A DNA stretch of 64,000 nt from Rhodohalobacter barkolensis. Lineage in GTDB: Bacteria; Bacteroidota; Rhodothermia; Balneolales; Balneolaceae. The notes under the pieces are model-generated. The model worked only from the letters and a program-made list of their open reading frames with translations. It searched no databases and was not told where the DNA came from. Positions within the stretch are counted from its first letter, which is position 1. Each line of letters opens with the position of its first letter. Shown here in pieces: positions 1 through 64,000 of this stretch. The position numbers were made by a program, and so were the translations under genes. The stretch spans positions 186,001-250,000 of the forward strand of contig NZ_PISP01000006.1 in the NCBI RefSeq assembly GCF_002834295.1, in the 5' to 3' direction.

Positions 1-864
1 TTTTCATAGGTGTCCGTGGGCGCGTGGTAGTGGGGATGATCCTCAACTCCAAAGTAGACAAACGGTATTCCTTTTGCGTGAAACGGCCCGTGATCGGACG
101 ACATCGTCCAGTCCTGCGGCCACTCATCAGAATCGTAACCAAACAGTACATTAATAGGGGCATCGGCAGTAGATTCTGCAATCATCGGTTTCAAAAATGG
201 ATAGTGGTAGGTGCCAACCGCGTAGAGTTCATTTTCAAAGTTATTGCTGATCATATCCATGTTTACATTCATCACTATCTGATCGAGCGGAACCACCGGA
301 TTATCAACAAAATAGCGCGCGCCGCCCAAACCCTGCTCCTCGGCATCCAGCGCGATAAAAATGATGCTGTTTTCCGGTTCTACATTTGTAAAGTGGCGAG
401 CTGCCGCCATCAAACCGCCGGTACCCGAGGCGTTGTCATCCGCGCCGTTGTAAATCTCATCTTCCCGTACTCCAAGGTGATCGTAGTGCGCCGTTACCAC
501 AATATATCGATCCGGATTCGTACTGCCTTCCACATAGGCGATCAGGTTCACCGCATCTACAAATTCCTCTTCAGATCTCGGACTCGAATGATCAAAAAGG
601 TGTCGGTAGCTGTCGCCAAACATTTTTAAGCCCAAATCTTCAAATCTCTCTTCGATATATTCCTGAGCCATTCGGTTACCTTCGGTATTGGTTTTGCGGC
701 CTTCCAGCTCGTCTGAGGCAAGGTACTCCAGATCAGCCAGAACCTGCTCTGTATCTACAATAGAATACGGTTCCGGTTCTTCTTCAATCTGATTACAAGC
801 TCCAAGAAATGCCAACAATAAAACAGGCAGTAAGTAGCGAAAATTTTGGTATGGTCTATTCATG
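1..864 (-). CDS. M28-family metallopeptidase lipoprotein, partial, with apparent 1-nt frameshift near its start
   Basis: This is a zinc aminopeptidase-type hydrolase of the M28 fold, probably lipid-anchored outside the cytoplasm. The reading frame is open from about 860 to the window edge and runs off it. It shows a lipobox (FLGAC, Cys near 797) and the M28 metal-ligand series in order: HYDHLG, ADDNASG, DAEEQG, NMDM and HYHAPTD. The only good start, the ATG at 864-862, is out of frame with all of this. Five A residues (840-844, plus strand) separate them, and four would give a normal signal peptide (MNRPYQNFRYLLPVLLLAF). Without that correction the in-frame upstream stop is at 863-861, and only ATT, CTG or TTG starts are available. 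I read this as a one-base indel or sequencing error rather than a dead gene, because the rest is intact. Family call is secure; the start is not. Confidence 0.85.
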
Positions 865-1041
865 ATTTTGATCCATTTTGTGATGTATTTTCTGATATGA
901 AAATAGGGTATTTTAACTAATATTAAGAAGGAGATTGCACTTGTAACTATATTTTGCATTGGCCGTACATTAATTCAGCATTAGAGCCTCCATTGAAAGG
1001 TTTGATCATTCAAGTTGCTCGCTTCACGAATTTCAATTGGT

Positions 1042-1740
1042 ATGAGTTCAAATAAGAATAATCTTAAAAACAGTCTGAGAAATTCAGAGCCCGATCCTCT
1101 GGACGACTATCTGGACCGTGCAGAAAAGCGAACTTCTATTAAGCAGGAAGAGCCTGAAATACCCAAGCCCCGAAAAAACTATTTTGGCATTATCGTATTA
1201 ATTGTAGTCGGGTTCTTTCTTTTGAGAGGTGTATCCGGCATCTCTTTTAATCCCATTTCCTCCATTTTTCAAACCGTAACCACCAGTCAGCCCAGCGAAG
1301 ATCTTTTAAACCGAATGAACAACAGAATGGTGGAGATGGGTTACGCCGGACTGAACCATGATGATCTCCGAGATCTTCGCAGCAAGGGAGTAACAGCCAC
1401 TTATATTTCAAATGTCCGGGCACTTGGGTTTACGGATTTAACATTAGATGAAGCCGTGAGCCTTGCACAAGCTGACGCATCCTCAGCGTTTATAGCGATG
1501 ATGATCGAATTGGGTTACGAGCCCACTGTGGAAGATTTGGTTAACCTCAGGAGCGCCGGAGTAACCGCATTCTATACCAGTAACATACATGACCTTGGCT
1601 ACCGTGATGTAACCATGGAGCAGCTCATCCGGATGCAGCGGATCGGTGTCACAACCGCTCTTATCGAACGTCTGCAGGAAGAGAACGGCGAAGACATCCC
1701 CCTGGAAGATATTATCCGATACCGGATTAGTAATCAGTAG
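1042..1740 (+). CDS. Membrane-anchored protein with GVT-type helical repeats, function unknown
   Basis: A 232-residue protein if the ATG at 1042 is used; a TTG at 1015 would add nine residues. It has an acidic, charged N-terminus, one hydrophobic segment at about residues 48-62, and a C-terminal half of near-repeats about 33 residues long. Each carries a pattern like GYxxLxxDDLxxLRxxGVT followed by aromatic-xSN-xxxLGF/Y-x-DLT/VT. Two clear copies and degenerate ones are visible (GVTATYISN, GVTAFYTSN, GVTTALIER). Repeats of this style are known in tails of BlaR1-like membrane proteins and anti-sigma-like proteins, where they are taken as protein-protein surfaces. No catalytic motif is visible. 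It is monocistronic, converging on ppdK across a shared terminator. Topology is probably N-in with the repeats outside, by inference only. Confidence 0.75.
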   Translation: MSSNKNNLKNSLRNSEPDPLDDYLDRAEKRTSIKQEEPEIPKPRKNYFGIIVLIVVGFFLLRGVSGISFNPISSIFQTVTTSQPSEDLLNRMNNRMVEMGYAGLNHDDLRDLRSKGVTATYISNVRALGFTDLTLDEAVSLAQADASSAFIAMMIELGYEPTVEDLVNLRSAGVTAFYTSNIHDLGYRDVTMEQLIRMQRIGVTTALIERLQEENGEDIPLEDIIRYRISNQ

Positions 1741-1775
1741 TGAATCTTTACTGCAGTTTCTCGAACAAGTACAAA

Positions 1776-1815
1776 AATCGACGGTCACTTTTAAAGTGAC
1801 CGTCGATTAGTTTTT
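1776..1815. terminator. Bidirectional intrinsic terminator
   Basis: A perfect 16-nt inverted repeat (1776-1791 and 1793-1808) around a single T lies between two convergent genes. It is followed on the plus strand by TTAGTTTTT. On the minus strand it is followed by five T residues (A tract at 1773-1777). It should end both the upstream plus-strand gene and the minus-strand ppdK transcript. Confidence 0.85.
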
Positions 1816-1818
1816 AAT

Positions 1819-4461
1819 TCATTCCAATGCAGCCTGAGCCGCAGCGAGCCTGGCCACCGGCACCCTGAATGGTGAACAGGAAACGTAGTTCAGTCCCTGC
1901 TTGTAGCAGAAAGCAACGCTTTTAGGGTCTCCTCCGTGCTCACCGCAAATTCCTACCTTTAGCTTTTCATTCTGCTCACGCCCTTTTTTCGTGGCAAGTT
2001 CTACCAGTTGTCCTACGCCTTCAATGTCCAAAACCTGGAAAGGGTCATTCTGTAAAATTCCCTCATCCAGATAGACCTTGAGAAACTTACCGGCATCATC
2101 ACGACTGTAGCCAAACGTCATCTGAGTAAGATCGTTGGTGCCAAATGAAAAGAACTCAGCTTCTTTAGCGATCTTTTCCGCGACCAAAGTGGCTCTTGGT
2201 ATTTCAATCATCGTACCCACCTTATATTCCACCGTTTCTTCCATCTCCTCAAATACCTCTTCAGCTACTTCATCTATTACCAGTTTCTGGCTATGAAATT
2301 CCTGAGGCGTTCCAATTAGCGGAACCATTATTTCCGGAAATACTTTCTTGCCTTCCATTTTTAGCTCAACTGCTGCTTCAATAATTGCACGGGTCTGCAT
2401 TTCTGTAATAGCAGGGTACGTAATACCTAACCTGCAGCCGCGGTGGCCAAGCATTGGATTGAATTCACTGAGTGATCTTACAATTTCTGAAAATTTTTGA
2501 TGATCAATTCCCAGTTCATCTGCTACCCGGGCAATTTCCTCTTTTTCATCCGGCAGGAATTCATGCAGGGGCGGATCTAGCAAGCGAATTGTAACCGGTA
2601 GTCCGTCCATCACTTCAAAAATTTCTTTGAAGTCTTTCTTCTGATACGGTAGCAGAGTCATTAACGCGTCCCGACGCTCATCGTCTGTTTCCGAAATAAT
2701 CATTCGTCTCATCGCTTTAATTCGATCTTCACCGAAAAACATATGCTCTGTCCGGCAAAGGCCAATTCCCTCGGCACCGAATTCACGAGCCCGGGCTGAA
2801 TCTTCAGGGCTATCAGCATTAGTTCTCACACCCATATCCCGGTATTCATCAACCCAGTTCATAAACGTGTAGTAGTCGTCATCCATCTCAGGTTTAACGA
2901 CCTCTTTTTTTCCTTCAATCACGGTTCCACGAGTACCGTCAATAGAAATCCAGTCCCCCTCTTTTATGGTTTTGGTACCATTGGTAAACTGTTTCTTCTT
3001 GTAGTTTATCACGATATCCCCGCAACCTGCCACACACGGTTTGCCCCATCCCCGGGCCACAACGGCAGCGTGACTGGTCATTCCACCTCTGGATGTCAGA
3101 ATTCCTTCTGCGGCAGACATTCCCCCTACATCTTCGGGGCTGGTTTCTATTCTAACCAGTATGACCGGATTTTCCTCGGAGGCAGTCTCTTCTGCCTTTT
3201 CTGAACTGAATACAACTCGGCCAACCGCAGCACCGGGTGAGGCAGGAAGACCGGTGCCCAAAATTTTACTTTTATCAACGGAATCAACATCAATTTGTGG
3301 ATGAAGTAGCTGATCTAAATGAGTGGGTTCTACCAGCGACTTAACAGCTTTACGGTTGTCGATCTTACCTTCATCAACCATATCTACAGCAATTTTTACA
3401 GCTGCTTTCCCCGTTCGCTTCCCATTCCTGGTTTGCAGGATGTAGAGAGTTCCTTTCTGAATGGTAAACTCAATATCCTGCATGTTTCCATAATGCATTT
3501 CAAGACGATTGCAGTGTTCCTGCAGTTCGTCAAAAGCTTCAGGCATGGTGTTTTTAAGTTCAGTGACATCTTTAGGGGTACGGATTCCCGCAACTACATC
3601 TTCCCCTTGTGCATTTATTAAAAATTCTCCATACAGCTTATTTTCTCCGGTTGATGGATTTCTGGTAAAACATACACCGGTTGCACAATCGTTACCCATG
3701 TTGCCAAATACCATTGCCTGCACGTTAACGGCCGTTCCCAACAAACCCTCTATCTGGTTAATTTTACGATACTTCACAGCCCTGTCACTATCCCAGGAAC
3801 TAAATACCGCGTTAATGGCAAACTCAAGCTGCTCAAAAGGGTCGTTGGGAAACATATGTCCGGTGGCTTTCCGGTATACAGCTTTATACCGCTCAACAAG
3901 TTCTTTTAAATCTTCCGTATCAAGACCAGTATCCTCCTCAACTCCTTTTTCATCTTTGAGTTTTTCAATAGCTCTTTCAAACTTTTCATGAGCTATTCCC
4001 ATTACCACGCCACCAAACATATCGATGAATCTCCGGTAACTGTCGTAAGCAAAACGCTCGTTATCCGTATGACGGGATAGCGCTTCCACACTTTTATCGT
4101 TTAATCCTAAATTGAGCACCGTATCCATCATGCCCGGCATTGAGGTAGCCGCACCCGATCGAACCGAAAGCAGCAACGGATGCTCCGAGTCCCCGAGATG
4201 TGTTCCCATAATCTCTTCGATAAACTTCACACCTCTTTTTATCTGCTTTTTTAAACCCCTGGGCCATTTACCATCATGTGTAGAATAATAGTGGCAGGCT
4301 TCTGTAGAAATGGTAAATCCGGCCGGAACCGGTAACCCTATGCTAGACATCTCCGCTAAGTTTGCCCCCTTTCCACCCAGTAACTGTTTCATTGAGCGGT
4401 CCCCATCCGCACTTCCTGATCCAAATGTATAGATTTGTGCTCCTTTTGCCTCTACTTCCAT
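1819..4461 (-). CDS. ppdK: Pyruvate, phosphate dikinase
   Basis: Interconverts pyruvate + ATP + Pi and phosphoenolpyruvate + AMP + PPi in the cytosol, and so links lower glycolysis to gluconeogenesis. At 880 residues it is full length. The N-terminal nucleotide-binding domain starts with the [10 protein letters not shown] motif (about residue 29). The phosphohistidine swivel domain has [15 protein letters not shown] with catalytic His464. The C-terminal PEP-binding barrel ends with [10 protein letters not shown], in which Cys839 is the usual acid/base. The start is supported by a strong GGAGG (4467-4471) a few bases before the ATG. Terminated by the hairpin at 1776-1808. Placement next to a glycerol catabolic locus fits a role in PEP regeneration, but the two units are separated by yfcC and transcribed independently. 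Confidence 0.96.
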
Positions 4462-4682
4462 GTAATCCTCCGATTGTTATGTTTACTAGATATGCGTCCC
4501 TTTTCTTTCTATCTATATTACATAAAATTTTCTACCTATCAATCAACTTACAGTGTAAATATGTGGAATATGTGAACACCACTCTGATTGAAAGTACCGG
4601 CTGCAACTCTTTTTGGTTAGCTCTCTCGGGCTGACTATTTTCCTGTTGATCAACTTAATTTTGAATCTTTGATTCTCTCTGC

Positions 4683-6056
4683 ATGAAATTTAAAATGCCT
4701 CACACGCTAACGCTGCTTTTCTTTTTGATGGTAGCAGCATTAGTTGCTACGTGGATAATACCCCAGGGACAGTTCGACACTCAAATTGTAAACGACCGTG
4801 AGGTTGTTATTCCTGGTACTTTTCAAACTGCTGAGGACGGAGAGTTTTTAGGCCCCATTACTCTATTCACCGCAATACCGCGGGCTTTTGCAGCTGCACA
4901 GGATATTATCTTTTTCCTCTTCATCATTGGCGGTGTTCTGGCGGTGATCCGTAAAACCGGTGCTATTGATGCACTTCTTGGGCGTTTACTCGAACGCCTG
5001 GGTGGGCGACCGGGTACCTTAATCTTCATCACTGTATTTGTTTTTGCCCTGGCATCCAGCGCAATGGGCGCTTCGGCAGAGTATATTCCGTTTGTTCTCA
5101 TTCTGGCAGCCCTTTGCCGAACCATGAATATGGATACAATGACGGCCGTTGGAATTATTGTGGCAGGGTATGGCATTGGTTATGGTGCAGCAGCATTTAA
5201 TCAATACACAGTTGTAGTGGCACAAGGAGTTGCTGACCTTCCTACTTACTCCGGATGGCAGGTTCGTATGGGCATACTTCTGCCTTTTGTGATGATAGGC
5301 GCCCACCATGTTTACAGTTATTCACGAAAGGTTCAAAATGATCCGAATAAAAGTTTGATGACAGGAGTTGCACCGCCTGAATCAGGTGCCTCACCAAAGG
5401 AATATCCAAAACTTTCCACATCGCACGTTGCTATTCTTTTTTCATTTATACTGGCCCTGGGTATTGCGGTTTGGGGTATCGCCACCCGTGGATGGTACCT
5501 CACTGAACTTGGAGCTGCTTTTGTGATTCTTGGAGTAGTAACGGCAATTATTGGAAAAATCGGGCCGAGCCTGATGGCTCAGGAGTTTGTAAAAGGAGCC
5601 AAGGATCTAACCGAAACAGCACTGCTTGTAGGTGTTGCCCGAGGAATTGCCTTGATCATGGAAGATGGTGAAATTCTTCACACGATTGTAAACGCACTGT
5701 CTGTCCCCCTCTCAAGTGTAGGACCCGAGCTTTCTGCAGTTGGAATGATGATTATGCAGACCATTCTGAATCTGTTCGTCCCTTCAGGGAGCGGGCAGGC
5801 TTTTGTAACCATGCCTTTGATGGCACCGCTGAGCGATCTGCTCGGAGTATCCCGACAGATTGCCGTTCAGGCATTTCTGTTTGGCGATGGTTTTGCAAAT
5901 ATGATTGTGCCTACCAATGCTGTATTGATGGGAATTCTTGGGATGGCCGGTGTTCCTTACGATCGCTGGTTCCGTTTCTGCCTTCCGCTGCTTGGCAAGC
6001 TGCTCGCGTTTGCCGCAGTCTGCATGGTGGCTATGGTGATGTTAGGTTACTCTTGA
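4683..6056 (+). CDS. yfcC: YfcC-family (DcuC-like) carrier
   Basis: A 457-residue inner-membrane carrier with about 11-12 hydrophobic segments. It matches the C4-dicarboxylate anaerobic carrier/YfcC family: an N-terminal PHTLTLLFFLMVAALVATWIIP-like segment, a re-entrant-like SSAMGASAEYIPF region, and a mirrored NLFVPSGSGQAFVTMPLMAP region in the second half, typical of two inverted repeats. Substrates of YfcC proteins are poorly known; di- or tricarboxylates, amino acids or basic peptides have been proposed for relatives. It starts 221 bp from ppdK on the opposite strand. A TAATTTTG box (4656-4663) just upstream would fit a -7 element, with no good -33 match. Its stop codon abuts the stop of glpR with no bases between them. 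Confidence 0.88.
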   Translation: MKFKMPHTLTLLFFLMVAALVATWIIPQGQFDTQIVNDREVVIPGTFQTAEDGEFLGPITLFTAIPRAFAAAQDIIFFLFIIGGVLAVIRKTGAIDALLGRLLERLGGRPGTLIFITVFVFALASSAMGASAEYIPFVLILAALCRTMNMDTMTAVGIIVAGYGIGYGAAAFNQYTVVVAQGVADLPTYSGWQVRMGILLPFVMIGAHHVYSYSRKVQNDPNKSLMTGVAPPESGASPKEYPKLSTSHVAILFSFILALGIAVWGIATRGWYLTELGAAFVILGVVTAIIGKIGPSLMAQEFVKGAKDLTETALLVGVARGIALIMEDGEILHTIVNALSVPLSSVGPELSAVGMMIMQTILNLFVPSGSGQAFVTMPLMAPLSDLLGVSRQIAVQAFLFGDGFANMIVPTNAVLMGILGMAGVPYDRWFRFCLPLLGKLLAFAAVCMVAMVMLGYS

Positions 6057-6827
6057 TCAGTCTACCTTTGCCACCGTCACACGGATGCCTTTTTTTTCAA
6101 GATCATTGATGATGGATGACGGTGTGCCTTCATCGGTAATGATGTGCTGTATCCTGTCGATCGTACAAATTCGTCCAAATCCACGTTTTCCAAATTTTGT
6201 ATGATCTGCCAGTACCACCGTGTATTGAGAAATATCTATAAACTTCTGATTGAGGCTGGCCTCCATCAAGTTTGTTGTTGTTAGCCCATATTCCAGATCC
6301 ACCCCATCCACTCCAAGAAATAGTATTCCACATGTGATACTGCTTAAAAAGTGTTCTGCATAAGGTCCCACAACCGAGTTGGAACTTGGCCGTAGCTGCC
6401 CGCCGAGCTGTGTAATATCAATATTATCTCTTCCAGAAAGCATCAGTGAAACATCAAGAGAAGACGTAATCACATTAAGACGATTTGTAGAATAGATTTC
6501 CCCGGCTAATGCAGATACAGTTGTACCCGATGCCAGGATAATTGAATCATTATCGCCTATCAGTTTTACAGCTTCCTTCGCAATAGATTCTTTCTCTTTA
6601 GCCTGAACCTTCGCTTTTTCCGAAACCGGCCGGTCGCTGGTGTATGGATTTGATACCGTTGCCCCTCCGTGAGTCCTGAATAGCAGATTCTTGTCCTCCA
6701 ATAGGCGTAGATCTTTACGGATCGTTACTTCAGAAACGGAAAGTTCATCACTCAACTCTTGAACGTTAACCCTTCCTTCCTCTTTCAGTTTATTTAAAAT
6801 TATTTCGTGGCGTTCTGAAATATTCAT
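6057..6827 (-). CDS. glpR: DeoR/GlpR-family transcriptional regulator, probable glycerol regulon repressor
   Basis: A 256-residue protein with an N-terminal DeoR winged helix-turn-helix (residues about 5-57, including RVNVQELSDELSVSEVTIRKDL and RTHGGA). The C-terminal sugar-phosphate sensor domain contains ASGTTVSALA, LGVDGVD and ADHTKFGKRGF. Proteins of this type bind a phosphorylated sugar or polyol as inducer. Divergence from glpD across 243 bp argues that the ligand is glycerol 3-phosphate and the target is the glp operon. That is inference from context, since DeoR members are not separable by eye. A promoter candidate lies at 6849-6879. The gene is tail to tail with yfcC. Confidence 0.85.
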   Translation of the reverse strand: MNISERHEIILNKLKEEGRVNVQELSDELSVSEVTIRKDLRLLEDKNLLFRTHGGATVSNPYTSDRPVSEKAKVQAKEKESIAKEAVKLIGDNDSIILASGTTVSALAGEIYSTNRLNVITSSLDVSLMLSGRDNIDITQLGGQLRPSSNSVVGPYAEHFLSSITCGILFLGVDGVDLEYGLTTTNLMEASLNQKFIDISQYTVVLADHTKFGKRGFGRICTIDRIQHIITDEGTPSSIINDLEKKGIRVTVAKVD

Positions 6828-6848
6828 TTTACGCTTTCATTTTTTGTT

Positions 6849-6879
6849 TTAAGATACAAACTGGACTTTTTTTCACAAA
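6849..6879 (-). promoter_or_regulatory. Candidate promoter of the glpR-type gene
   Basis: On the minus strand, TTTG (6879-6876) is followed after exactly 19 nt by TATCTTAA (6856-6849). It compares with the Bacteroidota housekeeping consensus TTTG-N19-21-TAnnTTTG, with two mismatches in the -7 box. The start codon follows 21 nt downstream. Confidence 0.4.
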
Positions 6880-6981
6880 ATTCTACTCAAATCGAAACAA
6901 TATGAAATACCTGAACCTCAATAACTAAGACCGTATTTTATCAACCATAGCTTAAAAGCCCAAATACATGCAATATGAATA

Positions 6982-7015
6982 TTTGAGAGTTTCATTTGAG
7001 TTTCATTTACTTTTG
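6982..7015 (+). promoter_or_regulatory. Candidate promoter of the glpD-glpK-glpF operon
   Basis: TACTTTTG (7008-7015) matches the TAnnTTTG -7 consensus exactly. A TTTG at 6982-6985 lies 22 nt upstream, slightly longer than the usual 19-21. The glpD ATG at 7071 is 55 nt downstream. The 243-bp divergent region up to glpR is where GlpR operators would be expected; I could not define an operator by eye. Confidence 0.45.
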
Positions 7016-7070
7016 TTTTATAATATTACCAGAGCATAACGAAACATTTAGTTCATTAACCCATACAATT

Positions 7071-8660
7071 ATGAACAGAGCTGAAAAAATTACTAAAATA
7101 GAGAAGAATCCTGAAAAGGTTTGGGATGTGATCATCATCGGAGGAGGAGCTACAGGATTAGGTGTTGCTTTGGATGCTGTATCAAGAGGACTCAATACGC
7201 TGCTGGTAGAACAGTCTGATTTTACGAAAGGAACATCCAGCAGAAGCACCAAGCTTGTACACGGGGGGGTTCGGTATTTAGCCCAGGGTAATATCGATTT
7301 GGTAAGAGAAGCGCTTCGGGAGAGAGGACTGCTTCAAAAGAACGCGCCTCATCTTGTGCAGAACGAAGTCTTTGTAATTCCGAACTACACACGATTCAAC
7401 AAGCTTTTCTACACCGTCGGATTAAAGATGTATGATCTGCTATCCGGCAAGCTGAGTCTTGGTAAATCAAAGGGAATCTCTAAAAAACAGACAATTTCCA
7501 GAATTCCGACCATCAATCAAAAAGGTTTAAAAGGCGGAGTTGTTTACCACGACGGCCAGTTTGACGATTCACGCCTTGCTATCAATGTAGCTCAAACAGC
7601 TATTGAACAGGGCGCGGATGTATTCAACTACTTTGAAGTGAACGGACTTCTGAAAAACGGTGAAGAAATAACCGGAGTCAAGGCTATTGATAAGGAGAGT
7701 GGCAAAGAGTACAATTTCAAAGGGAAAGCGGTAATAAATGCAACCGGTGTATTTGTGGATGAGATCATGGAGATGGATCAGCCCGATCACAAAAAGACTA
7801 TTCGTCCCAGCCAGGGAGTTCACCTTGTTTTGGATAAAGAATTTATGCCGGGCAAAGATGCCATAATGATTCCTAAAACTGACGACGGCCGGGTTCTGTT
7901 TGCCGTTCCATGGCACGATAAAGTTGTAGTTGGAACAACGGATACTCCCCTGGACGAGCACAGTCTGGAACCAACCGCCCTCGAAGAAGAGATTGAATTT
8001 ATACTTACCACCGCCAAAAAATATCTGAGTAAAGCTCCTACACGCAAAGATGTGAAAAGTGTGTTTGCGGGCTTGCGACCCCTCGCGGCTCCCAAAGGAG
8101 ATTCCGACAAAACAAAGGAGATCTCCAGAAGCCACAAAATAATCGTTTCTGAATCAGGACTGATTACCATTACAGGCGGCAAGTGGACCACTTTCAGGAA
8201 GATGGGAGAAGATACAGTTGATAAAGCTGTGAAAGTCCGTCAACTGAAAGGAAATGAAAGCCGGACAGAAGAGATGCAAATTCATGGATACGTAGAAAAT
8301 GTTGACTTCCGGGATCCACTCTACTTTTACGGATCAGACAAAGCAGGTATAGAATCCCTTTTCGAAGAAAATCCGGACTGGAGCAAACCCATTCACGAAA
8401 ATTATCCATATTTAAAAGCTCAGGTCATCTGGGCTGTACGACACGAAATGGCCCGAACCGTGGAAGACTTTCTTGCACGAAGAGTACGGGTACTGTTTTT
8501 AGATGCACGCGCTGCCATTGAGATGGCCGAAACGGTAGCCGGCTTAATGCAACGGGAGTTTGGCAAAGACGACTCCTGGGCTAAAGAACAGACCGAATCT
8601 TTCATTGAACTTGCCAATCGCTACTTATTGGAAGAGTACAAACCAGCACAAACAATTTAA
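7071..8660 (+). CDS. glpD: Aerobic glycerol-3-phosphate dehydrogenase (FAD)
   Basis: Oxidises glycerol 3-phosphate to dihydroxyacetone phosphate at the inner face of the cytoplasmic membrane, passing electrons to quinone. A 529-residue protein from the ATG at 7071; the frame is open upstream to a TTG at 6996, but the family N-terminus begins near the FAD fold. The dinucleotide-binding motif DVIIIGGGATGLG sits at residues 19-31, followed by RSTKLVHGGVRYL, the substrate-site ATGVFVD region, FAGLRPL and ITGGKWTTFRKM. The C-terminal domain (about 400-529) is the usual DAO_C cap. First gene of the glp operon, 24 bp before glpK. Confidence 0.96.
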   Translation: MNRAEKITKIEKNPEKVWDVIIIGGGATGLGVALDAVSRGLNTLLVEQSDFTKGTSSRSTKLVHGGVRYLAQGNIDLVREALRERGLLQKNAPHLVQNEVFVIPNYTRFNKLFYTVGLKMYDLLSGKLSLGKSKGISKKQTISRIPTINQKGLKGGVVYHDGQFDDSRLAINVAQTAIEQGADVFNYFEVNGLLKNGEEITGVKAIDKESGKEYNFKGKAVINATGVFVDEIMEMDQPDHKKTIRPSQGVHLVLDKEFMPGKDAIMIPKTDDGRVLFAVPWHDKVVVGTTDTPLDEHSLEPTALEEEIEFILTTAKKYLSKAPTRKDVKSVFAGLRPLAAPKGDSDKTKEISRSHKIIVSESGLITITGGKWTTFRKMGEDTVDKAVKVRQLKGNESRTEEMQIHGYVENVDFRDPLYFYGSDKAGIESLFEENPDWSKPIHENYPYLKAQVIWAVRHEMARTVEDFLARRVRVLFLDARAAIEMAETVAGLMQREFGKDDSWAKEQTESFIELANRYLLEEYKPAQTI

Positions 8661-8684
8661 CCAATAACCAATACAACAGAACCC

Positions 8685-10181
8685 ATGGAACAATACATCT
8701 TATCACTGGATCAGGGGACTACAAGCTCCCGCGCAATCGTCTTTAACAAGCAAGGCGCTATCGTATCAACGGCTCAAAAAGAGTTCAGACAAATTTATCC
8801 CAAGCCGGGCTGGGTAGAGCATGACGCTCAGGAAATATGGTCAACTCAGGCGGGTACTGCAGCCGAGGCGGTCGCTTCTGCCGGCATTAACGGAAAAGCG
8901 CTTTCAGGTATCGGAATCACCAATCAGCGGGAAACTACAGTGGTTTGGGACAGAGAATCCGGCCAGCCGGTTTACAACGCCATTGTATGGCAGGATCGCC
9001 GAACATCAGACTATTGTGATCAGCTAAAAGAAGATGGACATGCTGAAATGATTCAGGATAAAACCGGACTCGTTATCGATGCCTATTTCTCCGGCACAAA
9101 AGTGAAATGGATTCTGGACAATGTTGAGGGAGCCCGGGAAAAAGCAGAAAATGGAGAATTGGCATTCGGTACGATCGACTCGTGGCTGATCTGGAATTTT
9201 ACACAGGGCGAACTGCACATCACTGATGTAACAAATGCTTCCCGAACACTGCTATTCAATATCAACACCATGGATTGGGATGATGAAATTCTTGAACTGA
9301 TGGACATCCCTAAAAGCATGCTGCCGGAGGTAAGACAGTCGAGTGAAGTATATGGAAATACAAAGACCACTCTGTTTGCGAGTAAGGTGCCGATTGCAGG
9401 GATAGCCGGAGATCAGCAGTCTGCCCTGTTCGGACAGATGTGTACAGAAAAAGGCATGGTGAAAAACACATACGGCACGGGTTGCTTTATGCTGATGAAT
9501 ATTGGCGACAAACCGATTAAATCAGAAAATAACCTGCTTACCACCGTTGCCTGGAAAGTGAACGGCAAAACAACGTATGCACTGGAAGGATCCGTATTTA
9601 TTGCAGGAGCCGTAGTTCAGTGGCTGCGTGATGAGATGAGCATTATCCAGGAATCGAAGGATATCGAATATTTTGCCGGAAAAGTTGAGGACTCCGACGG
9701 TGTTTACCTCGTGCCCGCTTTTGCCGGGCTTGGCGCTCCTTATTGGAATCAACATGCGCGGGGTACTATGGTTGGAATTACCCGTGGAACCAACCGTGCC
9801 CACATTGCACGAGCAGCCCAGGATTCCATTGCCTACCAGGTAACCGATCTGCTAACCGCCATGAATGCCGACTCAGGCATTGATATCAAAGAACTTCGGG
9901 TGGATGGCGGTGCAACTGTAAACAACACCTTAATGCAGTTCCAGAGTGACCTGTTGGAAGTACCGGTTATTCGACCAAAAATCACCGAAACAACGGCATT
10001 GGGCGCGGCATATCTCGCCGGACTTGCCGTTGGATACTGGGATGATATTGAGGAGATCCGTCAACAGTGGCAAGTTGATGAAAAGTTTGAACCAAAAATG
10101 GATCAAGCCAAAGTTAAGGAACTGACCAACGGTTGGAAACGAGCTGTGAAAGCGGCCATCGCATGGGCTGACAATAAATAA
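8685..10181 (+). CDS. glpK: Glycerol kinase
   Basis: Phosphorylates glycerol to sn-glycerol 3-phosphate with ATP, trapping it in the cytosol. A 498-residue FGGY-family kinase of normal length. The phosphate-1 loop LDQGTTSSR is at residues 8-16, followed by [14 protein letters not shown], the substrate-proximal AIVWQDRRT, and the [24 protein letters not shown] and [12 protein letters not shown] motifs. The C-terminal signature [17 protein letters not shown] is intact. It lies between glpD and glpF, and the order glpD-glpK-glpF makes a complete uptake and oxidation module. Confidence 0.97.
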
Positions 10182-10192
10182 GTAACCACAAA

Positions 10193-10218
10193 GCAGCAGG
10201 TAAAAAAATGCCTGCTGC
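10193..10218 (+). other. Intercistronic hairpin between glpK and glpF
   Basis: GCAGCAGG (10193-10200) and CCTGCTGC (10211-10218) form a perfect 8-bp stem around an A-rich 10-nt loop. No T tract follows, so it is not a standard terminator. It may protect or process the mRNA and set relative glpK and glpF levels. Confidence 0.55.
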
Positions 10219-10259
10219 ACACTATTAAAACTAAGATTAACTAAACGGAGAAGTTTATT

Positions 10260-11024
10260 ATGAGTCCATATATAGCTGAAATTGTTGGAACAGCTATCCT
10301 GATGCTGCTTGGTAACGGCGTAGTTGCCAATGTGCTTCTTAAAGATAGTAAAGGAAACGGAGGCGGTTGGATTACAATCACCTGGGGTTGGGGAATTGCC
10401 GTATTTACCGCAGTGTATGTTGTCGGTCAATACAGTGGAGCCCACATTAACCCTGCCGTAACACTTGGATTGGCGTTTGGCGGACTTTTCGACTGGGTGC
10501 AAGTTCCATTCTACATTGGTGCCCAGATTCTTGGAGCTGCCATTGGGTCACTGCTCGTTTGGCTGGCCTATAAAGATCACTTTGCAAAAGAAGAAAATGC
10601 CGATTTAATTCTTGCAAGTCACAGTACGGCGCCGGCTATCCGAAAGTATCCCAGTAACGTAATGACTGAGGCCATTGGCACACTCATGTTGGTATTTGGC
10701 GTCTTTTACCTTGCATCGCCCGGTTTTATCGATGCTAACGGAGAATTTCTAGAAACAATAGTCATTGATGGAGCGGAAGTTGGTTTTGGGCTCGGTTCAC
10801 TCTCAGCACTCCCGGTCGGTTTACTTGTACTTGGAATAGGTCTTTCTTTGGGCGGACCCACAGGCTATGCAATCAATCCTGCACGTGATCTTGGACCGAG
10901 AATTATGCACGCTATTCTTCCCATCCCGGGAAAACGAGACAGCGACTGGGCGTACTCATGGGTACCGATTGTTGGGCCAGTTATTGGAGCCGCATTAGCC
11001 GCAGGACTTTTCCTGATTCTCTGA
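10260..11024 (+). CDS. glpF: MIP-family glycerol facilitator (aquaglyceroporin)
   Basis: A 254-residue channel with six membrane helices and two half-helices. It allows passive entry of glycerol across the cytoplasmic membrane. Both NPA motifs are present, as HINPAVT in the first half and AINPARD in the second. The Asp in NPARD and the following LGPR are features of the glycerol-conducting branch rather than of pure water channels. It is preceded by GGAG eleven nt before the ATG and lies 78 bp after glpK. Substrate preference is inferred from the motif plus the operon. Confidence 0.94.
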   Translation: MSPYIAEIVGTAILMLLGNGVVANVLLKDSKGNGGGWITITWGWGIAVFTAVYVVGQYSGAHINPAVTLGLAFGGLFDWVQVPFYIGAQILGAAIGSLLVWLAYKDHFAKEENADLILASHSTAPAIRKYPSNVMTEAIGTLMLVFGVFYLASPGFIDANGEFLETIVIDGAEVGFGLGSLSALPVGLLVLGIGLSLGGPTGYAINPARDLGPRIMHAILPIPGKRDSDWAYSWVPIVGPVIGAALAAGLFLIL

Positions 11025-11039
11025 TCAAGTTAAAAAAGA

Positions 11040-11075
11040 GTGCGGACGAAAGGCATGCACGCCAATCATCCGCAC
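11040..11075 (+). other. Imperfect hairpin between glpF and the porin gene
   Basis: GTGCGGA (11040-11046) pairs with TCCGCAC (11069-11075), and an inner GGC/GCC pair lies at 11052-11063. No T tract follows. It may be a partial terminator or an mRNA 3'-end stabiliser between glpF and the downstream outer-membrane gene. Confidence 0.35.
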
Positions 11076-11169
11076 CAACATCCCATTAATCTTTATCAAC
11101 CATCGTGCGGTTCTCCAGTTGAGATCGGTAACCGCCTGATGAAATTACAATTAACAGGATTACTATATC

Positions 11170-12336
11170 ATGAAACTTAAGAAACTTTACCTCACCACTC
11201 TACTATCCATTGGGCTTCTTACAGGCTTTTTAGCAATCTCTTCGCCTCTTCATGCGCAAAATGTAAGCTATGAAACAGACGAGAACTGGCAGTTTGATGT
11301 GACAGGACAACTTCCGGTCTTCATCAATTTATCTAATCACGACTCGTATAACAGCGACGGCAGCGATCAGTTCTCAACCCGGATCATGTCGGGATTTAAC
11401 CCCGGAAATATCACCTTTAACATCTCCGCTCCTGAAATGGATGGCCTTTCCGTAAAAGCGATATTTCAGATCAACCATCACCTTCAGGGTGCCAGTATCC
11501 AAAACGACGGACTATTTGAAGGAAGGATCGCGGATATTGAAATCTCCGGTGATTTTGGTACGGTAAATATGGGGAAAGGATTTGGCATTTTTAACAGCAG
11601 CTCCATCGGTGATGCAGGCAGCGGCATGGGTATTGGCCGTTTTGGCGGACCGGATGCAGCCAACGCTACTCTTGGCCGAATTGGTTCGGGATACACCTAT
11701 GCAAACTTCAATCCAAGGGTAACTTACACCACGCCGGATTTTGGAGGATTTACATTAAAAGCCGGGCTGATCAATCCTGAAAAACCTGACGGACCGTCTG
11801 ACCAGGTTACTACGACTACTCCGCGATTGGAAGCGCAAGCCAACTACCTGATCTCTTTTGATTCCGGATCTATCGATTTATGGGCCGGAGGAATGACTCA
11901 AAACGTGGATGTTGTCAGCCAAAATTTTGATTACAACATTTCGGGTTGGGATTTGGGTACAAGAATGAACGCCGGAGGTTTGACACTTACCGGAGCCTAT
12001 TCCGAAACGAAAGGCGTTGGGGCTGACGGTTTGATCGGATTAAGCCTGACGGGCTCGGCATTGGATCAGGCGGATGTTGAGGCTTCGCAGTGGTACACCG
12101 AAGCGACCTATACAGCAGGTGATTTCACATTAGGCGCCAGTTATGGAGAAGGAGCTCAGGATGCCAACACCACCGAAATAGGCAGCTCTCCGGATATTAC
12201 CAATCAACTGTTAATGGTGTTCACAAGGTATAAATTAACCGATCAGCTCACGCTCATTGGTGAAGTTCAAAACTTCGAATCAGATGCACAAGCCAACTAC
12301 CAGGCATTGATTGCCGGTATGCAGTTCAACTTCTGA
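11170..12336 (+). CDS. Outer-membrane porin-like beta-barrel protein
   Basis: A 388-residue protein with a clear Sec signal peptide (residues 1-29, ending SSPLHAQ) and a mature part made of alternating strands ending in a C-terminal Phe (QFNF), as in outer-membrane barrels. Patterns such as ISGDFGTVNMGKGFGIF, the Gly/Asp-rich loops and strands like FTLGASYGEGAQ resemble the Gram-negative general porin (Porin_4) family. It follows glpF by 145 bp, so an obvious inference is that it lets glycerol or a related polyol cross the outer membrane. Nothing in the sequence proves the substrate. A second hypothesis is a general diffusion porin that merely neighbours the operon. Confidence 0.75.
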   Translation: MKLKKLYLTTLLSIGLLTGFLAISSPLHAQNVSYETDENWQFDVTGQLPVFINLSNHDSYNSDGSDQFSTRIMSGFNPGNITFNISAPEMDGLSVKAIFQINHHLQGASIQNDGLFEGRIADIEISGDFGTVNMGKGFGIFNSSSIGDAGSGMGIGRFGGPDAANATLGRIGSGYTYANFNPRVTYTTPDFGGFTLKAGLINPEKPDGPSDQVTTTTPRLEAQANYLISFDSGSIDLWAGGMTQNVDVVSQNFDYNISGWDLGTRMNAGGLTLTGAYSETKGVGADGLIGLSLTGSALDQADVEASQWYTEATYTAGDFTLGASYGEGAQDANTTEIGSSPDITNQLLMVFTRYKLTDQLTLIGEVQNFESDAQANYQALIAGMQFNF

Positions 12337-12366
12337 ATTTTATTCTCTACTCTATTCTATTCTTTC

Positions 12367-12408
12367 AAAAAGTCCCCGCCTTTTTAAGGAGGGGATTTAG
12401 GGGTGGTT
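12367..12408 (+). repeat. CCCCTCC/GGAGGGG dispersed repeat, single copy
   Basis: CCCCGCC, a short T/A spacer, then AAGGAGGGG, ATTTAGGGG and TGGTT. It belongs to the same family as copies at 14664, 14866, 17350, 17441, 21510, 25612, 25710 and 49593. The core is a G/C palindrome that can form a hairpin in either strand. Confidence 0.75.
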
Positions 12409-12516
12409 GGTCATAGCATAAAGCAATCTATTGAATATCTCTCTTTCTCTCCGCGGACGACTGAAACTTTTTATAGAAAATTACTATGCTATTCTATTTA
12501 ATTTTTTTAAATGACC

Positions 12517-12545
12517 AAAAAAAAGGGCCCCGAAAGTGTTCGGGG
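12517..12545 (-). terminator. Orphan terminator-like hairpin on the minus strand
   Basis: Read on the minus strand, CCCCGAA-CACT-TTCGGGG (12545-12528... perfect 7-bp stem, 4-nt loop) is followed by CCC and eight T residues. This is a good intrinsic terminator shape, yet no minus-strand gene lies upstream within the gap (the next gene there is on the plus strand). It might end a short non-coding transcript or stop antisense transcription. Confidence 0.5.
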
Positions 12546-12693
12546 AAAGGGGTGTCCCATTCCGGAAACTGTATAATCAAAGCTACGGAAGTACCATGAG
12601 TTTACCGTACAATTCCGCGTTTCCGTGGCAATTCAGAAATGAACCAATTTTACAGTAATCAGAGTTCAACTCTTGACTGTTCAATATTGAGGC

Positions 12694-12740
12694 TACTCTG
12701 CGAAAATCCGCGACATCATCTGCGCAACTCTGCGAGAAAA
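12694..12740 (+). repeat. CTCTGCG-type dispersed repeat
   Basis: CTCTGCGAAAATCCGCG followed by ATCATCTGCGCAACTCTGCGAGAAA. A close copy lies at 17191-17236, and diverged copies at 49691-49739 and 49781-49823. Non-coding; function unknown. Confidence 0.65.
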
Positions 12741-12915
12741 TTGCTCTTCTTGAGATCAAAAAATGATACCTCCACGGTATATTATACCGAATAACACACT
12801 CCGATTCATTCGGGCAAATTGATATCCTAACCCTCTTCTGAGCTACTCCGCCTCTACACTGCTTTTCATTTAAAGCAACGCCCTCTAATCGGCGGTGATT
12901 ATTGTACTGTCTGAT

Positions 12916-12959
12916 ACCCCGGGTTTAGCTGCGCGGAACCCGGAGCTACGTTCTGGCGC
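12916..12959 (+). repeat. CCCCG...CGGGGCTACGTTC-type hairpin repeat
   Basis: ACCCCGGGTT and GGAACCCGGAGCTACGTTC form an inverted repeat. The same right half, GGGGCTACGTTCG, follows a similar hairpin at 40831-40860, and both are followed within about 20 nt by a T-T-T-x-A-x-A-C-type tail. It is a short dispersed repeat. Confidence 0.55.
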
Positions 12960-13127
12960 TCTTTCAGACCTTTAAACCCATTTTAACAAATCATTTAACT
13001 TATACCGCTGTAAATCAAACTCAAATAAATAGATCAGACTGAAAGATGATTTCTACAAAGATATTCTCTACTTTCGTCAGAGTTAATTTCTTGTTAGTCA
13101 TCACCCTAAACAAAACATACTGATCAA

Positions 13128-14624
13128 ATGTCCATCTTTTTCTGGATTGTTCTTCTCTATCTCGCCCTTCTGATGGGAATCTCTGTATACAAAAGTCGCG
13201 CCGTTAAAAGTCAGGAAGACTTTATGGTAGCCGGCCGTTCGGTTCCAACCTACAAACTGGTTGGTACGCTGCTTTGTACCTGGATCGGATCAGGAAGTCT
13301 GCTGGCAGGAGCAGGACTCGCCGCAAGAGTAGGACTATCCGAACTATGGATGGCAGCCGGTGCCTGGATTGGAATCATCATTGTTTTCTTTCTGGCCGCC
13401 CGAGTGCGCCGGATTGCTCAGTTTACCGTCCCCGATATTCTTGAACTTCGATACAACAAATATGCACGGATTCTGGGCACCATAGTCATTGTTATTGCAT
13501 ATACAACTATCGTGGGGTATCAGTTCCGCGGAGGTGGATTTGTACTGAACCTCGTGGCTGATATTCCTGAATGGCAGGGAGTGCTGCTTACGGCCGGATT
13601 TATCATCACCTTTACAGCTTTTGCCGGAATGCTCTCCATTGTTTCCGTGGATATTATTAATGGTGCCGTGATTACAGCAGCTGTGATTTTTGCTGTTCCT
13701 TTGGTATACAGCAACCTGGGAGGCGGGGAGTATATCACTGCAAATCTTGATCCTAGCTTTTTTACCGTTTTTGGTGAGTACAACTTTCTCTGGGCAATGG
13801 GCGTGTTCTTCCCCACATTTCTCCTGCTAATGGGGGAATCGAATATGTATCAAAAGTTCTTTTCTGCAAGGGATGAAAAATCGGCCAAATCCGCGGTGGT
13901 TTGGTGGGTTTCCGGAACCATCATTGTGGAAACCGCGATCGCCTCACTGGCTATCCTGGCGTTCAGTCACTTTAACTCGCTGGATCCGTCGAGCGCCTTC
14001 TTTCTGGGTGTGGAACAGAGCGAGCGTGTCATTCTTCACGCAGCCAGATACGGAACCGAAATTGGAATTCCGCTTGCAGGCGGTCTCCTGTTAATCTGTG
14101 CTGCCGTGGCGATTATTACCTCCACTGGCAACAGTTTTCTACTGGCTCCATCCACAAACCTGACCCGCGATATTTACCAGCGATTCATCAATCCGGGAGC
14201 CAATGAAAAACGAATTATTACGTTTCAGCGCGTGATGGTTCTCGTTTTAGGAATTTGTGCTTACCTGCTGCTCACTCAATTCCGAACTATTCTGGATATG
14301 GCCTTTACCGCTTACACGATGGTTGGCGCCGGTCTGACTCCCGCGCTGTTAGCTGCTTTTCTCTGGAAACGGGTCACCACTGCAGGCGGAGTTGCGTCCA
14401 TCGCAACCGGAATGGGAGCTACGCTGATTATCACCGTGATCAACTCCGTACTTCCGGAGCCGCTGATACCGTTCGATTACATCGTTCTGCCCGCAGCCGG
14501 ACTTTCGATTACCGTGTTGATTGTAGTTTCTTTGATGACCCCGCCCGATCCCAAAGAGAAGTGGGAGAAGTTCTACGAAAAAGATGTGGAGCTGAGCGAC
14601 GCGATTGATGAGTTTAAGGAGTGA
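13128..14624 (+). CDS. Sodium:solute symporter family protein
   Basis: A 498-residue inner-membrane protein with 13 or so hydrophobic segments, matching the SSS/SSF (solute:sodium symporter, LeuT-fold) family. Recognisable family segments include KSRAVKSQEDFMVAGRSVP near the N-terminus, GTLLCTWIGSGSLLAGAGLA in TM2, YTTIVGYQFRGGGFVL, and STGNSFLLAPSTNLTRDIYQRF in the second half. The C-terminus ends in a charged cytoplasmic tail. The cargo cannot be told from the sequence; relatives carry proline, pantothenate, acetate, sugars or urea. It stands alone, with 791 bp upstream and repeat-rich DNA downstream. Confidence 0.9.
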   Translation: MSIFFWIVLLYLALLMGISVYKSRAVKSQEDFMVAGRSVPTYKLVGTLLCTWIGSGSLLAGAGLAARVGLSELWMAAGAWIGIIIVFFLAARVRRIAQFTVPDILELRYNKYARILGTIVIVIAYTTIVGYQFRGGGFVLNLVADIPEWQGVLLTAGFIITFTAFAGMLSIVSVDIINGAVITAAVIFAVPLVYSNLGGGEYITANLDPSFFTVFGEYNFLWAMGVFFPTFLLLMGESNMYQKFFSARDEKSAKSAVVWWVSGTIIVETAIASLAILAFSHFNSLDPSSAFFLGVEQSERVILHAARYGTEIGIPLAGGLLLICAAVAIITSTGNSFLLAPSTNLTRDIYQRFINPGANEKRIITFQRVMVLVLGICAYLLLTQFRTILDMAFTAYTMVGAGLTPALLAAFLWKRVTTAGGVASIATGMGATLIITVINSVLPEPLIPFDYIVLPAAGLSITVLIVVSLMTPPDPKEKWEKFYEKDVELSDAIDEFKE

Positions 14625-14969
14625 TAAGATTCTTAAAACCTGAGTTATCTAACGAAGTGTTGATTTTCCCCCTCCTGTGTAAGGAGGGGCAAGGGGAGGT
14701 AGTCTTGGTTTCTTGACTTCACTTAAAGCCCAATGAAATGAGACACTTCTTTATTTCAGTAAATATTGAAGCTAAAATTGCGTCGGTGAAAGCTTATGAG
14801 CTAAGAGAACTAATTAGATCGACCTCAGATTTTGGACTCTCAACTTAAATCAACGGTGCATTTTCCAACCACCCCTGTTTCCCCTCCTTATCTAAGGAGG
14901 GGATTTTTCCTGGCAAAATCACCGAATACATTTCCAATTCAGAGGAGCTTTAGATACTCCCAATGAACA
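14625..14969. repeat. Gene-free region built around a pair of inverted CCCCTCC/GGAGGGG repeats
   Basis: The left copy at 14664-14705 (CCCCCTCC...AAGGAGGGGCAAGGGGAGGT) and the right copy at 14866-14910 (CCAACCACCCC...CCCCTCCTT...AAGGAGGGG) are in opposite orientation. They are separated by about 160 bp with no coding content. Similar paired arrangements recur at 17350-17485 and 25612-25760. It lies between convergent genes, where it may also act as a transcription stop. Confidence 0.65.
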
Positions 14970-15641
14970 TTACTCCTCAAAAATCAGCGCTTCGGGATCG
15001 GCACCGAGATCTTTCAGTGATTTCATCATTGCGTCGTTGAACGGACCCGGTCCGCAAACATAAAATTCCTGATCAAAATCATCGATCTGTGAATCCAGAA
15101 AATCCTTGTCTATAAATCCATCCAGAAAGATGTGATCCTCTGTCGGCTCATCCGTAATCACGTTCACAAACTGATCACCCAGAATTTTCTGAAACTCCTC
15201 TTTCAGGATGATGTCTTTATCGGATTTGTTTGAAAAAATCAGCTTATTATTTCCATTTTCACCCTTTTTATGCAGATCCCGAAAAATAGCGATGAACGGT
15301 GTAACTCCGGCTCCACCGGCCAAGAAAACACCTTCTCCGTTATATTCAATGGTTCCCCATGGATCATCGATGATCAGCGAATCACCGACCTCGAGTTTGC
15401 CAATTTGTTCGGTAACGCCATCGTGATCCGGATAAATTTTTATGACAAATTCGAGATACAGATCTGAGTTGAGAGAGGTAAAGGTAAACGGACGCTTTTC
15501 ATCTCTCCAGCCCTTTTTATCGATCGCGACTTCCGTAGCCTGACCCGGAGTAAATGTATAATCGTCCGGTTTTTCAAAACGTATCTGTCGTACGTCGTGA
15601 GTTACGCTTTGAATGTCTGTGATTTTGAGTGTATGTCCCAT
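14970..15641 (-). CDS. FAD-dependent ferredoxin/flavodoxin reductase-like oxidoreductase
   Basis: A 223-residue cytosolic flavoprotein of the ferredoxin-NADP reductase superfamily. The N-terminal FAD barrel (about 1-95) has RPFTFTS, which binds the flavin. The C-terminal nucleotide domain has GGAGVTPFIAIF (pyrophosphate loop) and the YVCGPGPF motif followed by the acidic C-terminus IFEE. No [2Fe-2S] domain is attached, so an external electron partner is expected. The next gene upstream on the same strand, the DUF3224 gene, is 117 bp away. The partner and physiological reaction are unknown. Confidence 0.87.
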   Translation of the reverse strand: MGHTLKITDIQSVTHDVRQIRFEKPDDYTFTPGQATEVAIDKKGWRDEKRPFTFTSLNSDLYLEFVIKIYPDHDGVTEQIGKLEVGDSLIIDDPWGTIEYNGEGVFLAGGAGVTPFIAIFRDLHKKGENGNNKLIFSNKSDKDIILKEEFQKILGDQFVNVITDEPTEDHIFLDGFIDKDFLDSQIDDFDQEFYVCGPGPFNDAMMKSLKDLGADPEALIFEE

Positions 15642-15758
15642 GATATAAATGCTTTTTATTCTATTTACTCATAGTACAATTTGGATGGAGAGTTCATTCG
15701 ATTTTGCTGTTCAACCAGAAAAGAATCCCAATGCATTTAGTATTAATTTCAGGATCAA

Positions 15759-16151
15759 CTACTTCAGCTCATACTCAAAATCATACTCATGCTTTCCATC
15801 CTCGATATTAATGGCCATGCTGCCGGACAATCCCTGCAGCTCTCCGGTGCCCGAGTCGGGGACAACCTCCAGGATGAGTCTCTCGGCACCTCTCTCCATC
15901 GTTCCGAAATGCTGCAGTACAAAGCTGCCTGTTTTACCGGATAAACTGCCGGAAACCTGTTCGATCGCCACGTATCCTGCCGATCCCTTTATCGGAGTCA
16001 TGGCGCTCAGCATCTCACCCTTGCTGGTGGCCTCAAGCTTTCCATGGAATGTTTTGTCTAAAGACATCCGGTTGAGCTGAACACCGTGTTCCCCTTTTGC
16101 ATATCCCTCAATGGGATTCAACTTTACGTCAAAACTTCCGGTGATTTTCAT
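15759..16151 (-). CDS. DUF3224 domain-containing protein
   Basis: A 130-residue protein without signal peptide. It fits the DUF3224 family: an all-beta, lipocalin-like small protein with conserved FHGKLEATSKGEMLSA, GSAGYVAIEQVSGSLSGKTGSF, LQHFGTM and VVPDSGTGELQGLSGSM segments. Family function is not established; a barrel fold binding a small ligand has been suggested. It lies 117 bp upstream of the flavin reductase on the same strand and might be co-transcribed with it. The ATG at 16151 is the natural start because the beta-barrel motif begins immediately. Confidence 0.85.
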   Translation of the reverse strand: MKITGSFDVKLNPIEGYAKGEHGVQLNRMSLDKTFHGKLEATSKGEMLSAMTPIKGSAGYVAIEQVSGSLSGKTGSFVLQHFGTMERGAERLILEVVPDSGTGELQGLSGSMAINIEDGKHEYDFEYELK

Positions 16152-16365
16152 GGTCTTATAGATTTGTTTCCGATTTAAATTGCTGCTATGTGTGAATTTT
16201 CCCTCTTACATCCATTCGATTATACCTAATAATGGATGGATTTGGAAGGAGATCTAGAGACTCAGCTATGGATTTAAGTTTATCAATGAATAGAATTCAT
16301 TACCCAGTGAGGAAATCAGTATTTTCATCGGTAAGAAAGTCCTCTTTTTAACTCAACCCTTTAAC

Positions 16366-17127
16366 ATGCCTACTGCTCTCACACGCCACGTAAGCCCCCG
16401 GTTAGTTGATTGTGAACTGACTCATCTTGAAAGAGAACCGATCGATTTCACAAAAGCCCAACAGCAGCACCTTCTTTACGAGCAAGCCCTGGAAAAAATG
16501 GGGTACACCATTCGAAGGCTGCCCGCTGCACCTGATCTGCCGGATGGAGTATTTGTGGAGGATGCGGCCGTTGTTTTTGATGAGGTGGGTATTATTACAA
16601 GGCCCGGGGCAGATTCGCGAAAACCTGAGACAGAATCAATGGCTGAGGTTCTGAAGGAGTACCGGGAACTTCATTTCATTGAAGAGCCTGGAAACCTGGA
16701 TGGAGGCGATGTACTGGTGCTGGGAAAAAATGTATACATCGGAATATCAGAACGCACCAACAGGGCAGCGATTCAGCAGTTCAGCGATATTCTCAAACCT
16801 TTTGGATATCACGTAATAGGCATTGAGGTTACAAACTGCCTTCATTTAAAGACGGCCATTTCACCACTTGAGGACAACCTGTTATTGATAAATCCTGACT
16901 GGGTTGACGGAAAAATTTTTGATGGCTATCAAACCGTAACCGTTCACCCTGACGAACCGTTCGGTGCCAATGTGATGAGACGGGGAAATTGGGCACTATG
17001 TCCGGAAGCTTTTTCCCGAACCGCTGATCTTCTTGCAAGCAAAGGATATGATGTTATCACGGTGGATCAATCAGAAATGGCGAAAGCTGAAGCCGGACTG
17101 ACCTGCTGCAGTGTGATTGTGGAGTAA
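16366..17127 (+). CDS. DDAH-like guanidino-group hydrolase
   Basis: A 253-residue member of the pentein (amidinotransferase/DDAH) superfamily, close to N(omega),N(omega)-dimethylarginine dimethylaminohydrolases, which yield citrulline and dimethylamine. The early FVEDAAVV segment, GNLDGGDVL, CLHLKTAIS with catalytic His160, and the extreme C-terminal GLTCCSV with the nucleophile (Cys247 by alignment to the family pattern) are all present. Length is usual. Bacterial members may instead act on other arginine derivatives. It is a single-gene unit; the sequence upstream to 16152 shows nothing else notable. Confidence 0.9.
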   Translation: MPTALTRHVSPRLVDCELTHLEREPIDFTKAQQQHLLYEQALEKMGYTIRRLPAAPDLPDGVFVEDAAVVFDEVGIITRPGADSRKPETESMAEVLKEYRELHFIEEPGNLDGGDVLVLGKNVYIGISERTNRAAIQQFSDILKPFGYHVIGIEVTNCLHLKTAISPLEDNLLLINPDWVDGKIFDGYQTVTVHPDEPFGANVMRRGNWALCPEAFSRTADLLASKGYDVITVDQSEMAKAEAGLTCCSVIVE

Positions 17128-17549
17128 AACTCTGTTCCTGATTTCAACGCGTTTCTTTGGTGCTGAGTAAACCGAAAGTTCATGCAGAATGTCTGCGATA
17201 CTCAGCGGAATCATCTGCGTAACTCTGCGAGAAAAAAAGATCACAAGTTTCGACTTGAATTAAAACTACCGTAAATGAATAAAAAATTAGGTCTCCAATT
17301 CATTACCTCAGAAACATTCTTCAACCTCAGTTCGACATAATAACTTGGAAAAAGTCTCCACTCCTTCGAAAGGAGGGGTTGGGGGTGGTTTTCTTTCATT
17401 GCGAAGCATTTATGGTTAGAAACTTGGAATCAGACTTGTTTTAAACCTCCCCTAAATCCCCTCCTTGGAAAAGGAGGGGACTTTTCATATCCAAATTCAA
17501 AGTTTTTATCTCGAACTCACATTATTTGCACTGCTTTTCAGATGATATT
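17128..17549. repeat. Gene-free region containing a composite inverted-repeat element
   Basis: A CTCTGCG-type repeat lies at 17191-17236. From about 17325 to 17522 is a composite element. Its left end is AGTTCGACATAA (17329-17340) and its right end TCGAACTCAC (17511-17520). Inside are two opposed CCCCTCC/GGAGGGG palindromes (17350-17391 and 17441-17485). The ends match the CGTGAGTTCGA termini of the elements at 21482 and 25582. No protein is encoded. Confidence 0.7.
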
Positions 17550-18647
17550 TCACAGCTGAATCCACTTGCCACCATTCCTTGAAGATTCCATAATTGCTTC
17601 AACCACACGAATATCTGCAAGGCCATCTTCACCCGGCACGATGGGAGATTTGTTCTCTTTAATGGCTCGCGCCTCGTTATCCATTTGACGAGCCTGTTGG
17701 TGTCCGGGATCTGCCTCAAGTACCGTTCCGCTGCTTGTTTCTCCCTCCACACCGCTATAGCTTTGAAATGGCCGAAGCCTGTACCACCCGTTTTCGGCGT
17801 CAATATCAAGATAGTTCATTGACTTACCGAAGCTCGTTTCGCAGTGCGATCTCAAATCCCCCGGAAATCTTAATTCAAACTCTGTAAACTCATCCACATC
17901 ACTGTACATCTCTTCCCGTTCCGACCATTGCCGGCCCCTCACGGCAACAGGTTCAAGACCGGAAGAGTAGCGGGACGCATTGATCGAGTACACTCCCATA
18001 TCATACAGAGCACCACCTCCCAGTTCTGACCTGACCCTCCAATTGGTTGGATCAGGATATGAGCCCCTGTAGCCGGCACCACTTTTGATTTCTGTAACTG
18101 CACCATAAGTTTCTTCCCTGCCATACCTGATGATGGTTTGTGTATTCGGCTCATGCTGCATCCGATGACCTATCGATAAATGAACGCCGTTTTGATTTGC
18201 TGCGTCAATAATCGCCCGGCATTCCTCAACATTTTTTGCCATCGGTTTTTCACACCACACATGCTTACCCGCCTCAGCTCCGGCAATTGCATCCCGGGCA
18301 TGTATTGCAGGAGGTGTTACAATATAAACCACATCAATATCATCATTATTGGCTATGTCAGGGAGTGTTTCATAGCTGTACACATTCCGATCAGGGATGC
18401 CATATCTTTCCTGCCAGACCGGAATTTTTTCAGGTGAACCTGTTACAATTCCTCTCAGCTCACAATGTTCTGTAAGCTGCAAACCGGGTGCAAGCCTGCT
18501 ACTGCTATATCCTCCCAAGCCAACAAGTGCTACACCAAGCTTTTTATCACGCCGAGGTAAAATGATAGAGGGAAACCCAGCTGATACAAGTGCAGCTGCC
18601 GATCCGGCTCTCTTGATAAAATCTCTACGGGATATTTGATTCTTCAT
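17550..18647 (-). CDS. Gfo/Idh/MocA-family oxidoreductase with Tat signal
   Basis: A 365-residue NAD(P)-dependent oxidoreductase of the glucose-fructose oxidoreductase type, probably exported folded with its cofactor. The N-terminus carries the twin-arginine motif SRRDFIKR (residues 5-12), then a hydrophobic stretch to about residue 30. The Rossmann motif LGVALVGLGGYSSSRL follows, then the family marker CEKPMAKNVEECR with the conserved EKP lysine. The C-terminal half is the alpha/beta substrate domain, with GGGALYDMGVY. Sugar or inositol derivatives are the usual substrates, but the actual one is not readable. It is a single gene with no transporter or sugar gene beside it. Confidence 0.88.
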   Translation of the reverse strand: MKNQISRRDFIKRAGSAAALVSAGFPSIILPRRDKKLGVALVGLGGYSSSRLAPGLQLTEHCELRGIVTGSPEKIPVWQERYGIPDRNVYSYETLPDIANNDDIDVVYIVTPPAIHARDAIAGAEAGKHVWCEKPMAKNVEECRAIIDAANQNGVHLSIGHRMQHEPNTQTIIRYGREETYGAVTEIKSGAGYRGSYPDPTNWRVRSELGGGALYDMGVYSINASRYSSGLEPVAVRGRQWSEREEMYSDVDEFTEFELRFPGDLRSHCETSFGKSMNYLDIDAENGWYRLRPFQSYSGVEGETSSGTVLEADPGHQQARQMDNEARAIKENKSPIVPGEDGLADIRVVEAIMESSRNGGKWIQL

Positions 18648-18780
18648 AAAAAGCTTATTCGTTCAAAAATGACTGTCTTCTCAACACAATTACGCTTAAC
18701 TGTAATAACTAACAATACAAAACTTCTTCAGAATCGATTAAATAAAATATTAGTTAACCTATATCGTGAATAAACCACTA

Positions 18781-18811
18781 TTTGTTCACTAACCCACATC
18801 TTGTATATTTC
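18781..18811 (+). promoter_or_regulatory. Candidate promoter of lemA
   Basis: TTTG (18781-18784), exactly 19 nt, then TATATTTC (18804-18811): one mismatch to the Bacteroidota TTTG-N19-TAnnTTTG consensus. The predicted start of transcription is about 18818, and the lemA ATG is at 18864. Confidence 0.6.
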
Positions 18812-18863
18812 TGAATAACAGGATGTAACGGTGGCCTGATAAAACTAACTTATCCTTCTTCTT

Positions 18864-19454
18864 ATGACAACTATCATAATCTTACTAGTTATTTTAGTCA
18901 TTCTCATAGCTTGGTCTGTGAGTATCTACAATAAACTCGTTGCACTTCGCAACCGGTTCAAAAATGCCTTTGCCCAGATTGATGTTCAGTTAAAAAGGCG
19001 GTATGACCTGATCCCAAATCTTGTTGAAATTGCCAAGTCTTACATGGAGCACGAGCGGGAAACCCTGGAGGCTGTGATACAAGCCAGAAACCAGGCTCAG
19101 CAGGCAGAAAAACAAGCTGCTGCCCAGCCGGATGATCCTAATGCCATGAAAAATCTGATGGGAGCTGAACAGACACTCACAGGTTCGCTGGGTAAACTTT
19201 TTGCACTTTCAGAGAATTATCCAGACTTAAAAGCCAATCAGAATATGATGCAGCTGTCTGAAGAGCTCTCATCAACAGAGAACAAGATTGCTTTTGCGCG
19301 ACAGGCTTTCAATGATTCTGTAATGAACTACAATACTTACCGCGAGCAGTTTCCCAACACGATTTTTGCAGGTATGTTTGGTTTTAATCAAGCTCAGGAA
19401 TTCATCATTGAAGATGAGGCTGAAAGAGAAGCTCCAAAAGTATCATTCAATTAA
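18864..19454 (+). CDS. lemA: LemA family protein
   Basis: A 196-residue protein anchored by an N-terminal membrane helix (residues about 3-20), with the rest a helical coiled bundle facing one side of the membrane. The family signature is clear: NRFKNAFAQIDVQLKRRYDLIPNLVEIAKSYMEHE (about 33-67), followed by the NMMQLSEELSSTENKIAFARQAFND block. LemA proteins have no settled biochemical role; they occur next to membrane metalloproteases or TPM-domain proteins. Here it is 79 bp before an M48 protease gene in the same direction, which supports a two-gene operon driven by the promoter at 18781. Confidence 0.93.
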   Translation: MTTIIILLVILVILIAWSVSIYNKLVALRNRFKNAFAQIDVQLKRRYDLIPNLVEIAKSYMEHERETLEAVIQARNQAQQAEKQAAAQPDDPNAMKNLMGAEQTLTGSLGKLFALSENYPDLKANQNMMQLSEELSSTENKIAFARQAFNDSVMNYNTYREQFPNTIFAGMFGFNQAQEFIIEDEAEREAPKVSFN

Positions 19455-19533
19455 CCCATACGGTTTTACAGATTTTTTCTGTTTTCAATTTGTCTAAATA
19501 ACTCAATTGAATGGTAACCTTTAACGTACACTG

Positions 19534-21459
19534 ATGGATTTTTTTGAAGCTCAGGATCAGGCCAAGCGAAAAACCGGAAAGCTCATATTCTTCTATCTGC
19601 TGGCCGTAATAGGAATTATTCTATCGATATACGTTGTAACTGTTTTTCTATATCGATGGCAGCTTGCCGGGTTTTCCGACACAAGCTGGATCAATCCGGC
19701 CTGGTTTATAGTCGTTTCAGCTATTGTTCTGCTTACCATCACTACCGGAACACTATACCGGGTAGCACAACTTAGAAAAGGGGGATCTTCGGTTGCGCAG
19801 CTTTTGGGAGGGAGACAAGTGGAATCATCCACAAAAGATGCCGATGAACGCCGCTTGATGAATATCGTAGAGGAGATGTCCATCGCTTCCGGGTTGCCGG
19901 TTCCTGAAGTATACATTCTCGACAAGGAAGAGAATATTAATGCTTTTGCTGCAGGTTTTGGGACAAATGACGCCGCAGTGGGAGTAACCCGGGGCGCCCT
20001 TGAACAGCTTACCCGGGACGAACTACAGGGGGTAATCGCGCATGAATTCAGTCACATTTTCAACGGTGATATGCGCCTGAATATCCGGCTGATCGGCATT
20101 CTGAACGGTATTTTAGTCATTCACATCATGGGAATGCTGCTAATGCGCAGTGTGATGTATTCCAGAGGTGGACGGACAAGAAGCAGCAGCAATGGCAAGG
20201 GAAGCGGAAACATTACGATCGTTATTTTAGTGATGGGCCTTTCGCTCATTATCATAGGATATATCGGAATGATTTTTGGCAGAATGATCCAGTCTGCCAT
20301 TTCTCGACAACGTGAATATCTGGCCGATGCCGCCGCCGTTCAATATACCCGCAATCCGGATGGCCTTGCCGGCGCCCTCACCAAAATTGGTTTGAAATCA
20401 AAAGGGGCGGAAATCAATGACGGTCACGCCATGGAGATGAGCCATCTTTTTTTCGCGAGTAGTTTTCACTCAGCTCTTGATAAGCTTTATTCAACACACC
20501 CACCTATCGAAAAACGAATAAAAGCAATAAAGCCGTCTATGAACCCTGAGGATCTCAGGCGCCAGGAAAAAATGAAACAGAAGTTTCAGGAACAGCATGT
20601 GTCAGGAAAAAAAGGGGAGCCGTCAACAGGTGGTTTTGCAGGTCATGCAGCACTTAGCCCTGAAGTTATTCTCGGCGCAATTGGAGTACTTGATGGAAAT
20701 CATGTAGAAAATGCGGGGAATTTGTTAAATGAAATATCCGATGACCTCAAAAAGGCAGCCCACGAACCATTGGAAGCGGAAGCATTAATGTTTGCTTTAC
20801 TTTTCGCAACATCGCATCAAAAGCTTCCCGATTGGTTTAATGAAAATGTCGATCAAACTATTTCTGAGACCACAAAACAACTTTTAGCTGAGCTCTCGGA
20901 GGCCCCTCGCGAATGGTTTTTACCTCTTGCCGAAATATCCCTTCCCATACTTCGCCAATTGAGTAAAGAACAGTATCAATCGTTCAGATCCGTTTTAGAG
21001 TCTATAATTAAAAAGTCTGATCAGGAGAATCTGTTTGCCTTTGCGATTGAAAAATTACTCCTTCGTCAGCTCGACACCGCATTCTCGAGCCGAAAAGAGC
21101 CTGAGATACGCCATCATCATTTTAAGACATTGGGTCATGAGATGTCCGTGATGCTCTCGGCACTTTCATATCTTTCAGACGAGGATCCTGAATCTGCGTG
21201 GAAAGCGGGGTTAAAACCGATTGAAAATCTTCTACCGCCAGATGCCTCACTTTTAAGTAAAGAAGAGTGTACGATTGAAAAACTCGATCAAGCTCTTGAT
21301 GAACTTGCGGCCTCTTCGAACCCTGTTAAAAAATATATTTTGAGGGCGATTATTCACTGCATCTATTCAGATAAAATTTTATCCCTCGAAGAAAAAGAAC
21401 TGACACGAGCAATTTCAGAAGCATTGGATTGCCCCATCCCGATGGGGGCTTTCGGGTGA
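19534..21459 (+). CDS. M48-family membrane metallopeptidase with long C-terminal extension
   Basis: A 641-residue zinc protease of the HtpX-like type. Two N-terminal membrane helices (about 15-40 and 55-75) precede the catalytic domain with HEFSH (His170, Glu171, His174) and a third ligand in SRQREYLAD (Glu261), separated by another hydrophobic pair. The usual HtpX stops near residue 300. This protein continues for about 300 residues in a helical region ending in ILSLEEKELTRAISEALDC, which recalls the TerB-like fold of acidic helical bundles. LemA plus M48 is a known pairing in many bacteria; the joint function may be membrane protein quality control. The start is the ATG at 19534. Confidence 0.9.
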   Translation: MDFFEAQDQAKRKTGKLIFFYLLAVIGIILSIYVVTVFLYRWQLAGFSDTSWINPAWFIVVSAIVLLTITTGTLYRVAQLRKGGSSVAQLLGGRQVESSTKDADERRLMNIVEEMSIASGLPVPEVYILDKEENINAFAAGFGTNDAAVGVTRGALEQLTRDELQGVIAHEFSHIFNGDMRLNIRLIGILNGILVIHIMGMLLMRSVMYSRGGRTRSSSNGKGSGNITIVILVMGLSLIIIGYIGMIFGRMIQSAISRQREYLADAAAVQYTRNPDGLAGALTKIGLKSKGAEINDGHAMEMSHLFFASSFHSALDKLYSTHPPIEKRIKAIKPSMNPEDLRRQEKMKQKFQEQHVSGKKGEPSTGGFAGHAALSPEVILGAIGVLDGNHVENAGNLLNEISDDLKKAAHEPLEAEALMFALLFATSHQKLPDWFNENVDQTISETTKQLLAELSEAPREWFLPLAEISLPILRQLSKEQYQSFRSVLESIIKKSDQENLFAFAIEKLLLRQLDTAFSSRKEPEIRHHHFKTLGHEMSVMLSALSYLSDEDPESAWKAGLKPIENLLPPDASLLSKEECTIEKLDQALDELAASSNPVKKYILRAIIHCIYSDKILSLEEKELTRAISEALDCPIPMGAFG

Positions 21460-21481
21460 GTTTACTTTAAATGATTATAAG

Positions 21482-21600
21482 CGTGAGTTCGACATAAGAA
21501 TCATTAATATGATTCTCCCCTCCTGCCTGCCCTCGAAATCTCGGGGTGTAAGGAGGGGGCTTTTTCAAGGCCTTTACATTCATTTTACATCGAACTCACG
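21482..21600. repeat. 119-bp MITE-like element with 11-bp inverted termini
   Basis: Perfect terminal inverted repeats CGTGAGTTCGA (21482-21492) and TCGAACTCACG (21590-21600) enclose a CCCTCC...GGAGGGGG palindrome (about 21517-21559). The left about 75 bp is almost identical to 25582-25660, and the right part CTTTTTCAAGGCCTTTACATTC recurs at 25751-25772. There is no coding capacity. It lies between convergent genes. Confidence 0.75.
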
Positions 21601-21668
21601 TTAAATTATCGATATCTGAGACTAATATTAGCTCAGCAGGTCATCCCCCTCGGCTCTTACGAACCTCT

Positions 21669-21689
21669 TGCCCCCTTCGAAGGGGGACA
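21669..21689. repeat. CCCCCTTCGAAGGGGG palindrome
   Basis: A perfect GC-rich palindrome with central TTCGAA, next to the MITE-like element and ahead of the minus-strand OMP gene end. It could form a hairpin on either strand. No T tract follows directly. Confidence 0.45.
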
Positions 21690-21741
21690 CTAGCCTCTAT
21701 CGGGGAGCACACGTTAAATACGTAAATACTTCCCCAACCAA

Positions 21742-22983
21742 TTAATCGTGTACGATTGCAGTGCCCCGATATTCATCCTCCAGATGCAGGGGTCGTGGAA
21801 ATGAAATAATAAATGCATCTGATAGCCTGTCTACTGCAATTTCATGAGCTGTTTGTGCATCTTCAAATTGAGTAAATGTGCCGATCAACACCTCATAGAA
21901 CCTGCCTCGTTTAATTACAAACACAATCTCTTCAGGGTTTTCAAATTCATCCCCCAGCAATTCGTGAAAGATCTCCTTCACACGGTTTGATGCTTCATAA
22001 TTCGTAGCAGCAAATACCTGAACGTAGTGTCCGGCCGGGACTTCACTCTTCAGCTCCTGCTCTCGTTCCTGTGCAGACTCTGCAACTGAAACTTCAAGAT
22101 TGTCGAGCCTGTACTCGAGCGTATCAATTCTGGATTCCAATATTTTTGTAAACTCCTCCAGCCGTTCAATTTTTTCCTGACTATTCCTTTCAGATTCATT
22201 TACTTGCTCTTCAATCTCAATCATCTTAGCACGCTGAGCTTCTATCTCCTGACTTGCCGTCTTGAAATCCTCCGTACTTTGGATAAAGTCAGCATACTCA
22301 TCATCTGTTAGGCGTTTAACAGCCGGCGATAGATTAAGTGGTTTAGCATCACCACGGCCAAAGTTGATGCGAATTCCTCCGGTTGCCATTCCTACCTGAT
22401 CGAAAGGGAATCCCCGTCGTTCATTATCCAGTCCGTTGGAAGCCATTTTTACTTCAAACTGTGAAAAAACATCGACAGAGTTTGTAATACTGAACGCCAC
22501 TCCCAACCCACCGAGGATAGCTGACTCAACTCCACTAGCATCTTCGTTACCTAGCTCGTACTTAAAGAAGTCCTGTTCAAATCCTAAAATCAGATAGGGG
22601 TTTAACCACTCAGAAATTTGGTTGCGCCGGTAGAGTCTGTTGAAGTTGAACGTATTTTTTAAATATGCAGAATGAATAACCGTTTCAAATCCTCCTTCAC
22701 CAACACCTTTGATGGTATTATAACGGTAACCCAGCTCTGCCGACCAGAATGGAGAAATGGCATACTGAACACCCCCGCCAAAATTGTAGGTTGTTTCAGT
22801 AAACGTATTGTAATTACTGCCAAAGATCTGATTATCATCATCCGGATAGCCAAGAGTTGCTCCACCATAAAGTGAAAGGCTTACTCTCCTGTAGTCGTTA
22901 CTATCCTGTGCCATTACACCTGGTACAAAAAGAAGAAGTGATAAAATCACACCCAAACAGCATCTCATCTCTGTGTTAGTCAT
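21742..22983 (-). CDS. Outer-membrane beta-barrel protein with coiled coil and SPOR domain
   Basis: A 413-residue protein from the ATG at 22983; the frame is open upstream to 23034, but the signal peptide (MRCCLGVILSLLLFVPGVMAQ) starts within a few residues of 22983. The N-terminal about 200 residues read as an OmpA-like eight-strand barrel (SLSLYGGATLGYPD, YRYNTIKG, GGIRINFGRG). An acidic coiled coil follows (about 245-310, heptads such as ERLEEFTKILESRIDTLEYRL). A C-terminal SPOR domain (HYVQVFAATNYEASNR to DAFIISFPRP) closes the protein; SPOR domains bind denuded peptidoglycan. It likely tethers the outer membrane to the cell wall or septum. It is divergent from hutU. Confidence 0.8.
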   Translation of the reverse strand: MTNTEMRCCLGVILSLLLFVPGVMAQDSNDYRRVSLSLYGGATLGYPDDDNQIFGSNYNTFTETTYNFGGGVQYAISPFWSAELGYRYNTIKGVGEGGFETVIHSAYLKNTFNFNRLYRRNQISEWLNPYLILGFEQDFFKYELGNEDASGVESAILGGLGVAFSITNSVDVFSQFEVKMASNGLDNERRGFPFDQVGMATGGIRINFGRGDAKPLNLSPAVKRLTDDEYADFIQSTEDFKTASQEIEAQRAKMIEIEEQVNESERNSQEKIERLEEFTKILESRIDTLEYRLDNLEVSVAESAQEREQELKSEVPAGHYVQVFAATNYEASNRVKEIFHELLGDEFENPEEIVFVIKRGRFYEVLIGTFTQFEDAQTAHEIAVDRLSDAFIISFPRPLHLEDEYRGTAIVHD

Positions 22984-23160
22984 TTTATTCCAATAGCTAA
23001 TTTTACTATCCTTTATTAAATATTTGAATCTCAATCAAATAGAGATTCTTCCCCAAAAGTATATTTTCATATTATTGTACTTATAAATTAATGCAGAGAA
23101 CCTATTTTTCATATTTGGTTTTCTTAACAACACCGTTTTAAGCTTAAATTGTTTTAACCC

Positions 23161-24825
23161 ATGGAGAACATTCAGAAGAATATCAAAGCCCCACACGGAA
23201 CGAAGCTAAGCTGCAAGGGATGGCACCAGGAAGCGGCCATGCGTATGCTGATGAACAACCTGGATCCGGATGTTGCCGAGCGGCCGGACGAGATGATTGT
23301 TTATGGAGGCGGAGGGAAAGCCGCACGAAACTGGGAGAGCTATCACCAAATTATTAAAACACTGAAACGGCTTGAAAATGATGAGACACTGCTGATTCAA
23401 AGTGGTAAGCCGGTCGGAGTTTTTCGCACGCATGAAGAGGCTCCCCGGGTGCTGCTTGCCAACTCTCACCTGGTCCCGCGATGGGCCACATGGGAAGAGT
23501 TTCGCAAGCTTGACAAAATGGGGCTTACCATGTACGGACAGATGACGGCCGGATCGTGGATTTACATCGGCTCGCAGGGAATTGTACAAGGTACCTATGA
23601 AACTTTTGCCGAGTGTGCCCGGCAGCATTTTGACGGATCGCTGAAAGGAAAATTGGTTGTCACAGCCGGACTTGGCGGAATGGGCGGGGCTCAGCCGCTT
23701 GCCGCCACTATGAACGGAGCCGCTTTTCTGGGAATTGAGGTGGACGAGAGCCGGATCGATATGCGTATCAAAACGGGCTACTGCGATGTAAAATGCACCG
23801 ATCTGGATGACGCTTTGGATAAGGTGATGAATGCCAAGGCCGATGGAAAGGCACTGTCTGTAGGATTAGTGGGAAATGTGGCAGAAGTTCTTCCCGAACT
23901 GATGCACAAAGGTGTGATTCCGGATGTATTGACCGACCAAACTTCCGCTCACGACCTCCGGCTTGGATATATCCCCGCCGGCTACACTCTCGAGCAAGCT
24001 GCCGAAAAACGCGAAACTGATCCTGAAGCATATGAAAACGATGTTCTGGATTCGATGGTGGCCCACGTTCAAACCATGCTCGACATGCAAAAGCGCGGAG
24101 CCGTCACATTCGATTATGGAAATAACCTGCGGGGTCAGGTGGCTGATCACCGCGGCATGAAAGAAGCCTTCGATTTCCCGGGATTTGTGCCGGCCTATAT
24201 TCGTCCGCTCTTTTGCAAGGGATCCGGGCCGTTCCGCTGGGCAGCCCTCTCCGGTGATCCCGAAGATATTGCTATCACAGATAAAGCCATTCTCGAAACC
24301 TTCCCTGAAAAAGAGGCTCTGCATCGATGGATACGCGAGGCGCAGGAGAAAATCCACTTCCAGGGTTTGCCTTCTCGAATCTGCTGGCTGGAATATGGCG
24401 AGCGGGCTGAAATGGGAGAGAAGTTCAATTGGCTGGTCAAAAAAGGGAAGGTCAAGGCGCCAATTGTCATTGGCCGCGATCATCTCGATACCGGTTCGGT
24501 TGCCTCACCAAATAGGGAAACCGAGGCGATGAAAGACGGCTCGGATGCCATTGCCGACTGGCCGCTACTCAACGCTATGCTTAACACGGCCAGCGGAGCG
24601 AGCTGGGTGAGTCTGCATCACGGGGGTGGAGTCGGTATTGGATATTCCATTCACGCGGGAATGGTATGCGTTGCCGACGGTACGGAAATGGCCGACCGCA
24701 GACTGCGCCGGGTTCTCACTAACGATCCCGGATCCGGGGTGATGCGTCACGCTGATGCCGGGTACGAACTGGCTCAGGATGTAGCCAAAGAACGAGGTGT
24801 TGACCTGCCCGGAATTACAGATTAA
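23161..24825 (+). CDS. hutU: Urocanate hydratase
   Basis: Second step of histidine degradation: urocanate + water to 4-imidazolone-5-propionate, with tightly bound NAD+ acting as electrophile. Cytosolic homodimer. At 554 residues it is full length. Family blocks seen include [47 protein letters not shown], the nucleotide-binding [14 protein letters not shown] and, in the C-terminal part, [17 protein letters not shown]. It stands about 3.2 kb upstream of the other hut genes in the same direction, with two small genes between. An imperfect hairpin (about 24830-24852) follows its stop, so it may form a transcript of its own. Confidence 0.97.
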
Positions 24826-24829
24826 CCTG

Positions 24830-24852
24830 TACCCTGAGTCGCCTGACTCGGG
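24830..24852 (+). other. Hairpin after hutU
   Basis: CCCTGAGTC pairs with GACTCGGGG around a GCCT loop (one G-T pair). No T tract follows, so termination efficiency is doubtful; read-through toward the rest of the hut genes is possible. Confidence 0.45.
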
Positions 24853-25042
24853 GATTTAGTCTAATTTCACACACCAAATCGTATTCAGTTAACCGAATAT
24901 TATATCTCCTAACGAAGTCCATAGGTGAATCTTCAACATTTCCATGTATTGGGTCAACGGACGAATCTTTTCCACTAAGCTTTCGTAGATTAAATTGGCT
25001 TTTAAAAACCGGCCGTCAATTTTAGCTGATTAAGTAATCCTT

Positions 25043-25519
25043 ATGGAAACCATCCTCATTATATTCGGAATTCTTTTGATGATCACCGGATTGATCGGTG
25101 CATTTCTCCCAATCCTGCCGGGTCTTCCATTCTCCTATGTGGGCCTGTTGATGCTTCAACTTACTGAAAACCCGCCCTTCAGCTTGCGTTTTATGATCGT
25201 CTGGGCAGTCATCGTAGTCATGATTCAGTTTTTGGAGCAGATCGCCTCTGTGGCCGGAGCGAAAAAGATGGGTGCTTCATCCTATGGAATCTGGGGAAGT
25301 ATTATTGGGGCTGTCGTTGGCTTTTTCATGTTCCCGCCATTAGGAATTGTTTTCGGGCCGATCATCGGTGCGTACGTTGGTGAACTGATCAACAAAAAAA
25401 CTTCTCAGGAAGCACTCCGGTCGGCAATGGGAGCCGTATTGGGATTTTTTGTCAGCACCTTCATCAAAGTGATTGTAGCCCTGATCATGGCTTACCATTT
25501 TGTAGTCAATGCATTTTGA
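25043..25519 (+). CDS. DUF456 domain-containing membrane protein
   Basis: A 158-residue, strongly hydrophobic protein with four or five membrane segments. It matches DUF456: GLIGAFLPILPGLPFSYVGLL near the N-terminus, then Gly-rich packing motifs (GIWGSIIGAVVGFF, FPPLGIVFGPIIGAYVGEL and AMGAVLGFFVSTFIKV). Function of the family is unknown. It lies between hutU and hutH, but repeat-rich gaps of 217 and 305 bp on either side argue against tight co-transcription. Its membership in the histidine pathway is not supported by anything beyond position. Confidence 0.88.
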   Translation: METILIIFGILLMITGLIGAFLPILPGLPFSYVGLLMLQLTENPPFSLRFMIVWAVIVVMIQFLEQIASVAGAKKMGASSYGIWGSIIGAVVGFFMFPPLGIVFGPIIGAYVGELINKKTSQEALRSAMGAVLGFFVSTFIKVIVALIMAYHFVVNAF

Positions 25520-25824
25520 GTTCAATTAATTTTCACAGTTCAACTTGTCTTGAAAATTCGGGACAGGAAGTACTAAGTTAACGTGAGTTCGACATAAGAA
25601 TCTTGAATTTGATTCTCTCCTCCTGCCTGCCCTCGAAACGTCGGGGTGTAAGGAGGGGTGGGGGAGGTAGCCTTGATGATTTCAGGCTTCAAACCTAATC
25701 TGATAATGGTTTTAACCACCCCAAAATCCCCTCCTTGAAAAAGGAGGGGACTTTTTCAATGCCTTTACATTCTGTACTTCTCTAGCAATAAAGCATAACG
25801 CTTAACATCAAATCTATTCAATTC
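25520..25824. repeat. Gene-free region with a long MITE-like element
   Basis: CGTGAGTTCGA at 25582-25592 begins an element that is nearly identical to 21482-21560 for about 75 bp. It then continues with a second, opposed CCCCTCC/GGAGGGG palindrome (25710-25750) and the tail CTTTTTCAATGCCTTTACATTC (25751-25772). The right terminal repeat present at 21590 is missing here. It contains no gene. Confidence 0.7.
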
Positions 25825-26262
25825 ATGAAAGTTGTTACACTGCCCGAAATCACTCTCATTGGAATCGAGGTTAAAGCCCATTGGAAAGAGCTCCATCAAA
25901 AAATACCCACTGCATGGGAACAGCTTTTCACCCGAAAAGAAGAGTTAACGAATCGTACCACAGATACTTACACTGAAATATCTGTAAACGTGAAAGACGA
26001 GATCTATACTCAACTTGTGGGTGCAGAAGTAAAAACAGGCCAGCCGGTTCCGGCGGGAATGACCTCTCTTCAAATTCCCAAACAGTCTTATCTGCATTTT
26101 CATCACACCGGGCCACTCACCGAAATTGCCGAGTCATTCGGCAATATGTATCAGTGGGCTGAAGAAAATGGCATCACCACTGGTGAGTTTAAAATAGACC
26201 GCGGCTACCTGCCAGGCCTGCCTGATTCCCCTCACGATCTATACATTAAAATTGTAAAGTAA
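25825..26262 (+). CDS. GyrI-like effector-binding domain protein
   Basis: A 145-residue stand-alone small-molecule-binding domain of the GyrI/AraC effector-binding (SHS2 duplication) type. No DNA-binding part is attached. Visible features: an N-terminal beta strand TLPEITLIGIEV, the region YTQLVGAEVKTGQPVPAGMTSLQIP, the hairpin SYLHFHHTGPLTEIAESFGNMYQW, then the terminal FKIDRGYLPG...HDLYIKIVK with the conserved Tyr-Ile strand. Such free-standing domains bind drugs or hydrolyse small adducts in a few cases. It precedes hutH by about 105 bp on the same strand; a sensor role in histidine metabolism is conceivable but unproven. Confidence 0.8.
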   Translation: MKVVTLPEITLIGIEVKAHWKELHQKIPTAWEQLFTRKEELTNRTTDTYTEISVNVKDEIYTQLVGAEVKTGQPVPAGMTSLQIPKQSYLHFHHTGPLTEIAESFGNMYQWAEENGITTGEFKIDRGYLPGLPDSPHDLYIKIVK

Positions 26263-26367
26263 CTAACACTCAACATTTTATACGGTTTTCATTCTGGTTA
26301 GATCTTGAGTAATTTAGAAGCGCCGTTTCTTCAAGAGACACAACCAATTTGCCTGAAAAATTTGAGT

Positions 26368-27873
26368 ATGGAAAACGTTAGCATTAGCAATCTGTATAGT
26401 GATTTAAATAAGCGAATCAATCAGCTTAAAAAAGAGAAGAAGGCACTGACTGATTCCCGGAAAGTAGTGGAAGATGCACTGAAGGATGGCAACGCCTACT
26501 ACGGAATCAATACCGGGTTTGGCGCGTTGGCCGGAAAAAGGGTAAACGATGCTGATCTGAAGCAGCTCCAGCGAAACCTGATTCTTTCTCACTCGGTAGG
26601 CGTCGGGAACCTGGTTCCGAAGGTGATCTCTCGCCTGATGCTGCAGCTAAAAGTTCACGCCCTCGCCATCGGGTACTCCGGAATATCTGAGGAGACGTTC
26701 GACCGGTTAATGCTTTTCATCGAAAACGACTGGATTCCGGCCATTCCCGAAAAGGGAAGTGTCGGAGCCTCGGGTGATCTTGCCCCGCTGGCGCATATGT
26801 CACTCCCGCTGCTCGGTTTTGGTGAGTTTTGGAATGAAGAGGGAACAGCTACAGTGCCGGCTGATGAAGTATTAAAAAAGAACGGACTGGACCCGATCGA
26901 TCTTCAGCCCAAAGATGGATTGTCCCTGATTAACGGAACGCAGTTGATGAGTGCCTATGGTTCCTTCGTTCTAGAAAAATCACTCCATCTGCTCAAAATG
27001 GCGGATGTGATTGCGGCGATGAGCCTGGAGGCGCTTCAGGGGAGCATCAGGCCGTTTGATGAACGTATTCATAAAATCCGTCCGCATCACGGTCAAAAAA
27101 ATGTAGCTGAAAATGTTCGAAATTTGTTGGCGGAAAGTGAAATTCTGGAATCACACCGCCACTGCGGAAAAGTGCAGGATCCGTACTGTCTGAGGTGTGT
27201 GCCGCAGGTTCACGGAGCCAGCCGTGATGCAATCGATCACGCCGTCTCCGTGGTTCAAACAGAGATCAACTCCGTTACCGATAACCCGCTTGTTTTCCCG
27301 GATGGAGATATCATCAGTGGTGGAAATTTTCACGGCCAGCCACTGGCTCTTGTTCTTGATTTTGCAAAAATTGCCCTCGCTGAAATTGCGAGCATTTCCG
27401 AAAGAAGAACCTACCTGCTGCTTGAGGGACACGACGGTCTTCCCAAACTCCTGATGCAGGAGACCGGCATCAACTCCGGATTTATGATTCCGCAGTACAC
27501 CTCCGCAGCACTTGTTTCTGAAAACAAGGTGTTGTGTCATCCCTCATCAGTTGATTCCATCCCAACATCACTTGGCCAGGAAGATCATGTGAGTATGGGC
27601 AGCATCAGCGCACTCCATCTGTTGAAAGTGTATGAAAATGTGGAGCAGGTTTTGGGAATTGAACTCTTTACAGCAGCCCAGGCGCTCGACTTCAGGAAAC
27701 CGCTTCGACCCGGAAAAGGAGTAGAAAAAACACATGGAGTGATCAGAGAAACCATTCCCCATGCAGCAGAAGATCAGTACTTTAAAGATGACATCAGCCA
27801 GGCTGTAGATTTACTGCGTGGAACCGAGATGCTTGAGAAAGCTGAAAACATTATCAATAAAAAACTGAACTGA
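26368..27873 (+). CDS. hutH: Histidine ammonia-lyase
   Basis: First step of histidine degradation: L-histidine to trans-urocanate and ammonia. A 501-residue protein from the ATG at 26368; the frame continues to a TTG at 26305, which would give 522 residues, and the true start is unsettled. The self-forming MIO cofactor triad Ala-Ser-Gly is at residues 134-136 in GSVGASGDLAPLAHMS. YGINTGFG, the substrate-site region VTDNPLVF, GGNFHGQPLALVLDF and QYTSAALVSENK are all intact. It starts the compact hutH-hutI-antiporter-hutG operon, with only 4 bp to hutI. Confidence 0.96.
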   Translation: MENVSISNLYSDLNKRINQLKKEKKALTDSRKVVEDALKDGNAYYGINTGFGALAGKRVNDADLKQLQRNLILSHSVGVGNLVPKVISRLMLQLKVHALAIGYSGISEETFDRLMLFIENDWIPAIPEKGSVGASGDLAPLAHMSLPLLGFGEFWNEEGTATVPADEVLKKNGLDPIDLQPKDGLSLINGTQLMSAYGSFVLEKSLHLLKMADVIAAMSLEALQGSIRPFDERIHKIRPHHGQKNVAENVRNLLAESEILESHRHCGKVQDPYCLRCVPQVHGASRDAIDHAVSVVQTEINSVTDNPLVFPDGDIISGGNFHGQPLALVLDFAKIALAEIASISERRTYLLLEGHDGLPKLLMQETGINSGFMIPQYTSAALVSENKVLCHPSSVDSIPTSLGQEDHVSMGSISALHLLKVYENVEQVLGIELFTAAQALDFRKPLRPGKGVEKTHGVIRETIPHAAEDQYFKDDISQAVDLLRGTEMLEKAENIINKKLN

Positions 27874-27877
27874 AACA

Positions 27878-29092
27878 ATGCCCGTTCTCAAAAACATCTC
27901 GACTCTTTATACCTGCATTGATGACGGCGGTCAGGCAGAAATACACCCGATAAAAAACGGTGTTATTGTTTGGATCGGTGAAACGATCGAGTGGGTCGGA
28001 AGAGAGTCTGAACTACCGGAAAAATATCAGTCAGAAAAGAGTTTTGACGCCGGCGGGAAAATGGTTATTCCCGGATTGGTGGACTGCCATACACACCTCT
28101 GCTTTGGAGGCTGGCGTGCTGATGAGTTTGAGATGCGCATTCAGGGGCGAAGCTACCTCGACATAGCCAAAGCCGGCGGCGGGATTCTCTCCACCGTTAA
28201 GGCGACTCGAGAAGCATCGGAAGATGAACTTTATGAAAAAGCGGCCGGACTGCTTAAGGAAATTCAAAAGCAGGGCGTCACAGCCATTGAGTGCAAAAGC
28301 GGCTACGGACTCTCACTTGAGGATGAGCTCAAACAGCTCCGGGTTTATAAACGATTGAGTGAAGAGACGGTTGTGCACATGGTATCGACGTTTCTCGGGG
28401 CACACACCATTCCACCTGAGTTTAAAGAGAATCGAAAAGGCTACATCGATCTGGTTATTAATAAGATGATTCCGGCCGTGGCTCAGGAGAATCTCGCCGA
28501 GTTTTGCGATATTTTCGTGGAGGAGTCAGCATTTACGATCGATGAAGCAAGAACCATTTTTGAAGCAGGCAAAAAGCACGGTCTAACCCCAAAACTCCAT
28601 GCTGATCAGCTTTCATCGGGAGGTGGTGCAGAACTCGCTGCTGAAGTAGGAGCCGCCAGTGCCGATCACCTGGAACAGATTTCGGATGAAGGGATCAAGC
28701 AAATGGCGGAAAAACATGTAGTCGGTGTTACACTTCCGCTCGCCTCCCTCTATACACAGCAGCCTTACCTCAACTGCAGAAATCTGGTAGATAGTGGAGT
28801 GGAAGTAGCCGTTGCCACGGATTTCAATCCGGGTTCAGCCCCAACCTTTGATCTCCCGCTTGCCATGATGCTTACCTGCAACCATGGCCGACTCACTCCG
28901 GCTGAAGTTTTAAAAGGGGCTACTATTTATGCATCCAAAGCGATAAACCGGGGCGAACAATTCGGCTCCATCGAAACGGGAAAATCTGCTGATTTTTTAG
29001 TCATCGATGCCGACAATGTGAACGAATGGATGTATCATTACAAAGGTTCAAGAATGGAATTCGGATTTCTGAAGGGAAAACAGATCAACTAA
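27878..29092 (+). CDS. hutI: Imidazolonepropionase
   Basis: Third step of histidine degradation: hydrolysis of 4-imidazolone-5-propionate to N-formimino-L-glutamate, a metal-dependent amidohydrolase. A 404-residue protein with the amidohydrolase barrel. VDCHTHLCFGGWRADEFEMR carries the first two His ligands. AGGGILSTVKATR, ECKSGYGL, STFLGAHTIPPE, KLHADQLSSGGGAELA (His ligand) and VAVATDFNPGSAP (Asp ligand) follow in order. It lies 4 bp after hutH and 4 bp before the antiporter gene, so translational coupling is likely. Confidence 0.97.
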   Translation: MPVLKNISTLYTCIDDGGQAEIHPIKNGVIVWIGETIEWVGRESELPEKYQSEKSFDAGGKMVIPGLVDCHTHLCFGGWRADEFEMRIQGRSYLDIAKAGGGILSTVKATREASEDELYEKAAGLLKEIQKQGVTAIECKSGYGLSLEDELKQLRVYKRLSEETVVHMVSTFLGAHTIPPEFKENRKGYIDLVINKMIPAVAQENLAEFCDIFVEESAFTIDEARTIFEAGKKHGLTPKLHADQLSSGGGAELAAEVGAASADHLEQISDEGIKQMAEKHVVGVTLPLASLYTQQPYLNCRNLVDSGVEVAVATDFNPGSAPTFDLPLAMMLTCNHGRLTPAEVLKGATIYASKAINRGEQFGSIETGKSADFLVIDADNVNEWMYHYKGSRMEFGFLKGKQIN

Positions 29093-29096
29093 CTCT

Positions 29097-30191
29097 ATGT
29101 TATCAACCACAATTTGGTTTATTGTAGGACTCACTGCACTCATTGGAGGTGCGGAACTTTTGGTACGTTCATCATCCAGCCTAGCTGTTCGGTATGGAAT
29201 TTCAAAGTTAATCGTAGGCCTTACAGTCGTCTCTTTTGGAACAAGTGCCCCGGAGCTTGGCGTAAGTATCCAGGCAGGATTTTCAGGAAATACGGACCTT
29301 CTGTTGGGAAACATCGTTGGCAGTAATATCTCCAACACACTTCTGATTCTGGGTATTGCCGCACTCATTCTCCCGCTTAAAGTAAACGTAAAGCTGATTC
29401 GGATTGATGTGCCGGTTATGATTGGTGTTACCATTCTGCTTTATTTCTTTGCGCTTAGTGGAGTTATCTATTTCTGGGAGAGCCTGATTCTTGTCATCCT
29501 GCTCGTGGTTTATCTCATTTTTCTGATTCGAGAAAACAAGCACTCCGATGTTGAAGCTGACATTGAAAAACTTCCCACATCAACACCGGTTTTAATCATT
29601 ACCGGAATTATTGGCTTACTGATGCTCGTTTTCGGTGCCCGCTGGCTGGTCGACAGCGCCGTTATTTTTGCAGAAATGGCCGGTATCAGTGAACTGGTCA
29701 TTGGGCTCACGGTTGTCTCCATCGGTACGTCCCTGCCGGAAATTGTTACCGCAGTTATTGCCGCGGTAAAAGGGGAAAGAGATATCGCCGTAGGAAATGT
29801 TGTGGGCAGTAATATTCTCAATATTCTGGTCGTTCTTGGGGTTACCGGACTCATCATTCCGACTTCTATTCCCGTTCAGCCCTCACTTGTCCGGTTTGAT
29901 CTGCTAATTCTGATTGCCGCTTCATTTGCCTGTCTTCCAATCTTTTTCACCCGTCACCGAATTGACCGTTTTGAAGGGTTTGTATTTTTGATCATGTATA
30001 TAGCCTATGTACTCTACCTGTTTCTCTATTCAACCGACCACGACCTTCTGGGAGCATACAGCAACACCATGATCTTTTTTGTATTGCCGTTGGTAGCAGT
30101 AACCATTCTCTCCATCTTCTGGAGGGAGTGGAAACGGAGGCGAAGATTTTATCTTGCAGCAAAACATCGAAATGAAGAGGCAGACTCATGA
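29097..30191 (+). CDS. CaCA-family sodium/calcium antiporter-like protein embedded in the hut operon
   Basis: A 364-residue inner-membrane protein with about ten helices and the two inverted alpha repeats of the Ca2+:cation antiporter family (YrbG-like). The first repeat holds IVGLTVVSFGTSAPELGVS and LGNIVGSNISNTLLILG. The second holds VIGLTVVSIGTSLPEIVTA and VGNVVGSNILNILVVLG. The conserved acidic residues (SAPEL, SLPEI) that bind Ca2+ are kept. A 30-residue charged tail follows. It begins 4 bp after hutI, and its TGA overlaps the hutG ATG. The tight packing implies co-expression with histidine catabolism, which is unusual for this family. Confidence 0.93.
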   Translation: MLSTTIWFIVGLTALIGGAELLVRSSSSLAVRYGISKLIVGLTVVSFGTSAPELGVSIQAGFSGNTDLLLGNIVGSNISNTLLILGIAALILPLKVNVKLIRIDVPVMIGVTILLYFFALSGVIYFWESLILVILLVVYLIFLIRENKHSDVEADIEKLPTSTPVLIITGIIGLLMLVFGARWLVDSAVIFAEMAGISELVIGLTVVSIGTSLPEIVTAVIAAVKGERDIAVGNVVGSNILNILVVLGVTGLIIPTSIPVQPSLVRFDLLILIAASFACLPIFFTRHRIDRFEGFVFLIMYIAYVLYLFLYSTDHDLLGAYSNTMIFFVLPLVAVTILSIFWREWKRRRRFYLAAKHRNEEADS

Positions 30192-31072
30192 GTACAGACG
30201 ATCCCAGGCTGAGAGACATTATCGGGAAAAATTTAAACCAGCCGGCCGTTCAACTTCTTGGTTTTCCTTCAGATGAAGGGGTGATAATAAATGGAGGCCG
30301 GCCCGGGGCGTCCAAAGCACCTCAATTGATTTATGATGAACTCCTAAAACTCACGCCTCATCCGGTTCATATTGACAGGCATACCAAATTACTGAAAAAG
30401 ACAGAGAGCTTAACCCATTTGAATTGTTCCCGCGATCTGTCTGCTGATCAGGAAAACCTGGGAGAGAGTACAGCGGGTTTTCTTTCCGATCAGGTTTTAC
30501 CCGTGATATTGGGAGGCGGACATGAAACGGCTTTTGGCCACTTTCTGGGGTATGCAAAATCGACCCGACCGGTGAACATTGTAAACATTGATGCCCATGC
30601 GGATGTACGGGAGTTCAAAAATGGAAAACCTCACTCCGGATCTCCTTTCCGGCAGGCCATTGAGCATCAATCAGGAATGTGCAGATCGTACAATGTGTAC
30701 GGCCTGAACCCGGCTTCAGTCTCTGCCGGACATCTTGCTTTTGTGCGCAAACAAGGAAATGCTGTTTTTGAGCAATCAATATCTGCAGATGCTATTCTCA
30801 ATCGTTTAAACCTTTTTGATGAGGAGAGTATCATGGTAACGATGGATATGGACGCTGTGCGTCAGGCCGACGCGCCTGGAGTAAGTGCTCCCAATGCATC
30901 CGGGATCAGCAAGGATGATTGGCTTAAGCTGGCTTACGGATTTGGAAACCACCCCAAAGTGACCTCATTCGATTTATGCGAAGTAAACCCGGAGTTTGAC
31001 CGAGACAATCAAACCGTAAAACTTGCCGCATTAACGGTTTGGTATTTTCTGTTGGGTGTAGCTCTCAGATAA
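30188..31072 (+). CDS. hutG: Formimidoylglutamase (arginase superfamily)
   Basis: Last step of this hut branch: N-formimino-L-glutamate to glutamate plus formamide, by a binuclear manganese ureohydrolase. The 294-residue protein has the metal-ligand motifs GGGHETAFGH, NIDAHADVREF and MDMDAV in the usual order and spacing. Context, with hutU-hutH-hutI, separates it from arginase and agmatinase. Its start codon overlaps the antiporter stop by four bases (ATGA). A strong terminator (31085-31120) closes the operon directly after it. With hutU, the full route from histidine to glutamate is encoded here; no hutC-type regulator was seen. Confidence 0.94.
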   Translation: MSTDDPRLRDIIGKNLNQPAVQLLGFPSDEGVIINGGRPGASKAPQLIYDELLKLTPHPVHIDRHTKLLKKTESLTHLNCSRDLSADQENLGESTAGFLSDQVLPVILGGGHETAFGHFLGYAKSTRPVNIVNIDAHADVREFKNGKPHSGSPFRQAIEHQSGMCRSYNVYGLNPASVSAGHLAFVRKQGNAVFEQSISADAILNRLNLFDEESIMVTMDMDAVRQADAPGVSAPNASGISKDDWLKLAYGFGNHPKVTSFDLCEVNPEFDRDNQTVKLAALTVWYFLLGVALR

Positions 31073-31084
31073 GGTGTATAAAAC

Positions 31085-31120
31085 ACTCGTGGCACGACTT
31101 TGAGACGTGCCACGAGTTTT
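31085..31120 (+). terminator. Intrinsic terminator of the hutHI-antiporter-hutG operon
   Basis: A perfect 12-bp stem ACTCGTGGCACG (31085-31096) / CGTGCCACGAGT (31106-31117), a 9-nt loop, and TTTT after it. Confidence 0.85.
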
Positions 31121-31145
31121 AAAAATTACTTTATTCTATAAACTT

Positions 31146-31166
31146 CCAAGGTTTTAAAAACCTTGG
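31146..31166 (-). terminator. CCAAGGTTTT/AAAACCTTGG hairpin, possible secA terminator
   Basis: A near-perfect palindrome of 21 nt just downstream of secA on the minus strand. No proper T tract follows (AAGTTTATAG), so it may be weak or may be a dispersed repeat rather than a terminator. Confidence 0.5.
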
Positions 31167-31181
31167 AGGTTTGAGATAAAA

Positions 31182-34100
31182 TTATTTCTCGATTACAACC
31201 CAGCCGCCTTCGTTCACCATCTTCTTGGCGTATTTCCACTTCACATCTTTCACTTCCTGCGTGTTGATGTTCTGAAGCTTCACGTGATCGTTTCGTCCCG
31301 GTTCGTCATCAACCGTAACTGGCTGACGCTTTTCTCCGGGCGCTGAGGCTTTCTGCTGACCATCACCGTCGGCTTGTTGTCCGCCGCGGAAACCCATGTT
31401 AGTGGAGTCGGCCTGCTGAGCCTGAGCTTTACTCATGTCATATTTGCTCTTCTCTTTTTGAGCCGCCTGTACTTTACCCTGGTCGGCCTGCACTTCGGGA
31501 ACTGCTTTCCAGATCAGAGAAGTTGTCTCTTTGTTGATCTCGTCAATCAGCATTTTGAACATCTCAAACGCCTCTTTCTTATACTCCATCAGCGGATCTT
31601 TCTGTCCGAACGAACGCAGACCAATACCTTCTTTTACAGTATCCAGTTCACGCAGATGCTCCATCCACTTGTTGTCGATGGTGGACAGAATAGCCGATCG
31701 TTCGAGAGATCGGGCTACTTCGCGTCCTTCATTTTTGGAGGCGCGCTCAACATCCACAACAATTCGCATTCGGCGCATTCCATCCGTAAAGATTACCTGA
31801 ATCTTAGACGGTTTCTTCTCGGAGTCAGAGTCCTGAATCTGCTGTATAATTCTGTAGAGCGGTTCAGAAACCAGGCGCTCTTTTCTACGGTATACTTCAT
31901 AGGCTTTCTCGATGATGTGATCGACAAGGCCGTCTTCACCCATAATAGCCCACTGATCGAGATCAAGTTCAACCTCAACCGCAAGCTGACGAAGAATTTC
32001 ATCCCGAAGCTCTTCAAACTCCCCATTTGGATAGTATGTATCCACAATGCCTTCCACCATATCTTCGAGCATATCGAAAATATCACTTTGCAGCTGATCA
32101 CCCAGAAGTGCGTGTTTTCTACGGGAGTAAACTACATTTCTCTGATTGTTTAATACATCATCAAACTCTAACTGTCGCTTACGAATCGCAAAGTTGTTCT
32201 GCTCTACTTTTTTCTGTGCACGCTCGAGCGATTTACTCACCCACGGGTGCTGAATCACTTCACCTTCTTCAAAGTTGAGCTTATCCATGATATTGGCGAT
32301 ACGGTCTGTTCCGCCAAACAAGGTCATCAACTCATCTTCAAGAGATACATAGAACTGCGACATTCCCGGATCTCCCTGACGTCCGGCACGTCCCCGAAGC
32401 TGAAGATCAATCCGGCGAGATTCGTGACGCGCTGTACCCAAAATGGCAAGTCCGCCTTTCTCCTTCACTTCATCAGAAAGTTTAATATCTGTACCACGAC
32501 CCGCCATATTTGTAGCTACAGTCACGGCACCAATCTGACCGGCCTGTGCCACAATCTCACTCTCTCGAGCGTGCTGTTTTGCATTGAGCACATTATGCGG
32601 AATCTTGGCGCGCTTCAGCATTCGACTGAGCTGTTCAGATACATCCACGCTTGTCGTACCCACAAGGACGGGCTGTCCCTTCTCGTGAAAATCACGGATG
32701 GTATTAATTACAGCTTTATATTTTTCCCTTTTTGTTCTGAAGATCAAATCTTCACGATCATCCCGAATAATTGGTTTATTTGTGGGAATAACCGTCACGT
32801 CAAGGTCATAAATTTCGTTGAACTCACCCTCTTCTGTGGCAGCAGTTCCCGTCATACCCGACAGCTTGTGATACATCCGGAAGTAGTTCTGAAGCGTAAT
32901 GGTAGCGTAGGTTTGCGTTGCAGCTTCAACCTTCACTTCCTCTTTCGCTTCGATCGCCTGGTGAAGACCATCTGAATATCGTCGTCCTGAGAGCACACGA
33001 CCGGTATGCTCATCTACAATCTGAACTTTTCCATCCTGTACGATATACTCCTCTTCTTTTTCAAATAGGGTATAGGCTTTCAGCAACTGATTGACAGTAT
33101 GAATGCGATCACCACGCTCGGCAAACAATCTGTGCAGCTCGTTGAATCGTTTTTCACGTTCCTGTTTCAGTTCTGTTTTAGCTTCCTCAATTTTCTTCTC
33201 TTTATAATCGTCGCTAAAGTCATCATTATTCCGGATCTCTTCGATTTTCTCTTTTTCGAGCTGATCCATCTCCTCTTCAATCTCGGAAGTTTCGGTACCC
33301 AGATCGGGAATCACGAAAAACTCATCACCCTCTTCTTCTTTGGTGATAAAATCACGGCCTTTCTCCGTCATCTCGATAGATTTCTGTTTCATATCTACCG
33401 CATAGTAGAGGTGTTCGTCAACGATGGGAAGATTCTTGGCATTATCGGCCAGATAGAAGCTTTCCGTCTGCTGAACCAATCGCTGATACTCTGCCTCCTG
33501 CATCAACTTTCGGAACTTCTTATTCTTTGGAAAGCCACGTTCAGCACGGTATAAAGCGAGACCCGCTTCGTCGTTCTTTCCCTCTTTATGAAGCCTTTCA
33601 GCATCATTTACAAGCGAGGCCACCAACGCTTTTTGTGCTTTCACCAGAGACTCAACCCGGGGTTTCATCTCTTCATATTTCTGCTGGCTGTTCGATTGCG
33701 GAACCGGTCCTGAAATAATCAGTGGAGTCCGGGCCTCATCAATCAAAATAGAATCGACCTCATCAATAATGGCATAGTGATAATCCCTTTGTACCAGTTG
33801 CTCCTCTTCAATAACCATGTTGTCGCGCAAGTAGTCGAAGCCAAATTCATTGTTGGTTCCGTAAGTGATGTCTGCACGGTATGCTTTTCGGCGAGGTTCG
33901 GTATTGGGGTTATAACGGTCTACGCAATCTACATGTAATCCGTGGAAGTTGAAAATCGGCTCGTTCCACTCTGCATCACGCTGAGCAAGATAGGTGTTTA
34001 CAGTAATCACGTGGACACCTCGACCTGCAAGTGCGTTCAAATACGCCGGGAAAATAGCGGCCAGTGTTTTACCCTCACCTGTTTTCATCTCGGCAATACT

Positions 34101-34577
34101 GCTTTTGTGCATTGCCACAGCACCAATCAGCTGAACATCGTAGGGAATCATATCCCACTCAATTTCTGTACCGGCAACCTTCCATTTCTTTCCTACAAAC
34201 CGGCGACATGTATCTTTCAATACGGCGTAAGCTTCAGGCAGAATTTCATCCAGCGTATCTTCCAGAATATCGAGCCAATCCTGCTCAAGTTCGCTCAAAC
34301 GATCAGAAAATTCCCTTCTTTCTTCAAGTGAGATCGACTCATCATTCGAATCCATCTTCTCTTTAATTTCAGAAATCTGGTCACTGACATCTTGGGTTCT
34401 CTCCTTAATCAGTGCTCTGAACGATTCTGTTTTTTGTTTCAGCTCTTCATCTGTCAAACCCTTCATTTCATCTTCAAAGCTGTTGATTTCATCAACAACG
34501 GGCCACAATTTTTTAAGGTCTCGAGCACTTTTCGTTCCAAAAATAGACGTGAGTACTTTGGATATCTTGTCTAACAT
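31182..34577 (-). CDS. secA: Preprotein translocase ATPase SecA
   Basis: Motor of the Sec translocon at the cytoplasmic membrane. A 1131-residue protein, longer than the about 900 of Escherichia coli SecA. The extra length is a charged helical insertion around residues 290-480, between the first nucleotide-binding fold and the preprotein-binding part, as in Bacteroidota SecA. Walker A TGEGKT is at 166-171; the DEVDSILIDEARTPLIISG segment and the second-fold motifs TNMAGRGTDI and LGTARHESRRIDLQLRGRAGRQGDPG are intact. The C-terminus (QQADG... to WVVIEK) lacks the CxC zinc motif that binds SecB in many bacteria. Divergent from rpmH. Confidence 0.97.
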   Translation of the reverse strand: MLDKISKVLTSIFGTKSARDLKKLWPVVDEINSFEDEMKGLTDEELKQKTESFRALIKERTQDVSDQISEIKEKMDSNDESISLEERREFSDRLSELEQDWLDILEDTLDEILPEAYAVLKDTCRRFVGKKWKVAGTEIEWDMIPYDVQLIGAVAMHKSSIAEMKTGEGKTLAAIFPAYLNALAGRGVHVITVNTYLAQRDAEWNEPIFNFHGLHVDCVDRYNPNTEPRRKAYRADITYGTNNEFGFDYLRDNMVIEEEQLVQRDYHYAIIDEVDSILIDEARTPLIISGPVPQSNSQQKYEEMKPRVESLVKAQKALVASLVNDAERLHKEGKNDEAGLALYRAERGFPKNKKFRKLMQEAEYQRLVQQTESFYLADNAKNLPIVDEHLYYAVDMKQKSIEMTEKGRDFITKEEEGDEFFVIPDLGTETSEIEEEMDQLEKEKIEEIRNNDDFSDDYKEKKIEEAKTELKQEREKRFNELHRLFAERGDRIHTVNQLLKAYTLFEKEEEYIVQDGKVQIVDEHTGRVLSGRRYSDGLHQAIEAKEEVKVEAATQTYATITLQNYFRMYHKLSGMTGTAATEEGEFNEIYDLDVTVIPTNKPIIRDDREDLIFRTKREKYKAVINTIRDFHEKGQPVLVGTTSVDVSEQLSRMLKRAKIPHNVLNAKQHARESEIVAQAGQIGAVTVATNMAGRGTDIKLSDEVKEKGGLAILGTARHESRRIDLQLRGRAGRQGDPGMSQFYVSLEDELMTLFGGTDRIANIMDKLNFEEGEVIQHPWVSKSLERAQKKVEQNNFAIRKRQLEFDDVLNNQRNVVYSRRKHALLGDQLQSDIFDMLEDMVEGIVDTYYPNGEFEELRDEILRQLAVEVELDLDQWAIMGEDGLVDHIIEKAYEVYRRKERLVSEPLYRIIQQIQDSDSEKKPSKIQVIFTDGMRRMRIVVDVERASKNEGREVARSLERSAILSTIDNKWMEHLRELDTVKEGIGLRSFGQKDPLMEYKKEAFEMFKMLIDEINKETTSLIWKAVPEVQADQGKVQAAQKEKSKYDMSKAQAQQADSTNMGFRGGQQADGDGQQKASAPGEKRQPVTVDDEPGRNDHVKLQNINTQEVKDVKWKYAKKMVNEGGWVVIEK

Positions 34578-34786
34578 ACAGTTGAATACAGGTTATAAAT
34601 ATTTTTGAATGAACTTATTAAGGTACAGCTAAACAGCAGGCAGTTCAACACTCCATTTGCTAAAATAGCATTATAACAGTGTACAAAAATGGTACCGAAC
34701 TTCATTTTGGGTGTTATTAACGAATAAATGGCAGAAAGATTGGCAGCAATCAATTCTCACCTTTTAATTTTTGTATAAATAAAGCA

Positions 34787-34817
34787 TTCGATTTTAAGAA
34801 TTTTATTCTTATTTTTG
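34787..34817 (+). promoter_or_regulatory. Candidate promoter of rpmH-rnpA-yidC
   Basis: TTCG (34787-34790), 19 nt, then TATTTTTG (34810-34817), a perfect TAnnTTTG -7 box with a one-mismatch -33. The leader to the rpmH ATG would be about 45 nt. No DnaA box (TTATCCACA-like) was found in the secA-rpmH gap. Confidence 0.5.
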
Positions 34818-34869
34818 GGGTCTACCTAAAAATAGGATTTCGAATTTTAGCTAATAATTTAGTTTAGTC

Positions 34870-35025
34870 ATGAAACGTACGTATCAACCAAGTAAGCGTA
34901 AGAGAACGAATAAGCATGGTTTCAGAAAGCGGATGAAATCTGCAAACGGGCAAAGTGTGATTAAAAGACGCCGTAAAAAGGGTCGCCATAAGCTTACGGT
35001 AAGTAATGAAAAAGGACCGAAATAG
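34870..35025 (+). CDS. rpmH: Ribosomal protein bL34
   Basis: A 51-residue, very basic protein of the large ribosomal subunit. It starts with the invariant [12 protein letters not shown] and continues with [20 protein letters not shown] and KGRHKLTVS, as expected for bL34, with a slightly longer C-terminus (NEKGPK). Its last 20 nt overlap the start of rnpA, so the two are almost certainly translationally coupled. The order rpmH-rnpA-yidC is classical. Confidence 0.97.
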
Positions 35026-35470
35026 TCCCCAATCAAGTAAAACTGATTTTTCTTTACCGCGATCAAAAATTCTTCGGGGCCAAAAAAACTTCAAGCGCCT
35101 CTTCGAAAAATCGACTGTTTTGAACTCAGATTCTATTCAATTTCGATACAGGATCTATCCGGATTCAAATGAAGGCTGCCAAATTGGATTTGCAGCTCCG
35201 AAGAAAAAAATTTCAAAAGCGGTCCAGCGCAATCGTGTTAAAAGAATATTGCGCGAAGTATACCGGCACCAGCAAGCTCACCTGACTGATCTCTTTGATC
35301 AAAAAACATTTGGCTTTCACGGTCTGTTTTTAGCAAATCGGCCGGATCTGTCTTACCATTCGATAGAAGCAGATATGATTCCCATACTCCAGAAGACAAG
35401 AAAACGGCTTCTGCGAATAAACACCAAACGCGATCGTAACGATCTCCCATCAACCGAAGACTTTAATTAA
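35006..35470 (+). CDS. rnpA: Ribonuclease P protein component
   Basis: A 154-residue basic protein that binds RNase P RNA and assists 5' maturation of tRNA precursors. The conserved N-terminal [19 protein letters not shown] and the RNR signature [14 protein letters not shown] (with the upstream [14 protein letters not shown] strand) are present. The ATG at 35006 is the only usable start before the conserved N-terminal region, so the 20-nt overlap with rpmH is real. The C-terminal about 35 residues are variable and charged. No yidD gene follows; yidC starts 13 nt later. Confidence 0.95.
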
Positions 35471-35483
35471 ATAGATTGTAATT

Positions 35484-37310
35484 TTGGATAAGAATACGGT
35501 TACAGGACTTTTGCTCATTTTTGTTCTAACAATAGCCTGGGCTTGGTTTACAATGCCAAGCCAGGAAGAAATTGAGCGCCAGCAACAGGAACAAATCAGG
35601 CAGGATAGCATTGCCGCAGCCCAGGTTGAACAAGAGCAAGAGGCCGAACCTCAGGAACCTGTCGCTCAGCAGGAAGTTGATGAACCAGAACAAGTTTCTC
35701 AGCCTCGAAGACCTTCTATGGGAGTTTTTGAGAATGCAGGCATTTCAGATACTTCAAAAGCTGTGGTCCGAACCTCCCTGTATGAGATTGAATTAACCAA
35801 TGTTGGTGCAGGTCCTTACAAATATACTCTTCTGGGGCACAGAACCTGGGATCAGGAGTTAGTCCAAATGATTGCCGATACATCCCAATCGGCGTATTCT
35901 TTGGAATTTCTATCTTTCCAGAATTACAATATTGAAACAGATCAACTGGTTTTTGAGCCTCTGTTTGATCAAAACGAATTTTCCATTTCTGATGAAGATA
36001 GTGTAAGTCTCGCATACAGACTTCCAATCGAAGATGGCGCATCTGTCGTGTTTACGTATACATTTTATGCTGATCAGTACGCATACGATTTGGATATCGA
36101 ACTGAATGAAATGCAAGAGTACATCAGCGGCACCAATGTTGAACTCGGGTGGAAATCACCCATTAATTTAACCGAAAAAGACCGTGTACTGGATTCTCAA
36201 AACAGTATGGCCTATACATATGCCGGCGGTGTTTTAGAAAAATTTAAGCTGGAGGAAGAAGGACGGAATGAACAGAGAATTAATGGTACGATTGATTGGA
36301 TATCCACTCGATCTCGATTCTTTGGCCAGTATATTAAACCGGTAACCGACGCCAATGCCTCTACAATGATTGGTGAAGTGGATGGGGATCCAACCGATCC
36401 GGAAACACTACACCACTATCAAGTATTTTTGCAATCGAGTTTTGTCAACAATCCGGTTCTATCTTACGAAATGTATGCCGGTCCGCTGCGCTATTACGAT
36501 CTGAGAGATTATGATGAGCACGCGTATGACGTTATTGAAATCGGTTATGCGCTCTTCAGGTGGTTTGCCGATCCTCTGGTCCGCTACGCTATTATTCCAT
36601 TCTTTGCATTTGGCAGTATGTTTATCTCCAACTATGGAATTCTCATCATTCTGTTTGGAGTCATTATTAAGCTGATGCTATTCCCACTCACTCAGAAGAG
36701 TTTCAAGAGTATGGCAGCGATGCGGGAGTTGCAGCCTCAGCTCAAAGAAATTCAGGAGAAGTATAAGGATGATCCGCAGAAACAGCAGAAGGAGACTATT
36801 GCTCTCTACAAGAAGGCAAAAGTGAATCCACTGGGAGGGTGTCTGCCTATGCTGATGCAGTTCCCAATTTTGATTACTCTCTTTTTCTTCTTCCAGAATT
36901 CGATGATTATTCGACAGGAGTCATTCCTGTGGGCATCTGATTTGTCAGCGCCGGATTACATCTTAGATCTGCCATTTACCATACCCCTGATGGGGGATCA
37001 GTTGGCTGGGTTTGTACTGCTGATGTCAGCAGCTATGTTCCTGCAGACTAAAGTTACCGGAGGGATGAGCTCAGGAGCTCCATCCAGTGGCGGACCCAAC
37101 ATGAAAGTATTCATGTACATCATGCCGGTTATGCTGCTCTTTATTTTCAATAATTTTGCAGCCGGTTTGAGTCTCTACTACCTCGTATACAATGTGCTTT
37201 CTGTTGCTCAGCAGTATATCATCAACAAGCAAACCTCTTCCAATAAGCCGGAAGAAGTTCAGGAGGCTAAGAATAAAGCCAAGAAAAAATTAAAAAAGGG
37301 CAAGAAGTAG
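35484..37310 (+). CDS. yidC: Membrane protein insertase YidC
   Basis: Inserts and folds inner-membrane proteins, alone or with SecYEG. A 608-residue protein of the Gram-negative type. It starts at a TTG (35484) with the diagnostic MDKNTVTGLLLIFVLTIAW helix. A long Glu/Gln-rich stretch follows (about 27-75), then the periplasmic P1 beta domain (about 85-340) and the five-helix insertase core. There YGILIILFGVIIKLMLFPLT, PQLKEIQEKYKDDPQKQQKE (cytoplasmic hairpin), GGCLPMLMQFPILITLFFFF and the closing NNFAAGLSLYYLVYN are readable. The C-terminus is a Lys-rich tail. It is followed by a strong terminator at 37339-37370. Confidence 0.97.
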   Translation: MDKNTVTGLLLIFVLTIAWAWFTMPSQEEIERQQQEQIRQDSIAAAQVEQEQEAEPQEPVAQQEVDEPEQVSQPRRPSMGVFENAGISDTSKAVVRTSLYEIELTNVGAGPYKYTLLGHRTWDQELVQMIADTSQSAYSLEFLSFQNYNIETDQLVFEPLFDQNEFSISDEDSVSLAYRLPIEDGASVVFTYTFYADQYAYDLDIELNEMQEYISGTNVELGWKSPINLTEKDRVLDSQNSMAYTYAGGVLEKFKLEEEGRNEQRINGTIDWISTRSRFFGQYIKPVTDANASTMIGEVDGDPTDPETLHHYQVFLQSSFVNNPVLSYEMYAGPLRYYDLRDYDEHAYDVIEIGYALFRWFADPLVRYAIIPFFAFGSMFISNYGILIILFGVIIKLMLFPLTQKSFKSMAAMRELQPQLKEIQEKYKDDPQKQQKETIALYKKAKVNPLGGCLPMLMQFPILITLFFFFQNSMIIRQESFLWASDLSAPDYILDLPFTIPLMGDQLAGFVLLMSAAMFLQTKVTGGMSSGAPSSGGPNMKVFMYIMPVMLLFIFNNFAAGLSLYYLVYNVLSVAQQYIINKQTSSNKPEEVQEAKNKAKKKLKKGKK

Positions 37311-37338
37311 GTTAGCCTTTAATTACAGTTGTAATTTT

Positions 37339-37370
37339 AAAGAGGTGCTTTAATGGGCACCTCTTTTTTT
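37339..37370 (+). terminator. Intrinsic terminator after yidC
   Basis: A perfect 10-bp stem AAAGAGGTGC (37339-37348) / GCACCTCTTT (37357-37366), an 8-nt loop, and a run of T residues. Confidence 0.9.
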
Positions 37371-37514
37371 ATTTGTACACTTCATCTTTTCTCAGCTAAA
37401 GATTGTGCCTGAAAAATGTTAATATTCAGGACCACAAATCATCAATTTATTATTCGGACCACTTTTCAGGGAAAAGCGGAACCTTTTGATTCTATTTAAA
37501 CTTTTGGCTGTACA

Positions 37515-38870
37515 ATGAATAAACATTTTTTGATATCAGCACTTTTGTTTGTAGTTGGAACTGCTTTTGTCCTTCAGGACAGTGAAACAGCCGTTACTGA
37601 CACTACTGCAATTTCAGAACAGTCCACAGGATCATCTTCTGTCAGCGTTATCAACGTTACAGGCACCATTGGACCTACCACTACACAATATATCACCCGC
37701 AGTCTCAGAAAATCACGGGAAGCAGAAGATGAACTGCTCATTATCCAACTCGATACACCCGGCGGACTGCTTGATTCCACCCAAGATATTGTTCAGGAAC
37801 TGCTTGGAAGTACCCATCCGGTAGCCGTTTATGTATCACCTCAGGGGGCAAATGCCGGAAGCGCAGGTACCTTTATCACCCTTGCCGCCCACATTGCCGC
37901 AATGGCGCCTGCAACAAATATAGGCGCTGCCTCACCCGTATCCATGGGGGGAGGGGAGATGGATACCGTTGCGCAGCGCAAAATCTTTAACTATTCCGAA
38001 AGCTATATCGAATCCATCGCTGAACAGCGAGGACGAAATACGGATTGGGCAAAGTCTGCAGTGCGTGATGGGGCATCCATTACTGCAAATGAAGCGCTTG
38101 AGATCAATGTGATCGACTATATTGCGGAAGATATTGATGAGTTACTCTCTACAATTGACGGTTTAGAAGTTGAAGGAAAAATTTTAAATACCGATGGAGC
38201 AGAGAAAAATGAAATTCCGCAGACATTAGGTGAAATATTCTTCAGCTTTCTGCTGCGACCGGAAGTCATGCTCATCCTTACCTTGGTCGCTATTTATGGA
38301 ATAATCGGTGAGGTAACGAATCCCGGCGGAATTATTCCCGGAGTTGCAGGAGTAATCGCTTTGATTTTATTATTATATGGAGTGGCAGCCATGCCGATCA
38401 ATTTGGCCGGGTTTCTGCTAATCGGTTTGGCTATCATACTTTTTGTCGCAGAAGCATTCACACCGGCATTCGGGTTATTAATCACAGGAGGAGCCGTGGC
38501 ATTCTTTTTAGGAGCAATGATGTTATTTCAGGATCTGCCGGATGAGATGCAGATTTCCATGTATTGGCTGATACCCGCCACTATACTCACTGCCGCATTT
38601 TTTGCGTGGATTGTTACCTATGGTGTTAAATCACTGTTCCAACCCGCCCGATCCGGGCTGGAATCCACCATCGGCAAAACCGCAGAGGTTACGGATCCAA
38701 TTTTACCGGGTCAACCCGGACGTGTTTTCTTTGAAGGCGAGTATTGGAACGCAGAAAGTGATCACCCACTGAATGAAGGGGATATTTGCGAAATTGTTGA
38801 GTATAAAGGGCTAAGAGTAACCGTTAAACCATTAACACAACCACAAACCAAGGAGTCTTCAAATGGATGA
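37515..38870 (+). CDS. nfeD: NfeD-family membrane serine protease
   Basis: A 451-residue full-length NfeD (the long form). A signal peptide or N-terminal helix leads into a ClpP/SppA-like protease domain (about 43-235). The nucleophile is Ser116 in GANAGSAGTF and the general base Lys156 in VAQRKIF, the Ser-Lys pair known from archaeal homologues that cut stomatin. Four or five membrane helices follow (about 245-375), then a C-terminal OB-fold domain (GKTAEVTDPILPGQPGRVFFEGEYWNA). Its last 8 nt overlap the slipin gene, the classic NfeD-stomatin operon. It likely regulates slipin rafts by proteolysis. Confidence 0.93.
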   Translation: MNKHFLISALLFVVGTAFVLQDSETAVTDTTAISEQSTGSSSVSVINVTGTIGPTTTQYITRSLRKSREAEDELLIIQLDTPGGLLDSTQDIVQELLGSTHPVAVYVSPQGANAGSAGTFITLAAHIAAMAPATNIGAASPVSMGGGEMDTVAQRKIFNYSESYIESIAEQRGRNTDWAKSAVRDGASITANEALEINVIDYIAEDIDELLSTIDGLEVEGKILNTDGAEKNEIPQTLGEIFFSFLLRPEVMLILTLVAIYGIIGEVTNPGGIIPGVAGVIALILLLYGVAAMPINLAGFLLIGLAIILFVAEAFTPAFGLLITGGAVAFFLGAMMLFQDLPDEMQISMYWLIPATILTAAFFAWIVTYGVKSLFQPARSGLESTIGKTAEVTDPILPGQPGRVFFEGEYWNAESDHPLNEGDICEIVEYKGLRVTVKPLTQPQTKESSNG

Positions 38871-39648
38871 TCCAGGATCAATTACAAATATGTTAGTGTG
38901 GATTATAACACTGGTAATATTTTTATCCGTGTTTTTACCGCAAATGTTCAAAATTATGAGGGAGTACGAACGAGGTGTCGTATTTCGTCTGGGTAAATTT
39001 CAGGCAACCAAAGGCCCCGGCCTTATTGTTCTGATCCCTTTCATCGATAAGGTCGAGCGCGTTGACCTTCGAGTGCTGACGATAAATGTGGATAAGCAAG
39101 AAGTTATCACCAAAGATAACGTAACCGTAAACGTTGATGCCATCACCTTTTTCAGGGTAGTAGACGCCGAGCGTGCCGTTATTCAGGTAGAGCGTTACAT
39201 TGCAGCAACCTCAATGATAGCGCAGACCACACTCCGTAGTGTACTCGGTCAATTTGAGCTGGATGAACTGCTGGCAGAAAGAGATAAAATCAACAAGCAG
39301 ATTCAGGATATTATCGATAAGCAGACGGATCCATGGGGAATCAAGGTTGTATCTGTAGAGGTGCGTGATGTTATCCTCCCAGAGACAATGAAACGAGCGA
39401 TGGCTCGTCAGGCTGAAAGTGAGCGTGACAGACGTGCGAAAATTATTAATGCTCAGGGTGAGTTTGAGGCTGCAGCCAAACTGGTAGAAGCCGGTAAAAT
39501 GATTGAAAACACACCGACTGCGCTTCAGCTTCGATTCCTGCAAACAATGGGAGAAATCAGCGAAGAAAACTCAACATTTACATTCCTCCCAATCCCGCTC
39601 GACTTCTTTGAGTCGTTCAGCAAAAAGGATAAAACGGATAAAGAATAA
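38863..39648 (+). CDS. Slipin/stomatin-like SPFH protein
   Basis: A 261-residue membrane-associated scaffold protein. An N-terminal hydrophobic hairpin (about 8-30) leads into the SPFH domain with YERGVVFRLGKF, GPGLIVLIPFIDKVERVDLR, KDNVTVNVDAITFFRV and QTTLRSVLGQFELDELLAERDKIN. A helical coiled region with RQAESERDRRAKIINAQGEFEAAAKL follows. It overlaps nfeD and is its expected binding partner and substrate. Slipins form ring-like oligomers at the membrane. The gene is closed by the terminator at 39676-39707. Confidence 0.94.
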   Translation: MDDPGSITNMLVWIITLVIFLSVFLPQMFKIMREYERGVVFRLGKFQATKGPGLIVLIPFIDKVERVDLRVLTINVDKQEVITKDNVTVNVDAITFFRVVDAERAVIQVERYIAATSMIAQTTLRSVLGQFELDELLAERDKINKQIQDIIDKQTDPWGIKVVSVEVRDVILPETMKRAMARQAESERDRRAKIINAQGEFEAAAKLVEAGKMIENTPTALQLRFLQTMGEISEENSTFTFLPIPLDFFESFSKKDKTDKE

Positions 39649-39675
39649 TATCCGTCAGAATTGTAAAACTTATTC

Positions 39676-39707
39676 AAACCCGAATCATCTGATGGTTCGG
39701 GTTTTTT
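39676..39707 (+). terminator. Intrinsic terminator after the nfeD-slipin operon
   Basis: A 9-bp stem AAACCCGAA (39676-39684) / TTCGGGTTT (39696-39704), followed by more T residues. Confidence 0.88.
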
Positions 39708-39766
39708 ATTTTCCGATTGCTTCATCTATTTTGATTCAACTTATCAACTTCTATAAATCTTCTGAT

Positions 39767-40789
39767 ATGAAATATATTTCTACGCTCTTAACTACCCTTT
39801 TCTTATTTGCAGCACTGCTCACCGGCTGCGAACAATCTCAAACGGAATCCTCATCTGTTGATTGGGCCATTGCGCTTCACGGTGGGGCGGGAACCATCTC
39901 TCAGGATCTGCCTGACTCTGTTAAACAAGAATATTACGAAGGCCTGGAGCAGGCACTGCGCACCGGAGAACTGATTCTTCGCGACGGAGGTTCAGCTCTG
40001 GATGCGGTTGAACATGTGGTTCGAAGCCTGGAAGATAATCCACGCTTTAATGCCGGTCGAGGCGCAGTATTTACCAAAGAAGGAAAGCATGAACTGGATG
40101 CAGCCATCATGGATGGAAGCACTCTTGGGGCCGGTGCATTAACCGGATTGACTACTGTCAAAAATCCGATCAGTCTCGCCCGAAAAGTGATGACCGACTC
40201 ACCTCACATTCTTTTCTCCGGTGAAGGTGCGGAAACATACGCCGATGAAACCGATGTAGAACGAGTAGATAATGATCATTTTCACACAGAGCGTCGATAT
40301 GAACAATGGCAGCGCGCTCAAGAAGAGGCTCGTGCCATTACTCCTGAGGAGTCTATTCACGACTGGATTAAAGACACTAAATTTGGCACCGTTGGAGCTG
40401 TTGCATACGACAGTAAAGGAAATCTTGCTGCCGCTACCTCTACCGGCGGTATGACCAACAAGCAATTCGGTCGCGTAGGTGATGTTCCGATTATCGGATC
40501 GGGTACATTTGCCAACCACATTGCAGCTATCTCTGCAACGGGCTGGGGAGAGCAGATCATGAGAAATGTATCTGCAAACACCATTGCAAACTATATGGAG
40601 TTCAAGGAAGCTTCTCTGGATGAAGCGATGGATTTTATTCTGAATGAACGCCTTGATCCCGGTGATGCCGGATTTGTTGCCGTTGACCACCAGGGGAATA
40701 TCTCTATGAAGATGAATACAACGGGAATGTTCAGAGCTTCTCTCAACTCTAACGGCGACCGCACCGTGATGATCTGGGAGGACGAATAG
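39767..40789 (+). CDS. Isoaspartyl peptidase/L-asparaginase (Ntn hydrolase), lipoprotein
   Basis: A 340-residue type 2 (plant-type) asparaginase/beta-aspartyl peptidase. The ATG at 39767 gives a lipoprotein signal (LFAALLTGC, lipobox Cys near residue 19); the frame is open further upstream to 39503, but that part overlaps the slipin gene and its terminator. The start of the mature enzyme (WAIALHGGAGTI), the autocleavage site with Thr208 in KFGTVGAVA, and GGMTNKQFGRVGDVPIIGSGTFA are all present. It releases aspartate from isoaspartyl peptides after autoproteolysis into alpha and beta chains. A hairpin GCCCTG/CAGGGC (40801-40817) follows without a T tract. Confidence 0.92.
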   Translation: MKYISTLLTTLFLFAALLTGCEQSQTESSSVDWAIALHGGAGTISQDLPDSVKQEYYEGLEQALRTGELILRDGGSALDAVEHVVRSLEDNPRFNAGRGAVFTKEGKHELDAAIMDGSTLGAGALTGLTTVKNPISLARKVMTDSPHILFSGEGAETYADETDVERVDNDHFHTERRYEQWQRAQEEARAITPEESIHDWIKDTKFGTVGAVAYDSKGNLAAATSTGGMTNKQFGRVGDVPIIGSGTFANHIAAISATGWGEQIMRNVSANTIANYMEFKEASLDEAMDFILNERLDPGDAGFVAVDHQGNISMKMNTTGMFRASLNSNGDRTVMIWEDE

Positions 40790-41183
40790 CGAAGCGAGTC
40801 GCCCTGAATAGCAGGGCTTGATGTCACATTACCCCGACATCACCGTCGGGGCTACGTTCGTGCATCCTACTGTTTGAAAGACTAGTTTTGGCTCATAACA
40901 TTAAGTCCGCATTTGTTAAAACTCAGAGTAATTGGCTGATTTTACACCCCTCTTTGTCTCCCCTTTTTAGGGACAAATGGTTTGTCAGGCCATTTTCGGT
41001 TCGATTAAAACCAATCCTCTGAACATATAGATAGAAATATAGTTCAGCGCCAGCTGTACGCCCGAAAGCAGACCTCCCGGTTAAAAGCATCGGGACAGGT
41101 TATGCTTAATCGCAGGTATTTGAGCGCTAGCGAAAATCTAAGCCCCGGTAACGTGGGCGACTCCCATTACCCTAATCAAAATT
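40790..41183. repeat. Gene-free region with hairpin repeats
   Basis: GCCCTG-AATAG-CAGGGC at 40801-40817 and ACCCCGAC...GTCGGGGCTACGTTCG at 40831-40860 are hairpins; the second belongs to the same dispersed family as 12916-12959. Further on, short CCCGG/ATCGGGACAGG pieces near 41076-41100 resemble 25555-25565. I see no gene on either strand. Confidence 0.6.
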
Positions 41184-41633
41184 TCACTCCACAGCGAAAG
41201 CATCGATCGGCTCATTAAATGCTATAAAGAGTACACACGCTTCACTCGATTCACAAGATGCCGTATGTGGAAGCTCCGGTGGTCCATAAGCATATGTACC
41301 GGTAGTTAGCAGTTCGGAATCTTGCCCTTCATAATTCACACGCATTTTTCCGGAAATCAAAACCATCCGTTCAGCAGAATGATGCCAATGATTTGGAGCT
41401 TCGGTACCTCCTTGTAACTTGAAAAATATATCTGCTTTTGGCTCTGCAGGATCTCCATGTAGAACAGCTATTTTGCAACTATCAGGCATAAAAGCCGGGC
41501 AAGAACCCCATTCAAGAGAATCACTATTAAAACTTTTGGTGATAGATTTATCTTGATTTTGGGCTAAAATAGTAGAGACAGCAAAAAGAATAAAAACGAA
41601 TATTATAGATATAATTCTTAAAAACTTACTCAT
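41184..41633 (-). CDS. Secreted single-domain cupin protein
   Basis: A 149-residue protein with a Sec signal peptide (residues 1-24, VFILFAVSTILAQ) and one cupin barrel. The metal-binding pattern is present in part: NHWHHSAERMVLISGKM supplies HxH and Glu, and PPELPHTA supplies the later His. It resembles ChrR-like or DUF4437-type cupins that bind zinc or act as small dioxygenase-fold proteins, but no reaction can be assigned. It is transcribed alone, towards the repeat region, and away from the GNAT-nitrilase gene. Confidence 0.85.
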   Translation of the reverse strand: MSKFLRIISIIFVFILFAVSTILAQNQDKSITKSFNSDSLEWGSCPAFMPDSCKIAVLHGDPAEPKADIFFKLQGGTEAPNHWHHSAERMVLISGKMRVNYEGQDSELLTTGTYAYGPPELPHTASCESSEACVLFIAFNEPIDAFAVE

Positions 41634-41954
41634 AGTATATTGAATAGTTTATTTCTAATTCTAGTGTTTTAGGATATCCTCTCACTATGTAAAGCCAAAA
41701 AAATTCGCTGACTCTATCAAATTTTTTGATAAAGGTTATTGATTCAATTTCAGTTACGTTTTGTGTACTAACTGATGAAACTATTATTTATAGTACCTCC
41801 GACCGTGTGCTTAGCCTGTATGGGAATATTTGAGTGTGTATGAGAATCAATCACCCATATCAAATCGAATTTAACTTGCCAATATTCAGGATTCATCCAA
41901 CGGTTTCTTACATTTGTCTGTGTCACACCCATTCATCATCAGCCCGTAATCGTT
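41634..41954. other. 321-bp divergent intergenic region
   Basis: AT-rich, no gene seen. It must contain the promoters of the minus-strand cupin gene and the plus-strand GNAT-nitrilase gene. A perfect TAnnTTTG box (TACATTTG, 41909-41916) lies 38 nt before the ATG at 41955, without a convincing -33 element. Confidence 0.5.
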
Positions 41955-43481
41955 ATGAAATCCATCGACAAAATTGAACTTCAGCGCCTGAAATTTTCTG
42001 ACTATAAAACCCTTCAGGATCTGATGATTAAATGCTATCCAAAAGTACAGGATCCGGCATGGACGAAAGATCAGATCAAAAAGCTAACCACCCTATTCCC
42101 TGAGGGGCAGGTAGTCATAAAAGTTGATGGAGAGATGGTCGCATGCGCACTGGCCATTATCATCGATTATCAGCTGTTTGACGATAAACACACCTACCTG
42201 GATATCACTGCAAACGATACATTCAAGACACATACTCCTGAAGGAGATACCATTTACGGCCTGGACATGATGGTTCATCCCGATTATCGCGGTTTACGAT
42301 TGGGTAGACGGCTTTACGACTACCGAAAAGAGCTGTGTGAAGAACTGAATTTAAAGAGTATTGTTTTTGGCGGAAGGCTGCCTAACTTCCACAAATTTGA
42401 TGATCTGACCGCCAAACAGTATATCGCAAAAGTTAAAAACAAAGAGATTCACGACCCGGTTCTCAACTTCCAGCTCTCCAACGATTTCCATGTAAAGCGA
42501 GTCGTTAAAAACTATCTGCCCGAAGATGATGCCTCGGAATCATACGCGGCTCTTCTGGAGTGGTCCAACATCTATTATCAAAAACCACAAAAAGCGTACA
42601 AGCCACAGAAATCTGTGGTACGGCTCGGTTTGGTACAATGGGGCATGCGTCCGTATGCCGGCTGGGCCGATCTCACCGAGCAGATTGAATATTTTGTAGA
42701 TGCCGTGTCAGGTTATCGGGCAGACTTTCTACTGTTCCCGGAGTACGTAAACGCCCCGCTGATGGCCGAATACAATCATCTGTCAGAACCGGATGCCATT
42801 CGAAAACTTGCCGGCTACACCGAGCGGCTGCGCGACACCTTCGCCGAATTTGCCATCTCTTACAACACGAACATCATCACCGGTAGCATGCCGGAGTTTA
42901 AGGATGACATCCTCAAAAATATCGGCTACCTCTGCAAGCGAAATGGACAAGTGGAACGCTACGAAAAGATTCACGTTACCCCCGACGAGGTAAAAGTATG
43001 GGGAATGAGCGGAGGCACGCAGATCAAGACATTCGACACAGACGCCGGAAAAATCGGGATTCTGATCTGCTATGATATAGAATTTCCTGAACTAAGCCGT
43101 CTGCTGGCAAAACAAGAAATGGATATTCTATTTGTTCCTTTCCTTACCGATACTCAAAATGGATACTCACGAGTTCGAAACTGTGCCATTGCCCGGTCTA
43201 TTGAAAATGAGTGCTACGTTGCAATTGCCGGAAGTGTGGGAAATCTGCCCAAAGTTCACAATATGGATATCTCATTTGCCCAGTCGGTTGTTTTCACCCC
43301 CTGCGATTTCTCCTTCCCTACAAATGGGATCAAAGCGGAAGCGACTCCAAATACGGAAATGATTTTGATTGTAGATGTAGATCTCGACCTGCTGAAGGAA
43401 CTCCACGAACAAGGCAGTGTTCGCACACTTAAGGACAGACGCACAGATTTATATGATGTTGTAGCGATAGAAAAACCATAA
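41955..43481 (+). CDS. GNAT acetyltransferase-carbon-nitrogen hydrolase fusion
   Basis: A 508-residue fusion of two cytosolic enzymes. Residues about 1-195 form a GNAT domain with the acetyl-CoA loop DMMVHPDYRGLRLGRRLYDYRKELCEE. Residues about 222-505 form a nitrilase-superfamily amidase with the Glu-Lys-Cys triad: LLFPEYVNAPL, YEKIHVTPDE and GILICYDIEFPELSR. This fusion is a known family in Bacteroidota and some Proteobacteria. The substrate is unknown; a plausible role is acylation and deacylation or repair of amides. It is not in an obvious operon; the Na/Pi gene starts 138 bp later. Confidence 0.93.
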   Translation: MKSIDKIELQRLKFSDYKTLQDLMIKCYPKVQDPAWTKDQIKKLTTLFPEGQVVIKVDGEMVACALAIIIDYQLFDDKHTYLDITANDTFKTHTPEGDTIYGLDMMVHPDYRGLRLGRRLYDYRKELCEELNLKSIVFGGRLPNFHKFDDLTAKQYIAKVKNKEIHDPVLNFQLSNDFHVKRVVKNYLPEDDASESYAALLEWSNIYYQKPQKAYKPQKSVVRLGLVQWGMRPYAGWADLTEQIEYFVDAVSGYRADFLLFPEYVNAPLMAEYNHLSEPDAIRKLAGYTERLRDTFAEFAISYNTNIITGSMPEFKDDILKNIGYLCKRNGQVERYEKIHVTPDEVKVWGMSGGTQIKTFDTDAGKIGILICYDIEFPELSRLLAKQEMDILFVPFLTDTQNGYSRVRNCAIARSIENECYVAIAGSVGNLPKVHNMDISFAQSVVFTPCDFSFPTNGIKAEATPNTEMILIVDVDLDLLKELHEQGSVRTLKDRRTDLYDVVAIEKP

Positions 43482-43618
43482 CTATCAATATTTTGCAATT
43501 TTCTATCCAATAGGCGTACCAAAATCTCTTAACATTAATTTAACTTGCTACCCTCACCCATTTATCCGCATCTTTAATACTGTTTTGTAAAATAATCTAT
43601 TGAGATAATCCTCATTAA

Positions 43619-45355
43619 ATGAACTATACGTTATTTGATTTTCTGCAGCTTATTGGTGCATTGGGAATCTTCATCTACGGGATGAAAATTTTCAGTGATG
43701 GCCTTCAAAAAGTTGCAGGCTCTCGTCTTCGTGCTATCCTTAAAGGGATGACAACCAGCAGGCTTAGGGGCATTTTTACAGGGTTTACGGCAACCACCAT
43801 CACTCAGTCATCTTCAACGACAACGGTAATGGTGGTCAGCTTTGTGAATGCCGGGCTGATTACATTCGTAGAATCAACGGGTGTGATTATGGGTGCCAAT
43901 ATCGGTACCACCGTCACCGCCTGGATGGTCTCTGTTTTTGGCTTTAAGATGCAGATTACTCCTATAGCCATTGCCATGATTGGTATTTTCTTCCCTTTCA
44001 TGTTTTCCGATAGAGAGAAGTTGAAAAATCTTGCTGAGGCGATGATTGGTTTTGGTATTCTTTTTATTGGATTGGAGTTTATCAAAGATGCCGTCCCAAA
44101 TATCCAAGACAATCCGGAGATGTTTGCATTTCTTGATTCGTTTACCGAGTTCGGATTCGCCTCCATGCTCATTTTTGTAGCGGTGGGTACACTGCTAACC
44201 CTTCTCACACAATCATCATCTGCAGCTTCTGCTATTACTCTAGTCATGCTTTTTCAGGGATGGATATCATTCCCGATTGCTGCAGCTATGATATTGGGTG
44301 AAAATATTGGTACAACCGTTACTGCTAACATTGCAGCAATTGTTGGAAATGTTCATGCAAAACGGGCAGCGAGGTTCCACTTTATTTTCAATGTGTTCGG
44401 GGTCGTTTGGATGCTCTTGCTGATCAACCCTTTCTTAATGGGGATCGATCAGGTAATGCACTACTTTCAACCGGAAATCGGCTCTATTTTTGATGATTCG
44501 CAGGAAGCACGTGCAGCGGCAACTTTAGGTATTTCGCTGTTCCATACCACATTCAACGTGCTTAATGTTGCACTTCTATTTGGGTTCGTACCCGCGATCA
44601 TCAAATTTGTGGAACGTTTTGAGAAAGAGAAGGAAGATTCCGATCAGGCTTTCCGCCTCAAATATATCTCCGGTGGTTTGATGTCTTCATCAGAACTCTC
44701 TATTGCACAGGCATTCAAAGAAATTGAACTGTTTGGACGGCTGATTGAAAAAATGCACTTCAGCTTTATTGGCCTGTTTATGAAAAAACAGAAGAAGCAG
44801 GAGAAGTTTCTTAAGAAGATTAAAAAACGGGAACAGATTACTGATAACATCGAACTCGAAGTTGCAGAGTATCTGACAAAAATTTCGAGCAACAACTTAA
44901 CTGAATCTGCTACACGAAAAATTCGTCTGATGCACAGCATGATTAACGACCTGGAGCGAATCGGAGATATCTACTTCCAGATGTCGAAAACGTTCGAACA
45001 GATGGAAAATGAAAACATCAAACTTCCACAGGAAGCTTACGATGAGGTTATCAGCATGCTCGACACAGTTCGCGAGGCGATTAAACTGATGCGTACCAAT
45101 ATGGAGAACTTCGGTGATGAGATTGATTTGAATCCGGCAATTGAAATTGAGCAGGAGATTAATCGGCGACGCGACATCATGAAAGATGCACACTACAAGC
45201 GTCTTGAAGATGGTGTTTATAACTCCAAAGCCGGTGTAATTTACCTTGACTATCTGACCCGTATGGAAAAAATCGGTGACCACATCTTTAACGTAAATGA
45301 AGCATTAGCCGGCAAAAAGTTAAAGATCCACAGCGATCTGATTTTAGATAACTGA
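43619..45355 (+). CDS. Na/Pi cotransporter family protein with PhoU-like tail
   Basis: A 578-residue inner-membrane protein. The N-terminal about 350 residues hold eight or more helices with the two inverted NaPi-II repeats. Their signatures are ATTITQSSSTTTVMVVSFVNAG and TLLTQSSSAASAITLVML, with GANIGTTVTAW and GENIGTTVTANIAA mirrored. A cytoplasmic helical domain (about 360-570) with LMHSMINDLERIGDIYFQMSKTFE and LDYLTRMEKIGDHIFNVNEA is PhoU-like, typical of the long NptA/YjbB form. It exports or imports phosphate with sodium. No pst or pho regulatory genes are next to it. A UUCG-type hairpin terminator follows. Confidence 0.93.
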   Translation: MNYTLFDFLQLIGALGIFIYGMKIFSDGLQKVAGSRLRAILKGMTTSRLRGIFTGFTATTITQSSSTTTVMVVSFVNAGLITFVESTGVIMGANIGTTVTAWMVSVFGFKMQITPIAIAMIGIFFPFMFSDREKLKNLAEAMIGFGILFIGLEFIKDAVPNIQDNPEMFAFLDSFTEFGFASMLIFVAVGTLLTLLTQSSSAASAITLVMLFQGWISFPIAAAMILGENIGTTVTANIAAIVGNVHAKRAARFHFIFNVFGVVWMLLLINPFLMGIDQVMHYFQPEIGSIFDDSQEARAAATLGISLFHTTFNVLNVALLFGFVPAIIKFVERFEKEKEDSDQAFRLKYISGGLMSSSELSIAQAFKEIELFGRLIEKMHFSFIGLFMKKQKKQEKFLKKIKKREQITDNIELEVAEYLTKISSNNLTESATRKIRLMHSMINDLERIGDIYFQMSKTFEQMENENIKLPQEAYDEVISMLDTVREAIKLMRTNMENFGDEIDLNPAIEIEQEINRRRDIMKDAHYKRLEDGVYNSKAGVIYLDYLTRMEKIGDHIFNVNEALAGKKLKIHSDLILDN

Positions 45356-45381
45356 TCTCCGGATTCATAAAAAAATTGTAA

Positions 45382-45410
45382 AACGGCCCTTCGTGGGCCG
45401 TTCTTATTTT
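45382..45410 (+). terminator. Intrinsic terminator with TTCG-type loop after the Na/Pi gene
   Basis: A perfect 8-bp stem AACGGCCC (45382-45389) / GGGCCGTT (45395-45402) around TTCGT, followed by CTTATTTT. Confidence 0.88.
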
Positions 45411-45471
45411 AATACTACCTTTCGTTCAATTACATTACGGTTCTTCAACCTTAAGAAACAGATGATATACG

Positions 45472-47556
45472 ATGAGGAACCGATACGTAAAATTCACACC
45501 TATACTTTTACTTTTCGTTTTCTGGATGTCTGCGCCAATCATGGCTCAGCAGGGCGTTACTCCGGAAGACTACTATAAAACCGTATTTGTTAGCCAGACT
45601 GAAATTTCACCGGATGGCAGCTATGTTGCCTTCACACGCACAACCATCGATGTAGAAAACAATAAGCGACATCGGGAAGTGTGGATGCAAAAACTGAATA
45701 ACGGCCAGCCGGATGGCGAACCGTTCCGTTTTACCGACCCCACCGTTGAATCGTCGGGTCCGCAGTGGTCACCGGATGGAGAACTTTTGGGAATCCAGTC
45801 GCGCCGGGGAGATGACGAAAACTCCGTTCGTTTTATTCGCGTTACGGAACCGGGCGGTGAAGCATTTACCATCGAAGGACTCGACAGTTCTCCCATTTGG
45901 TCGCCCGATGGATCAACCATCGCTTTTGTGAAAGAACCGGAGACCGAAGAGGAACAGGAAGAAAGAGCCGGATGGATTGCTCCCGATGCCATCACCAATA
46001 CTCTTGATGCCGAACGATTTGACGGACGGGTCATCACCCAAATGCAGTACATGCAAGACGGCAGATCCGAGTGGCTTCCTCATCCATCAATCAACAAAAA
46101 ACGACAGCTTTTCATCATCTCTGCTGAAGGAGGAGAACCTGAGCAGATCACCGAAATGGAGTTTAATACTGGTGATGTGGAGTGGGCTCAAGATGGCAGT
46201 AGAATATACTTCTCCGGAGATCCTCTCGAAGATGATGAGTACAACGACGACTTTACTCGTAATATTTATATGATCGATCTGGATTCTAAAGAAGTTTCCC
46301 AGGTTTTCGACATGGAGGGCACACAGCGTTCACCGGCTGTTTCACCTAACGGACGTTTTATGGCATTCCTTCAGTCTGATGAGCGTGGAGCCCAAACTGA
46401 TGTCATGATTACCGCTCTGAACACAAATGGAGAGCCAACCGGTTCAGTAACCAACCTGACTGAAAACTGGGATCTTTCTCCCGGATCACCTAACTGGACT
46501 CCAAACGGAAATACGTTGCGCTTCAGCTCACAGATTCGTGGAAATTCTCACCTGTTTGAAGTCAATCGAACCGGAGGCGAAATTCGTCAAGTTACAGATG
46601 GGGAACGCAGACTAAGCAACTTCTCAACAACGGAGAATGGCCGCTTGATGGCGTACACGGCAACAGACGCCGTTACACCTGCCGAAGTGTTTGTTTCCCG
46701 GGCTGATGGAAGCCGTGAAGTGCAGCTCTCCCGCTTTAATGAAGAGTGGATGGCCGACCGTACAATCAATCCGGCAGAAGAAATTCTCTGGACTGTTGAT
46801 GACGGAACGGAAATTCAGGGATGGGTCATCAAACCGGTAGGATACGAAGAGGGTAAATCCTATCCATTGGTGATGAAAATTCATGGCGGCCCACACTCCT
46901 ACTATGGCAATACCTGGTTCCAGGCATTTCACACGCTTTCCGCCTCCGGAATGTTCGTTTTCTATCCGAACCCGCGCGGATCTTCCTCCTACGGTCATGA
47001 TTTCATGTATTCTACCAAGGAACAGTGGGGCTTTTTGGATGAAGAGGATTTCCTGAAAGGACTCGATGCCGTTCTTGAAAAATATCCGGATATCGACGAA
47101 GATCGCGTTGGAGTAAGCGGAGGAAGTTACGGCGGATATATGACCAACTGGCTCACTGCTCGCTACCCTGACAAGTGGAAAGCTGCCGTTACCAGTCGCT
47201 CTATTTCCAACTGGTTCAGCTGGTACGGTTCGTCCGACGCGCAGGGACTCACGGAATATGAATTTGGCGGATATCCCTGGGAGAAGCAGGAACTCTACTG
47301 GGATCTCTCTCCACTCAAATATGTGGAAAATGTTGAAGCCCCAACGCTGATTATTCACAGTGAAGAGGATTGGAGAACTCCGATTACAGACGGCGAGCAG
47401 TGGTACATCGCCCTCAAGAAGATGAAGGTACCGGTTGAGTTTGTACGATATCCGAGATCATCCCACGGATTATCCCGAACCGGAGAGCCGTGGTTGCTGG
47501 TCGATCGTCTTGAAAGAAAGCGCAGTTGGTTTTATCACTGGCTGAACCAAGAATAA
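45472..47556 (+). CDS. S9-family prolyl oligopeptidase-like peptidase, secreted
   Basis: A 694-residue exported serine peptidase of the S9 (dipeptidyl/acylaminoacyl peptidase) type. A signal peptide (about 1-25, ending PIMAQQ) leads into a WD40-like beta-propeller built from repeats such as SPDGSYVAF, WSPDGELLGIQS, SPNGRFMAFLQ and WTPNGNTLRFSS. The alpha/beta hydrolase domain (about 430-694) has HGGPHSYYGN, nucleophile Ser552 in GVSGGSYGGYMTNW, the acid in LIIHSEEDWRTP and His in SSHGLSR. It releases dipeptides or acyl-amino acids from peptides in the periplasm. It is a single gene closed by a hairpin at 47569. Confidence 0.93.
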   Translation: MRNRYVKFTPILLLFVFWMSAPIMAQQGVTPEDYYKTVFVSQTEISPDGSYVAFTRTTIDVENNKRHREVWMQKLNNGQPDGEPFRFTDPTVESSGPQWSPDGELLGIQSRRGDDENSVRFIRVTEPGGEAFTIEGLDSSPIWSPDGSTIAFVKEPETEEEQEERAGWIAPDAITNTLDAERFDGRVITQMQYMQDGRSEWLPHPSINKKRQLFIISAEGGEPEQITEMEFNTGDVEWAQDGSRIYFSGDPLEDDEYNDDFTRNIYMIDLDSKEVSQVFDMEGTQRSPAVSPNGRFMAFLQSDERGAQTDVMITALNTNGEPTGSVTNLTENWDLSPGSPNWTPNGNTLRFSSQIRGNSHLFEVNRTGGEIRQVTDGERRLSNFSTTENGRLMAYTATDAVTPAEVFVSRADGSREVQLSRFNEEWMADRTINPAEEILWTVDDGTEIQGWVIKPVGYEEGKSYPLVMKIHGGPHSYYGNTWFQAFHTLSASGMFVFYPNPRGSSSYGHDFMYSTKEQWGFLDEEDFLKGLDAVLEKYPDIDEDRVGVSGGSYGGYMTNWLTARYPDKWKAAVTSRSISNWFSWYGSSDAQGLTEYEFGGYPWEKQELYWDLSPLKYVENVEAPTLIIHSEEDWRTPITDGEQWYIALKKMKVPVEFVRYPRSSHGLSRTGEPWLLVDRLERKRSWFYHWLNQE

Positions 47557-47568
47557 AAATTGTACTTT

Positions 47569-47608
47569 AGATATGGTCAGCATTGGTTGACCATATCTCT
47601 ATTTTTTT
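47569..47608 (+). terminator. Intrinsic terminator of the S9 peptidase gene
   Basis: A perfect 11-bp stem AGATATGGTCA (47569-47579) / TGACCATATCT (47588-47598), an 8-nt loop, followed by CTATTTTTTT. It overlaps the stop codon of the convergent small gene at 47599, so it may also affect that transcript. Confidence 0.85.
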
Positions 47609-47940
47609 GGTGGCTGTGTTCTGTCAGGACAATTTTTAAACTGTGGAAGGATCATTTTTTCATCCACTTTTGGCGGTTCAAGCTGAGGCATACTTGCCGT
47701 TAAATTAGGATCAGGTTCAAAAGTTGGCATATTGAACCAATTATCAACACAGTTATTGAAATAACTTTTAAGGGAGTCGGCCGGAACAGATACTTTGACA
47801 GAATCCGGTAAACTTTCCATCCATTGCTGAAATACTGCGGTTGAATCCAAAGACACGTGTGTTTCAGATTGACGAGCAGTTGCTGAATTTAAAATACCGG
47901 AAGAAGTAACAACAACGACAATAAAAAGTAACTTAATCAT
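47599..47940 (-). CDS. Small secreted protein of unknown function
   Basis: I do not recognise this 113-residue protein. It has a hydrophobic N-terminal signal (MIKLLFIVVVVTSSGILNSATARQ) without a lipobox. The mature part of about 90 residues is rich in Pro, Asp and Ser, with two cysteines (FNNCVDN and FKNCPDR) that could form one disulfide. The last 40 residues are proline-rich (MPTFEPDP, MPQLEPPK, TQPPKK). It lies convergent to the S9 peptidase and divergent from the S10 peptidase. A peptidase inhibitor or a surface peptide would be a guess only; nothing in the sequence supports either. Confidence 0.6.
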   Translation of the reverse strand: MIKLLFIVVVVTSSGILNSATARQSETHVSLDSTAVFQQWMESLPDSVKVSVPADSLKSYFNNCVDNWFNMPTFEPDPNLTASMPQLEPPKVDEKMILPQFKNCPDRTQPPKK

Positions 47941-48064
47941 GATTCATCACCCACTGCTGTGTTAATTACAACAATAACAACCATTTTTCTTTTTTATTGT
48001 TCGGTTTAAAAACCACACCCTTAAGCATGATCAAAACAATTCCTACTATTAACAAATACTCTAA

Positions 48065-49567
48065 ATGATGAAAACGATACTATATACGCTACTCCCACTC
48101 TTTCTATTTCTTGTTTTCACCCCGCTCACAACATCTGATGCATTTGCCCAGCCCATCCTGGAAGCAGAAAGTGCCGTGACAACTGAGGGTGAAATCACCA
48201 TTAAAGGAAACCGGGTCCGATATGAAGCCACTGCCGGAACACAACCGGTTTGGAATGACGAGGGCGAACCCGATGCATCCCTGTTTTATGTCTATTACAG
48301 AAGAACGGACGTGGATGATGTTGCCAACCGTCCGCTCGTTTTTTCATTCAACGGTGGACCCGGCTCAGCATCGGTTTGGATGCACATCGGCTACACCGGT
48401 CCCAAATTTTTGAATATTGACGATGAGGGCCATCCGGTTCAGCCTTACGGTGTTTCAGATAATGAACACTCCATCCTCGATGTGGCTGACATCGTTTACA
48501 TCGATCCGGTCAATACCGGGTTTTCCAGAATTTTAGATGAAGAAGCAGAAAGAAGTGATTTTTTTGGTGTGAACGCGGATATACAGTACCTAGCCGCCTG
48601 GATCGACAATTTTGTATCCCGCCACAACCGTTGGACCTCACCAAAATATCTGAAAGGTGAGAGTTACGGAACTACGCGTGTAGCCGGTCTTGCCCGTCAG
48701 CTACAGAGTTCACACTGGATGTTTGTTAATGGCGTAATCCTGGTCTCGCCAACCGGTTTGGGACTTGAACCACCGGCTATGACTCCACGTTCAGAAATCC
48801 TGAAACTGCCTTATTACGCTGCAACGGCATGGTATCACGATGCACTTCCGTCTGACCTTCAGCAGCGTAATCTGGATGATCTTCTTCCTGAAGTTGAGGA
48901 GTTTACCATCGAAGAATATCTGCCCGCCGTAGCCCGTGGAGGTACTCTACCTGAAGACCAACGTAATGAGATCGCTGAAAAAGTTTCCACTTACTCCGGT
49001 ATTGACAAACAGCACATCCTGGATCATAACCTCACACTTCCCACCTCATTCTACTGGAAAGAGCTGCTTCGGGAGGATGGTATTACCGTTGGCCGCCTTG
49101 ATTCTCGTTATCGCGGAATAGACCGATCTGATGCGGGCAACCAGTACGACCACGATCCGGCTCTTACTGCATGGAACCACGCATTTGCCCCGGGCATCAA
49201 CTACTACCTGAGGGAAGTATTGGGTTACGAAACAGATTTACAGTACAACCTTTTTGGTCCGGTTCATCCGTGGGACAGAAGTAACGATTCAACCGGTGAT
49301 GACCTGCGCCGGGCGATGGGTGAGAATCCGTTTCTCAATGTAATGGTACAGAGCGGTTATTTTGATGGTGCTACAGACTATTTCTCTGCCAAGTATGTGA
49401 TGTGGAGCATGGACCGAAGTGGAAAAGTATCTGATCGCCTGCGATTTGAAGGGTACCGAAGCGGCCACATGATGTATCTGCGACAGGAAGATCTGGCCAC
49501 ATCCAACGAACACATCCGTGAGTTTATCCAAAACTCCCTTACCAACGGCGAATCAGCCAGATATTGA
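48065..49567 (+). CDS. S10-family serine carboxypeptidase-like protein, secreted
   Basis: A 500-residue exported peptidase of the serine carboxypeptidase family. The signal peptide (about 1-29) ends SDAFAQ; either ATG of the initial Met-Met pair could be used. Oxyanion and substrate motifs SFNGGPGSASVWMH and YIDPVNTGFS, the nucleophile elbow KGESYGTTR with Ser200, the acid in YFDGATDYFSAKYVMW and the final His in YRSGHMMYLR are all present. These enzymes remove C-terminal residues at acid pH. Many bacterial homologues have not been tested. It forms a single unit; repeat DNA follows. Confidence 0.9.
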   Translation: MMKTILYTLLPLFLFLVFTPLTTSDAFAQPILEAESAVTTEGEITIKGNRVRYEATAGTQPVWNDEGEPDASLFYVYYRRTDVDDVANRPLVFSFNGGPGSASVWMHIGYTGPKFLNIDDEGHPVQPYGVSDNEHSILDVADIVYIDPVNTGFSRILDEEAERSDFFGVNADIQYLAAWIDNFVSRHNRWTSPKYLKGESYGTTRVAGLARQLQSSHWMFVNGVILVSPTGLGLEPPAMTPRSEILKLPYYAATAWYHDALPSDLQQRNLDDLLPEVEEFTIEEYLPAVARGGTLPEDQRNEIAEKVSTYSGIDKQHILDHNLTLPTSFYWKELLREDGITVGRLDSRYRGIDRSDAGNQYDHDPALTAWNHAFAPGINYYLREVLGYETDLQYNLFGPVHPWDRSNDSTGDDLRRAMGENPFLNVMVQSGYFDGATDYFSAKYVMWSMDRSGKVSDRLRFEGYRSGHMMYLRQEDLATSNEHIREFIQNSLTNGESARY

Positions 49568-49592
49568 TTTCACTTTTTGGCCACTCCGCTTT

Positions 49593-49823
49593 CCCCTCCT
49601 TTCCAAGGAGGGGCCAGGGGTGGTTAAATTTATTCGATAACATATTCACTTCTGCCTCGAAGGCACGAATACTCTAAGAAGCACAAAGGTTTTTCCGCGG
49701 AAATCCGCGATCCCCTCGGCGAAAATCTGCGAAAAACAAAAACTCTTTCCTTGTTTCTAATCCGATTTTAGGTAACTATTCCTCGCTGAGGTTCGCGGAT
49801 TAATGCGCAGAGGCTCGCAGATC
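49593..49823. repeat. Repeat-rich intergenic region
   Basis: CCCCTCC...AAGGAGGGGCCAGGGGTGGTT at 49593-49625 is a single copy of the palindrome family. GCGGAAATCCGCG...CTGCGAAAAAC at 49691-49739 and GAGGTTCGCGGATTAATGCG at 49781-49823 are diverged CTCTGCG-type repeats. The S10 and NAD(P)-binding genes converge here. Confidence 0.6.
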
Positions 49824-50462
49824 TTATACAAATTCCTGAAGCGCTACAGTGACCTCATCTTTTCCTGAAAGCAGATCGAACTCCACATTTTTGATGGAAT
49901 TGTTATCCAGCACTTCAGCAATTACGCGCGCAACATCTTCTCTTGGAATTTCACCGCGATCCAGCTTTTCAGCAATTTTCACCTTCCCGGTTCCCTCATC
50001 ATTTGTTAACCGGCCCGGTTTTATAATCACATAATTCAATCCACTATTTCTGAGGGCTTCATCCGCCTGCGCTTTTGCCTGCTGATAGACCTGAAAAACA
50101 TCATCACCGCGCGGAGTATCCAATCCCATTGCGCTGATCATCACGTACTTATCAATACCATTCTTTTTCGCAGCTTCAATCAGTTTGATTGCTCCATCCC
50201 GATCCACGGACCATTTTCGATCTTTACCGCTTCCGGGTCCTGCACCTGCGGCAAACACCACGGCATCGGCATCTCCTACAAATTCACTGATATCATCTTC
50301 CTTTTCGATATCCACGACAACCGATTCGGCGCCGGCCTCTTTCAAATCATCAACCTGTTCTTCCTTTCGGATCAAACCTGTTACTTTATGTCCTTTCTCT
50401 TTCAAAATAGGGTGCAACAACATCGCAATTTTACCATGGCCACCCGCTACTACAATTTTCAT
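49824..50462 (-). CDS. NAD(P)-binding atypical SDR protein
   Basis: A 212-residue Rossmann-fold protein of the NmrA/atypical short-chain dehydrogenase group (YwnB or YhfK-like). The dinucleotide motif VVAGGHGKIAMLLHP is at the N-terminus, the GLIRKEEQ loop selects NADP, VVFAAGAGPGSGK and MISAMGLD follow, and YVIIKPGRLTNDEGTGKV lies in the active region. The Tyr-x-x-x-Lys catalytic pair of true SDRs is not clear, so it may be a redox sensor or an epimerase-like protein rather than a classical dehydrogenase. It follows the esterase gene on the same strand after 101 bp. Confidence 0.85.
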   Translation of the reverse strand: MKIVVAGGHGKIAMLLHPILKEKGHKVTGLIRKEEQVDDLKEAGAESVVVDIEKEDDISEFVGDADAVVFAAGAGPGSGKDRKWSVDRDGAIKLIEAAKKNGIDKYVMISAMGLDTPRGDDVFQVYQQAKAQADEALRNSGLNYVIIKPGRLTNDEGTGKVKIAEKLDRGEIPREDVARVIAEVLDNNSIKNVEFDLLSGKDEVTVALQEFV

Positions 50463-50563
50463 AATATCTTACATTTTAAATTCTTTGACTCAATGTAGTT
50501 CAACAACAAGACATCCTGAAATCGAGTTCGAAAACTTAAGTATCAAACTCTGAACGAAAGGCA

Positions 50564-51496
50564 TTAATTACCCATCAGAAATTGAATAGGATTCTCAAAC
50601 CGATCTGCCCACGCATTTTCTGAATGGTCTGTTCCCTCAAATACTTCTGATTTAAAATCTTTATCTGGCACAAAACCAAGATCAAGCATCATTGCATCCA
50701 CTTTCTTCTGATATGGAGCATAGAGTGAATCGAGTGCTTGTGTGCCATGATCGAAATAGATTTTATGTGAACCCGGATCCGGAACACTATTACTCAAATA
50801 CTCCCTGATTCCATCCGGAATTTCATCATTCGATTCAAATGTGCCCGGCCAATGTGTGGATAAAGCAGCAGCTCCTGAAAACATCTCAGGATATTTTGTC
50901 AGCGTATAGAGAGAAATCAACCCGCCATAACTTGATCCGGCCATAAACCGCCCATATTTGCTCTTTTGTACCGAATAATTTCCCTCAACAAAAGGAATGA
51001 CCGATTCTGCGACGAACTTAACATAACGGTTGGCATCAGGCCCATTCGGGAAACCGGAAAGCAATTCAACCTTTGGCTCACCGTCAATAAAATCCAGTGC
51101 ATCTTCCGGAAAATATTCTGCTCTTCTATGATCATCCGTATTCCAGATACCAACAACGAGTGTTGGATGAATTTCTCCTGACTCCATCATTTCGGTCAGC
51201 GTTTCATCAACCCGCCACTCCTGTCCGTTCCATGTCGCACTCTCATCAAACAGCATCTGCCCGTCATGCATGTAAATTACATTGTATTCAGTTTCCGATT
51301 GAAATGAATTGGGAATCCAAACGTCCACAAAGCGTTCAGACAAACTATCCGGTTTGAAAAGATATCGATCCAAATGGCCCGAAATGTAGTCAGACTCTAT
51401 TTTCTCCACAAATTCTACAGAGTTCGTTTTAGTATCACTACCCGAACATTGAATCATGAAAACAGTGATGCCAAAAAGAAAAAGTAATCTTTTCAT
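50564..51496 (-). CDS. Esterase D/enterochelin esterase-like alpha/beta hydrolase, lipoprotein
   Basis: A 310-residue protein with a lipobox near the N-terminus (FMIQC, Cys18), then an alpha/beta hydrolase of the putative esterase (Fes/EstD, PF00756) type. YNVIYMHDGQMLFDE, the PTLVVGIWNTDDHR strand, the nucleophile elbow MAGSSYGGLISLYT, the acid loop near YFDHGTQALD and the terminal FEGTDHSENAW with the catalytic His are in order. Carboxylic esters are cut in the periplasm, perhaps siderophore esters or acetyl xylan. Nothing around it points to iron transport. It is 24 bp downstream of the CHRD gene, probably one operon. Confidence 0.88.
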   Translation of the reverse strand: MKRLLFLFGITVFMIQCSGSDTKTNSVEFVEKIESDYISGHLDRYLFKPDSLSERFVDVWIPNSFQSETEYNVIYMHDGQMLFDESATWNGQEWRVDETLTEMMESGEIHPTLVVGIWNTDDHRRAEYFPEDALDFIDGEPKVELLSGFPNGPDANRYVKFVAESVIPFVEGNYSVQKSKYGRFMAGSSYGGLISLYTLTKYPEMFSGAAALSTHWPGTFESNDEIPDGIREYLSNSVPDPGSHKIYFDHGTQALDSLYAPYQKKVDAMMLDLGFVPDKDFKSEVFEGTDHSENAWADRFENPIQFLMGN

Positions 51497-51520
51497 TGAA
51501 TTGATAAGTAATTTACAATA

Positions 51521-51970
51521 TCAGAAGTTCATCGGTGGAATTTGACCGCGAATCTCACCGCTGCGGTTCCGGTTTGATCGGATGCTGATATACATTCGTC
51601 CATTCCGGAGAGCTTCTTTTTGAGCTTCTCTCAATTCAAACCGGTTCTCTTCGGCATTAAATTCACCACTCGTTTTATCTTCATTCAGCTCGGCAGTAAG
51701 CCGGTAAATTTGATTACCGGTTTCATCTGCCCGGCCAAAATGAATACTCGCACCCAGGTAGTACTCCCGTAAATCTTCAAATGATCCGCTAACGAAAAGT
51801 GAATCCCCCTCTACAGTAACATCTAATATTCCGGTTCCGCTTGATCGAACCGTAGGAACGCTGTTGTGGCCTGCCAGAACAACTTCAACAGTTGTCTGAG
51901 CTGCTACAGAAACCGATACCAGTGTCATGATTACCATCAAAAACAGACTTTTTACTCTCATCTCTATCAC
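51521..51970 (-). CDS. CHRD domain-containing secreted protein
   Basis: A 149-residue protein with a signal peptide (about 1-24, ending SVAAQ) followed by one CHRD domain (about 26-149), a beta-sandwich also found in animal chordin. Typical features are VLAGHNSVPTV at the start, SGTGILDVTVEGDSLFVSGSFEDL, and ...ISIRSNRNRSGEIRGQI near the end, where bacterial CHRD proteins keep a G-x-I-R-G motif. The bacterial role is unknown. A second ATG three codons in (51961) is equally usable. It heads the two-gene unit with the esterase. Confidence 0.87.
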   Translation of the reverse strand: MIEMRVKSLFLMVIMTLVSVSVAAQTTVEVVLAGHNSVPTVRSSGTGILDVTVEGDSLFVSGSFEDLREYYLGASIHFGRADETGNQIYRLTAELNEDKTSGEFNAEENRFELREAQKEALRNGRMYISIRSNRNRSGEIRGQIPPMNF

Positions 51971-52139
51971 CTTTTTTTAATTTATCCTTCTCTAATAACG
52001 AATCCATTTATAGAAACCATATTGCAAGTCCTCAGGTTCATCTGAACAACATGGTTATTTGCTAAAATTAAACCTGCCGTTACGGTTTTCGTACTTTATA
52101 TTATTCATTAACAAAAGATAACAAACTCAATCCTTTATA

Positions 52140-52538
52140 ATGAGTAACAGAAATTTTGAACTCCAGTTTTCCGTCCGCGACTACGAGCTCGACACTCAGG
52201 GCGTGGTTAACAACTCTGTCTATCAAAACTATCTGGAACATGCACGTCATGAATTTCTGAAGTCAGTAGGTATCAATTTTAATAAACTTCATGAAAACGG
52301 GACGGATGCCGTTGTACATAAAATCGAACTGGTTTACAAAAAGCCATTAATGGGAGATGACCGTTTTGTTGTGAGAACTCACGCAGAGAAGTCGGGAAAT
52401 GTCAGGTTTGTATTCTATCAGAATATCTACCGGATACCGGATGATGAATTGATTTTAAAAGGAGTGGTAACCGCTGTGTTTATGGAAAACGGCCGCCCGA
52501 TTCGACCGCCTAAAGAGGTTGTCTCTGCCTTACAATAG
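52140..52538 (+). CDS. Acyl-CoA thioesterase, 4HBT hotdog family
   Basis: A 132-residue cytosolic hotdog-fold thioesterase of the YbgC/FadM type. The active-site region VRDYELDTQGVVNNSVYQNYLEHARHEFL is intact, with the catalytic Asp in DTQG and the Tyr in the central helix. YKKPLMGDDRFVVRTHAEK and a C-terminal GVVTAVFM strand complete the fold. It hydrolyses acyl-CoA or acyl-carrier thioesters; the chain preference is unknown. It stands as a single gene 91 bp before the rhodanese lipoprotein. Confidence 0.9.
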   Translation: MSNRNFELQFSVRDYELDTQGVVNNSVYQNYLEHARHEFLKSVGINFNKLHENGTDAVVHKIELVYKKPLMGDDRFVVRTHAEKSGNVRFVFYQNIYRIPDDELILKGVVTAVFMENGRPIRPPKEVVSALQ

Positions 52539-52628
52539 CCGGATTTTTTTAATTCTGATATTCATCATCAGAAATGTTTCTAATCCATTTTTTGTATCAT
52601 AAATAAATATCCAAATAATGAGAACATC

Positions 52629-53525
52629 ATGACTTTACGATACCTATCTATTCTTATCCTTACTGCCCTTTTTTCGGCTTGCTCTTCAGCAAATGAACAA
52701 AGTGAAACTCTGACTCAATATCCAAATGCTCAGCTGTTGGTAGAAGCAACTGAGCTCCATTCATTGCTGGAAGAAGAGAATATTTTTTTAATTGATGCAC
52801 GGGAGGAAACAGGCGATTCACTCATTCCCGGAGCTATACATTTTTCTGCGATTGAGAAATTGACAGACCCGGACCACCCGGTTCAAAGCTATTTAATTGG
52901 TCCGGAAACATTTGAACGCATGATGCAGGAGATAGGACTGAATAACGATGACCGGGTTGTTATTTACGATCAAGGAAACTCTCTTGCTTCGGCAAGGCTT
53001 TTTTATGCCCTCGATTATTACGGTTTTTCAAATGCTTCTGTGCTTAATGGCGGCATTCAGGGGTGGACAGCTGCATATCCCGTAGATGATCGTCCTGCAG
53101 AGCTGTCGCCGGGCAATTTTAGTGTTGATGTTCAGGAGTCAAAATTTTGTGATCTCAGCTACGTGATGGAGGCATCCAACGATCCTGATAAAATTATCTT
53201 TGATGCTCGATCTGAAGATGAATATACCGGTGCTGATGAGCGTGCTGAACAAAGCGGACACATCCCCAACGCCGTACATCTGGAGTGGAGTAATGTTCTT
53301 ACGGAAGAGGGGATTCCCTATTTTAAAACCGCTCAAGATATCCAGGATATTTACGATTCTCATGGAATTACAAGGGATAAAGAGATCATTCCACACTGCC
53401 ATACCAACGTTCGCGGTTCTCATGCATACTTCACGCTTAGACTGATGGGATACGATTCCGTGAGGGCTTATGAAGGTTCTTGGTCGGAGTATGGAAACTC
53501 CCAAAATGCGGTTGTAGAACAGTAA
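52629..53525 (+). CDS. Rhodanese-like sulfurtransferase, lipoprotein
   Basis: A 298-residue two-domain thiosulfate sulfurtransferase with a lipoprotein signal (ILTALFSAC, lipobox Cys near residue 17). The N-terminal rhodanese domain (about 35-150) is the non-catalytic one and has Asp in place of the active Cys in VVIYDQGNS. The C-terminal domain (about 160-298) carries Cys257 in the loop CHTNVRGSHAYFTL and the closing GSWSEYGN that marks SseA/MST-type proteins. It transfers sulfane sulfur outside the cytoplasm or acts in cyanide or thiosulfate detoxification. It ends 4 bp from the convergent glycosyltransferase gene. Confidence 0.92.
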   Translation: MTLRYLSILILTALFSACSSANEQSETLTQYPNAQLLVEATELHSLLEEENIFLIDAREETGDSLIPGAIHFSAIEKLTDPDHPVQSYLIGPETFERMMQEIGLNNDDRVVIYDQGNSLASARLFYALDYYGFSNASVLNGGIQGWTAAYPVDDRPAELSPGNFSVDVQESKFCDLSYVMEASNDPDKIIFDARSEDEYTGADERAEQSGHIPNAVHLEWSNVLTEEGIPYFKTAQDIQDIYDSHGITRDKEIIPHCHTNVRGSHAYFTLRLMGYDSVRAYEGSWSEYGNSQNAVVEQ

Positions 53526-53529
53526 ACGT

Positions 53530-55095
53530 CTAATTGAGGTAGAGAAAATTAAACAGAATATATATTACTCCCGGAGGCATTAGAAATACGATGGCCCAAT
53601 AAACTGAGCTTCTTAGCTTAGGCAAAAATTCAGATTTGGGTTTTTGAGCTTTTTTGCCGGCTTCATCATCCCGTTCAAAGCCCAGACGATTCATTTTACC
53701 CCAGCTCTTTTTTCCCTTAATGTAGTCGATTAAACCTACAAATCTCCACCAGGCATGTATTTGTCTGTACCCCAGGTTTTCGAGTGAAGCATACAGGGTG
53801 AGAATCAATGTATTTTTGATGCTGCCATATCTTCTGAACGTGGCCTCTTCACAAATGAGAGAGGAGACGGAGAGCAAAAAGCCCAGCAGTATGGAAACCG
53901 TTAAAAAGAGAAGAACAAACGGCTCATAGATACCCATAAAAATGATCACAAAAATAAAGTAGATGTAGCCCATCATTTCAATGACGGGACCGATCAGCTC
54001 AACAAGTGTAAAATAGGGGATCGTTGTAAGCCCCATTCTGCCATACTTCTTATTAAAAAACATGGTTCTGTGGCGCCAAATTGAATCAACCAATCCTCTC
54101 TGCCAGCGATTTCTTTGCGTAGCCAAATCATTCCAGTTTTCCGGCACTTCGGTCCAGCAGACAGGTTTGGGCAGAAAGCGAACTCTATACTCCTCATCCT
54201 GTTCTCTGAAAAATCGGTGCAGCCTCACCACCAGTTCCATATCTTCTCCAACGGAGTCTCTGGCATATCCACCGGCCCTGATCACTGATTTTCGGTCAAA
54301 AATTCCAAATGCACCGGATATAATGATCAAACTTTTAAAATAGTCCCACCCAATTCTGCCAAACAGAAAAGAGCGCAGATACTCAACCGTCTGGATTCGG
54401 GCCAGAAAGCTCTTGGGAATCCCGATCTCCTTTATTTCGTAGTTCGAAACTTTACACCCATTCGCCACGCGCACAATACCTCCGGCTGCTACAAGTCGGT
54501 CATCCAGAACAAAAGCCTGAAGCATCTGTTTTAGCACATCCTGCTCCAACAGAGAATCTGCATCAATAGAGCAGAAAAGATCGTTGGCACACGCATTGAT
54601 TCCACAGTTTAGCGCATCTCCCTTCCCTCCATTCACTTTATCGATCACAATCAAATTATCATATCGGCTTGATCTGTATGAAGTAACGATATTTTTATGT
54701 GGCAACGTAGAATGCAGCTCAATTTCAGACTCATACAGCCTGAAGTGATTTTTAAGCTTTTCAAGAGTAGAATCTGTACTTCCATCGTTTACCACTACAA
54801 CTTCAAAATCTCTATACTGAAGCTGAAGAAGTGCTTCTACGGAATCAATAATATTCACTTCTTCATTATATGCCGGAGAGATGATGGATATCGACTTATA
54901 CAGATCGGACTGAAAGACCCCCTCCGGTTCAAATACAGAATAGTACTTTTGATGTTTTCTGATATAAAACAGAGATACAACTACCATGGATAGATACGTC
55001 CCGTTCACAATCAAGAAATAGAGAATGAAAACCCAGCCTAAAGAATCTACCAGGTTGATAAATTGCTGGATGTGAGTTACAGCTTGTTCTAACAA
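53530..55095 (-). CDS. Processive family 2 glycosyltransferase (inner membrane)
   Basis: A 521-residue membrane glycosyltransferase that likely polymerises and extrudes a polysaccharide. One helix lies at about 20-44, then a cytoplasmic GT2 core with ISPAYNEE, DGSTD (104-108), the metal-binding DAD (178-180), the general-base GED (283-285) and QRNRW (327-331). These are the D, DxD, (T/G)ED and QxxRW signatures of cellulose, chitin, hyaluronan and poly-N-acetylglucosamine synthases. Two or three helices follow (about 355-415), and another near the C-terminus. No PilZ domain is fused. It is the last gene of the operon receiver-HEAT-GT2. The sugar made is unknown. Confidence 0.93.
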   Translation of the reverse strand: MLEQAVTHIQQFINLVDSLGWVFILYFLIVNGTYLSMVVVSLFYIRKHQKYYSVFEPEGVFQSDLYKSISIISPAYNEEVNIIDSVEALLQLQYRDFEVVVVNDGSTDSTLEKLKNHFRLYESEIELHSTLPHKNIVTSYRSSRYDNLIVIDKVNGGKGDALNCGINACANDLFCSIDADSLLEQDVLKQMLQAFVLDDRLVAAGGIVRVANGCKVSNYEIKEIGIPKSFLARIQTVEYLRSFLFGRIGWDYFKSLIIISGAFGIFDRKSVIRAGGYARDSVGEDMELVVRLHRFFREQDEEYRVRFLPKPVCWTEVPENWNDLATQRNRWQRGLVDSIWRHRTMFFNKKYGRMGLTTIPYFTLVELIGPVIEMMGYIYFIFVIIFMGIYEPFVLLFLTVSILLGFLLSVSSLICEEATFRRYGSIKNTLILTLYASLENLGYRQIHAWWRFVGLIDYIKGKKSWGKMNRLGFERDDEAGKKAQKPKSEFLPKLRSSVYWAIVFLMPPGVIYILFNFLYLN

Positions 55096-55122
55096 ATCTT
55101 AATGGGTCTATTTGAATTCTTA

Positions 55123-56088
55123 TTATGCAATAGCCTTTTCGAATGTGATCTCCTGATCCAGAACAAGTACAGCCTCTTTTACAGACTTCCTCACATCTCT
55201 GTCCGGATAATTTTGATATGCTTTTATACTTTCGATCGCCATTGAATTCAAAAATATGCGCTGAGAATCTATAAGTGCCGATAATACTTCAGGCTCTTTC
55301 CAAAACTCATCTTTGCTTTCAAGCCAGCTTTGAAGCGGCTTGATCATTAAGTAGTAATTTGATTCGGATACACACCGTATTAAAAGTGCTCTTTTCTTTG
55401 TTGATAAATTTTTATCAGCAATGAGCGCTACTAAAAATGCGGCCTCTTCTGTTGTCTGACTTTTATTGTCGTGCTTGAATCTGTAAAAAAGCTCCAGTAA
55501 CGCCATTTTAGAAATGCCCTCTCTTTTGGTAAACGTATCCATGGCGTGCATTCTGTCATTGAAATTATCGCTTGCCATCAGTGCAGAAGCTGCGGAGAAC
55601 GCCAGGTAGGTATTATCTGACTGAACAAAATTTCCCAAAATATAAACGACATCAGCCCTGACAATATTCGTATACCTGAAATAGTTACACGCCTCTATTT
55701 TTACGACGTCATTGCCTGCCTTAAGCTGCTTCAGATGATACTTATAGAGTGACTCAATCATCAAAAGCCTCTTTAATTTATCTGCATCTTCTCCCTCAAC
55801 ATTTTTCAACAGCTTGACTATAGTCTCTTCAAATACCCGGTATTTTAACGTATTTGAGCCAAGAAGTTTTTCGAATGTTGCTTCCTTAACATTCTCTTCC
55901 ATGTACTCAAATATCAGAGGCAAAAACGTTTCTCTATACTGATTGATTCTTTTTTCATCCCTATTTTGCTTCAACCTCATGGTAACCGTTATAACGAATA
56001 AGATGAATGTCGTCACTGTTAACAGTAAGGTTACCAGTATCAGTAACTGAATAGCCCCCTCCATTTCTACCCCTACAATCAAAAACAT
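55123..56088 (-). CDS. Membrane-anchored HEAT-like helical-repeat protein
   Basis: A 321-residue protein with one strong N-terminal membrane helix (about 12-36, EGAIQLLILVTLLLTVTTFILFVITV) followed by a basic stretch and some 270 residues that look entirely alpha-helical. The helices are arranged in pairs of about 35-40 residues (VKIEACNYFRYTNIVRADVVYILGNF, YLAFSAASALMASDNFNDRMHAMDTF, EAAFLVALIADKNLSTKKRALLIRCV, RKSVKEAVLVLDQE). This suggests HEAT or PBS-lyase-like repeats, a protein-binding scaffold. It sits between the receiver gene (25 bp upstream) and GT2 (27 bp downstream) in one operon. It may couple the phosphorylated receiver to the synthase; this is inference. Confidence 0.78.
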   Translation of the reverse strand: MFLIVGVEMEGAIQLLILVTLLLTVTTFILFVITVTMRLKQNRDEKRINQYRETFLPLIFEYMEENVKEATFEKLLGSNTLKYRVFEETIVKLLKNVEGEDADKLKRLLMIESLYKYHLKQLKAGNDVVKIEACNYFRYTNIVRADVVYILGNFVQSDNTYLAFSAASALMASDNFNDRMHAMDTFTKREGISKMALLELFYRFKHDNKSQTTEEAAFLVALIADKNLSTKKRALLIRCVSESNYYLMIKPLQSWLESKDEFWKEPEVLSALIDSQRIFLNSMAIESIKAYQNYPDRDVRKSVKEAVLVLDQEITFEKAIA

Positions 56089-56112
56089 TAATTTTTACCC
56101 TGTATTATTAGT

Positions 56113-56490
56113 TTAATTTTCCAACGATTTTTTTACTCTCATGATCAGTTCATCTGTCTCAAAAGGTTTTACGATATAATCTTTTACCCCTTGCTCAAAA
56201 GCCAGCTTTTTATCTTTCATCTTCATTGAGGCAGAAAGCATTATTACACGAACATCATCTAAATCTTCATCTTCTCTAATCTTTCTAAGCACCTCTAGAC
56301 CATTGACGCTTGGCAACATGATATCCAGAATTACCAAGTCGGGCTTGAGCTCTTTAATCGCTTCAAAACCCGAAAATCCATTTTCTCTCAACTCAAATTT
56401 GTAGTTGTTTCTCTTTAACTTAAATTCAATGAGTTTTGATATAACGGGATCATCTTCAATCAACAATACGACAGGTTCATCTAAGGTCAT
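56113..56490 (-). CDS. Stand-alone response-regulator receiver domain
   Basis: A 125-residue single receiver (REC) domain with no output domain. The acidic pocket is LIEDDP (Asp13, Asp14), the phospho-acceptor is Asp56 in LVILDIMLP, the switch Ser/Thr position is in VIMLSAS, and the conserved Lys in YIVKPFE is present. It therefore should be phosphorylatable and act by protein contact, CheY-style. The nearest kinase gene is the histidine kinase at 60156, in the divergent operon. First gene of the receiver-HEAT-GT2 unit, with 227 bp to the divergent yaiO gene. Confidence 0.94.
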   Translation of the reverse strand: MTLDEPVVLLIEDDPVISKLIEFKLKRNNYKFELRENGFSGFEAIKELKPDLVILDIMLPSVNGLEVLRKIREDEDLDDVRVIMLSASMKMKDKKLAFEQGVKDYIVKPFETDELIMRVKKSLEN

Positions 56491-56717
56491 TCTAAATTTC
56501 TTTTCTTGTTTTACTTAATGTGAAGCAACCTAGCCATATATTTTCAACATTTAATATAGCATTACTTAACAAACCGTTAGAGCAATACAGAATTCTTTAA
56601 TTTTTAGCCGGAAAAACTTGGGGTATTTTAGAAATCAACCTTCTGTTAAAAAAAGGCTTAATACTGAGTTTTATATTCTGTGTGCGTTAAAATCTTTCAA
56701 TTTCGACCTACCATGAA

Positions 56718-57521
56718 ATGACAAAAACCATAATCCTAAGCATAACTTTCTCTCTTTTAGCGATCACCCTATTTGCCCGTCAATCCTCTTCCTACGAAGA
56801 TTATCAAAGCAAAAAGAATATGGCAGCTTTTGGGCTTACCTATGATCATTATGGAGACGATCTGGAAGACTGGCAGAAGATGTTCTTCGAGTACAGAAGG
56901 CAAACTTCCGGCGGACCCATCATCGGCCGCATGAATGTAGGCCATCGCTTTGATTTAACAGATTATCAGGGAGAAATTGATTACTGGCCTGAATTCAATG
57001 AAAATTGGTATGGCTATTTAAACGTAGGCTTATCAGGTGGCGATCTCTTTCCTGAATTTCGTGCCGGCGCCGAACTTTACCGGGCATTACCTCAGGGTTT
57101 TGAAACATCCTTAGGCTTTCGCTACCTGAAGTTCAGTGAAGACGACGTTCTCATCTTAACCGCCTCAGTTGGTAAATATATTGGCAACTGGCTGTTGATT
57201 GGTCGCCCGTACTTCACACCGCAGGACTCAGGTGTTTCGTCATCATTCACATTTTTAGCCCGACGTTATTTAGGCAATCCTGATACGTTTGTAACTCTTT
57301 TGGGAGGTTTTGGCTTTTCGCCGGATGAACGTCGATTGCTGGACGGACAAGCCGATAACCGTTTTCAAAAATCCAGGTATTTAGGAGTTCGAACAAACTA
57401 CCTGGTTCAGAATCAATTTGAACTTTTTGGAGAGTTAAAATTAACCTGGCAGGAATTTCCCTTCTCGGAGAATTTCACTACAATCTCAACCTTCGAAATG
57501 GGCGGTCGTTTCCGATTTTAA
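56718..57521 (+). CDS. YaiO-family outer-membrane beta-barrel protein
   Basis: A 267-residue protein with a Sec signal peptide (about 1-21, LLAITLFARQ) and a beta-barrel body with C-terminal FRF. It matches the YaiO family: FGLTYDHYGDDLEDWQKMFFEYRRQ, GPIIGRMNVGHRF, YQGEIDYWPEFN, YLNVGLSGGDLFPEFRAGAELYRALPQGFETSLGFRYLKFS, and later VGKYIGNWLLIGRPYF. In Escherichia coli yaiO is next to genes for a glycosyltransferase and a deacetylase. Here it is divergent from a GT2 operon, which supports a role in polysaccharide transit across the outer membrane. An earlier ATG at 56713 is followed at once by a stop, so 56718 is the start. 14 bp before the next gene. Confidence 0.85.
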   Translation: MTKTIILSITFSLLAITLFARQSSSYEDYQSKKNMAAFGLTYDHYGDDLEDWQKMFFEYRRQTSGGPIIGRMNVGHRFDLTDYQGEIDYWPEFNENWYGYLNVGLSGGDLFPEFRAGAELYRALPQGFETSLGFRYLKFSEDDVLILTASVGKYIGNWLLIGRPYFTPQDSGVSSSFTFLARRYLGNPDTFVTLLGGFGFSPDERRLLDGQADNRFQKSRYLGVRTNYLVQNQFELFGELKLTWQEFPFSENFTTISTFEMGGRFRF

Positions 57522-57535
57522 TAATAGTGTAGTGT

Positions 57536-60097
57536 ATGTATTTAAAATTATCGAAGTTGCCTTTCTGTTTGGTTTTAATTATTTCTGTAATCTCTCTTTT
57601 TATTACAGACACTTCAATCGGACAGAGCTCATCACAAGACCAACCTTTCCCATTCTCTATAAATGAAACACACCTTACCGTTTGGAATGGTGAGTACTAC
57701 AGCCCACTCTTTATCAAAGGTGTGAATTTGGGAGTTGCTGTTCCCGGTACCTTTCCCGGTCAGCTGGCCGCTACAAGTGAAGATTATGCCAGATGGTTTC
57801 AGTTGATTCGAGACGCCGGTTTCAACACAATCCGGCTTTATACGCTGCACTATCCGCGTTTTTATGAAGAACTAAAGCGATTTAACGAAGCCAATCCTAA
57901 CTCTCCGCTCTTCATTATTCAGGGTGTATGGCTCGAGGAGGAGATTCCCGGTTATGATGAAAATTTAAACACTCTCACAGAACCTTTTGAACAGGAAATG
58001 GAGGAGAATATACGTGCTGTTCATGGGGATATTATCATCCCGCCACGTCTTGGAAAAGCACACGGCACCTATGTAGATGATGTTTCTCAGTGGATAATCG
58101 CCTACATAGTGGGGCGTGAAATCCATCCTCCCGAAGTGCTTGAAACCAATCAATCCAATCCCGGCACGCACTCCTTTGATGGAAATTATCTTTCCATATC
58201 AGATGTCCGGGCTTCTGAGATTTGGGTGACTGAGCGTCTTGATCATCTGCTCACGTTCGAAATGGAAAATTATGACACGCAACGACCGGTTTCGATATCC
58301 AGCTGGCCTTCGCTCGATCCAATTGAGCACCCTTATGAAGAAAATCCCTACGAAGAAAGTGCCTCGCTGGATCTAAAAAATATCAATCTTGAAAATGCCC
58401 CGGCAGGCTTTTTCGCCTCCTATCACGCTTATCCATACTATCCCAACTACATTTCACGGGATCCGCGCTATGTTGTGTTTCAGGATCATATCGGTCAGAA
58501 CAGCTACCTGGGTTATCTGACCTATCTGAAGGAGTACTATGATCACTTCCCGTTAATTATAGCAGAGTTTGGAGGATCTTCGAGCTGGGGTGTGGCTAAG
58601 TATGCCCATAGCGGAATCCATCACGGTGGATATTCAGAGCTGGAACAGGGTAAAAACAACATCCGAATGCTCGAAAATATCCACCAGTCCGGTGCGGGAG
58701 GAGGGATACAGTTCTCCTGGCTTGACGAGTGGTTTAAGCAGACATGGATTACCAATCCTTTCGATTTTATCCCGGACAGAAGGATACAGTGGCATAACGT
58801 TACGGCCGCTGAGCAAAACTTTGGACTGCTCGGATTTCGAAAACCCATTAGCCTAAACCTTTGGGAGGAGTTCGGTGAAACTGAAAAAGTTAAGCGGGTT
58901 CAAGCTCAGGCAGACTACTCTTACTTTCGATTACAGCTCGATATCGATCAGCACATACAGGAAAGTGATACCCTTTGGATATCACTGGATACTTACGATG
59001 AAACACTGGGAGAGTCCATACTTCCGGACGGACAAACCGTATCGAACAGGGCTGAATTTGCATTGATGATTACCAACTATGAGGCTGAACTATTTGTAAC
59101 TGAGGCCTACGATCTTTTTGGCATTTGGTTTAATACATCAGACACTGAGCAGCAGTATCGCTCCACTGTAACAGACGGGGCACCCTGGAATTTGGTACGA
59201 TGGAAAAATAATTTTGAAAGCGAAGATACACAGGATATTGGCCAATTAGATGTGAACAGATTAAATACACCGACCTATAGCACTGATGCCGTTCGTTTGT
59301 TTAGCGATCGCATAGAAGTGCGTCTGCCATGGTCGCTCATCAACTTCACCGATCCCAGCCGGCGTGAGGTTATGCATGATGATCGATCCACAACGGAAAC
59401 GGAGACCCAAATTTCGGATGGCATAAACATCGGAATCTTTTACGATGATTTTGAAGCCGAGACCTCAACCCGATTTGCCTGGGATTCATGGAACACCCCC
59501 GAAGACGCCGAGGAATATCCCAAAGCGAGCTACACATTCATGAAAGAGTATTTGCCTTCTCTTCCCGGCAATCCAATCGCTTTAAGCGACCAATATGATC
59601 TTGGCACGGGTGATATCAACCATATCCACTCCGGTGACGGGCTTTTACAAAATGATTTATCGCTGGATGGAATGCCTATGGAAGCTGTTTTAGTTGAACC
59701 GCCTAAACGCGGACTTTTACAGCTGGAATCGGATGGAAGTTTCTTATATTTGGCCGAGTCGGGGTTTACCGGCAATGATGAGTTTATCTATCGGGTAAAA
59801 GCCGGGTTTAACTGGTCGGATCCGGTAACCGTTTCAATGCAGGTGTCAGGTACTCCGGTAGGCAGGGGTTTTGCTGAACTCTATCCAAATCCTGTAAGTA
59901 CAACTCTCAATATTCGTTCCGGTGCTGTAATTGATTATGTTGTGGTACTCGATGTGCTTGGGAGACGTTTAAAAACCATTGACGTGAACTCAACAGAAAT
60001 TCAAATTGAAACAGATGGTCTTGCTTCCGGTGTCTATTTTGCAAGGATATTTTCCGGAGATGAATTTCAATTGAAAAAATTCGTTGTTGTTCGTTGA
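57536..60097 (+). CDS. T9SS-secreted glycoside hydrolase-like protein
   Basis: An 853-residue exported protein in four parts. First, a signal peptide (about 1-30). Second, a TIM-barrel-like domain (about 45-415) with FIKGVNLGVAVPG, WFQLIRDAGFNTIRLYT, the VGREIHP segment with Glu195 and PLIIAEFGG with Glu344. Two Glu in these settings fit the acid/base and nucleophile of clan GH-A retaining enzymes. Third, a beta-rich region (about 450-740) followed by an Ig-like domain (DGSFLYLAESGFTGNDEFIYRVKA). Fourth, a type A T9SS sorting domain starting AELYPNPVSTTLNI and ending in KKFVVVR. I cannot name the GH family. It probably trims or releases the polysaccharide of the adjacent operon at the cell surface. 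Confidence 0.82.
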   Translation: MYLKLSKLPFCLVLIISVISLFITDTSIGQSSSQDQPFPFSINETHLTVWNGEYYSPLFIKGVNLGVAVPGTFPGQLAATSEDYARWFQLIRDAGFNTIRLYTLHYPRFYEELKRFNEANPNSPLFIIQGVWLEEEIPGYDENLNTLTEPFEQEMEENIRAVHGDIIIPPRLGKAHGTYVDDVSQWIIAYIVGREIHPPEVLETNQSNPGTHSFDGNYLSISDVRASEIWVTERLDHLLTFEMENYDTQRPVSISSWPSLDPIEHPYEENPYEESASLDLKNINLENAPAGFFASYHAYPYYPNYISRDPRYVVFQDHIGQNSYLGYLTYLKEYYDHFPLIIAEFGGSSSWGVAKYAHSGIHHGGYSELEQGKNNIRMLENIHQSGAGGGIQFSWLDEWFKQTWITNPFDFIPDRRIQWHNVTAAEQNFGLLGFRKPISLNLWEEFGETEKVKRVQAQADYSYFRLQLDIDQHIQESDTLWISLDTYDETLGESILPDGQTVSNRAEFALMITNYEAELFVTEAYDLFGIWFNTSDTEQQYRSTVTDGAPWNLVRWKNNFESEDTQDIGQLDVNRLNTPTYSTDAVRLFSDRIEVRLPWSLINFTDPSRREVMHDDRSTTETETQISDGINIGIFYDDFEAETSTRFAWDSWNTPEDAEEYPKASYTFMKEYLPSLPGNPIALSDQYDLGTGDINHIHSGDGLLQNDLSLDGMPMEAVLVEPPKRGLLQLESDGSFLYLAESGFTGNDEFIYRVKAGFNWSDPVTVSMQVSGTPVGRGFAELYPNPVSTTLNIRSGAVIDYVVVLDVLGRRLKTIDVNSTEIQIETDGLASGVYFARIFSGDEFQLKKFVVVR

Positions 60098-60155
60098 TAG
60101 CAAAATATCCTCTAAGCTTTTACTCAGCTCAAAACCATATTAAACAGGAGTACTG

Positions 60156-61085
60156 TTGGAGATCAAAAAAGATCTAACCGTCACAGATGACCAGCTCAAT
60201 GAGCTGGAAATGCATTCTGTCATCAATATTTTAACTGTGATCAACAGCCAGCTTCATTTCATTCAGTTTGAGACTGACCACCCCGAATTAACCGGTCCGT
60301 TAATTGATCAAACCCTGGAGTTTGCTGATGCAGCAAGAGAAAAAGATCAGTCTGTTTTTAATGAACCAAAAATCAATGCTTTTCAGAAAGAAGTCATTGA
60401 AATGCTTGGGAATCTCAATGACCTTCAACCACTTTTAAATGACGGCTCCTCTGTTTCTGAATTTCACTCCATTTTTAATGATATATTTAAAGTGTTTGAC
60501 GACAGGCTCGAAGAGATTTTTCACCGGTGGAATCACCCCAATCGCTGGGAATCTTTTCTAATCCATGACTTTAAAGAGGAGTTTCAGAAATTCTTCTACA
60601 CCCTGGAGAAAAACAGTCGTGGCAGATACCGGATTATATACAATATCGCTCAACAAGAAGAGAAGGATTACCTTGTTCAGTTTGAAGTAAATAGCGACGA
60701 TAGTGATACCATCTACCTGCCACTGCTGATCAAAGACGTTATTCGCGATCTTGTTGCCAATGCCAGAAAATACACTCTTCCCGGTGGCAACATTGAAGTA
60801 GGAATGACACAAATTAACGGTGTGTTCAAATTTGTTGTCCAAGACAGCGGATATGGTATACCGGAAGAAGAGATTTCAAAAATAATTGAATTCGGTTACC
60901 GGGCGTCCAACGTAATAGACGAGGTTAGAACCATGGGCGGTGGATTTGGTCTGACTAAAGCTTATCACATCACTCAAAAGTTTGGCGGACGTTTTTGGAT
61001 TGATTCGAAATTGGATGAGGGAACAAAAATCACCATTGAGATACCCATACCAAAACAAATTCTTGAAAACGAAATTCATGCCTGA
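60156..61085 (+). CDS. Soluble sensor histidine kinase
   Basis: A 309-residue cytosolic protein with no membrane helix and no known sensor domain. It starts at a TTG preceded by AGGAG (60146-60150). The N-terminal helix has a candidate phosphorylation site His20 (ELEMHSVINILTVINSQL), which differs from the usual HE-x-x-x-P box. A central helical region (about 60-175) is of unknown type. The C-terminal HATPase domain is complete: N box DLVANARKYT (Asn202), G1 DSGYGIP (230-236) and G2 GGGFGLTKAY. It is the natural partner of the receiver at 56113. It is co-directional with yaiO and GH, 58 bp after the latter, and overlaps the HD gene by 8 nt. Confidence 0.88.
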   Translation: MEIKKDLTVTDDQLNELEMHSVINILTVINSQLHFIQFETDHPELTGPLIDQTLEFADAAREKDQSVFNEPKINAFQKEVIEMLGNLNDLQPLLNDGSSVSEFHSIFNDIFKVFDDRLEEIFHRWNHPNRWESFLIHDFKEEFQKFFYTLEKNSRGRYRIIYNIAQQEEKDYLVQFEVNSDDSDTIYLPLLIKDVIRDLVANARKYTLPGGNIEVGMTQINGVFKFVVQDSGYGIPEEEISKIIEFGYRASNVIDEVRTMGGGFGLTKAYHITQKFGGRFWIDSKLDEGTKITIEIPIPKQILENEIHA

Positions 61086-61698
61086 AGAGACTCTCTACAA
61101 AAAATTTCTTCTTAATAACTGTAGTTTTGATTCTGCTCACGATCTGGCACACATTCAGCGTGTCGTTAAATCAGCACAAACTATTTGTGATGAAGAGGGC
61201 GGAGATTTAGATATAGTTAAAGCCGCCGCATGGTTACACGACAGTGTCACACTTCCAAAGAATCATCCCGACCGTTCAAAATCTTCAATTCTGGCCGGAG
61301 AAAAAGCAGCAGCATTTCTAAATAGCATTGATTTTCCGGAGACTAAAGTTAAACATGTTGTACATGCAATTGAGGCCCACAGTTTTTCAGCAGGTATTGA
61401 ACCCACAACATTAGAAGCTAAAATTGTGCAAGACGCCGACCGTCTGGATGCACTGGGTGCGATTGGAGTAGCACGTTGCTTGATGGTTGGCGGGAAGCTG
61501 GATCGCGCCCTTTATCAGCCTGAAGATCCCTTCTGTGAATCCAGAGATCCGGACGATTCGATTTACACGATAGATCATTTTTACGAGAAGCTTTTCAAAC
61601 TGCCTGAGTTGATGAACACTGAGAGCGCAAAGGAGATGGCAGTTGAGAGGATTAGGTTTATGAAGCAGTTTTTAAGTGAGTTACAAAAAGAGATCTAA
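61078..61698 (+). CDS. HD-domain phosphohydrolase
   Basis: A 206-residue cytosolic metal-dependent phosphohydrolase of the YedJ-like HD type. The ATG at 61078 overlaps the kinase stop codon; the frame is open upstream within the kinase gene, but that reading is not credible as coding. Metal ligands: His in DSAHDLAHIQRVV, the HD pair in AAWLHDSV, HAIEAHSF, and Asp in QDADRLDALGAIGVAR. Substrates of this subfamily are nucleotides or phosphonates; none is certain. Its tight coupling to the histidine kinase suggests it belongs to the same regulon, perhaps hydrolysing a nucleotide signal. Confidence 0.9.
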   Translation: MPEETLYKKFLLNNCSFDSAHDLAHIQRVVKSAQTICDEEGGDLDIVKAAAWLHDSVTLPKNHPDRSKSSILAGEKAAAFLNSIDFPETKVKHVVHAIEAHSFSAGIEPTTLEAKIVQDADRLDALGAIGVARCLMVGGKLDRALYQPEDPFCESRDPDDSIYTIDHFYEKLFKLPELMNTESAKEMAVERIRFMKQFLSELQKEI

Positions 61699-61710
61699 TC
61701 AAATTTTAAG

Positions 61711-62118
61711 TCAACTCTCTGTTGCCTCTTCAAACATCGAGTTTCCGTGTCGCAGAAGTTTCTCTGTAGTTTCCACGTACTTATCTCCTAGTTTCTCTGA
61801 TAACGCCTCTTCTGCGTTAATGTACAACTCACTCAATTTCGTTACTTCTTCTGCTCTTTTCGAGTTCAGTGCAATTTTTGTGCGTTCGTCTACTTTCTTC
61901 TTTACAACCCAACCTTCTTTCTGAAGTTTTTTTAAAAACCGTGTTATTGTCGACGGATCTAATTGCAGGTGATTGGCTATCTCTTTCTGAATCAACGGAC
62001 CCTGAATTTTGAGGTAGATCAAAACCTCAACATAAGACGTGGCTAAACCGAATTCCTTGAAATAGGAATCAAAATGTTTGGATACTGATCGGCTGAACGT
62101 ATTGGCTTCTGTATGCAT
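61711..62118 (-). CDS. MarR-family transcriptional regulator
   Basis: A 135-residue winged-helix regulator of the MarR family. The helix-turn-helix is GPLIQKEIANHLQLDPSTITRFLKKLQKEGWV (about 38-70), followed by the wing VKKKVDERTKIALNSK. The N- and C-terminal helices form the usual dimer interface (KHFDSYFKEFGLATSY and the YVETTEKLLRHGNSMFEE tail). No ligand or target can be read. It converges on the HD hydrolase gene with only 12 bp between stops and is 119 bp away from the matrixin gene on the same strand, so it could regulate itself and the neighbours. Confidence 0.9.
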   Translation of the reverse strand: MHTEANTFSRSVSKHFDSYFKEFGLATSYVEVLIYLKIQGPLIQKEIANHLQLDPSTITRFLKKLQKEGWVVKKKVDERTKIALNSKRAEEVTKLSELYINAEEALSEKLGDKYVETTEKLLRHGNSMFEEATES

Positions 62119-62181
62119 ATTTAAAAAGTTTTATGTGCATGTACAATAATGTCACTACTTCCTGCTTCAAAAGCAATTATC

Positions 62182-62214
62182 AAAAAAAAGAAAGGGCACC
62201 GCACGCGATGCCCT
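62182..62214 (-). terminator. Intrinsic terminator of the matrixin-like gene (minus strand)
   Basis: Minus-strand reading: AGGGCA-TCGCGTGCGG-TGCCCT (62214-62193), then TTCTTTTTTTT (T tract at 62192-62182). It lies just downstream of the stop of the gene at 62238. Confidence 0.85.
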
Positions 62215-62237
62215 GACATTTTATTGATTCTGCCCCC

Positions 62238-63224
62238 TTAATTTTTTGGCCATTTGCCATATATACTGTTATAAGAAGCACGATCTGTACCCAGTGGAGT
62301 TCTAACCGGGCCAAGATACGAAGCGTTCATTACCGCTCTTGGCGATACATGAAGTTTACCATTACTATTTGTAATGGATAACTTGCCGAAGTGACCCATT
62401 CCGAGTGCATGACCATTTTCATGTAATGCAACAGTTTCAATATCTACGGCTCCTGCTCTGCCGTCTGTTGCCCATGCAAAACTATCATTATACCAAACCT
62501 CCTTTAGAGCCACTTCATTAGTGTCCGTCCAATTAAAAGTAAATGCCACGCCCAACACGGAGTTGCTCGCCCCGGGACCTAAAACAGCATCAAATATCGG
62601 CCCCGGTAAAAAACCAAGAGTTACGATATCTGCAACAAAAGGATTTCCGGCCGAACCTCTAATTGATAAGATCGCACTTGGATTTTCACCGGTATCAGCT
62701 ACTTTCTCAATTTCAGGGCCTGAGTTTGACATCAAGTTATTCCATGTATCAAACGAAGAGTCTATATGTGGCTCCGCGTCTATCGAACCGTTTGCAGTGG
62801 CAAAAGGGCTGAACACCATATGTGTTAATTTATTTCCATCCGCGTTGCGACGTTCATCTCCCGGCACCCACTGCGCTGCTAATCGCAGAGTACGGTCGTT
62901 GGCAAAGATGGTCTGTCCCGACTGAAACTCACCGTCAACTGACATGGTAATCGTCTCTGCCATCACCAATTCATACTCAGTAACACCCCGGTCGGCTAAA
63001 TCTTGATTGATTTGAGCCAAATGCTCACTGTATACGGCTTCTTCAACTCCGCCTGTATGTTCCTGATTCTTTTGGTCAGGTAGTTCGCCTTCAGTAAAGG
63101 AAAGAACCGTTCCCTCTTTACTCTCTTCCTCTATTGAATTAATTGATGATTGTTCACTACATGAAATAAAAATAAATGCAGTTACAGCAATTATCAGATA
63201 GGTTTTATTTAGATAAGTAATCAT
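62238..63224 (-). CDS. Matrixin-type zinc metalloprotease, lipoprotein
   Basis: A 328-residue protein with a lipoprotein signal (FIFISC, Cys22) followed by an acidic linker. The metzincin catalytic motif HENGHALGMGH is at residues 268-278 with ligands His268, His272, His278 and catalytic Glu269. The Met-turn lies downstream in PRAVMNAS (Met299). Other matrixin features are the strand leading to VDIETVALHENGH and an upstream FNWTD strand. The exact family (M10 or bacterial matrixin-like) is not resolved. It probably sits in the outer membrane facing outward and cuts extracellular proteins. It is a single gene with a T-rich terminator downstream. Confidence 0.88.
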   Translation of the reverse strand: MITYLNKTYLIIAVTAFIFISCSEQSSINSIEEESKEGTVLSFTEGELPDQKNQEHTGGVEEAVYSEHLAQINQDLADRGVTEYELVMAETITMSVDGEFQSGQTIFANDRTLRLAAQWVPGDERRNADGNKLTHMVFSPFATANGSIDAEPHIDSSFDTWNNLMSNSGPEIEKVADTGENPSAILSIRGSAGNPFVADIVTLGFLPGPIFDAVLGPGASNSVLGVAFTFNWTDTNEVALKEVWYNDSFAWATDGRAGAVDIETVALHENGHALGMGHFGKLSITNSNGKLHVSPRAVMNASYLGPVRTPLGTDRASYNSIYGKWPKN

Positions 63225-63470
63225 AAGCCTTTTGATTTTGGTTTAAGGTAAGTTTAGCGCCAACGTTACTACCTCTCATTTTTTTTAGTAACACAGACTC
63301 AATTATTATCATACAAAAATCGATAATATCCAAAATAAACAGCATGATATCTATAAGTAACTGTGTGGCAATTCTCTTGGTCTGGCGTACAATGACTTGG
63401 TTGCACGAAACATCGTCCCACATTTCTATTTCTTAGCAGAAATTGCGAAATTAGGGGAACCCATTTGCCT
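63225..63470. other. Divergent intergenic region between the matrixin gene and scpA
   Basis: AT-rich, 246 bp, no gene. It must hold the promoter of the minus-strand lipoprotein gene and the start signals of scpA. No clear promoter box was picked out. Confidence 0.4.
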
Positions 63471-64000
63471 ATGTACAGAGTTCAGCTAAAAAATTTCGAA
63501 GGCCCGTTAGATCTGCTCCTTTTCTTTATCAGAAGAGATGAGCTTAATATCTACGACATACCCATCTATCACATCACACACGAGTTTCTCGATTATATCC
63601 GCTTGATGGAAGAACTGGATCTCGATGTAGCCAGCGAGTTCATCTACATGGCCAGTATGCTGATGTCGATCAAAGCGAAAATGATGCTGCCTCGCGATCC
63701 CAATGACGAGGATGAGCTCGATGAAGATGATCCGCGTTACGAACTGGTTCAGAAGCTGCTCGAGTACAAACGGTATAAAGAGATGGCAGAAAAGCTGACC
63801 ATCATTGATGAAGAGACTCAAAAGAAATACTTCCGCGGTTATCTTGAAGAAGATGAGGTGGAAAAGCAGGCAACCGGCGAAGCCCTAAAGGATGTGACAC
63901 TCTTTGACCTAATGGCTGCCTTCAGAAAAGTTCTTGCCGACATTAAGCGCCAAAATGTATACCATAAGGTAGAGAAAGTTCAAATGACGGTTGAACAGCA
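63471..64000 (+). CDS. scpA: Segregation and condensation protein A, partial
   Basis: The kleisin subunit of the SMC-ScpAB condensin, which organises newly replicated DNA. The first 176 residues are present; the gene runs off the window. It opens with the characteristic YRVQLKNFEGPLDLLLFFIRRDELNIYDIPI and continues with LDLDVASEFIYMASMLMSIKAKMMLP. An acidic linker (NDEDELDEDDPRYEL) follows, then YKRYKEMAEKL. All are typical of ScpA. The ATG at 63471 is preceded by AGGGGA at 63453-63458. The scpB gene is expected beyond the right edge. Confidence 0.96.
   Translation, partial: MYRVQLKNFEGPLDLLLFFIRRDELNIYDIPIYHITHEFLDYIRLMEELDLDVASEFIYMASMLMSIKAKMMLPRDPNDEDELDEDDPRYELVQKLLEYKRYKEMAEKLTIIDEETQKKYFRGYLEEDEVEKQATGEALKDVTLFDLMAAFRKVLADIKRQNVYHKVEKVQMTVEQ

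Follow-up and report, generated by a model that had tools for sequence, protein, structure and literature searches.

Two divergent operons of Rhodohalobacter barkolensis, located in the 64,000-nucleotide stretch of DNA that was analyzed (the window), probably encode a synthase-dependent polysaccharide system in which a phosphorylated receiver gates a GT2 synthase post-translationally through a HEAT-repeat subunit. Related loci occur in about sixteen phyla and include archaea. They may well represent an undescribed class in which a receiver gates a processive synthase via an obligate HEAT adaptor, phosphorylation or a locked Glu pseudo-receiver takes the place of c-di-GMP/PilZ, the hydrolase belongs to a new GH-A family, and YaiO is the exporter in diderms. 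No description of the gene set was found in the open-access literature.

In the proposed mechanism, the GT2 protein would polymerize a nucleotide sugar and push the chain across the inner membrane. YaiO, usually composed of TPR and barrel, would take the chain through the outer membrane in diderms, and the GH-A hydrolase, here exported by the T9SS, would trim or release the product. A HEAT solenoid on the cytoplasmic side, anchored in the membrane, would be the permanent partner of the synthase. The receiver would be phosphorylated by a histidine kinase or phosphorelay, whose genes lie nearby in some genomes but not in others, and would dock on the HEAT solenoid and thereby switch synthase activity post-translationally. 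The active state is probably the phospho-form of the receiver. Comparative genomics establishes the gene assembly itself, whereas the sign of the control, the receiver-HEAT contact and the identity of the polymer are inferred.

Gene Organization of the Locus

Each gene reported in the initial annotation was recovered as an open reading frame at its position (Table 1). The GT2, HEAT and receiver genes of the minus operon are separated by gaps of 27 and 24 bp. In the plus operon (YaiO-GH-kinase-HD) gaps of 14 and 58 bp are followed by an 8 bp overlap. The arrangement GH-HD-YaiO // receiver-HEAT-GT2 was found to be kept in a congener (same-genus locus L113), with the HD gene sitting between GH and YaiO. 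The HD protein scored 227.7 bits against PRK10119, which is under the cut-off of 286.

Table 1. Features of the two divergent operons, given in window positions.
Feature	Position	Strand	Evidence
GT2 processive polysaccharide synthase (predicted), multi-TM, without PilZ domain	53530..55095	-	PF00535/PF13641 and D,D,(G)ED,QRNRW motifs
HEAT-repeat protein, membrane-anchored	55123..56088	-	Family adjacency/fusion to GT2, HEAT_2 matches of relatives, fusion model
Single-domain response regulator (receiver)	56113..56490	-	PF00072, 93.4 bits
Intergenic region, 227 bp, separating two divergent operons	56491..56717	.	Sequence
YaiO outer-membrane beta-barrel, predicted exit route	56718..57521	+	PF19413, 212.8 bits (gathering cut-off 23.9)
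GH-A-type glycoside hydrolase-like protein, T9SS-exported, Ig-like domain, C-terminal sorting signal	57536..60097	+	PF18962/TIGR04183
Soluble histidine-kinase-like protein	60156..61085	+	HATPase_c PF02518, 65.1 bits
HD-domain phosphohydrolase (PRK10119/YedJ-like), final gene of plus operon	~61078..61698	+	PF01966, 48.6 bits

Conservation of the Receiver-HEAT-GT2 Core

The receiver-HEAT-GT2 trio occurs twice in the genome, with the two GT2 proteins being 57% identical. The GT2 was found in 24 of 58 genomes of the family and in 50 of 198 genomes of the phylum. We collected 91 related GT2 loci spanning the approximately sixteen phyla; they were chosen by GT2 or HEAT similarity and describe this GT2 clade rather than all GT2s, and because taxa are unevenly represented (with several loci from Paenibacillus and Flavobacterium) the counts are not independent events. 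The HEAT gene is directly upstream of, or fused to, the GT2 gene in 86/91 loci, the remaining ones stopping at a contig edge, and five loci encode single-chain HEAT-GT2 fusion proteins. A receiver lies within 7 kb of the synthase in 79/91 loci, including all monoderm and archaeal loci (28/28), and receiver density less than 4.5 kb from the synthase is 5.5-fold that at 6-10 kb, a clustering well above chance that YaiO and the GH gene show as well. L044, L059, and L092 had no receiver despite adequate flanks, and L026 is frameshifted. The neighbourhood search found the trio conserved together, and the earlier proposal that ties a predicted processive synthase to a HEAT protein anchored in the membrane and to a receiver is supported by the paralog in the same genome, the near-obligate adjacency and the fusions.

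The HEAT protein of the window has a single TM helix at its N-terminus with positively charged residues after it, and the solenoid is therefore predicted to lie on the cytoplasmic side. It matched HEAT_2 with 14.9 bits only, under the cut-off, which was clearly passed by relatives (48.2 bits for the paralog, 61.9 and 102.9 bits elsewhere). A fusion protein was folded with HEAT rows only in the alignment, since a joint alignment of HEAT-only rows, GT2-only rows and fusions positioned the HEAT rows wrongly. The resulting model consists of a TM helix and an alpha solenoid of the HEAT/ARM type with a pLDDT of mostly 80-94, and Foldseek matched the modeled solenoid to alphaRep, importin-alpha, and ARM structures. 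No HEAT-GT2 interface was readable in this model since its GT2 half has a low pLDDT.

The receiver domain spans residues 8-119 of 125, so that the whole protein is a receiver alone. Its pocket is intact (E12/D13/D14, D56, S86, and K108), and D56 and K108 are invariant in the receiver alignment. Of 75 receivers, 58 have Asp and 16 have Glu as the acceptor residue, the replacement nearly always being Glu. A Glu at the acceptor position is a phosphomimic, and the receivers carrying it cannot be switched by phosphorylation. Mirror-tree distance correlations showed joint inheritance and did not separate a receiver following HEAT from a receiver following GT2. A contact between receiver and HEAT solenoid is proposed for the module.

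Synthase, Exporter, and Hydrolase

The GT2 protein matched Glycos_transf_2 with 84.7 bits. Residues D104, D178, G283-E284-D285, and the QRNRW motif (327-331) were conserved in an alignment of 11 homologs, in which D180 was nearly invariant. These motifs (D,D,D,QxxRW), the multiple TM helices and the Pfam match are those of a processive GT2, processivity itself being predicted. PDB profile matches included BcsA and hyaluronan synthase. The best NCBIfam match was PgaC/IcaA (TIGR03937), but at 134.4 bits it was far under the cut-off of 422.3, and identity as a PNAG synthase was rejected. Identity as the cellulose synthase BcsA was likewise rejected (TIGR03030, 35.6 bits against a cut-off of 699.1; no PilZ in the protein or the genome). 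Synthesis and export of a polymer by the system are predicted.

The YaiO of the window is the only one in its genome and is without the TPR domain carried by most relatives (mostly TPR + YaiO). Among the diderm loci, 44/63 have YaiO next to the synthase, compared with 0/28 of the monoderm or archaeal ones (p = 3.3e-11), and its density near the synthase (<4.5 kb) is 16.5-fold that at 6-10 kb. The linkage to diderms only fits a role in outer-membrane exit and supports the exit route suggested in the initial annotation; conduction of the polymer by this outer-membrane beta-barrel is a prediction from sequence.

The GH-like protein carries a Por_Secre_tail (43.5 bits) and a type A C-terminal sorting domain (TIGR04183, 38.3 bits against 23), as expected of a T9SS substrate. 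The candidate catalytic glutamates, E195 and E344, are invariant across 18 homologs. Several phyla contribute to the 19 loci in which the gene recurs beside the synthase, with 17 occurrences near (<4.5 kb) and 0 far (6-10 kb), in agreement with the GH being a component of the system, as had been claimed. For the GH itself, no sequence-profile match was found in Pfam, NCBIfam or PDB sequences. The model of the protein is a GH-A barrel. Its top fold match is GH157 (LaGH157), with a Z of 26.7 over 307 residues and an rmsd of 3.0, but identity is only 20%, and chains of GH2 (glucuronidase) and GH5 (mannanase) follow at Z 23-24, within about 3 Z units. GH157 enzymes are endo-beta-1,3-glucanases, in agreement with PDB ligand titles. 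UDP-glucose dehydrogenase-family neighbours in Paenibacillus-type loci point to a putative substrate other than that of GH157.

Control of the Synthase

The initial annotation paired the receiver with the neighbouring soluble kinase (60156-61085). Both lie in one gene cluster, neither has the complementary half, and the kinase, for which no Pfam HisKA match was found, has an invariant candidate phospho-His within an EMHSxxN motif (EMHSVIN in the window protein). However, kinase and receiver are not co-conserved as a two-component pair would be. Six relatives have orthologs of the kinase; no trio was present in the five of their neighbourhoods that were inspected (L125-L129), and three of these five genomes were without the synthase. 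In a congener (G183), the syntenic locus does not contain the ortholog either, and a different kinase is nearby. This partnership is not supported: the kinase is probably not dedicated to the module, and it is doubtful that it is the receiver kinase used in this strain. Overall, kinases are no denser near the synthase than in the flanks, and a general kinase enrichment was rejected. The one exception is a subset with contiguous genes, comprising about 14 loci in which a kinase is operonic with the receiver and directly upstream of it (gap -79 to +143 bp). Some loci also have Hpt domains and hybrid kinases. With kinase-receiver operons at about 14 loci other than that of the window, control of the module by some phosphorelay is plausible.

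Control of processive polysaccharide synthases is usually explained by binding of c-di-GMP. Neither GGDEF (PF00990) nor PilZ (PF07238) had a match in the genome, which is 97.4% complete, while control genomes were positive; the proteins expected for a c-di-GMP-controlled synthase were thus not found. The suggestion that c-di-GMP/PilZ control is replaced therefore stands for this organism but not as a universal rule, since some receiver proteins carry GGDEF. Several Bacillota, Spirochaetota, and Myxococcota versions have such a domain, mostly degenerate, within the receiver protein. The module could have a c-di-GMP origin, in which a GGDEF domain was once part of the receiver protein (Hpt-REC-GGDEF-REC or ODP-GGDEF-REC), c-di-GMP is sensed by HEAT or GT2, and single receivers are reduced forms. 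In line with this, GGDEF is matched by the receiver proteins of L033, L040, L045, L054, L077, and L084, and an intact GGEEF is present in L040 and also L058, but most GGDEFs found are without the catalytic motif, most loci have a bare receiver, the GT2 has no PilZ, and this genome has no match to either domain. We regard such an origin as very unlikely. It is somewhat less improbable, though still unlikely, that HEAT serves the synthase constitutively, as a subunit for structure or assembly like BcsB or PgaD, with the receiver acting on something else or via localization and phosphorylation not gating catalysis. HEAT is paired with GT2 more tightly than the receiver is (86 versus 79 of 91 loci), the HEAT-GT2 pair persists without a receiver in some loci, and 16 receivers have the Glu acceptor. 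Against this, the receiver is the most regular further gene, present in every monoderm and archaeal locus, its Asp/Lys pocket is conserved in most cases, and the replacement by Glu is not random. Instead of a free secreted exopolysaccharide, the product might also be a glycan that is linked to lipid or wall and decorated with glycerophosphate. Sulfatase/LTA-synthase-superfamily proteins are neighbours in L027, L044, and L107, with phosphoglycerol transferase I being the best NCBIfam match for two of these three, and in L068 such a domain is fused to the GT2. Only a minority of loci, the window not among them, have these neighbours, and the partners YaiO and GH suggest that a free chain is exported, making a linked glycan improbable. 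Gating of the synthase by the receiver through HEAT is the reading that we retain.

Comparison with Known Systems

The module resembles the synthase-dependent systems for cellulose (Bcs), PNAG (Pga), alginate, and Pel in having a single processive membrane GT2 (D,D,D,QxxRW), a TPR + beta-barrel exporter in most diderm loci and a product hydrolase. It differs by having HEAT and receiver in place of PilZ-type c-di-GMP control, a YaiO barrel, a hydrolase of an unassigned GH-A family, and a GT2 far under the CelA and PgaC model cut-offs. E. coli also matches PF19413 and has a YaiO-family barrel, encoded beside a GT2. This YaiO/YaiP pair is not known to us to have a receiver or HEAT partner.

For EpsW-EpsZ of Myxococcus xanthus it has been demonstrated that a single-domain response regulator controls a polysaccharide enzyme post-translationally (PMC12802240). 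There the target is a phosphoglycosyl transferase starting a Wzx/Wzy pathway and not a processive synthase, and the abstract mentions no HEAT adaptor. RiGT2, a mixed-linkage glucan synthase from the Gram-positive Romboutsia, is a processive GT2 without linked bcsB, but the portion consulted mentions no HEAT or receiver partner (PMC10374906).

The module suggests a second, very widespread control logic, in which a receiver would act directly on a synthase via a helical-repeat subunit, also in organisms in which, as here, GGDEF and PilZ domains are not detectable. A testable role thereby falls to YaiO barrels and to those HEAT proteins whose annotation is just that of repeat proteins, and the module points to an uncharacterized hydrolase family. 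Members from Flavobacterium, Paenibacillus, Mesorhizobium, and Stutzerimonas belong to relatives of bacteria that are commonly cultured.

Conservation of the receiver-HEAT-GT2 module

The initial annotation described two divergent operons, and this layout was borne out on the window sequence. The minus-strand genes for the receiver, the HEAT protein and GT2 are separated by 24 and 27 bp, the plus-strand genes for YaiO, GH, kinase and HD by 14 and 58 bp followed by an 8 bp overlap, and the operons lie 227 bp apart. The receiver, GT2, YaiO, T9SS tail, HATPase and HD domains were all recognised by Pfam and NCBIfam, and the observation was confirmed as a whole.

A collection-wide GT2 scan gave 80 loci from many phyla. 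A HEAT-family ORF finishes at the GT2 start in 79 of the 91 loci compared. Of the remaining 12, four stop at a contig edge (L031, L039, L049, L062), one shows no more than a weak, partial HEAT remnant, again at an edge (L107), two were found to contain HEAT when inspected individually (L046, L106), and in five a single chain of about 950-980 residues contains both HEAT and GT2 (L045, L054, L082, L084, L095), the HEAT half of L082 scoring weakly (11.8 bits). Within the host phylum HEAT adjoins GT2 in 10/10 genomes with a HEAT match, R. barkolensis included. Gene fusion and near-obligate adjacency are strong comparative evidence that the HEAT protein functions with the synthase and, together with a paralogous trio in the same genome, establish the proposed core as real and conserved. 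Inspection of the neighbourhood of the second trio revealed no YaiO, GH or kinase. As this genome has only a single YaiO, both synthases may use it, or else their products may differ. Haloarchaeal copies (L052, L057, L072) comprise HEAT, GT2 and receiver, and in L052 also GH.

The window HEAT protein fell under the HEAT_2 cut-off and its relatives above it; the structure model of a relative predicts a transmembrane helix followed by a HEAT/ARM solenoid. Since RLKQNRDEKR follows this helix in the window protein, the solenoid would by the positive-inside rule be cytoplasmic, probably in the same compartment as the receiver and the GT2 active site.

Locations of module copies and associated features
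Feature	Location
Second receiver-HEAT-GT2 trio, own genome	L006:7633-10538 (C2:84633-87538)
Receivers with Glu for Asp	L064, L070, L073, L087, L097, L098, L100, L102, L104, L033, L035, L045, L054, L084, L095, L103
ODP-degenerate GGDEF-receiver proteins	L054:6440-8485; L084:6595-8607
Protein similar to these	L095:6918-8558
Frameshifted receiver gene	L026:9252-9582
GT2 fused to sulfatase/LTA-synthase-superfamily domain (Kaistella)	L068:9962-13381
Membrane-anchored protein, about 380-390 aa	L027:14148-15317; L033:11395-12540
GH-HD-YaiO opposite receiver-HEAT-GT2, same genus	L113:8443-15843
Soluble orphan kinase family	window 60156-61085; L125-L129

Proposed regulation of the synthase

A receiver domain was found ≤7 kb from the synthase in 79 of the 91 loci, including all 28 monoderm/archaeal ones, and receiver density was 5.5 times higher at <4.5 kb than at 6-10 kb. 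Lys108 is conserved in 71 of 75 same-strand receivers; at the acceptor position, 58 of the 75 have Asp and 16 have Glu. Receivers occur singly, doubly or as Hpt-REC-GGDEF-REC, ODP-GGDEF-REC and GGDEF-REC, and most of the linked GGDEFs checked lacked the catalytic motif. The receiver being the constant element among these architectures suggests that it faces the synthase complex. Glu receivers were found in Paenibacillus-type GH loci and among several receivers fused to other domains. As the change would mimic the phosphorylated state, it suggests that the phospho-form is active; the Glu receivers of the Bacillota GH-HEAT-GT2-REC loci and of these fusions would be natural phosphomimics. The ODP (di-iron metallo-beta-lactamase-fold) proteins of L054 and L084 lie just upstream of HEAT-GT2 fusions, and suggest an oxygen or redox input into polymer synthesis. 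In L026 a frameshift splits the receiver gene, Lys apparently replaces the acceptor Asp and the downstream HEAT-GT2 is intact; this may be a decaying gene or a sequencing error.

The assignment of the window kinase as the partner of the receiver was not supported. Its candidate His is conserved and its ATPase motifs are intact. The claim that it drives the window receiver is nevertheless weak, because relatives carry its orthologs in unrelated genomic contexts, three of these genomes lacking the synthase, and because it is missing from the syntenic module of a congener (G183). It belongs to a small family with varied neighbourhoods in the host family and an H-box-like motif, EMHS[VLF]xN, missed by Pfam HisKA. 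Elsewhere, in about 14 loci, a kinase gene (of GAF-HisKA, CHASE3-PAS hybrid or GAF hybrid-Hpt type) adjoins that of the receiver, and a Mesorhizobium ciceri plasmid locus carries a hybrid kinase, two response regulators, YaiO, HEAT and GT2, with an Hpt protein on the opposite strand. Kinase density near the synthase was not raised overall relative to flanking distances. The proposed system was partly supported, in its core and in its YaiO/GH linkage but not in its kinase.

No PilZ or GGDEF match was found in the R. barkolensis genome (completeness 97.4%), while control genomes were positive. Control other than by c-di-GMP is well supported for this organism. The statement, and with it the suggested replacement of c-di-GMP/PilZ control, does not cover Bacillota loci whose GGEEF domains are intact.

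Proposed export, hydrolase and product

Of 63 diderm loci, 44 have YaiO close to the synthase, against 0 of 28 monoderm/archaeal loci (p=3.3e-11; classes assigned by us from record titles), a distribution as expected of the outer-membrane exit it was proposed to be. Most relatives checked combine TPR with the YaiO barrel, an arrangement like that of the TPR-barrel exporters for PNAG and cellulose.

Neither the window GH nor its scanned homologs matched a Pfam or NCBIfam enzyme model. In 19 loci a member of the family adjoins the synthase; the window is one of these, and the others come from Bacillota, Gemmatimonadota, Nitrospirota, Spirochaetota, a deltaproteobacterium and a haloarchaeon. This spread upholds the family's place in the system. 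All 5 GH-bearing genomes of the host family also have GT2, GH being non-adjacent in two. The GH structure model (mean pLDDT 73) best matched GH157 endo-beta-1,3-glucanases, followed closely by members of GH2 and GH5; it therefore looks like a clan GH-A enzyme, its specificity being unassigned. E195 and E344 are invariant and likely the catalytic pair. The membrane-anchored protein of L027 and L033 is uncharacterised, has no Pfam match, resembles by eye the N-terminal ~400 residues of GH in L040, L058 and L084, and is a possible further component. As GH-HD-YaiO is retained in L113, the HD phosphohydrolase may be a module component in the host genus.

The module is predicted to work like a synthase-dependent polysaccharide system. 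Cellulose and PNAG synthase identities of GT2 were rejected, scoring below curated cut-offs. Among demonstrated cases of regulation EpsW-EpsZ comes closest: there, a single-domain response regulator post-translationally activates a phosphoglycosyl transferase (PMC12802240). YaiO and HEAT are absent from the main text of an operon survey of biofilm machineries (PMC7112194), and no description of the gene set was found in open-access literature; the module is conserved and apparently undescribed. Long GT2 frames like the Kaistella fusion (about 1135-1264 aa) occur in five genomes of the phylum (G002, G012, G021, G095, G189), and separate sulfatase/LTA-synthase-superfamily copies lie beside the module in L027, L044 and L107. 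Such proteins may decorate the glycan with phosphoglycerol-type groups.
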